From a virus, in the IMG/VR virus record IMGVR_UViG_3300032287_000577, positions 1-26,710 of that record: a DNA stretch of 26,710 bases; one strand, given 5' to 3'. The notes below the pieces were generated by a model. It made no database searches and was not told where the DNA came from. It was given only the letters and a program-made list of their open reading frames with translations. Numbering within the stretch: the stretch's first letter is position 1; every line of letters begins with the position of its first letter. Of the stretch, positions 1 to 26,710 are shown one piece after another. The translations under genes and the position numbers were made by a program.

Positions 1-117
1 CTTCTCGTCTGCACGCTTGGCTTTACGTAACTTTTTAAGTAAGTCACTGCCGTCCATTTGTGATTCGTCTTGTGTATCGATGTCGTCTTCGTCGTCGTCC
101 CAGTAGTTGTTGCTCAT
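1..117 (-). CDS. Scaffold-like acidic protein, N-terminal part (partial)
   Basis: Only the first 39 residues are inside the window; the gene continues past base 1. ATG is at 117-115 with a GAAGGGTGGG-type ribosome site upstream. The visible protein starts MSNNYWDDDEDD, stays very acidic for about 22 residues, then becomes Lys/Arg-rich (LLKKLRKAKRADEK), as at the start of a coiled coil. An acidic, disordered head before a charged helix is common in phage scaffolding proteins. The position downstream of portal and peptidase, where a scaffold then a major capsid gene would be expected, agrees. The role is inferred from composition and gene order; no catalytic motif is visible. Confidence 0.6.
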   Translation of the reverse strand, partial: MSNNYWDDDEDDIDTQDESQMDGSDLLKKLRKAKRADEK

Positions 118-187
118 AGCAACCCACCCTTCTATTCGTTGTAGTCGCAAGCCTCAGAGTCCAATCGGGGAACTGGTCTGGCTCTTG

Positions 188-230
188 CTATCGGTCTTGT
201 ACGCTATATGGGGCCGATAGGTCCATATAG
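188..230 (-). promoter_or_regulatory. Candidate H-type pseudoknot in late mRNA
   Basis: In the leftward transcript, CUAUAUGG (230-223) can pair with CCAUAUAG (211-204). CUAUCGG (220-214), which lies inside that loop, can pair with CCGAUAG (194-188) outside it. Both stems are perfect (8 and 7 bp) and interleaved, which is the H-type pseudoknot topology. The connecting loops are 2, 2 and 9 nt, sterically reasonable. It lies in the 122-bp gap between the 479-aa gene and the scaffold-like gene. No U-tract follows, so it is not a standard terminator. Function unknown. Confidence 0.5.
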
Positions 231-239
231 GATTTTATA

Positions 240-1679
240 TTAGAAAGCGCCTGTAGATGATTGTCTGCTCAAGTACTGCGTAGAGAATGCACCCTTTGTT
301 GTTCCAGCGCTTCCTTGGAACTGTGCTGCTTCTCTAGCAATTAGTTGCTGCTTCTTTCTTGTTGCAGATGCAAGACCCAATAACTGTGACTGCTCTGCTT
401 CTTTCTGCGTGTATGCTTCAAGTGTTGTTCCGTAAATAGAACTAAGTTTTTCCATAGTTGGAAGTTCAGTAGCAATTCTTTCGTACCCGATCTGAGCGGT
501 TTCTTTGTCAATACCAGCCTGTTGAAGAGTTTCTGCTCCAACTGTACCAGATTGTAAATTGGCATAGCGTGTATTCTTGATGCTTTCTGCCGCAAGAGAC
601 ACATTAAGTCCTTGCTCAATTGCTGCTCCGCCAAGTTCTGCTGCAATAACTTTTCTTTGCAATGCAGGTAGTTGTTCTGCTGGATCAAGCATAGCACCAA
701 CTATATCACCAGTTGATAATTGAGGAAAGAATCTCCTGAACGCGTCAAGTGATCCTGGATTTGCTTTTAGTACTCTATCGTATGCAAGAGATACTCGACT
801 GGCAATTTCAGTTGGAGCAATACTGCCACCAATAAAGTCGGCATACTTGCTTCTATTTACAAATTGAGGCAACTGATATTGTGTGAAAACTTTTTCATAT
901 GCTGCTTCGTTTGCTAGATATGTTCTTTCATCAAGCATAGGTTTGCCAGCAGTTTTTAGTTTTTCGTTACCTGAAAATCGAACCAAATATTCTTTGTTAT
1001 ATCGAGCATCATTTCTTAGAAGCGTAAGCATACCTTCGCCAGAAATGCTAGGATTATCTACGCGAATTTGCTCCAGTACTGATGCTATATTTTTAAGACC
1101 GTAGGATTCAAGTGACGCAATAAGTGCTGCGTATTCTGGATTAGCAAGGAGACTTCCAGCACCACCAGATTGTCCTGCAGGAGTTTGACCTCCACCAGTT
1201 CCTCCGCCAATGTTTCTGCCACCACCACTACCGTTTACATATGTTTCTTTGCTTACTTCTATACCATTAAGATAGTATTTCCCAGTGTTAGATATGCCGC
1301 TTGTACCCTGTGATGTAAAAATAGCATCTGATTTTAATAAATCTAAAGCTTGTTTAGAAGCGCCAGCATTTGCATTGTCATTTGCATCTACAATTGCTTG
1401 CAGTTCTAATGCAAGATTAGTATTATTAAGAGCAAGTTTTTGAGTCTCAACAAACCAAGCACGTTCAGCTGGGTCTTTAATTTCACTAGCACGTCTGCCA
1501 AGGTCCTCAAGCGTAGCTTTCATTCCAGTAAGTTGAGTACCTGTTTGACTTCTTGTGGCAAGGTACTCTTTTTGAATAGCACCTAATTCTGTCTTTACTT
1601 GAATAGGATCTTTATAAACTGGCGCTGTAGGTGCAGTTTCTGCAGGTATAACTATATCTCTATCGAATGCGCCAGCCAT
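240..1679 (-). CDS. Putative virion protein, 479 aa
   Basis: I do not recognise a family. The protein has an N-terminal helical, charged region (about residues 25-110), a Gly/Ser-rich flexible linker (about 150-175, GSGGGRNIGGGTGGG) and a long helical C-terminal part rich in Ala, Gln and Glu that ends in a Ser/Thr/Gln-rich tail. No signal peptide or membrane segment is visible. ATG overlaps the stop of the upstream gene by one base (TAATG), and a GGAG lies about 10 nt upstream. It is the last of three large proteins between portal and scaffold-like gene, so it is probably a minor head, internal or ejection protein. This is inferred from position and composition only. Confidence 0.6.
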   Translation of the reverse strand: MAGAFDRDIVIPAETAPTAPVYKDPIQVKTELGAIQKEYLATRSQTGTQLTGMKATLEDLGRRASEIKDPAERAWFVETQKLALNNTNLALELQAIVDANDNANAGASKQALDLLKSDAIFTSQGTSGISNTGKYYLNGIEVSKETYVNGSGGGRNIGGGTGGGQTPAGQSGGAGSLLANPEYAALIASLESYGLKNIASVLEQIRVDNPSISGEGMLTLLRNDARYNKEYLVRFSGNEKLKTAGKPMLDERTYLANEAAYEKVFTQYQLPQFVNRSKYADFIGGSIAPTEIASRVSLAYDRVLKANPGSLDAFRRFFPQLSTGDIVGAMLDPAEQLPALQRKVIAAELGGAAIEQGLNVSLAAESIKNTRYANLQSGTVGAETLQQAGIDKETAQIGYERIATELPTMEKLSSIYGTTLEAYTQKEAEQSQLLGLASATRKKQQLIAREAAQFQGSAGTTKGAFSTQYLSRQSSTGAF

Positions 1680-2926
1680 TATACATTTGCTCCAAACGCT
1701 GTAGCCATAGTTCTAATATCGGCATTAATTGTATTCTTATAAAAACTAGTTTGTTTGATCTCTGGTTTTTTCCATTGCATCATTTCCCATTCTGCAACAG
1801 GAATTACTGATGTACCTGCAGCAACCTCATACAAGTCACTTGGCTTTGGGAGCTTTCCATAGATCTTTTGGTATGATGGTACGTATGGATCAAGTAGATC
1901 CTTAACAGTTGAACCATCTAGAATCTGTTGCTTAAATGCTGGGAACTGCGTAATTGCTTGCACCGAAATAGTATTCAATGTATTAGCAAGAGCCTGTTGG
2001 CTACGGATACCCTTTAGCGCGTCAGCGTAGATCTTCTTTTCAGATGTAGCAAGACCGTTGTTTGCATAAGCATTACGAATCTGCTTGATTACAGTGCCAA
2101 GAGATCCAGCTTCAAGTGCAATATTATCTTCTTCACCTGGTGTAGCAGCGGCAATCTTAAAGCGTTCACTTGCTGTCTTCTCTACATACCTAAGAAAGAT
2201 ATCTTCTTTTTCCTGTGCGCTGATTCCACCCTTAGCACGCATTTCTGCTTTGTTGATATCTTTAATGTAAGCCTGTGCAGTCTTGTCATCTGGTGAGATA
2301 TCAAACAGATCCATAAACTTAGCAGATAGTTCTGCCTTAAGTTCTGCTGGACGGGAAAGAGATATAGTCTTTCCAGTGCCAGATACGCTACCGAAGTATT
2401 GCTTTGCTAGACCAGGATTCTGTACAAATGTAACAAGACTTGCATCATATGTTTGACCGACCTTGTCGGCGTGAATCATAATGCTTGTTAAAGCTTTATA
2501 ATCCTCAGGTCTAAACGATATTGCATTACCCTGTTGACGGATAAAGTCTGGAGTTGGAGCCTGTCCTTTTGCATATAGCTCAGGAACTGCTGCCAAGGAA
2601 AGAAGAAGGTTAGCTTTTTCTTGGTTGCTCTTAGTGGCAACAAGTTGATAAGGACTATCTTGTGTATACTGAACCTTGTTGTAAACTGGAGCACCCTGAA
2701 CAAGATCTATTCCAACGTACTGCGTAGCAATCTTTCCAGTATTAACTTGCATACCAATAGGCAGACCACTAAGACTTGTCTTGCTTGATGTGCTAGCAGT
2801 GCTTACTGGTGGATTATTTACTACATCTTCTTCTGGAGTACTGGTAGTTCTAGGCTTCGTATTCTTCTTGGCATTAGCCTTATTCTTGGCTTCAGTGGCA
2901 GTCTGGCCAGTTGCGACTATAGGCAT
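1679..2926 (-). CDS. Putative virion protein, 415 aa
   Basis: No recognised domain. The first 50 residues are low-complexity (Thr, Ser, Asn, Lys, Pro), followed by a mostly helical body of about 360 residues without membrane segments or Cys clusters. It starts at an ATG overlapping the TAA of the 1618-aa gene (TAATG), with GGAGGG just upstream, and ends by the same overlap with the next gene, so the three large genes look translationally coupled. A structural or internal virion role is inferred from its place in the late operon. Confidence 0.6.
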   Translation of the reverse strand: MPIVATGQTATEAKNKANAKKNTKPRTTSTPEEDVVNNPPVSTASTSSKTSLSGLPIGMQVNTGKIATQYVGIDLVQGAPVYNKVQYTQDSPYQLVATKSNQEKANLLLSLAAVPELYAKGQAPTPDFIRQQGNAISFRPEDYKALTSIMIHADKVGQTYDASLVTFVQNPGLAKQYFGSVSGTGKTISLSRPAELKAELSAKFMDLFDISPDDKTAQAYIKDINKAEMRAKGGISAQEKEDIFLRYVEKTASERFKIAAATPGEEDNIALEAGSLGTVIKQIRNAYANNGLATSEKKIYADALKGIRSQQALANTLNTISVQAITQFPAFKQQILDGSTVKDLLDPYVPSYQKIYGKLPKPSDLYEVAAGTSVIPVAEWEMMQWKKPEIKQTSFYKNTINADIRTMATAFGANV

Positions 2927-5900
2927 TAGCCCTCCAATTCGTCTTTAAAGTATGTGTAAAATATCTTCTGAAAATCAGGATACTTCTTTAAAAGGTTTAA
3001 TGCTTCACTAGCAAGCCACTCACGCTGTGGTTCAGATGCTTGATTCTTAAGAGTCTTCATACCACTAGCTTTAAGGGCCTTGTCACGTTGAATAAGGTAA
3101 GCACGAGCACCAGCAAGTGCATCTGAATCAACTAGTGTATCATCGTTTACGGCAAGTCTTAACTGTGTTATGGCGCGTTCTTGCCATCCAAAATCTCTCA
3201 TACCAGGGTCATAATTGCGTGACTTGTATGATTCATTGAGTGAATTGAGGGCTTCATCGTACTGTGATTTAGCCCAACCTTCACCAACTGAACGTGCCAT
3301 CAGGCGATCTTGAGCAGCCTTGTAACGAACCCGAGTTGCTTCTGCCATAATATCAGCAGTGCTCATCTTTGTAAAGTTACCTTGCATCTGTTGGAACTTA
3401 TAAAGAACCTGTGATAGTTCTCCATTAGGATAGAATGTTCCATATATATCAGGATACTTATCAAGAACTGATGGATCCTTGCGGATCAAATTGTATGTAG
3501 GAAGATTTGTTGGTTCAAATCCAGTAGTTGTTCTAACAATAGCGAACACCTGTTCGGGCCCATATGTTTCCAAGAAGTCTGCATATGCCTTATTCTTGTT
3601 AGAGCCTGCTTCTTTTTCTAGGTTCTTAAAGTCAGACCACAGTGCTGTAGCAAGTACAGTGTTTCCGTCCTTGCTTTTAGCAAGCGATTCGGGCTTCATA
3701 GCAAAAGGAATTGGTATTAATGCACCAAAGATACCACGCCACATAGTAAAGTAACGTGCTAAGTTATCGCTATCTTTTACTAAACGAGCCTGATCATTAG
3801 GATCATCTAGGCTATAGTCTCCGCTATTAGCAAGATACAACATACTTGGCGCGAATGCGCTTGAGTATGCAGATTCAATACCTAGGATACCACCTTGAAT
3901 AATACGTGCCCAGTTAGATGTAAGCAGTGCTCCATCAATTAAACCACGATTCTTAATATCAGGTAATCCGTAAGGGAATGCAATACGATAGATATCTTCT
4001 TCTAGGTTTGCTGGTAGAATCTTAAGTGGATTCTTATTCAATGCATCAAGCATTGCTGTACCTATAAGAATACCTGGACCGAATCCAGGGAAGAAACTAC
4101 CGCCACCAAGTGCGAAGTTAAAAGACTGTGGTGTTGCTGAGAATGCCATAGGACCACTAAGTCTTGCAGCAGAACCACCAGGAATCATAGTCTGAAGTAT
4201 ATTCAAGCCAGTAGTTGCAAAAGGAACAAAGAACTTACGTTCTCCAGTCTGAGGATCTCCAAAGAAGAATCCTTGATTTGGATCATAGTAATCTTTTGCA
4301 TCAGTTAATTCATACAATGCTGATGACGATGAACTACTTGCCCAGTCACCAACCTTGGCTGCCTTGTAAATCTGTAGAGGATTGTTCAACGCAATGCGTG
4401 ACCACTCTTCAAGCGTATTCTCCCAGGCCTGCATAAACGGGAATATAAGACGCATCTGATGGAACAATAGGTTACGCTTGCTTGCATCATAGAACAAACT
4501 TGCAACCTTTTTGTTTGCCAGGTTTGCTGCATACTGATGTGCTTCATCAAGAGTGATTGGACCCTTGCCGCTTGCGTTATCTAATGCACCCCAAACTTTA
4601 TGGTTTGAACCAATATTGCGTCCAGTAATTGGATTTCTTAGAGGTAATAAACTCTTCTCCGCAACAGGTCTTAGTCTAGCAATAGCATCTGCATCGAGTC
4701 CAGCAGATAGGTCACGAATAGCATCCCAATAAGATTGACGCCATTCAGGTCCCATTGTAGACGTCTTTTCAAACCGAATAGCCTTTTCAAAGAACCAGTT
4801 AGTGAGCTTCTCGAACTCGCCAGGAATTCCACGAGCAGCTTCAACGCTTTTAACTGGAACAACCATACGAATGTTTTCCCAGTTACCAAGACCATCAAAC
4901 GTATCTTCAAGATTTTTAGCAAACTCATCATTTATTTTTGTAAATCCAGCACGCTGTGTAAGCTTTTTATTACTTAGTTTACTAGTTGCTTCTGCAATTG
5001 TCTTTCCATTAGGAATCTCAATTACTTTGCCACCTATGGTAACTTTGCCATCAAGGATAAGTTGCTTAATTAAAGAAGCGCCCTGTCCCCCACCAGCCAT
5101 CTCTTCAATACGTGCAAGAACAGATACATCTTCACCAAGTTTATTCTTGCCAGTGAATAGGTACTGCATTAAGCCTTCTGGAGTGCTAACAAAATCTTTA
5201 AACTCTTGGTCTTTAGATGCAATGAATCGTGCTAGATCATCCTTGCCATCACCCTTAAGGAAGAAGTTGACTGTATCAAGTTCTTTACCTGTAGGAGTAG
5301 CGATAACCTTTCGCACAAATGCGGAGTTATGTAGGATACGCATTTGGCTAGCATATCCACCCCACCAAGATGGGTGTCCATATACTTCTTTTTGGTACCC
5401 AAGGCTTGTAATAATCTTATTAAGTGCACCATCTCCAGATGCACCTATAGATGATTCAGACATAAAGGAAACATAAGGACCGACAAGTTCGCCAGCGAGT
5501 GCTTCGTGAGAGAAGTCTTCTGCTGCTGTCTTGCCCTTCATTGAGACGCCATAAACATCGTTACGTGTCTCATCTAACTTATTAAGAAGGGCTTTCCACT
5601 TAGGTCCACCATCTCTACCCATCCACATAGCCATAGCACTTAAAGGATGGTTAAAGAATGAAACGTGACCCACACCGAATACACGAATTTGTTCTTCAAT
5701 AATGTTTCTAGCAATATATGCTGGACGAACCATTACTGTTTTCTTCCATACACCAGTAAATGTACTGAGTGCATTGTTTATATCTTTTGTATAACGAAAG
5801 ATTTTACTAGCAGACTCCAGTGCATCCTTGATTTCTCTAGGACTTGGAATAAATACAAATGAATTTAATAACTCAGAGTCAAGGTGGGAACTATGGAGAG

Positions 5901-7782
5901 TGACTTGCTTACCATTTACTAAACCAAAGTTAATTTCAGCACCTTTTGCGTGTTGCTCTGCCCAATATGCTGATGTATTCTTGCGTTCAGTATCAAATGC
6001 TCGCGTAAGTTTCTTGAATGCTTCTAGTTCTTCGCCTTGAAAGCGTGATTCATACTTAGTAAAGATAGCATTAAATAGTGTTGCTGTTGAATCGTACCCT
6101 GATTTAGAGCCAGATGGGGCATACGCAATATCATTGATAATATTATCAAGAGTTGTCTTATCGAGTTCCATATAGCGACCAATGTTGTTTACAGTCTCAA
6201 TAAGTTTATCTTTATTGGTTACGTGAATCAGTGTTCCGCCAGCATTTGGTAAGTATGCATCATATTTGCGACCAATTGCTATGATTTTTTCTGTAACAGG
6301 TACGCGATTAAGGGCATTTGCTGCCGCTCCACGTACAAACTGTGAGGCTCTTACGCTTTGTCCCTTACTTACGCCGCTTGCAAGCCTAGAAATAGCGCGA
6401 CCAGTCTTAGTTCCTTGCTCTAATGAGCGTTGGATCACAGCACCATCTGCAATATATGGCGCAATTGCCGTTAACACTTCTTCACGAGTGCTTGCTTTTG
6501 CCAATGCAACCGCTTCATCTACGGTAAGTTTTCCCTTAGATAACTTCTGAATCTTTCTAAAGTCAGAAATGTCGGCAATCGTGTCGATAATGTGTGCGCT
6601 AGCGGGTCCAGATAAGAAGTTTGCTATGCTATCGTAGTCAATCTTAATGTTATTGTATTCATCACGAATTCTAGCCATCTCATTAAAATTCTTAAGATAC
6701 TGATTCATCTTCTTGTTTTTTGATGCAGCAGGTGCTACTTTCATAGCATCAAGAGAATCTTGTGTGCGCTTCATAGCTTCGTCAAGTTGAGACTTAAGAA
6801 TGGATGCATCCTTAGCGGCTTTTGCTGCTTTGACTCCAGAACCTGCTTGTGCTATGCTATCTGCTAGTTCTTTGGCTGCTTTGAGTCGACCAACTGCAAG
6901 GAAAGGATCTAATGCAATAGCAACGCCAATGTCGCCAATTGCTGTAATAATTCTAGCAGTATCGCTTTCAGGGTGTCCACCAGTTACAACATATGCTACT
7001 GGATCAAGTAGTGCATAAGGACGATAGTATGTTTGTCCATTAACCTTGAAAGCAACCTTGTTTGCTTTTAGTTGTTCTTGACGTGCAGCAAATGCCGCTC
7101 CGCTTTCTTCGGATGGAAAAAATCCAGTACCAAGATCAACTTTGCCTTCATCTTTAAGTTGCTTTATAATTTGAAATACTGTCTGTTGCCCAAGGAATTC
7201 TTTTGCAATATCCTTTTGTGCAGCATAAGGTTCGGCCTTAACTAAACCTAATTCTTCACGAGTTTTACCTGAAATAGGATTGCCAAACCAGTCGACATCT
7301 CCATTTTTAATAGCATTAAATTCTTTGCCAAGTCCATCAACCGCTGTTCTAAATGGTGCTGATACAGCTTCTGTTACGGCATTTCCAGTGATTGCTAATC
7401 CAAGAACTAATTTTTTAAGTCCAGTCCAACCAATTCCCCAAGGGGTTGAATTAAATCTTTGTGTTGAAAGTTTGTCACTTTCTTTTTTCTTATCAGCAGC
7501 GCGTTGTTCACGAGTTTGCACATCAATCTCTGTAAGAACCTTTACAAGATTGTTGTTAGGCATTGCGCCTGCACGATATAGACTTGTTACAAGTCCAGCA
7601 GATGCTCCTGGGTTATCCTTAATAAGGTCGCGCAAACGATCACCGTTGGGACCTGTGACTAATTGCGATGCCTTTAGAACATCAGAGTAGTCAGCCTGAT
7701 CCTGTGTAGTGATGCGCTCATCTACGCCAATCATAATTGGCAAGCCGTTAGCATCCTTTTTTACTTTTGGAAAACTAGCCAC
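2926..7782 (-). CDS. Very large putative internal virion protein, 1618 aa
   Basis: This is the largest gene in the window. It starts at a GTG (7782-7780) overlapping the stop of the upstream gene (TAGTG), with AAGGG 8 nt before. A hydrophobic stretch near residue 130 (VLGLAITGNAVTEAVSAPF) could touch membrane. A long helical body follows. Two motif-like blocks resemble those seen in large polyvalent phage proteins: RPAYIARNIIEEQIR near residue 690 and FHQMRLIFPFMQAWEN near 1110. After that comes a Gly/Phe/Pro-rich hydrophobic stretch around 1190-1240. No peptidase or transglycosylase motif is evident. The size, position after the portal and possible membrane-active segments fit an ejected internal virion protein. 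Alternatives are a minor capsid or polyvalent head protein. Confidence 0.6.
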   Translation of the reverse strand: MASFPKVKKDANGLPIMIGVDERITTQDQADYSDVLKASQLVTGPNGDRLRDLIKDNPGASAGLVTSLYRAGAMPNNNLVKVLTEIDVQTREQRAADKKKESDKLSTQRFNSTPWGIGWTGLKKLVLGLAITGNAVTEAVSAPFRTAVDGLGKEFNAIKNGDVDWFGNPISGKTREELGLVKAEPYAAQKDIAKEFLGQQTVFQIIKQLKDEGKVDLGTGFFPSEESGAAFAARQEQLKANKVAFKVNGQTYYRPYALLDPVAYVVTGGHPESDTARIITAIGDIGVAIALDPFLAVGRLKAAKELADSIAQAGSGVKAAKAAKDASILKSQLDEAMKRTQDSLDAMKVAPAASKNKKMNQYLKNFNEMARIRDEYNNIKIDYDSIANFLSGPASAHIIDTIADISDFRKIQKLSKGKLTVDEAVALAKASTREEVLTAIAPYIADGAVIQRSLEQGTKTGRAISRLASGVSKGQSVRASQFVRGAAANALNRVPVTEKIIAIGRKYDAYLPNAGGTLIHVTNKDKLIETVNNIGRYMELDKTTLDNIINDIAYAPSGSKSGYDSTATLFNAIFTKYESRFQGEELEAFKKLTRAFDTERKNTSAYWAEQHAKGAEINFGLVNGKQVTLHSSHLDSELLNSFVFIPSPREIKDALESASKIFRYTKDINNALSTFTGVWKKTVMVRPAYIARNIIEEQIRVFGVGHVSFFNHPLSAMAMWMGRDGGPKWKALLNKLDETRNDVYGVSMKGKTAAEDFSHEALAGELVGPYVSFMSESSIGASGDGALNKIITSLGYQKEVYGHPSWWGGYASQMRILHNSAFVRKVIATPTGKELDTVNFFLKGDGKDDLARFIASKDQEFKDFVSTPEGLMQYLFTGKNKLGEDVSVLARIEEMAGGGQGASLIKQLILDGKVTIGGKVIEIPNGKTIAEATSKLSNKKLTQRAGFTKINDEFAKNLEDTFDGLGNWENIRMVVPVKSVEAARGIPGEFEKLTNWFFEKAIRFEKTSTMGPEWRQSYWDAIRDLSAGLDADAIARLRPVAEKSLLPLRNPITGRNIGSNHKVWGALDNASGKGPITLDEAHQYAANLANKKVASLFYDASKRNLLFHQMRLIFPFMQAWENTLEEWSRIALNNPLQIYKAAKVGDWASSSSSSALYELTDAKDYYDPNQGFFFGDPQTGERKFFVPFATTGLNILQTMIPGGSAARLSGPMAFSATPQSFNFALGGGSFFPGFGPGILIGTAMLDALNKNPLKILPANLEEDIYRIAFPYGLPDIKNRGLIDGALLTSNWARIIQGGILGIESAYSSAFAPSMLYLANSGDYSLDDPNDQARLVKDSDNLARYFTMWRGIFGALIPIPFAMKPESLAKSKDGNTVLATALWSDFKNLEKEAGSNKNKAYADFLETYGPEQVFAIVRTTTGFEPTNLPTYNLIRKDPSVLDKYPDIYGTFYPNGELSQVLYKFQQMQGNFTKMSTADIMAEATRVRYKAAQDRLMARSVGEGWAKSQYDEALNSLNESYKSRNYDPGMRDFGWQERAITQLRLAVNDDTLVDSDALAGARAYLIQRDKALKASGMKTLKNQASEPQREWLASEALNLLKKYPDFQKIFYTYFKDELEG

Positions 7783-8246
7783 TATAGCCGCCCTTGTGAA
7801 GTTAGTCCTTCTAGGATGTATCGTACATCTTCATTTGTAGGATCTTGCATATACAAAGCTTGTATAATTTGAATAGGTGATTCAGGCTGTGGCGTAGCCA
7901 TAGCTGGAAGATTGAGCGCAGATGAGTCTGGACCAGGACCCAAGTCGGAGCCTGATGTAACTGGTTCATCTGGTCGTTCAGTTGGTGAATTTAAAGGCGT
8001 AATACGTGGCAACATAGATTCTATTGTATTAGATTGTGCCATACCACCATCTGCTGGTGTAGCAGCCATAGGTGCAGACTGTTGTTGTTGCATTGTAGCC
8101 TGTCCTTGTCCATAACCTAGTCCAGAGATATATCGTGCTGGCTGTGTGCCGCTTTGTCCTCTGCCACCAGTTGCTGAAATGTTTGCAGGATTGTTCTGTG
8201 GTGCCGTTGGGCGATCTCCGCCACTACGTCCTTTAACTCCAGCCAC
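7782..8246 (-). CDS. Disordered Gln/Pro/Gly-rich small virion-associated protein
   Basis: A 154-aa protein with a GTG start at 8246-8244 and an excellent ribosome site (AGGAGGAA) just upstream. The N-terminus MAGVKGRSGG is basic and Gly-rich; the middle is Gln/Pro/Ala/Ser-rich with a run of four Gln and looks disordered. The last 30 residues (IQIIQALYMQDPTNEDVRYI) can form a helix and are probably the only folded part. The stop overlaps the GTG of the 1618-aa gene. The role is unknown; a linker or assembly adaptor is possible from context. Confidence 0.6.
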   Translation of the reverse strand: MAGVKGRSGGDRPTAPQNNPANISATGGRGQSGTQPARYISGLGYGQGQATMQQQQSAPMAATPADGGMAQSNTIESMLPRITPLNSPTERPDEPVTSGSDLGPGPDSSALNLPAMATPQPESPIQIIQALYMQDPTNEDVRYILEGLTSQGRL

Positions 8247-8254
8247 GTTTCCTC

Positions 8255-8797
8255 CTACTTAATATGTTTAGGTTGTACTTTAGATGTATACGGTGGAGCG
8301 GTAAATGCTGTGAGCTTACTTGCAATTTCCATTGCCTGGTAAGCATCTGCTCCAGCGTGTAACGCACCTAGTGCGTATGCTGCACCTGATCCTGCTGCGT
8401 AGACATTTGTGTCAGATTTAGATACTGAACATTCTTGGTCTACATCAAATACTTCTCCGCCCACAGCGATGATAAACTGAAAGCGCATTTCTTTTGTATC
8501 TTCATCAAAGTTATAACCATTCTCTGATAAACATTTACGCAGAGAAGGCATAGCCTTTGCAATCATAAAATGATACAAGTCTTTATAATCAGACTTTGTT
8601 GGTACTGGTGGTTCCCATATGTGTTGTGCAACATCACACGGTAGCACTTCCCCAGATCCAGCGATTAAGAATGCGCCTCTTTCAGCAATCTTCTTAACAT
8701 CTGGATGAGAATAAATTCTGCCACTGTCGTCAGTAGTTTGACTATCTGCAACAATTATAGCACTATCTTTGTACTCTAATCCAATAATTGTTGTCAT
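8255..8797 (-). CDS. HslV/proteasome-beta-like Ntn hydrolase, candidate head-maturation peptidase
   Basis: The 180-aa protein starts MTTIIGL; removal of Met would expose Thr1, the N-terminal nucleophile of proteasome beta and HslV peptidases. The other family landmarks are present: VADSQTT places Asp at mature position 17, VKKI aligns with the HslV Lys33 region after a two-residue insertion, and the GSGAAYALGALHAG block matches the conserved GSGxxYA region. There is no propeptide, as in HslV. No HslU-type ATPase gene is in the window. The gene lies between portal and the large virion proteins, where phages often keep a prohead protease, so cleavage of scaffold or head proteins is a reasonable inference. 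The fold assignment is strong; the substrate is not shown. Confidence 0.8.
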   Translation of the reverse strand: MTTIIGLEYKDSAIIVADSQTTDDSGRIYSHPDVKKIAERGAFLIAGSGEVLPCDVAQHIWEPPVPTKSDYKDLYHFMIAKAMPSLRKCLSENGYNFDEDTKEMRFQFIIAVGGEVFDVDQECSVSKSDTNVYAAGSGAAYALGALHAGADAYQAMEIASKLTAFTAPPYTSKVQPKHIK

Positions 8798-8811
8798 TGT
8801 CCCCTACTTAA

Positions 8812-10599
8812 TTATCTACGTCGGATTGTACGAACACTTGCATTTGCTTCTCCGCCACCTGTTAGACTAGAGAGAAGACTTTGAATATCTGGTGCCGCTT
8901 CTTCTGCGGGAGGCAATGCTACTTCTCCCTGAGGGGAAGCGCCTCCTGCTGGAACGCCAGCGGGAACAGGGGACGGTTGCTCAACCGCATTAGTAGGTGC
9001 CCCAGCAGGAGGAACTTGTTGCTGCGGTGCGAAGGTAGCCTCGATAGCATCTTCCAATGCCTGTCCCTTTTGTCGAGCCTTAATCACCGAAGCAATCTTA
9101 CGAACTACATCGGATGCGTCCTGGCCTTGTGTCGCCATCTGTGGTATCGCTTGAGTGTAGGCTGTAAGTGAACCGAGTAATGCTGTACGCATTTGCTCGA
9201 TTTCAATCTTTTCTAGTTCTTGTGTTACGTTAACTGTGAATGGGAGTTCACGCATTGCCATATCCTTGGAAATGAGTCCACCACCAAGTGCTTGGAGCAT
9301 AAAGATAAGACCTTGTGCTGGATTTAAACCAGCCAACATACCGTAGCGTACATCAGCAGAGTAGTCACCCTTGATGTCTTTTGTAGGCTTGTATGTGATT
9401 TCATATGGTGATCCAGAGTCAACACCACGAATTGTCTTTTCTTCAAAGAAGAACTTCTCATCAATTTCAAAACAAAGGCTGATTACATCACGAAGTGCTG
9501 CAGCAAAGATTGCTTGTGCTGACTTAACCTGAGTATCAAAAGCTCCCATAAGAGCCTGTACGCCTTGACCTGTAACAATTGAAGCATCAATGTTTCCAGT
9601 ACGGCTTTCAGGATAACGTGATCCAACACGCAATTCTTGATTAAGAACATTCTGCTCTGTAAATGCACCCTGTGGTATTGATAGTTCTACGCGACGTACA
9701 CCTGCTGGGTTTGCAGTACGGATAACCGCGTCTCCACCCAACTGTAGTTCTTGTACATCTTGTGGAAGAACAATAGGAGCTTGTACAGATTTCTCTGCAG
9801 CTTCCATAGCGAGCAAAGCAAAACGATTGCGAAGCAATTGAATGCCGAGCACGTCATCAAATTGTCCACGTAGTTCACCATCAATAGATGGCTTGCGCGC
9901 AACAACAACCATCATTTTTCCAAGAGGATTGTTAGCCTTTGAAAGAACTAAGTCACCTTTTGATGGAATGTAGATTACAGATTGATCCTTGTCGTAGTAA
10001 CGAATCATTTCAATCTGTGCGTTGAGATCCTGCTTGTAGCCGTAGCCACCAAGAAGTTCACGCTCATACTCTGGGAACTGAGATACAAGTTCTCCGAGAG
10101 TTAGTGTGTATCGCTTTGCGTATGCAATGCATCGACCATAACGATCAAATTCTGGATACGCACCGATTGGATTTTCAATGCGGATACGTGGAAGCTTTGC
10201 TTCATCGTCTAATTCAATGATGAATGGAACGAAACCATATGTCAGATACCAGTCAGCACCTGAGTACATCTGTACTCCAAGGTCTGAATTCTGGAAGTAG
10301 TTAGATGCGATACGTGTACGCTTATCAGCAAAACCTCTAGCGCGGTCACTTACCTGGTTTGCTGCAGAGCAGTTGACGGCAGGAAGTGGCGCCATAACCT
10401 CAGATAGGTCACGTGCTACGATATCAATAAAGTTTGCTACTACGTTTGCATCAACACCGTCTGGGAAGAAGTCTGGGTAAACCTCAGCAATCTTTCCTTT
10501 ACGGACAGCAAGTACATCAAGGTTGCGAGCATCGCGTTCATTATTGCGATAACGCATCGAGATGACTCGTGCTGCAATCTGTTCCATTGTTAAAGCCAT
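8812..10599 (-). CDS. Portal protein
   Basis: A 595-aa protein with the composition and position of a phage portal, the dodecameric DNA gate at one capsid vertex. It lies one small gene after the large terminase. The helical N-terminus (RYRNNERDARNLDVL), the YSGADWYLTYGFVPFIIEL segment and the helical middle fit portals of the P22/SPP1-like fold. The C-terminal about 80 residues are Pro/Ala/Gln-rich and probably disordered. I prefer ATG at 10599-10597 (MALTMEQ) over an in-frame ATG 12 codons earlier: it follows the previous stop in TAATATG and has AGGGA 10 nt upstream, while the longer form would overlap the upstream gene. Family call from context and composition. Confidence 0.75.
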   Translation of the reverse strand: MALTMEQIAARVISMRYRNNERDARNLDVLAVRKGKIAEVYPDFFPDGVDANVVANFIDIVARDLSEVMAPLPAVNCSAANQVSDRARGFADKRTRIASNYFQNSDLGVQMYSGADWYLTYGFVPFIIELDDEAKLPRIRIENPIGAYPEFDRYGRCIAYAKRYTLTLGELVSQFPEYERELLGGYGYKQDLNAQIEMIRYYDKDQSVIYIPSKGDLVLSKANNPLGKMMVVVARKPSIDGELRGQFDDVLGIQLLRNRFALLAMEAAEKSVQAPIVLPQDVQELQLGGDAVIRTANPAGVRRVELSIPQGAFTEQNVLNQELRVGSRYPESRTGNIDASIVTGQGVQALMGAFDTQVKSAQAIFAAALRDVISLCFEIDEKFFFEEKTIRGVDSGSPYEITYKPTKDIKGDYSADVRYGMLAGLNPAQGLIFMLQALGGGLISKDMAMRELPFTVNVTQELEKIEIEQMRTALLGSLTAYTQAIPQMATQGQDASDVVRKIASVIKARQKGQALEDAIEATFAPQQQVPPAGAPTNAVEQPSPVPAGVPAGGASPQGEVALPPAEEAAPDIQSLLSSLTGGGEANASVRTIRRR

Positions 10600-10600
10600 A

Positions 10601-10843
10601 TTAGCCCATTCCCTTTTTTGCTCGCTCAATTGCATTCTTTTGTGCTGCAGTCTTTACTGCTTGTGATTCAGCAGGGGTGGGTTTTTTCCAACCTTGTGAC
10701 TTGCGAAGTTCATCAATAATGTTTTGTGCACGTGTAGTCATCTGCTTGTTAACTGGATTAACATTCTTGGCACCGCCACCAGTGATACCTCCGACACCAC
10801 GACTACCGCCGCCAATGCCTTCAATACGGTTTGATGATGCCAT
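10601..10843 (-). CDS. Small basic Gly-rich protein between terminase and portal
   Basis: An 80-aa protein of unknown function. It has a Gly-rich N-terminal third (IGGGSRGVGGITGGG) and a basic helical C-terminus (QNIIDELRKSQGWKK, then AAQKNAIERAKKGMG). I chose ATG at 10843-10841 (MASSNRI) because GGAAAA lies just upstream and right after the terminase stop; a start ten codons earlier would overlap the terminase. It ends one base before the portal ATG. Small basic proteins at this site occur in many phages, but no role can be assigned. Confidence 0.6.
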   Translation of the reverse strand: MASSNRIEGIGGGSRGVGGITGGGAKNVNPVNKQMTTRAQNIIDELRKSQGWKKPTPAESQAVKTAAQKNAIERAKKGMG

Positions 10844-10851
10844 TATTTTCC

Positions 10852-12720
10852 TTATCCGTAAGTTTCGACCCATTGCTCTGCAAAGGCGTCGTCTAAGTTA
10901 AGCGATCCACGCTGTGCCTTCTGAGCACGAGTGGTCCAGCGATTTTGCTGATACTGTCCCACCTTGCTTGATTGTTGCATAAGTTCACGCACACGAATGA
11001 TTGCAAACCATAGAGCCATTACACAGTCGGTTGGGTTCTTTGTGTCAGGCTTCCAGGTAATGAGTTGTTGAACTAAAGATTTCAGACCTTCGGATCCTTC
11101 ATTGCTTGGTATCTGAATAATGTTGTTGTCTTGAAAGCGTGTATCTCTAATGCTGCCAAAGAGTGGCGACATAGAAGCTACGCCGAATCCAATGTCCCAC
11201 TTGTTCTTACCAGTAAAGTGTGGGTTCATCTGGCATCCATAAGATGCTAAGAAGTTGCGAAGGTCAGTATCCATCTGATACGCCTTCTGGTGTGCGTTAA
11301 TTTCAACGCGGAATTCTTGTGGTCGATATCGCTCAACCCACTCTTCAATAAGAGCGCGTTCCTTCTGCGGGCTAGGCTCTGACATATTGACGCAGTCAAG
11401 AACATAGATCTTACCATCAGACCTATTGTAGGTAACTGCTACGAAAGCAGACCTGCCAGATACAGCAGGGTCAAAACCAATAACTGTATAAGAACCCTCT
11501 ACGTGCGTCGGGTGCCCTGGAGCACCTGGTTTAAGCGGTCCGCGCTTTCGCATACCGTTAACACATCCTGCAACTGCTGTTGGCGAAAAGATAGAGTTTT
11601 CTTGGATGTCTTCTTGCTGGTAGACCATAGCCCAGACAGATGATGCAACTTCAGAGCGGCGCGTAAAGAGAGAGGGTCCGTCCCATTTCGGATAAAGTCC
11701 ATCCTTGCCAACCTCGTCTATCTGATTTTCTTGCTGATTGCTAGCAGGCCACAAGGTTTTCCAGTTCTCAGGGTTCTCATCAAACTCTAGAACGGCGGGC
11801 TGAGCGAAGTAAGTAAACGGGCTCTTGCCACCAGACCATTGATCGCCACTGCGAATCATTTTATAAAGGTCAATGGGAGCGACACGGGTTCCTACTACAA
11901 GTAATTTTCCGTGCCGTCCCAGACGTGTGATAACTTCCTTCTGAAGCCATTCAATTTGCTTCTCCCATTCGTGGGCATTTGAGTTCATCACAACATCGTC
12001 TAGGATAATTAGGTCGGCGCGGGCGCCGTAAATCTGTGACCCAAATCCTAATGCTTGCACCGTAGGATCCTTTTCGCCAGAGTCGCGGCCAGTACCTAGG
12101 TAAATCATATCAGCAGACCATTGGGTTGCATCTGCCTTGTATCCTCCGTTAGGGCCGAAGGCTACTTGGAGTTTTGTATAAGCTGGGTGGCTAAGACGAG
12201 TCTTAATCGCACCGAGGAACTTACGAGCCATACCTTGAGTCTTAGAAACGATAATGACTCGGGCGTTAGGGTTCGTAACAATTTTATAGACGACGTAGTT
12301 TGTCGTAATGACCGTAGACTTGGCGTGCTCGGGTGGTACGTTAATCAGAACACGGTTAAGTGCGCCTTGCTCGTACGTCATACTTGGGTGGATCCATCGT
12401 GGCTCACGGCCCTCGATTAGATCGTACCAGTCAAGGTGATGCTCGAAGAGCGTAGTGTCTAGGAACTGCTCAGAGAAGTCAGGGAAGGAAATGTCCTTGA
12501 GCTCCTTGAGGTCAGCCTTGATGCCCTTACCCTCTAGGCGGGACTTCTCGGCTCGTTCTTTGAAGTCAGGGTCAGTCATACACCATTGTCGGTAGGCTAC
12601 ATCTGATCGTCCAACGGACTGCATAGCGGCCGTAATGGTCGCACCTTGCTCTAGCTGAACTAGGACTTTCTCCTGGGCCTCCCGTTTAGGGATGGCCTGA
12701 ACACCTGGTTTTCTGCCCAT
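10852..12720 (-). CDS. terL: Terminase large subunit
   Basis: A 622-aa DNA-packaging motor: an ATPase domain joined to an RNase H-like nuclease. The N-terminal about 60 residues look like a homeodomain-type helix-turn-helix (ITAAMQSVGRSDVAYRQW), perhaps replacing part of a small-subunit function. The Walker A-like PPEHAKST lies near residue 133 and the Walker B LIILDDVV near 240. The nuclease domain begins at IGFDPAVSGRSAFVAV near 416, with a later acidic residue at NPTDCVMALWF near 563. ATG at 12720-12718 follows AGGGGATAACTG. No separate small terminase gene is visible. It opens the leftward late operon. Confidence 0.9.
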   Translation of the reverse strand: MGRKPGVQAIPKREAQEKVLVQLEQGATITAAMQSVGRSDVAYRQWCMTDPDFKERAEKSRLEGKGIKADLKELKDISFPDFSEQFLDTTLFEHHLDWYDLIEGREPRWIHPSMTYEQGALNRVLINVPPEHAKSTVITTNYVVYKIVTNPNARVIIVSKTQGMARKFLGAIKTRLSHPAYTKLQVAFGPNGGYKADATQWSADMIYLGTGRDSGEKDPTVQALGFGSQIYGARADLIILDDVVMNSNAHEWEKQIEWLQKEVITRLGRHGKLLVVGTRVAPIDLYKMIRSGDQWSGGKSPFTYFAQPAVLEFDENPENWKTLWPASNQQENQIDEVGKDGLYPKWDGPSLFTRRSEVASSVWAMVYQQEDIQENSIFSPTAVAGCVNGMRKRGPLKPGAPGHPTHVEGSYTVIGFDPAVSGRSAFVAVTYNRSDGKIYVLDCVNMSEPSPQKERALIEEWVERYRPQEFRVEINAHQKAYQMDTDLRNFLASYGCQMNPHFTGKNKWDIGFGVASMSPLFGSIRDTRFQDNNIIQIPSNEGSEGLKSLVQQLITWKPDTKNPTDCVMALWFAIIRVRELMQQSSKVGQYQQNRWTTRAQKAQRGSLNLDDAFAEQWVETYG

Positions 12721-12779
12721 CAGTTATCCCCTAAATATCAGTCTATTAACGGTCCCTATTAAACGATATAACTCTCCCA

Positions 12780-12860
12780 TTATATATATTATATATAATA
12801 TTATATAGGAGTCGCGGAGTCTTAAACGGAGCGACTCCGTATATGTAATACATTACATAT
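12780..12860 (-). promoter_or_regulatory. Terminase upstream leader: palindrome, GC hairpin, AT tract
   Basis: Reading leftward, there is a 9-bp inverted repeat with a 2-bp spacer (12860-12852 and 12849-12841, ATTACATAT/ATATGTAAT). Next comes a hairpin with an 8-bp stem (12838-12831 and 12815-12808, GGAGTCGC/GCGACTCC, 15-nt loop). A roughly 28-bp tract made almost only of A and T follows, containing several TATAAT-like hexamers. This is the likely promoter or 5' leader for the late operon. No matching -35 box at the right distance is convincing, so a phage-specific promoter or operator is equally possible. Confidence 0.45.
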
Positions 12861-12937
12861 AAGATAACCTGTTCAAACACTAAAAACGAACACATTGTGA
12901 ATATATATTTTTATATAAGGGGGGCTATATATTAAAA

Positions 12938-12953
12938 GGCCTGGTCACAGGCC
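12938..12953. other. Short perfect hairpin GGCCTG/CAGGCC
   Basis: A 6-bp GC-rich stem with a 4-nt loop. On the minus strand it is followed by TTTTAATATATA, so a weak leftward terminator is possible. It lies upstream of the terminase leader, where it could insulate the late operon. Without a longer U-run the call is weak. Confidence 0.3.
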
Positions 12954-13024
12954 GGAATATAACAGAAAATTTGTATGGGAGTCATAATATATAGAGGACG
13001 ACCACATTAAACAACCCTACGGGC

Positions 13025-13087
13025 AAATGTCGATAAAGAGATATATCTACACATATACGACCCATTGTGAATTATCGACTTATCGAC
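13025..13087. repeat. Iteron-like GTCGATAA repeats
   Basis: GTCGATAA occurs at 13029-13036, and its reverse complement TTATCGAC occurs twice in direct tandem at 13072-13079 and 13080-13087. A variant (AAATGTCGAT then TT) recurs at 13144-13155, sharing AAATGTCGAT with 13025-13034. A longer 14-bp copy, TTGTGAATTATCGA (13065-13078), is found inverted at 13712-13725. Such clustered short repeats next to AT-rich DNA are typical of initiator or regulator binding sites. Confidence 0.5.
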
Positions 13088-13199
13088 AAAGCCCTTTGGG
13101 GCTTCAACCCTAAACCTTTACTAGATAGTTAAAGTTAAAAACCAAATGTCGATTTATCTCTTTGTGGACTATCCACCCGACCCGACCAAAGGGGGCTAT

Positions 13200-13213
13200 C
13201 GAACACTTGTTCG
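13200..13213. promoter_or_regulatory. Operator-like palindrome CGAACA-CT-TGTTCG
   Basis: Perfect 6-bp arms around a 2-bp spacer. The arm recurs as CGAACAC at 12887-12893. Its symmetry suits a dimeric DNA-binding protein. No gene overlaps it. Confidence 0.35.
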
Positions 13214-13285
13214 TGTGATGAACGCCACACTCTAAATGGTAAGTTGTAGCCCTAACCTATGGTATAAGCGCGACAATCCCCGAAG

Positions 13286-13303
13286 TAGTTGAAACTTCAA
13301 CTA
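13286..13303. promoter_or_regulatory. Operator-like palindrome TAGTTGAA-AC-TTCAACTA
   Basis: Perfect 8-bp arms around AC. It shares the 2-bp-spacer geometry with the palindromes at 12841-12860 (also AC) and 13200-13213, which suggests a common class of binding site. Function inferred from symmetry only. Confidence 0.4.
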
Positions 13304-13425
13304 TCTCAATGTCCGTATTCTCCCAAGATGTCCGAGTTGTCCAACTTGCCCTATCTTCTACACATATGTCCACCTTGCCCGCTTCGACCCGCTTTGCCCT
13401 ACTTTGTACGCTTTAGCCCTACGCA

Positions 13426-13445
13426 AGTGTGACCTATATCACACT
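13426..13445. promoter_or_regulatory. Operator-like inverted repeat AGTGTGA-N6-TCACACT
   Basis: Perfect 7-bp arms separated by CCTATA. The TGTGA-N6-TCACA core is the same layout as the CRP-class consensus. It could bind a CRP/FNR-like host regulator, though the match may be coincidental. It lies in the control region upstream of the rightward genes. Confidence 0.4.
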
Positions 13446-13729
13446 CACAAATCGGACAAATCACCACAAATCTACCACCTGGCATTTCACTCTTGCGCCT
13501 TGTTCTCCCTTTGTGTGGTAAGTTTGGCTTGTGGGTTGAAAGAACCCCGAAAGATTGTGAAGTTTGTCGGCTATCCGATTGAACTTCTGTTCTCTCTCTT
13601 TCGGCAGATTGTTACCCTAGAAAGAACCGAGTCGGCTCTTGTTTCTCTTGTGAACCTTTCGCGATAGCGCGAACCAGTAGCGGATAGAAACCGATAAGAA
13701 ACTTTCGCCTTTCGATAATTCACAACAAC

Positions 13730-13837
13730 AAAGGGAGCGCGAGTCACGCCTTGTAAGCGTGGCAAGTTCTCCCTTTCGGGCAGATAGGGTTCGCGCCTTA
13801 TCTGCTCACAAGTTCAACCAACCGAAAGGATAGACAA
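13730..13837 (+). promoter_or_regulatory. Structured leader with possible Shine-Dalgarno sequestration
   Basis: AAAGGGAG (13730-13737) pairs with CTCCCTTT (13769-13776), enclosing a 5-bp stem with a 7-nt loop (CACGC-CTTGTAA-GCGTG). A second hairpin is GCAGATA/TATCTGC (13780-13786 and 13799-13805). CCTTTCGG (13772-13779) is also a perfect complement of CCGAAAGG (13822-13829), which contains the ribosome site of the gene at 13838. The two pairings share 13772-13776 and so exclude each other, as in a riboswitch or attenuator. No known class is recognised. Confidence 0.45.
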
Positions 13838-14125
13838 ATGGCAAGTATCCAAATACTTCGACCTAAGCCACGCGCTTCGGTAGCGTGGAAACAATCGAAG
13901 CACCCGATACAACCCGTCACAATTACTAAGCCAAATGGTGAAGTGATTGTGATTGAACAAGTAAAGCCAAAGCGCGTTAAGCGCGCAAAGGCTAAGCGTT
14001 CAACCCGTAAGGTCGCGCCACTTACCCATAAGGTAAGTGAGCAGGACAACCTAGCAATTCAACTTCAAGAACGGCGTGAAGCACTTATGCGCGAGATTGG
14101 AACTATTCATCTCTCGGACAAGTAA
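13838..14125 (+). CDS. Small basic protein, first gene of the rightward block
   Basis: A 95-aa protein with no recognised family. Residues 1-40 include a short beta-like segment (GEVIVIEQV). Residues 43-60 are strongly basic (KPKRVKRAKAKRSTRK) and suggest nucleic-acid binding. The C-terminal third is a charged helix (NLAIQLQERREALMREIG). ATG follows AAAGGA at 7-nt spacing. The coding sequence contains a perfect 8-bp hairpin (14019-14026/14032-14039). As the promoter-proximal gene it could be a DNA-binding or takeover protein; that is inference from charge and position. Confidence 0.6.
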   Translation: MASIQILRPKPRASVAWKQSKHPIQPVTITKPNGEVIVIEQVKPKRVKRAKAKRSTRKVAPLTHKVSEQDNLAIQLQERREALMREIGTIHLSDK

Positions 14126-14133
14126 CACGCCAC

Positions 14134-14177
14134 GCCTTACACCGATTAGTCGGCGCAGGTTCGCGACCTAGTAAGGC
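14134..14177 (+). other. Three-way-junction RNA/DNA element
   Basis: Outer stem GCCTTAC (14134-14140) pairs perfectly with GTAAGGC (14171-14177). It encloses hairpin CCGA-TTAG-TCGG (14142-14153) and hairpin AGGT-TCGCG-ACCT (14157-14169), the latter resembling a tRNA T-arm. The outline is like a tRNA lacking the anticodon arm. A further small hairpin (14181-14185/14192-14196) follows before the ribosome site of the next gene. It lies in the 91-bp gap between two small genes. Not matched to a known RNA family. Confidence 0.4.
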
Positions 14178-14216
14178 ACTCGCACAACTCGGTGCGTATC
14201 GTAGAAAGGTAATGAG

Positions 14217-14351
14217 ATGAACCTATCCAATGGCGATTTATTTGCTTTAATTATTGCCCTTGCTTCGGTTAATCTGGTACTGGTGGTCGCCTTTCGGCGT
14301 ATCTATGTACTAGAACGACGACTCAGTAAATTATCGGGCTATGTCCGATAA
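14217..14351 (+). CDS. Tiny single-pass membrane protein, 44 aa
   Basis: ATG at 14217 follows AGAAAGGT at good spacing. The peptide has a short polar head (MNLSNGDLF), one hydrophobic segment of about 20 residues (ALIIALASVNLVLVVAF), then a basic tail (RRIYVLERRLSKL), so it probably sits with the C-terminus inside the cell. It overlaps the next gene by 11 bases, which favours a real, coupled gene. Function unknown; small membrane proteins in early phage blocks can act on the host envelope. Confidence 0.55.
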   Translation: MNLSNGDLFALIIALASVNLVLVVAFRRIYVLERRLSKLSGYVR

Positions 14352-14535
14352 TTTGCTACTCGACCTTACTCCTAGTGAGGTTGCTATAATTCGGTCAGCA
14401 CTTAGGACTGAACAAGAAGGACACAAACGCAACGATTTCAGAACGCTTGAACTTGCGGTTCAAGATTTGCGTAATAAGATTTCAGACGCTATGATAGACA
14501 ACATCGCCAACCTTGTCCCTAAGGCTAGCGTTTAA
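14341..14535 (+). CDS. Small helical hypothetical protein, 64 aa
   Basis: Not recognised. The sequence predicts two or three amphipathic helices (LTPSEVAIIRSALRTEQ and TLELAVQDLRNKISDAM) with balanced charge and no Cys or membrane segment. The start overlaps the end of the membrane-protein gene by 11 bases in another frame, suggesting coupled translation. It precedes the amidoligase gene by about 40 bases, which hold a strong AAGGAAGGGGG ribosome site for that gene. Confidence 0.5.
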   Translation: MSDNLLLDLTPSEVAIIRSALRTEQEGHKRNDFRTLELAVQDLRNKISDAMIDNIANLVPKASV

Positions 14536-14575
14536 GTGGTAAAGTTCCTACTACTCCAAAGGAAGGGGGTGGATA

Positions 14576-15904
14576 ATGGATAATGATGAGAAAGTTTCGT
14601 GCTTTCAATGCGGTGGAGATTTCAACCTAGATGATACTAGATTGTTAGATGATAGTATCGTCTGTGTAGATTGTTCCTATTACTGCGACTACTGTTCAAG
14701 ATTAGGGCTTAAAGAACGCTCTATCTATTCAGAAGGTCACGGCTCGTTATACTGTAACGAGTGTGCAGTAGTCTGTGAGCGTTGTAATGACGGGGAACTT
14801 CGGGACAATCATCGCTATGTTAGTGGTGATGTTTGGTGTGAAAGTTGTGCCGACAATAACTCGTTCTATTGTAATGGTTGCGAGGAGTCCTTTAGTGACC
14901 GAGATGATAGTTACTATGTTCGTGATGACTCTCTGTGTGAGAGTTGCTACGAAACTTCGGCATACTATTGTGAGGATTGCGAGGAATACTTCTATGATGA
15001 TGACCCTTGCGATTGTGGTAGTGACGGCGGTAATGGTCGTGGTAATCGTCTAGGTTGTTGCGGTAATCGTGGCTTCATACATCAGTATAGTTGTAAGCCC
15101 GAAGTTAATTTCATAGGCGAATCTAAGCGCGGTTTATTCTTTGGCTTTGAGTTAGAAACTCAGATACGGACAAAGAATAATAACGGGCTAGAAGGCGCAA
15201 GTGAATTCGCAAGTAACGCACTCAAAGGTACTGCTATCCTTAAACACGACTCTAGTATAGGTCGTGACGGATACGCAGGGTTCGAGATAGTTACTCAACC
15301 GCATACGCATACGCAGTATCGTGATAACTCACAACTATTGTGGGATACCATAGATAAATTGCGTACAGATTATGAAGCAAGGTCGTGGGATACTACGACT
15401 TGCGGATTACATATTCATATTAGTCGCGCTGGCTTCAGTAGTGGCGCACACTTGCACCGATTTATCTCACTCGTCTACCATAATGCCGAGATGATGATGA
15501 AGTTCGCAGGTCGTAAGTCCGACTATGCTAGGTTCAATGATGTCTACACCTTCAATGAGTTCGACAAGCCTGTGTTCTCATTGAAGCATAAGGTGGGTGA
15601 CCCTAGACAATACAGTAGTGAGCGTATGTCTGCGGTCAATACACAAAATCGTACGACTATCGAACTCAGGTTCTTTAGGGGTACTATGAATCCAAAGGGT
15701 GTTCTATCCGCACTCGACCTTGCTCACGCTATGGTCGAATACACTAGAGAGTTACGCCTAGATGAAGTTAAACTAGGCGCACTATCGTGGGAATGGTTCT
15801 CCGATTATGTAGAGTCTAACAATGGACTCTATCCCGACTTGTATCAGCGACTAGGTAAAGTTGCTAGTACAAATCTTAGTAAGCCAACAACAATCAACGC
15901 GTAA
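14576..15904 (+). CDS. Amidoligase with N-terminal LIM-like zinc-finger array
   Basis: A 442-aa protein. Residues 9-147 carry ten CxxC-type pairs (for example C9/C12, C30/C33, C37/C40, C60/C63, C67/C70, C88/C91) at LIM- or treble-clef-like intervals of about 17-19 residues. Residues 186 to about 400 match the amidoligase (COOH-NH2 ligase, glutamine-synthetase-like) family: GFELE at 190-194, KHDSS at 223-227, GFEIVTQP at 235-242, CGLHIHIS at 276-283, and TIELRFFRGT near the end. Members of this family use ATP to join a carboxylate to an amine. The next gene is a glutamine amidotransferase, a natural ammonia source or partner. The substrate is unknown: host peptidoglycan, a protein or a small peptide are possible. 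The domain call is firm. Confidence 0.85.
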   Translation: MDNDEKVSCFQCGGDFNLDDTRLLDDSIVCVDCSYYCDYCSRLGLKERSIYSEGHGSLYCNECAVVCERCNDGELRDNHRYVSGDVWCESCADNNSFYCNGCEESFSDRDDSYYVRDDSLCESCYETSAYYCEDCEEYFYDDDPCDCGSDGGNGRGNRLGCCGNRGFIHQYSCKPEVNFIGESKRGLFFGFELETQIRTKNNNGLEGASEFASNALKGTAILKHDSSIGRDGYAGFEIVTQPHTHTQYRDNSQLLWDTIDKLRTDYEARSWDTTTCGLHIHISRAGFSSGAHLHRFISLVYHNAEMMMKFAGRKSDYARFNDVYTFNEFDKPVFSLKHKVGDPRQYSSERMSAVNTQNRTTIELRFFRGTMNPKGVLSALDLAHAMVEYTRELRLDEVKLGALSWEWFSDYVESNNGLYPDLYQRLGKVASTNLSKPTTINA

Positions 15905-15915
15905 GGGGTGATAGT

Positions 15916-16752
15916 ATGTGTCTATTAGTAGTGTGTGAACCTAACTCTACACCGAGTAAAGAGGATTTACACGCTGGTGCTTGTAGTAATCCGCACGGCT
16001 ATGGCTTTGCTATCCACGCAGGAGATACGATTATCTCAGAGCGTGGTATGTCAGCAAAGAAAATAATCAAGCGGTTCTTAGATTTGCGTAAGCAATATCC
16101 CAATGGGTATGCTATGTGGCACGCTAGGTATGCTACACACGGAGTAAAGAACGAGCAGAATTGTCACCCATTTATTGTAGGTGGTGACGAGCAGACTTAT
16201 CTAGCACACAATGGTGTACTAGACATTAACATAGCCGACAACGACAGAAGGTCGGACACTAGAGTATTCGCAGAGGATACTCTGCCTGCTATGGGTGGTG
16301 TTACAGTATTAGATGATGATAATGTATTCCATATCTTACAGAAGTGGGCAGGTGGTAGTAAGATTGCGGTACTAACTACCGACCCTACGGCACGGTACCC
16401 TATGTATCTTCTCAATGAGAAGTTGGGTACTTGGGACGACGAAGGTATATGGTGGTCGAATAGTTCGCACAAGCGTACTACTGTGGTGGCAACGCCATTG
16501 TGGACTAAGGAGGAGGACAAAGAGTATGATGAGCAACTCCTTAAATACTATCGGACTCTAGCAGATGGTGACATTCCCGATATGGAAGTGTGTATATTCT
16601 GTGAAGCAATCGTAGACTTTGTGGAGAACCCGTACTATTGTACAATGTGTGAAACCTGCTACGATTGTGAACAGACAATAGTAGATTGTCTATGCTACAC
16701 ACCTGATAGGGTGTGGAAATCCAAGCAATCCTTCGAGGATATGGTATACTAA
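15916..16752 (+). CDS. Class II glutamine amidotransferase with C-terminal zinc-finger tail
   Basis: A 278-aa protein starting MCLLVV. Met removal exposes Cys, the nucleophile of class II (Ntn-type) glutamine amidotransferases. HGYGF (27-31), WHARYATHG (about 68-76) and LAHNGVL are the expected glutamine-binding and oxyanion elements. The family hydrolyses glutamine to give ammonia. Residues from about 226 onward add a Cys-rich segment (CIFC, then CTMCETCYDC), so it shares metal-binding features with the amidoligase 11 bases upstream. No synthetase domain is fused. The pairing suggests that the two proteins form or edit amide bonds together. Ribosome site AAGGGGTG precedes the ATG. Confidence 0.85.
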   Translation: MCLLVVCEPNSTPSKEDLHAGACSNPHGYGFAIHAGDTIISERGMSAKKIIKRFLDLRKQYPNGYAMWHARYATHGVKNEQNCHPFIVGGDEQTYLAHNGVLDINIADNDRRSDTRVFAEDTLPAMGGVTVLDDDNVFHILQKWAGGSKIAVLTTDPTARYPMYLLNEKLGTWDDEGIWWSNSSHKRTTVVATPLWTKEEDKEYDEQLLKYYRTLADGDIPDMEVCIFCEAIVDFVENPYYCTMCETCYDCEQTIVDCLCYTPDRVWKSKQSFEDMVY

Positions 16753-16756
16753 GTTT

Positions 16757-16778
16757 CTGTAGGCAATAACGCTTACAG
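16757..16778 (+). other. Intergenic hairpin after amidotransferase
   Basis: CTGTAGGC and GCTTACAG form an 8-bp RNA stem with one G-U pair and a 6-nt loop. ATTGTTCG follows, so it is at best a weak terminator. It may instead stabilise or process the mRNA between the amidotransferase and the next gene. Confidence 0.3.
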
Positions 16779-16804
16779 ATTGTTCGACAACTAGAGAGGT
16801 AAGT

Positions 16805-17071
16805 ATGACAAGCACAGAAACAATTCTCGGCTTAGCCGAGGAACTGCGAGTAATCGCAGATGAAATCGCTTACAACGCATACGAGGACTCATCAGAGTTT
16901 CTCAAGCGTGGTACTATCGTCAAGGCTAAAGAGGTTCAGAACCGCTTCAAGCCTAAGTCAATGTGGGTTTCACTCGGAGACGGCACATACAAGCACATCA
17001 CAGGTAAGAAGGGCTTAGTTACTAAGCAGTCACGCCTTGATGGGTTTGTAGATGTGGTGTTCACCGCGTAA
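16805..17071 (+). CDS. Hypothetical protein, 88 aa
   Basis: Not recognised. An N-terminal acidic helix (residues 4-30, ETILGLAEELRVIADEIA) is followed by a beta-rich, basic C-terminal half (LKRGTIVKAKEVQ, MWVSLGDGTYKHITG, FVDVVF) that could be a small SH3-like barrel. AGAGAGGT precedes the ATG. The stop overlaps the next ATG (TAATG), so the pair is coupled. No membrane segment or Cys. Function unknown. Confidence 0.55.
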   Translation: MTSTETILGLAEELRVIADEIAYNAYEDSSEFLKRGTIVKAKEVQNRFKPKSMWVSLGDGTYKHITGKKGLVTKQSRLDGFVDVVFTA

Positions 17072-17286
17072 TGAATCCAATACACCAAGAGCAGGGAACT
17101 TTTCTTGGTTGGTGGGATTTAGAAGGGTTGGTTGGTACACTATTAGAGTGTGCTGACCAACTCTCCCACTACAATGATGAGCACGGAGACTTAACCGAAC
17201 TCATTAACCGCACTCGCATAACAGCGAATGAGATTTCACCACGCATAACTGAAAGGATTGTTAATGGCATACGAGCCACCAATTGA
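17071..17286 (+). CDS. Hypothetical protein, 71 aa
   Basis: Not recognised. It has an aromatic N-terminus (TFLGWWDLEGLVGTLLECADQ) and two predicted helices with mixed charge. It starts by TAATG overlap with the preceding gene and overlaps the next small gene by 23 bases. The tight packing supports expression as part of the accessory operon. Function unknown. Confidence 0.5.
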   Translation: MNPIHQEQGTFLGWWDLEGLVGTLLECADQLSHYNDEHGDLTELINRTRITANEISPRITERIVNGIRATN

Positions 17287-17416
17287 CGACCCAATCGCAC
17301 TTGATATTTATGTTGAGTGCGACGACTGCGGGATCGAACACGATAACAGTAGAGACTGTGACGAGTTCGCTTCATCAGAACCCGATGAAATGTGGGACGA
17401 TTTCTTCGACGACTAA
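17264..17416 (+). CDS. Very acidic CxxC mini-protein, 50 aa
   Basis: ATG at 17264 follows GAAAGG at about 9 nt. The peptide has a central VECDDCG pair plus a third Cys and ends in an Asp-rich tail (SSEPDEMWDDFFDD), with about a third of its residues Asp or Glu. It could bind metal through CxxC. An acidic tail near an amidoligase could be a carboxylate-bearing substrate or a DNA mimic, but neither is shown. It overlaps the 71-aa gene by 23 bases in another frame. Confidence 0.5.
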   Translation: MAYEPPIDDPIALDIYVECDDCGIEHDNSRDCDEFASSEPDEMWDDFFDD

Positions 17417-17443
17417 ACTGTCCACCTAATAGAAAGGATAGTA

Positions 17444-17560
17444 TTGGAGTTAGCCAGATTTATATTTGTCTTTAGTACAGTCGCCTTGTTAGGTGGCGTT
17501 ACTCCATTAGGCATAGTATTTTTCTTGCTCATACTTTATGTACTAGGTATAATGTTATGA
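17444..17560 (+). CDS. Tiny hydrophobic membrane protein, 38 aa, TTG start
   Basis: TTG at 17444 is preceded by GAAAGG at 6-7 nt, and the stop overlaps the whiB start as ATGA, both signs of a real gene. After a short head (MELARF) almost the whole peptide is hydrophobic, with a Gly/Pro turn (LLGGVTPLG) in the middle, so it probably forms two short membrane helices. Small hydrophobic phage peptides can act as holin-like or membrane-modifying proteins. No function is assigned. Confidence 0.5.
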   Translation: MELARFIFVFSTVALLGGVTPLGIVFFLLILYVLGIML

Positions 17561-17877
17561 ACGGATTATGTACAGGTCATAGCGACCCTGACTTATGGTT
17601 CTCAGACACATTGGAAACTGTAGGTAGTGGTAGTGTTCCTAAGGCACAGCAAATCGCTATGCTTGAACGAGCACAACGAGCACTAGCAATTTGTAATAAG
17701 TGTCCTATCATTAAGGAATGCTTAGAAGAAGGTATGAAGAGTGAGAATGTTGACTGGGGTATTTGGGGTGGCACACTATCAGGTGAGCGACTCCTTATCA
17801 AAAGAAAGACAGTCAAAGGTACTGATCGAATAAGGAAAGTACACTTCGCACATAGAGTGAGAGGAACACAACAATGA
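17557..17877 (+). CDS. whiB: WhiB-family iron-sulfur transcriptional regulator
   Basis: A 106-aa protein with the four cluster-binding cysteines of WhiB-like proteins: C5, C46, C49 and C55 (CNKCPIIKEC). The GIWGG turn is at 68-72 and a basic C-terminal tail (KRKTVKGTDRIRKVHFAHR) provides DNA contact. PDLWFS near the N-terminus is also typical. WhiB proteins occur essentially only in Actinobacteria and their phages, and several bind the primary sigma factor, so this gene is the best host marker in the window. It probably redirects host transcription. It is coupled by 4-base ATGA overlaps both upstream and downstream. Confidence 0.93.
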   Translation: MNGLCTGHSDPDLWFSDTLETVGSGSVPKAQQIAMLERAQRALAICNKCPIIKECLEEGMKSENVDWGIWGGTLSGERLLIKRKTVKGTDRIRKVHFAHRVRGTQQ

Positions 17878-18272
17878 GAGTAATGATTTTCTTACTGCTT
17901 ATCATTGGCGCAATGCTGAAGTTCGGACAACAAGTAGATGAACCTACACCACCGATGGGAACGGTAGAGATTCAACAGACTTGGACTGTCACGGACAGTA
18001 AGGCATACGCACAAGATAGGCTGAAAGAATGGCAACAAAAGCAGTGGTCTTGCCTTAACAGATTGTGGGGTAAAGAATCAGCGTGGAATCCTGATGCGTA
18101 CAATAGCATTAAGGTAATGGGGAGAAACGCTGGTGGAATACCGCAACTGTTAGGGCTTGACCCTGCTACACCAGCAACGCGTCAGATTGAGCGTGGCTTG
18201 GATTATATTTATTACAGATACGGAACTCCTTGCGAGGCTTGGAAGTTCTTTAACGAGAAGGGCTGGCACTAA
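17874..18272 (+). CDS. Membrane-anchored lytic transglycosylase-like protein
   Basis: A 132-aa protein. Residues 3-17 form a signal or anchor segment (VMIFLLLIIGAML). After a short linker comes a compact domain from about residue 53: WSCLNRLWGKESAWNP, with Glu68 in the ES motif as the probable catalytic acid. GGIPQLLGL, GLDYIYYRYG and a closing PCEAW complete it, and the two cysteines could form a disulfide. This pattern is typical of the transglycosylase domain found in actinobacterial secreted proteins and phages. It would cleave peptidoglycan glycan strands outside the membrane. It is coupled to whiB by an ATGA overlap and sits away from the lysis genes, so a role other than final lysis is possible. 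Confidence 0.8.
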   Translation: MRVMIFLLLIIGAMLKFGQQVDEPTPPMGTVEIQQTWTVTDSKAYAQDRLKEWQQKQWSCLNRLWGKESAWNPDAYNSIKVMGRNAGGIPQLLGLDPATPATRQIERGLDYIYYRYGTPCEAWKFFNEKGWH

Positions 18273-18496
18273 TGAGTAAAGATATAAACGATCTTGTGCC
18301 TGACTATTCTGAATCTATGGACATACGCGGTAATCCAACTCGCGTGTGTCCGTGTGCTTCAGATACTTGGAATCTCAAGGTCAAGTTCGACGAGGACGGT
18401 GACATAAGTATGTACTTCTTAGATATGGAGTGCGCTTCCTGTGGTACACTAGCGACAGCACCAACACCTATAGATGGGGAGATAGAAGATGCCTGA
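18272..18496 (+). CDS. Small zinc-ribbon protein, 74 aa
   Basis: Two cysteine pairs (VCPCAS at about 26-28 and CASCG at about 54-57) separated by a beta-rich stretch (NLKVKFDEDGDISMYFLDM) look like a one-zinc ribbon. The rest is acidic. ATG overlaps the stop of the transglycosylase gene (TAATG). No specific partner or target can be named. Confidence 0.6.
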   Translation: MSKDINDLVPDYSESMDIRGNPTRVCPCASDTWNLKVKFDEDGDISMYFLDMECASCGTLATAPTPIDGEIEDA

Positions 18497-18665
18497 TTTC
18501 TTACACGAAATTGTCAAGAAGCGTGAGACTCAACAAGAGTACTACGGCTGGCAACAATCTATTGAACGCGCTATAGAACAACAAGATATAACTGATCCTT
18601 GGGGGCCAGTCATAGTACCCGATTCGGCAGAACAGAATGTACACTATAGTGGAGGGCCATTCTAA
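18489..18665 (+). CDS. Small hypothetical protein, 58 aa
   Basis: ATG at 18489 overlaps the end of the zinc-ribbon gene by 8 bases, and the stop overlaps the next ATG (TAATG). The N-terminal 32 residues form a charged, Gln-rich helix (DFLHEIVKKRETQQEYYG). The C-terminal part is Pro/Gly-rich and ends HYSGGPF. No recognised family; overlaps at both ends support a real gene. Confidence 0.55.
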   Translation: MPDFLHEIVKKRETQQEYYGWQQSIERAIEQQDITDPWGPVIVPDSAEQNVHYSGGPF

Positions 18666-18838
18666 TGCCAACATATGAATACCGCTGCGACAAATGTAAC
18701 GCACACCTAGTACTATCACGCAATGTTAATGACAGAGATGTGTTAGTAGACTGTGACTGCGGTCACACATTCACAAGAATATATACACCACCAGCAATCC
18801 AGTTCAAAGGGACTGGGTTCTACTCGACAGGAGGATAA
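18665..18838 (+). CDS. FmdB-type zinc-ribbon protein, 57 aa
   Basis: The protein begins MPTYEYRCDKCNAH and has a second Cys pair (DCDCGH) before a C-terminal IQFKGTGFYSTGG. This order of N-terminal YEYRCxxC, second CxC pair and FKGTGFY closely matches the FmdB/CxxC_CXXC_SSSS zinc-ribbon family, named as putative regulators. In this family the single zinc-ribbon domain is the whole protein, as here. It overlaps both neighbours by TAATG. The molecular target is unknown. Confidence 0.75.
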   Translation: MPTYEYRCDKCNAHLVLSRNVNDRDVLVDCDCGHTFTRIYTPPAIQFKGTGFYSTGG

Positions 18839-19416
18839 TGTCACTGCAAAATCTAGACGAGAAGAAACTATTTAATCTTCTCAGGGATAATCTATACAAT
18901 GATTTAGTTCACGTAACTAATGACGAGTACTCAGCGAGTGACGCGTTCTCTATTGATCACGGCATATACGTTGAACTCAAGTGTCGTAGGTCACACTATT
19001 CTGACCTTATGATTGAGAAACTAAAGTATGATAGACTTAAGGCAGAGGCAGATAAACTTGGTATCACACCATTGTATATCTGCTCAACACCTAATGGTAT
19101 ATGGGAGTTCAACCTTGATCTAATTAAGATTGATTGGTTCAACAAGGACGACCTGCCAACAACAACAGAGTTCGACAATAAAAAAAAGATAACAAAGGAG
19201 ATAGGCTTAATCCTTATTGACAAGGGTAAACCTATTCTTCCTTGGTATCCTGACTATGATAGTGAAGATCAATTCATCAATGAATCAATGACTGCCTTTG
19301 CTGAGGATATGTATGCTGACCCAGCAGAAGCAGGGCTATTCGATGATAGCCTGCTGCTAACTGATGAAGAGATACTTGCTATCGAAGAAGAAGATGAGCC
19401 ATTACAATTCAATTGA
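18838..19416 (+). CDS. PD-(D/E)XK nuclease-like protein
   Basis: A 192-aa protein. After an N-terminal helical region, SDAFSID (about 34-40) and YVELKCRR (44-51) give an Asp followed by Glu-x-Lys at the spacing of the PD-(D/E)XK nuclease core; E46 and K48 are likely catalytic. LKYDRLKAEA and LYICSTPNG could be the following helix and strand. The C-terminus is acidic (IEEEDEP). It is the last gene of the rightward block and overlaps the convergent sigma-like gene by 15 bases. It could be an endonuclease or resolvase; the call rests on this single motif. Confidence 0.6.
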   Translation: MSLQNLDEKKLFNLLRDNLYNDLVHVTNDEYSASDAFSIDHGIYVELKCRRSHYSDLMIEKLKYDRLKAEADKLGITPLYICSTPNGIWEFNLDLIKIDWFNKDDLPTTTEFDNKKKITKEIGLILIDKGKPILPWYPDYDSEDQFINESMTAFAEDMYADPAEAGLFDDSLLLTDEEILAIEEEDEPLQFN

Positions 19417-19431
19417 CTCTTCTTGTTCTTC
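19384..19431. terminator. Possible bidirectional hairpin at convergent gene ends
   Basis: AAGAAGA (19388-19394) pairs with TCTTCTT (19418-19424), extended by GAAG/CTTC across a 3-nt bulge. The arms encode the acidic C-termini of both convergent genes. It may help stop converging transcription, since the two coding regions overlap and leave no room for a separate terminator. The stem is purine-rich on one side and weak for a true intrinsic terminator. Confidence 0.3.
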
Positions 19432-20076
19432 ATCTTGTTCACCCTGTGCTTCTTTGTCAGGTCGATCAACATCTTGATAAGGTCGGAATCCACCGATCTT
19501 ATTAATAAGTTTACGTACCGCTCTAGTGGCACGCATACGCACGGCATCGCTGCTGCCAGCATTTAATTCAGTAGCAATGTCTGCGAACTCCATAGATTCT
19601 GCATATCGGAGGAAAAGTAACCTTCTATCCTGGTCATTTAACTTCCGATATGCATTATCTATTTCAACCATCATCGCCTGCAAATTTCCACCTTCTGCTG
19701 GAGCACTCGGTCTCCCTGGTCTACCGAGATTCAACTTATGAGTTACACCCCACTCGCCACGTAACACAGGTGGTAGTAGTGCTTCTACTACATCGGGTTC
19801 GTAATAATATAAATCACTTTGATCATACCCAATACTCTTAGCTTTCCAGTACTGACAGTAATCTATAGCCCTGTTCCGTAAGGAACGATAAATTAAATTC
19901 TTTGCATCCTTCTTATCGATGAGTTCCCAATCAGATAGATTGTTTGCGTGCATAGGGAACCATTCATACAATGCTTGCTTTATATCTTCTAGTTCAACCA
20001 TCTCGTACTTCTTATGGTACTCAGATGATACGTGAACTACTATAAATTCCCAGGGTTCAATGCGTGACCATTCCAC
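19402..20076 (-). CDS. Sigma-70-like transcription factor
   Basis: A 224-aa protein. Residues from about 75 to 115 (LIYRSLRNRAIDYCQYWKA, then DLYYYEPDVVEALLP) resemble the sigma-like proteins common in actinophages. The C-terminal part (YRKLNDQDRRLLFLRYAES, then DIATELNAGSSDAVRMRATR) is a region-4-type helix-turn-helix that would bind -35 DNA. The tail is acidic. I favour GTG at 20076 because GGAAG lies 7 nt upstream and it directly follows the stop of the upstream gene. ATG at 20100 would add 8 residues but has no ribosome site. Together with WhiB it suggests that this phage actively reprograms host transcription. Confidence 0.72.
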   Translation of the reverse strand: MEWSRIEPWEFIVVHVSSEYHKKYEMVELEDIKQALYEWFPMHANNLSDWELIDKKDAKNLIYRSLRNRAIDYCQYWKAKSIGYDQSDLYYYEPDVVEALLPPVLRGEWGVTHKLNLGRPGRPSAPAEGGNLQAMMVEIDNAYRKLNDQDRRLLFLRYAESMEFADIATELNAGSSDAVRMRATRAVRKLINKIGGFRPYQDVDRPDKEAQGEQDEEQEESIEL

Positions 20077-20077
20077 G

Positions 20078-20818
20078 CTACCACTTCCAAGTCTTGCCAT
20101 CGACAGTGAATGATCTATTAACAATCGGTACTAGTTGTGGCACAACACTCTTGCCATCAACGTGTAAGATACCAAAGCCTTGTTGCCACGTAAACAATCC
20201 TGCTTTAATATACTTTGCGTTCTTGTAATCCATTAAGTTGCCAAGTTCCATACCCCATACAGTCTTAGGTGTACCACCACGATACGCCTGCGTGTGGTGT
20301 GTGAGACCCATACGGTGCGTGTGTCCACAGACTACACTCATACCTGAACGCTTGGCTAAGCCCAATGCGGTGGCTCCTGCGGTAGGCTGTACGTTACCTT
20401 CATCACCGTGCATAAGTAACCAACCAGGTGCTAGTTCATATGGATCTTTGTGATACTTAATCTCAAGTTCATCAAGACCAAGGAAGTTCTCAAGTTGCAA
20501 CTCAGGTAGACCTAGCAATCCAGGTGCTCGCATCGCAACTGTATTGAACAATCTATCTGTATGATTACTACGCACCATATGTTCAACAGTCAAGTCGTAG
20601 AGTACCTGTCTCGTTGTATCACGGTCACGTCCTATTGACCGTTCAAACTCTAACTCAGTACCCTTACTCCACTTACTGATTGTCTGCATATCCATTTCAT
20701 CACCACAGGATACAACTGTATCAGGCTGGTAAGCCTTAATGAATTTTGCAATTGCATTCACTGCTTCTACGTCGTGATATGGTACTTGAAGATCGGATAT
20801 GCAAACAATTGTTTTCAT
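20078..20818 (-). CDS. Calcineurin-like metallophosphoesterase
   Basis: A 246-aa protein with the metal-binding motifs of the calcineurin-like fold in order: SDLQVPYHD (D9, with Gln where many members have His), GDEMD (about 39-43), RSNHTDR, MHGDEG and GHTHRMG. These coordinate a two-metal centre that hydrolyses phosphomonoesters or phosphodiesters. Such proteins are common in phage replication modules and may act as nucleases or phosphatases. ATG follows GGAG at 8-nt spacing. Its stop lies just before the GTG of the sigma-like gene. The specific substrate cannot be told. Confidence 0.85.
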   Translation of the reverse strand: MKTIVCISDLQVPYHDVEAVNAIAKFIKAYQPDTVVSCGDEMDMQTISKWSKGTELEFERSIGRDRDTTRQVLYDLTVEHMVRSNHTDRLFNTVAMRAPGLLGLPELQLENFLGLDELEIKYHKDPYELAPGWLLMHGDEGNVQPTAGATALGLAKRSGMSVVCGHTHRMGLTHHTQAYRGGTPKTVWGMELGNLMDYKNAKYIKAGLFTWQQGFGILHVDGKSVVPQLVPIVNRSFTVDGKTWKW

Positions 20819-20836
20819 TGTGTTATCTCCATTACC

Positions 20837-20917
20837 TTAGATGCCAAAAATCGCACTGATTAGTGCAAGTATAGACATTAGTTCTAGTTGAAGCGATAGT
20901 AAAATTGCCAACATCAT
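20837..20917 (-). CDS. Micro-protein, 26 aa, hydrophobic
   Basis: ATG at 20917 overlaps the stop of the preceding gene as ATGA. The peptide is almost entirely hydrophobic (MMLAILLSLQLELMSILALI) and could insert in the membrane as one helix. It fills most of the gap before the phosphoesterase gene. Such a short ORF may arise by chance; the coupled start and hydrophobicity are the only support. Confidence 0.4.
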   Translation of the reverse strand: MMLAILLSLQLELMSILALISAIFGI

Positions 20918-21285
20918 TTGTCCCACTCATCCCTAAGTACTAGCAACCCAATGATTGCATAGTTAGCCATATCTTTTAACGTATCCTCTAAACTTTCGTG
21001 CTTAGGGTCAGCACCGCTCTCAACTAAGTTATTAAGGCGAGCCAACTTATCGTGCATTCGCACACGCAATCCATTCAACGGACCACCTGGACTCTCGCTG
21101 ATATTCTTTGGGCCGTAGTCCTCGTGCTTACTAAGAAGCAATTGTTCTAACTCAAAGAAAGTTTTATCTACTGCTTCTCTGAAGCGAATATTGGAACTGT
21201 CAATGTTATAGTTAAGATGCTTGACGTCAAGTCCAAGTTCTTTATCTTGAACCCTTGATTTTTTAGATGCCATATAATCTGCCAT
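20914..21285 (-). CDS. Nmad1/DUF1599-like nucleotide-modification-associated protein
   Basis: A 123-aa protein matching the pattern of the Nmad1 (DUF1599) family: LLSKHEDYGPKNI near residue 52, then GPLNGLRVRMHDKLARLNNL, then SLEDTLKDMANYAIIGLLVL. In family terms these are helices of a MazG-like or thymidylate-synthase-associated all-alpha fold linked to nucleotide metabolism or modified bases. No modification enzyme is nearby, so it may act in nucleotide pool control. GAGGAA precedes the ATG. It overlaps the micro-protein by 4 bases. Confidence 0.75.
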   Translation of the reverse strand: MADYMASKKSRVQDKELGLDVKHLNYNIDSSNIRFREAVDKTFFELEQLLLSKHEDYGPKNISESPGGPLNGLRVRMHDKLARLNNLVESGADPKHESLEDTLKDMANYAIIGLLVLRDEWDK

Positions 21286-21291
21286 ACTTCC

Positions 21292-21627
21292 TCATTCTCC
21301 ATCTTTAAGTAGCTGTTTAAGTTCATTATCCAAATCTGCTACGCTAGAACTGACTATCATATCTTCAATTGTGTCCACGATAGTTCGTGGGTCAGTCTCA
21401 GCAAGAAACAAAGTCAAGTATGTCTCTTGCGCTATGCGCTTGACATCATCAGGACTGTCAGCATAACGATACAGACACTTAAGCAATGAACCTATCATTA
21501 ACTTATACCCATTAGGTAAGATCAATGCTGGGTCAAACTCATCATCCTCTTCGAGTAGATGGTCTGTTGCTTCAAACACATTCTCAAACTTCTCACCACA
21601 CTCTGGACATTCATCTCTATTAATCAT
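21292..21627 (-). CDS. Zinc-finger-containing hypothetical protein, 111 aa
   Basis: I place the start at ATG 21627 (MINRDECPEC), with GGGAATGGGA upstream and an 8-base overlap with the primase gene; an upstream extension in this frame only shadows the primase. The N-terminus CPECGEKFENVFEATDHLLE resembles a C2H2 finger. The rest is helical (LMIGSLLKCLYRYA, RIAQETYLTLFLAE) with an acidic C-terminus. No known function; location suggests a DNA replication accessory role. Confidence 0.6.
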   Translation of the reverse strand: MINRDECPECGEKFENVFEATDHLLEEDDEFDPALILPNGYKLMIGSLLKCLYRYADSPDDVKRIAQETYLTLFLAETDPRTIVDTIEDMIVSSSVADLDNELKQLLKDGE

Positions 21628-22249
21628 CGAATCCCATTCCCATCTTTTCTCTGACATATTCCGCACCGTGTTTGACGTAGGCAGAATTAACATCTTCACC
21701 TTCACCCATTGAGACAATGGTGACTGGTAATTCTCTTGCGAGTCCAGTTGCGAATTCTTTTCCTGGCTGATCTCCGTCTGCGAAAACAAATATTCTTTCA
21801 AAGTCCGCAAGTAATCTTGTATAATGTTTCTTCCACGAGTTAGCACCAGGAACACCAACACAAGGAATACCAATACACTTACTGAGAGTAAGAGTGTCCA
21901 ACTCACCTTCACATACTCCAATCCAATCACCTGCTCGTTCAATATCTAGAACGTTGTACATCTTTGTTTCAGCACCAGTCATACCCATATACTTAGGCTC
22001 AACAGCAGGGTTAAGACTGCGGAAACGAAGATCAACAACCCCAGTTTTAGTAATGTACGGGATGGTAAGTCTACCAATGAACGCTTCGTGTCCAACCTCA
22101 GGCTCCGCGACTACGCCTAATCGAGCCAGCCGTGCCACTTCCACTGTTATACCTCTGCTTTTGAGGTAATCTTCGGCTAGATAAATGTTTTCCTGATACC
22201 GTTGAACTGCTCTCCCCAGTAATTCCTTCTGCGATTCGTTTTGCTTCAC
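21620..22249 (-). CDS. DNA primase, Toprim part (second frame of a split gene)
   Basis: A 209-aa reading frame starting at GTG 22249, containing the DnaG-type Toprim domain: VCEGELD (E114, E116) and FVFADGDQPG (D158, D160) are the catalytic acidic motifs, and VGVPGANSW lies between them. The N-terminal part (AVQRYQENIYLAEDYLKSRGI) is the linker usually seen between a zinc-finger domain and the RNA polymerase core. The matching zinc-binding domain is in the preceding ORF, one base out of frame, overlapping by 152 bases. Either the two are one protein joined by a +1 shift near 22214-22217, or the start codon is used. The gene makes RNA primers for replication. Confidence 0.8.
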   Translation of the reverse strand: MKQNESQKELLGRAVQRYQENIYLAEDYLKSRGITVEVARLARLGVVAEPEVGHEAFIGRLTIPYITKTGVVDLRFRSLNPAVEPKYMGMTGAETKMYNVLDIERAGDWIGVCEGELDTLTLSKCIGIPCVGVPGANSWKKHYTRLLADFERIFVFADGDQPGKEFATGLARELPVTIVSMGEGEDVNSAYVKHGAEYVREKMGMGFDD

Positions 22250-22454
22250 GAATATCGACCCCCTCTTGTCTTGCTATAAGTTGTAGACTGTTACCTTGTA
22301 CGCCACAGGCGAAACAAATAAATATATTCTCATCTAAGTTTGCAGTACCTGACTGGTGAGTATCGCCGTGAAACGGACACTTGAGATTTGTTTGTCCGTG
22401 ATCTCTGCGTATGCTGGCACCGTAGTGTTCAAGCACTGCCTTGACCGAAGGCAT
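22098..22454 (-). CDS. DNA primase, CHC2 zinc-binding part (first frame of a split gene)
   Basis: ATG at 22454 (MPSVKAVLEHYG) has GGTGAG just upstream and directly follows the previous stop. C26, H29, C47 and C50 (CPFH, CFAC) are the CHC2 zinc ligands of DnaG-type primases, used to recognise template DNA. The protein-like sequence ends near EAKRIAEGITG. The last about 35 residues (Ser/Arg/Gly-rich) look like out-of-frame reading of the Toprim ORF. This suggests a frame change at the GGGG run on the minus strand (22217-22214). Confidence 0.8.
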   Translation of the reverse strand: MPSVKAVLEHYGASIRRDHGQTNLKCPFHGDTHQSGTANLDENIFICFACGVQGNSLQLIARQEGVDIREAKRIAEGITGESSSTVSGKHLSSRRLPQKQRYNSGSGTAGSIRRSRGA

Positions 22455-22455
22455 A

Positions 22456-22824
22456 TCACTCACCGAATACATCACCTAATCTTAAGACAAGGTACGAGTC
22501 GGATATAGATTTTCCTCGCGCTTTAATGAGGACTGCAGGGAGAACTTCTTCTCTCTTGAGATTTCTGGCTTCCGCATAATGCGTTGCTTCCAGTTGGGCT
22601 TCTCTTGTCCACCCACTAAGGTCAATGGAGTTGCCTGCACCTGGGGCTTTTGCTTCGATAATTCCAATGCTACCAAGGAAGTCCGAACGGACAACAACGT
22701 CTCCCTCATCTTTTGCACCTGTTCTTGCAAGTCGTTCAGCGTCGTATCCATTTGCTCTAAACCAGTCCTTGATGTCTGTTTCATATGTTGCCCCTCTTTG
22801 CTTGTGTGATTTTCTAGTTGTCAT
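22456..22824 (-). CDS. Holliday-junction-resolvase-like PD-(D/E)XK nuclease
   Basis: A 122-aa protein with the pattern of Hjc-type and related small phage resolvases: an N-terminal helix with E15 (RGATYETDIKDWF), RTGAKDEGDVVV with D42, then IIEAKAPG with E57 and K59. These residues bind two metal ions for phosphodiester cleavage. LSGWTREAQLEATHYAE is the following helix and LVLRLGDVF the last strand. It overlaps the upstream gene by 11 bases and stops just before the primase start. The likely role is resolving branched DNA during replication or packaging. Confidence 0.75.
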   Translation of the reverse strand: MTTRKSHKQRGATYETDIKDWFRANGYDAERLARTGAKDEGDVVVRSDFLGSIGIIEAKAPGAGNSIDLSGWTREAQLEATHYAEARNLKREEVLPAVLIKARGKSISDSYLVLRLGDVFGE

Positions 22825-23020
22825 CTTCCCATTGTCCCGTCACGTATACGATAGTACACTTGTATCCACTGGGTGTGATGTGTGGTTTACTACGTTCAGT
22901 AAATGTCATATCACCTTCGTAGTTGTAATCGCGTTTAGCAATCCATCTTAGGTCACCATATACATCATCGCCAAACACTTGGCGTGTCGCACTGGTCATA
23001 CTTATCTCAACTGTTTTCAT
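22814..23020 (-). CDS. Small hypothetical protein in replication module, 68 aa
   Basis: Not recognised. The protein is mixed beta and charged (TFTERSKPHITPSGYKCTIV, YVTGQWEDDN) and has one Cys. The start overlaps the stop of the ATPase gene (TAATG) and the end overlaps the resolvase-like gene by 11 bases, so it is a coupled member of this operon. No membrane segment. Confidence 0.55.
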   Translation of the reverse strand: MKTVEISMTSATRQVFGDDVYGDLRWIAKRDYNYEGDMTFTERSKPHITPSGYKCTIVYVTGQWEDDN

Positions 23021-23802
23021 TATACATTCTCTGGTATATCGTCAATGAACATATACTCTGGATTGAATGCAACCCAAGTCATAAGCGTTCCGTTTGCGTC
23101 TGCTTTTCCGTATCTGTTTTTGACAGGTGCAACACCCATTGAAGTTCCAACAACGCCAAGTGTGCATATAAGAGCTGGAAGTTGAGCGACTTTACCTTGG
23201 ATAGCAGAGCGTGGCTGGCACGGAGACCCAGTAACAGCCTCAGAAGTGTGATGGAGAACAACGACAGCCGCATTAGTAGCACGTGCAAGATACTTCAACT
23301 CCTTCATAATTGCTCGCATAGATGCGAACTCTTCGCCACCATCGGTGGCTACGTCCATTAAATTGTCGACAATAATAAGTGTAGGGGCACAGCCCCATAG
23401 TTCTTCGAATGCTTGTACTTCTTCATCAATATCCTGCAAGGTAGGTGCTGATTCAAATGACCATACGATATGGTTGCCCCGTGCTAATGTTGCACGTGTC
23501 CAACCTTGATCGGTGTTCATCAAACTTTCAACATCACTCTGACTCTTACCTGAGATCATAGATGCTAAGCGCATAGCCATTGTATGTGCATTAGTATCTG
23601 CTGATACGTATAGAGTTGGAACTTTCATCTTCAATGCTAGTGCTAGTGCTAGTGTAGACTTACCTACGCCTGGCGCTGCTGCAAACATCGATACTTCAGA
23701 TCGTCTGATAATAATTTTGTTGTTCTCGAAGGCCTTAAAGCAACTAGGCAACGGCTCTCCGCCGATACTGGCACGACCAACGCTTCTGACAAGTGTACGC
23801 AT
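23020..23802 (-). CDS. RecA/DnaB-fold replicative ATPase
   Basis: A 260-aa protein. Walker A APGVGKST is at 43-50, Walker B TLIIVDNLMD near 139-148, and VVVLHHTSEA is the strand with the sensor residues typical of the RecA/DnaB/RepA ATPase group. The N-terminal about 35 residues resemble a short linker rather than a DnaB N-domain, so it is shorter than a bacterial DnaB (about 450 aa). Likely roles are helicase or helicase-loading ATPase at the phage replication fork, close to the primase gene. GGGGGAGAA just before ATG is a strong ribosome site. Confidence 0.8.
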   Translation of the reverse strand: MRTLVRSVGRASIGGEPLPSCFKAFENNKIIIRRSEVSMFAAAPGVGKSTLALALALKMKVPTLYVSADTNAHTMAMRLASMISGKSQSDVESLMNTDQGWTRATLARGNHIVWSFESAPTLQDIDEEVQAFEELWGCAPTLIIVDNLMDVATDGGEEFASMRAIMKELKYLARATNAAVVVLHHTSEAVTGSPCQPRSAIQGKVAQLPALICTLGVVGTSMGVAPVKNRYGKADANGTLMTWVAFNPEYMFIDDIPENV

Positions 23803-23888
23803 TTCTCCCCCTCTCTAGAGAGAAGTCGCAGCCACCGCTTTGGTGTAATACGGTGACCACGACTCATCTTATAGTAGTTCTTGTTGTA

Positions 23889-24278
23889 CTAGTTGACTGG
23901 CTTGCATTGGTCTGGCGTCCCCTGTGGTGTTGGACACGCCCAGAATGCGTATGGCTTTCCTGTCGTCTTGCTTACTCCTTGACGGAAGATCCGTGCCCCG
24001 TGCACGCAAGTCGGTGAAGCGGTGCCCGTAACTGGCGATACTGGGGTTGGAGCGGAGGATATGGATGGCGCTGTGCTTAGAGTTGAAGGCGTGGTTCCCA
24101 AAGGGGCTGTATTGTAAGCACCAACAACTAACCGTTGAACTGCTGCAATCTGCACAGAGTAGTCGCCGATACCTTCTAGCAACACGCTGAGTTCATCAGC
24201 AGTGTTAGCACGGATATTAATCATATCACCTGATGGTGTCTTGTATGATACTTGTAACTTCCAGTCTTCTGTTGCCAT
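23889..24278 (-). CDS. Putative DNA-binding protein with C-terminal zinc ribbon
   Basis: A 129-aa protein. The N-terminal half is a small beta/alpha unit (KLQVSYKTPSGDMINIRAN, ADELSVLLEGI). A Pro/Thr/Ser-rich linker follows (about 55-90). The C-terminus has CVHG, a GKPYAFWACP turn and a final Cys (PDQC), suggesting a zinc-binding knuckle. This modular design fits phage single-strand DNA-binding or recombination accessory proteins, but sequence alone does not prove it. It lies between the Cas4-like nuclease and the ATPase, both DNA-processing genes. Confidence 0.5.
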   Translation of the reverse strand: MATEDWKLQVSYKTPSGDMINIRANTADELSVLLEGIGDYSVQIAAVQRLVVGAYNTAPLGTTPSTLSTAPSISSAPTPVSPVTGTASPTCVHGARIFRQGVSKTTGKPYAFWACPTPQGTPDQCKPVN

Positions 24279-24279
24279 A

Positions 24280-24888
24280 TTATTTTTCTACTTTCGTTGA
24301 GAACTGACAGTGAGCGGTCATACCACATCTGTACTGACAGTTATTTGTATTAGGAAGAAATATACCAGACTTTCTTGCTTTATCAAAGTTCTGCGCAAGG
24401 TAGTCCATCTTGTCACCAGTGTATGTTGACAGATCAACCATTGAACTTGTGCCCGACTGACGTGCCATCCAGTATGTACCCAAATTGATTTCAACCCCAA
24501 AGACTCTTTCGAGTCCCACCTTATAGAAACCAAGTTGAAGCGCACTGGAAGGGGTTTGCTGAGAGGTTTTCAAGTCAACAACAACAAGTTGTCCATCGAC
24601 TTCAAACACCCTGTCAATCACCATCTTGACTGGCACGCCAGCAAAGTCAGGCATCAACGCTAACTCGATTGCTGGATTACCATCAGGTGTCTTCCAGATT
24701 TTCCAGTTAGGATTGTTCTTGCGCCAAGCGATGTAACTATCTACCCACTTGGAACCTTCTGCTTCCCACCATACGGCATCTTCTTTGTCAGGGTTTGCCT
24801 TAGTGGATCGACCACCCACACGTGCTTTGCTTAGGTCTAAGTCTTTTGTTTCCTTGAGCCAGGCAAGATCCCAGTATGTGTTACTCAT
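24280..24888 (-). CDS. Cas4/RecB-like nuclease, catalytic part (second ORF of a split gene)
   Basis: A 202-aa protein. Motif II D92 (MVIDRVF) and motif III D105-L-K107 (VVVDLKTSQQ) are the metal-binding residues of the RecB/Cas4 PD-(D/E)XK nuclease branch, followed by QLGFYK for the QxxxY motif. The C-terminus has NNCQYRCGMTAHC, three Cys resembling the Fe-S cluster motif of Cas4/AddB-type enzymes. The fourth Cys and the first part of the nuclease fold are in the preceding ORF, with which it overlaps by 8 bases (ATGAGTAA). The enzyme probably acts as an exonuclease in recombination or replication. Confidence 0.78.
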   Translation of the reverse strand: MSNTYWDLAWLKETKDLDLSKARVGGRSTKANPDKEDAVWWEAEGSKWVDSYIAWRKNNPNWKIWKTPDGNPAIELALMPDFAGVPVKMVIDRVFEVDGQLVVVDLKTSQQTPSSALQLGFYKVGLERVFGVEINLGTYWMARQSGTSSMVDLSTYTGDKMDYLAQNFDKARKSGIFLPNTNNCQYRCGMTAHCQFSTKVEK

Positions 24889-25072
24889 TCTCTAAGTCCC
24901 ACATTTCTGCCGCGTAATGGAATGCCTTACCCCCTGCGGACCACACAGATGGTTGCTCAGGGATGGATAGTAGTCTTGATAGATAGTACATATACCCACA
25001 GTCAATGTAGGTAGTCAGTGCTGAGTAGCTGATGTGTTCGGGTATCTCATACCCTTCAAGTTCAATTGTCAT
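24881..25072 (-). CDS. Cas4/RecB-like nuclease, N-terminal part (first ORF of a split gene)
   Basis: A 63-aa protein matching the beginning of RecB/Cas4-type nucleases: HISYSALTTYIDCGYMYYLSR with C25, a probable Fe-S ligand, then VWSAGGKAFHYAAEMW, the motif I His region. The frame stops at TAA 24881-24883, and the rest of the enzyme continues one base out of frame. I chose ATG 25072 (MTIELEG): a promoter -10 box ends 6 bases upstream, so the mRNA probably starts at or next to the ATG (leaderless), common in actinobacteria. A second ATG lies at 25090. Confidence 0.7.
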   Translation of the reverse strand: MTIELEGYEIPEHISYSALTTYIDCGYMYYLSRLLSIPEQPSVWSAGGKAFHYAAEMWDLENE

Positions 25073-25078
25073 AACCGC

Positions 25079-25106
25079 AGTATACACCATCAGGCCTGTT
25101 GTGCAA
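25079..25106 (-). promoter_or_regulatory. Leftward promoter for the replication operon
   Basis: -35 TTGCAC at 25106-25101 and -10 TATACT at 25084-25079, separated by 16 bp. Transcription should begin about 7 bases downstream, at or near the ATG at 25072, giving a leaderless mRNA. A good host sigma-70-type match. Confidence 0.6.
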
Positions 25107-25119
25107 AGTTTAACAAAAC

Positions 25120-25148
25120 TTGTACTTATCGGATTGTATGTGTATACT
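25120..25148 (+). promoter_or_regulatory. Rightward promoter for the small membrane-protein gene
   Basis: -35 TTGTAC at 25120-25125 and -10 TATACT at 25143-25148 with the ideal 17-bp spacer. It faces away from the leftward promoter 14 bases away and would give a leader of about 70 nt before the ATG at 25226. Both promoters share the same -10 box. Confidence 0.6.
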
Positions 25149-25168
25149 GGTATATAATATACTATATA

Positions 25169-25220
25169 AGACCCTCTATGGAGGGTCTATATAATATATA
25201 TAATATATATTATAAGGGGA
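25169..25220 (+). promoter_or_regulatory. Two-hairpin leader before small membrane-protein gene
   Basis: AGACCCTC/GAGGGTCT (25169-25176, 25181-25188) form an 8-bp stem with a 4-nt loop. An A/T-only perfect inverted repeat follows (25190-25200 and 25204-25214, 11 bp, TAA loop), then AGGGGATAACT and ATG. The second stem lies right against the ribosome site, so its melting could control translation. The layout resembles the terminase leader. Confidence 0.45.
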
Positions 25221-25225
25221 TAACT

Positions 25226-25375
25226 ATGCTTGAGATCGTCATCGGTGCCTTACTTGCTCTAGCGATTCGTGATCTATTATACGAGGTCATTGATCGAGTA
25301 CAAAGTTTTATCTTCAGGAAACGCGAAGAACGATATCGCGATTTGCTGGATGAGTGGCTAGACGAAGAGATCTAA
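25226..25375 (+). CDS. Small membrane-anchored protein, 49 aa
   Basis: ATG at 25226 follows AGGGGA. Residues 2-16 are hydrophobic (LEIVIGALLALAI), followed by a strongly charged helix (VIDRVQSFIFRKREERYRDLL) with acidic end (DEWLDEEI). It is probably an inner-membrane protein with a cytoplasmic helix. It has its own promoter and is followed by a bidirectional terminator, and it is the only rightward gene in this part of the genome. This isolated, separately controlled position suggests an early or moron-like gene. Function unknown. Confidence 0.65.
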   Translation: MLEIVIGALLALAIRDLLYEVIDRVQSFIFRKREERYRDLLDEWLDEEI

Positions 25376-25386
25376 AACAACAAAAG

Positions 25387-25430
25387 ACCCCCTCGCCCTA
25401 GGTAAGTACCTAAGGTAAGGGGGTTTCTTG
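25387..25430. terminator. Bidirectional intrinsic terminator
   Basis: ACCCCCT (25387-25393) pairs with AGGGGGT (25418-25424), enclosing a second stem built on TAGGTA/TACCTA. Rightward it is followed by TTTCTTGTCTC and leftward by CTTTTGTTGTTTT, so it can stop both the small membrane-protein mRNA and the leftward lysis-gene mRNA. It lies in the gap between their ends. Confidence 0.75.
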
Positions 25431-25464
25431 TCTCTATGGGCCTGCTAGGCCCTTGAAATCGGTA

Positions 25465-25671
25465 TTATTCTGAGCCGAGTCCGTATTCTTTTTCGTTCTT
25501 ATCTGCCCATTTAGCCAGTGGTGCAGCCAATGCGCCGATGAGAACAGCATACTCAGGACGTAGGTCTGTTAGCAAAGCGATACCCATTGTGATTCCTGCA
25601 GCGAGCAGGGCACGAAGGTATGACTTAACAGCAGCAACATCTTTGTCGCTTAGTTTGAATAGGTTTTTCAT
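25465..25671 (-). CDS. Holin-like small membrane protein
   Basis: A 68-aa protein with two likely membrane segments (about 20-36, LRALLAAGITMGIALL; about 41-54, YAVLIGALAAPLA) and a charged C-terminal tail (KWADKNEKEYGLG). Size, topology and the 4-base ATGA overlap with the endolysin gene upstream fit a holin, which makes membrane lesions to release endolysin or trigger lysis. It is the last gene before the bidirectional terminator. It is recognised by context rather than a specific family motif. Confidence 0.7.
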   Translation of the reverse strand: MKNLFKLSDKDVAAVKSYLRALLAAGITMGIALLTDLRPEYAVLIGALAAPLAKWADKNEKEYGLGSE

Positions 25672-26114
25672 TTTGCTTCTTTCTTTGGTAGGGGTTTAAC
25701 AGCAGCCTTTACTTTATTGGCAACTGTTGCTTTACCTAACCAAGGGAACCAAGGGGAAGTGTCATCCCCGCAGTTGTCCTTGATTGAAATATGGATGTGC
25801 TTGTTGTGTGGATTAGAACCTGTATATTCTCTGTCACCTTTTTCGGATGACCAAATCCTACCCTTGAAGATTAAATACTTCACACGCTTGTCTGACTTTA
25901 AATGCTCATAAACTTCGTGGCAGTTGATCCCACCTAGTTTATCGTGAGTCAAATCTACGGCAAAGCCTGTATTGTGGTCTGAGTTGGGACTCTGCGCTAT
26001 GTGTGCTTTAGATGGGAGCAGACCATCGGAGGCTTTCGTCCTCTTCGGCCTCAATGCTGTTGCCTGCCGGAGCACAGACTTGGCAGCGGGAGTCGCAGTC
26101 TTGGCAATAGTCAT
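25668..26114 (-). CDS. Endolysin, M15-type peptidase
   Basis: A 148-aa protein with the metal site of M15-type peptidases: SDHNTGFAVDLTHD (H47, D54) and NKHIHISI (H106, H108). DGLLPSKAH upstream is the start of the domain as seen in actinophage lysins. It would cut peptide crosslinks or stems of peptidoglycan. There is no signal peptide, so export depends on the holin. The C-terminus is Lys/Ala/Pro-rich (VKAAVKPLPKKEAK), perhaps for wall binding. ATG lies 6 bases after the stop of the preceding gene, with AGAAG upstream. Confidence 0.82.
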   Translation of the reverse strand: MTIAKTATPAAKSVLRQATALRPKRTKASDGLLPSKAHIAQSPNSDHNTGFAVDLTHDKLGGINCHEVYEHLKSDKRVKYLIFKGRIWSSEKGDREYTGSNPHNKHIHISIKDNCGDDTSPWFPWLGKATVANKVKAAVKPLPKKEAK

Positions 26115-26120
26115 TGTCGC

Positions 26121-26318
26121 TCACTTCTTTTGAATCAAGATTTGGTAAAGAATCTCTACTTTTTCCTCAAGTCTTATGACAGAATCTTTCATTGAACTGC
26201 CACCATTTGGCTTAAGTTCATTGAGATAGTGCTTAACTAGCCAGCGTACTAAACCAGCAAATGCTGTAACGATAGCAATGAGGGCAACTATAAGCGATGC
26301 CCAGTTGGTGTATGTCAT
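26121..26318 (-). CDS. Small membrane protein with coiled-coil tail, possible second holin
   Basis: A 65-aa protein with a membrane helix at residues 7-27 (ASLIVALIAIVTAFAGLV), a short polar segment, and a C-terminal amphipathic helix (SVIRLEEKVEILYQIL). This form is common in small lysis-cassette proteins of actinophages. ATG overlaps the stop of the upstream gene (TAATG), and the endolysin follows after 6 bases. A holin or holin regulator is likely; not proven by sequence. Confidence 0.6.
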   Translation of the reverse strand: MTYTNWASLIVALIAIVTAFAGLVRWLVKHYLNELKPNGGSSMKDSVIRLEEKVEILYQILIQKK

Positions 26319-26710
26319 TAGACTGTCCTTATGGTTATTTCGATAACTCCACCAAAGCCATCAAAGCGTTTGTCAGGTGGTGTCATACGGGTGAATGTAA
26401 CTTGCTCAATGATTGCTTGACGTGACTCAGCGGTAGTTAAATCTTGCCACGTAAGTACGTCACCAGATTCTTCTATCTCTTCTAGCAGTCTGATTCTTTC
26501 AGATGCTCTGCCTTCAAAGCCAACCAATGTGTTGTAACGGTCTGTCTCTACATCAAAGCAGTAGACAGGAAAGCGCATTACGCGCTGACGCGGGGTAGCG
26601 ATAGTAGCCTTTGCTTGATAGCCCTTGAATACAGGACCTAAACTTGTTGTTGTAGTATCACGACTTAAGACAAACTTATATGCAACATACTCTTGAGCAG
26701 TTGCTGGTAC
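26318..26710 (-). CDS. Putative tail or virion protein, C-terminal part (partial)
   Basis: The frame is open from the right edge of the window, so this is the last 130 residues of a longer gene; the ATG at 26578 is internal. The visible part includes YKFVLSRDTTTTSLGPVFKG, FPVYCFDVETDRYNTLVG and a C-terminal GFGGVIEITIRTV, mostly beta-strand-like. No enzyme motif is present. Its position just before the lysis genes in the late direction suggests a tail or baseplate-related protein, by inference. The stop overlaps the ATG of the small membrane protein. Confidence 0.6.
   Translation of the reverse strand, partial: VPATAQEYVAYKFVLSRDTTTTSLGPVFKGYQAKATIATPRQRVMRFPVYCFDVETDRYNTLVGFEGRASERIRLLEEIEESGDVLTWQDLTTAESRQAIIEQVTFTRMTPPDKRFDGFGGVIEITIRTV

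Follow-up and report, generated by a model that had tools for sequence, protein, structure and literature searches.

An amidoligase and glutamine amidotransferase pair in an actinobacterial phage, with a predicted zinc-finger array that is exchanged among related viruses

Adjacent genes for an amidoligase and a glutamine amidotransferase (GAT) have been on record in phages since 2009. Mycobacteriophage Marvin (Marvinvirus) carries such a pair as gp105 and gp106 (phrog_22302 and phrog_25883), and the OM43 phages MEP401 and MEP402 (Zobellviridae) carry an adjacent PF12224 and PF13522 pair that has been named an auxiliary metabolic set (PMC10580990). Podoviruses of the phiEco32/LUZ24/PSA-HP1-like kind hold an amidoligase and a glutamine amidotransferase among their early genes, in cassettes that add a second amidoligase, ATP-grasp and AIG2/GGCT genes (PMC5498523, PMC3890496). 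Among annotated phages, we found the adjacent pair in Marvin-like mycobacteriophages, the OM43 phages and a Manatee Spring podovirus. Because it is on record in Marvin, OM43 and LUZ24/phiEco32-like phages, the pair is not of a new kind; what is new here is the N-terminal array of the ligase, the swapping of that array, a four-gene unit inherited all-or-none in the relatives sampled, the spread of the pair in bacteria and a probable host. Our literature search met no description of a LIM-like domain on an amidoligase or of its swapping, with priority uncertain as the key 2009 paper lay outside its reach, and it met no biochemistry for any family member.

The stretch of DNA analysed, here called the window (IMG/VR record IMGVR_UViG_3300032287_000577), spans 26.7 kb and covers about two thirds of a predicted genome of ~39 kb. 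Its terminase is 78% identical to those of Planktophila phages E7 and F5, which were the first phages to be isolated on ‘Ca. Nanopelagicales’, and its GC content (43.7% vs 44.7-44.8% in E7 and F5) and genome size are also in keeping with them. A gene for a WhiB-like regulator (17557..17877, + strand; PF02467, E 9e-12), a core gene of the group rather than a companion of the pair, marks an actinobacterial host, which is probably ‘Ca. Nanopelagicales’, abundant freshwater actinobacteria. Probably no freshwater bacteria are more abundant than those infected by this phage group; the pair also occurs in gut Oscillospiraceae chromosomes. Searches of E7 and F5 at E 1e-5 did not detect the pair, and an HMM search of the F5 stretch did not find it either.

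A sequence-only reading of the window had proposed adjacent ligase and amidotransferase genes at 14576-16752, and we recovered the same ORFs, encoding 442 aa (14576..15904, + strand) and 278 aa (15916..16752, + strand). They are co-directional and separated by 11 bp, and each has an ATG start with a Shine-Dalgarno-like sequence upstream. Profile search upheld the families proposed for them, PF12224 and PF13522, each above the curated cut-off; the catalytic and presumed metal-binding residues, whose loss would have spoken against the proposal, are conserved and invariant among relatives. The extra Cys-rich, putatively metal-binding regions attributed to both proteins are likewise borne out by Cys counts and conservation. 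The Marvin pair resembles this one in adjacency, gene order, actinobacterial host, a Cys-rich ligase N-terminus and the same Cys-rich GAT tail, but the proteins are only about 31% and 35% identical, the zinc region is much shorter than that in the window and other small genes lie on the flanks. The OM43 phages differ in their proteobacterial host and in a ligase N-terminus that is longer and less Cys-rich.

The amidoligase matches Amidoligase_2 (PF12224) with E 2.9e-7 (31 bits against a cut-off of 22), and all 64 aligned members of its family match this model too. GFELE (190-194), KHDSS (223-227) and CGLHIHIS (276-283), the motifs quoted in the sequence-only reading, are all present, together with FEIVT (236-240) and IELRF (362-366). 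The catalytic domain spans residues 186-430 (15131..15865, + strand), within which E192, E194, D225, S227, E237, H279, H281, R313, E363 and R365 are invariant in 64/64 aligned relatives. E. coli GlnA shows the same motif order, with PEPEF, HHEV, NEV, GMHCHMS and RIEVRFPDPAANP. An AlphaFold2 (AF2) model built from an alignment of 58 relatives (pLDDT 86) was compared with known structures using Foldseek, which returned YbdK, GmaS (gamma-glutamylmethylamide synthetase), glutamine synthetase (GS), Dop and PafA. The AF2 alignments for this protein and for the GAT comprised the window and the scanned loci only, and TM-scores for both models are low over the whole multi-domain chains; we therefore relied on Foldseek probabilities, E-values and invariant residues. 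By these measures the protein has the GS fold, with two E-x-E/D-x-S/E sites and the HxH and ExR sites. A ligase profile gave no significant full-length alignment with the single GlnA and YbdK sequences, so the equivalence to GS residues rests on motif order and fold; the residues are presumably those of the GS metal sites, a correspondence assumed from the established GS structure rather than computed. The ligase thus shares its fold with E. coli YbdK, glutamine synthetase and PafA/Dop, and its catalytic motif order with GlnA, but differs from them in its LIM-like N-terminus, its dedicated GAT and the lack of a significant sequence match. From sequence, it appears to keep a full GS-type centre, and the catalytic part is under purifying selection (dN/dS 0.12-0.24).

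The N-terminus of the ligase contains 23 Cys and 9 CxxC motifs, compared with a mean of 2.7 and a maximum of 8 in 5000 shuffles, and each of 15 Cys is missing from at most one of the sequences aligned there. The model of this region (residues 9-147; 14600..15016, + strand) matched the tandem LIM domains of LMO2, PINCH and LMO4 in Foldseek, in keeping with a tandem double zinc-finger fold. The match to LMO2 has E 6e-4 and probability 1.00, with a low TM-score and uncertain finger orientation. Profile comparison reached LIM chains weakly (best PDB E 0.012), and no Pfam LIM family was among the matches of the 64 members at E 0.01; since the Pfam LIM models were not reached, we term the array LIM-like only. 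In a viral structure library, one relative already bears the label ‘LIM domain containing protein’. We conclude that the Cys-rich N-terminus is a predicted tandem LIM-like zinc-finger array, putatively zinc-binding.

The second protein matches GATase_6 (PF13522; E 9e-7) and phrog_25883, the family of Marvin gp106 (E 1e-42). Its assignment as a class II (Ntn) glutamine amidotransferase draws on the profile, on the predicted Ntn fold, on a Cys directly behind the initiator Met, which would be the nucleophile (Cys2), and on the conserved glutamine-binding and oxyanion residues. The motif residues Cys2, R71, T74, H75, N99, G100 and D114 are all present, and among relatives C2, R71, T74, N99, G100 and D114 are invariant. 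The AF2 model (pLDDT 82, alignment of 54 relatives) matched the glutaminase domain of GlmS first, then PurF and EgtC, and the protein aligned with GlmS over residues 63-103. On the basis of established GlmS biochemistry, we take R71 and D114 to be the counterparts of the GlmS residues that contact free glutamine at its alpha-carboxylate and alpha-amino groups. Given that these residues are kept and that the fold is that of the GlmS glutaminase, the protein should use free glutamine and not act only as a peptidase. AsnB/LtsA, GlmS and PurF likewise employ a Cys-nucleophile glutaminase to supply ammonia to a synthase site, but here the glutaminase stands as a protein of its own, and the enzyme that would accept the ammonia is of the GS fold. 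Purifying selection also acts on the GAT (dN/dS 0.07-0.17). Its C-terminal tail (residues 226-260; 16591..16695, + strand) is predicted to bind zinc and is common to Marvin gp106; each of its 8 Cys is kept in 53/54 relatives. The linker ahead of this tail (16400-16600) is a second variable spot in the pair, with 64% identity and an indel relative to two related loci (L002 and L003).

Comparison of the window with close relatives revealed a mosaic segment (14400..15100, + strand) that covers the end of an upstream 64-aa ORF and the N-terminal array of the ligase, and is replaced from one relative to another. Nucleotide identity to L003 falls to 57-66% at 14600-14900 and to L004 to 73-84% over 14400-15200, against flanks that are mostly >90% identical in both cases. 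Synonymous divergence rises in step, with dS about 1.3 in the array vs 0.2-0.4 in the catalytic part. Family-wide, 69 of 143 ligase pairs whose catalytic halves are >85% identical in DNA show such discordance, and the reverse case also occurs: the array of L136 is 89-90% identical to those of L073 and L148, with a catalytic domain only 63-66% identical. Discordance between the two catalytic halves is rare, being seen in one pair. We rejected the view that the N-terminus varies through relaxed constraint alone, because dS is raised there too and swaps are reciprocal; pairwise dN/dS in the array is below 1, so that positive selection is not directly indicated. The array has been exchanged by recombination among relatives while the catalytic half stayed constant, a pattern expected of a target-recognition (specificity) module. 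A LIM-like, swapped array favours a macromolecular target, without proving one, and a zinc-finger front end swapped among related viruses offers a clue to the possible purpose of the pair.

Scans of IMG/VR yielded 97 dereplicated ligase loci, with the GAT directly downstream in 90/90 of those with enough flank. Since part of this set had been gathered via the GAT, a scan anchored on the terminase was used as an unbiased test of co-occurrence. Among the 28 terminase-anchored loci whose right-hand flank extends for 5 kb or more, which are mutually related and do not represent 28 independent events, 14 had both genes, 14 had neither and 0 had a single one, so that the co-occurrence on which the sequence-only reading depended holds in related phages. 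Pairwise distances correlate more closely between ligase and GAT (r = 0.82) than between ligase and TerL (0.65) or GAT and TerL (0.52). GAT-like hits that seemed exceptions in mixed searches proved mostly to have divergent or truncated partners. An apparent 681-aa ligase-GAT fusion in L268 was also rejected: comparison with L257 shows that the frame shifts close to the end of the ligase, for which a small indel in the metagenome assembly is the simplest explanation, and a fusion is further doubted because it would bury the N-terminal nucleophile. On one phage contig (L005, 4233-7041), a single GAT lies behind two tandem zinc-finger amidoligases.

In bacterial genomes, a ligase-only scan returned 80 loci, mostly from Oscillospiraceae. 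By profile search a GAT follows in 72 of them, rising to 77/80 once weak matches and genes cut off at a contig end are counted, and at many loci the two genes abut or overlap. Some of these loci have resolvase, integrase-like and conjugation genes nearby, which points to a pair that is carried in places on mobile elements in the chromosomes of gut Firmicutes. Butyricicoccus pullicaecorum DSM 23266 has the pair at no fewer than six places (at least 6: L251, L258, L263, L264, L266 and L269), some near conjugation genes, which suggests repeated mobile-element capture. A contig in a ‘Rhodobacteraceae’ genome assembly (L248) is an actinophage of the group of the window, evidently misbinned. The PADLOC anti-phage defence models gave no match for the pair, for its two small partner ORFs described below or for the bacterial relatives.

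Two small ORFs accompany the pair. The 64-aa ORF upstream (14341..14535, + strand), predicted to be helical, is conserved at 82/90 pair-bearing loci, and an 88-aa ORF downstream (16805..17071, + strand) at 83/87. Neither was found by HMM in 14 pair-less relatives or in the cultivated phage F5, so the accessory unit comprises four genes, not two. Physical linkage within one recombining block could give this pattern without functional linkage. Outside the phage group of the window, no convincing homologue of either ORF was found, a match in L248 being that on the misbinned contig. The sequence-only reading had suggested that other tiny neighbours, membrane and acidic proteins, may be the accessory parts, which conservation does not bear out: a 44-aa hydrophobic, membrane ORF (14217..14351, + strand; GRAVY 0.84) is only loosely linked to the pair (41/88 loci), and an acidic 52-aa ORF is present at only 9/87 pair-bearing loci. 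By HMM, WhiB, a lytic-transglycosylase-like protein, the ORF at 18272-18496 and a sigma-like protein are present in pair-less relatives and in F5. The entire block differs between pair-bearing and pair-less phages, and in the latter the slot is taken by unrelated small genes. In some it holds a staphylococcal-nuclease homologue, secreted-looking and located between terminase and WhiB in L328 (8807-9244) and L246 (4528-4938).

We tentatively propose, as a reading about as apt to prove wrong as right, that the two proteins are subunits of one amidating enzyme, which depends on glutamine, is driven by ATP and is directed to its target by an exchangeable zinc-finger domain. In this scheme, the GAT, its Cys2 freed by removal of Met, would hydrolyse L-glutamine to ammonia, while the GS-fold ligase, with ATP and metal ions, would activate a carboxylate as an acyl phosphate; attack by ammonia would then yield a primary amide. 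The LIM-like array would hold the target, which is probably macromolecular (a host protein, for example), and the array module would be swapped among phages when hosts or targets change. The pair and the two small ORFs would make up an accessory cassette within the divergent, early-like block that separates WhiB from the structural genes, with a likely use in host takeover, counter-defence or superinfection exclusion. Alongside the folds, catalytic residues, strict linkage, zinc-type Cys conservation and module swapping observed here, we infer ammonia transfer between the subunits, the class of target and the biological role. A more specific and rather doubtful version holds that the array is an exchangeable targeting module directing glutamine-derived amidation onto particular host proteins, a phage post-translational amidation whose module is also carried on bacterial mobile elements; its logic would be comparable to that of restriction-enzyme specificity subunits or ubiquitin ligase adaptors.

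A role at the cell wall, raised in the sequence-only reading, has been proposed in print for related phage cassettes of the phiEco32-like kind (PMC5498523, PMC10580990), but nothing in this analysis points specifically to the wall. The pair would here amidate, or add an amino acid to, cytosolic peptidoglycan precursors, changing the wall so as to resist superinfecting phages or to time lysis. A lytic-transglycosylase-like gene (17874-18272) lies in the same block, and Actinobacteria amidate stem peptides by a class II GAT-containing enzyme, LtsA/AsnB. However, relatives without the pair have the transglycosylase-like gene too; the other genes of the published peptidoglycan modification cassettes (second amidoligase, ATP-grasp, AIG2/GGCT or gamma-glutamyl cyclotransferase) were not found among the ORFs scanned in the window, itself about two thirds of the genome; a swappable multi-zinc-finger array would be odd for binding a conserved, small muropeptide; and the family is found with hosts whose walls differ greatly. 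On balance, we regard this role as rather unlikely.

The close linkage of ligase and GAT also fits two enzymes acting in sequence. In another reading, the ligase might make a peptide or isopeptide bond on a target, with the Ntn protein as a peptidase or amidase on the product instead of an ammonia donor. Amide bonds to amines or peptides are made or broken by PafA/Dop and YbdK, which share the GS fold; a gamma-glutamyl hydrolase, EgtC, is among the proteins of Ntn fold; and one study treats the GAT as a degradation gene (PMC5498523). Such a conjugating ligase with an opposing hydrolase is nevertheless an unlikely arrangement, given that the free-glutamine recognition residues of the GAT are invariant and its closest folds are true glutaminases. 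Zinc arrays are able to bind nucleic acid as well, as zinc-ribbon-like arrays do, and one relative weakly matches a Zn-ribbon RNA-binding family (E 0.0036), so that the array might bind DNA or RNA for amidation of a modified base or tRNA. This we consider highly improbable, as base-hypermodification pathway genes were not recognised among the window ORFs scanned and the structural matches of the array are protein-binding LIM domains.

For the preferred reading, a glutamine-dependent amidating enzyme aimed by its array, the swappable LIM-like module suggests a route to the substrate, with the array used as bait and with comparison of natural ligases whose sole difference lies in the array. Mycobacteriophage Marvin on M. 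smegmatis, already established in the laboratory, offers a system in which to test the pair.

Three further features of the window lie outside this block, all on the minus strand. An ORF adjoining the portal gene (8255-8797) encodes a Proteasome/HslV-type peptidase (PF00227, E 2.8e-5; phrog_1040, E 1.4e-28), probably a head-maturation protease of unusual fold. A PD-(D/E)XK exonuclease is spread over two overlapping ORFs at 24280-25090, which match the C- and N-terminal parts of one profile and reflect a frameshift, a split gene or a sequencing error. The primase (21620-22475) is likewise encoded as overlapping ORFs, one with the CHC2 zinc finger and the other with the Toprim domain.
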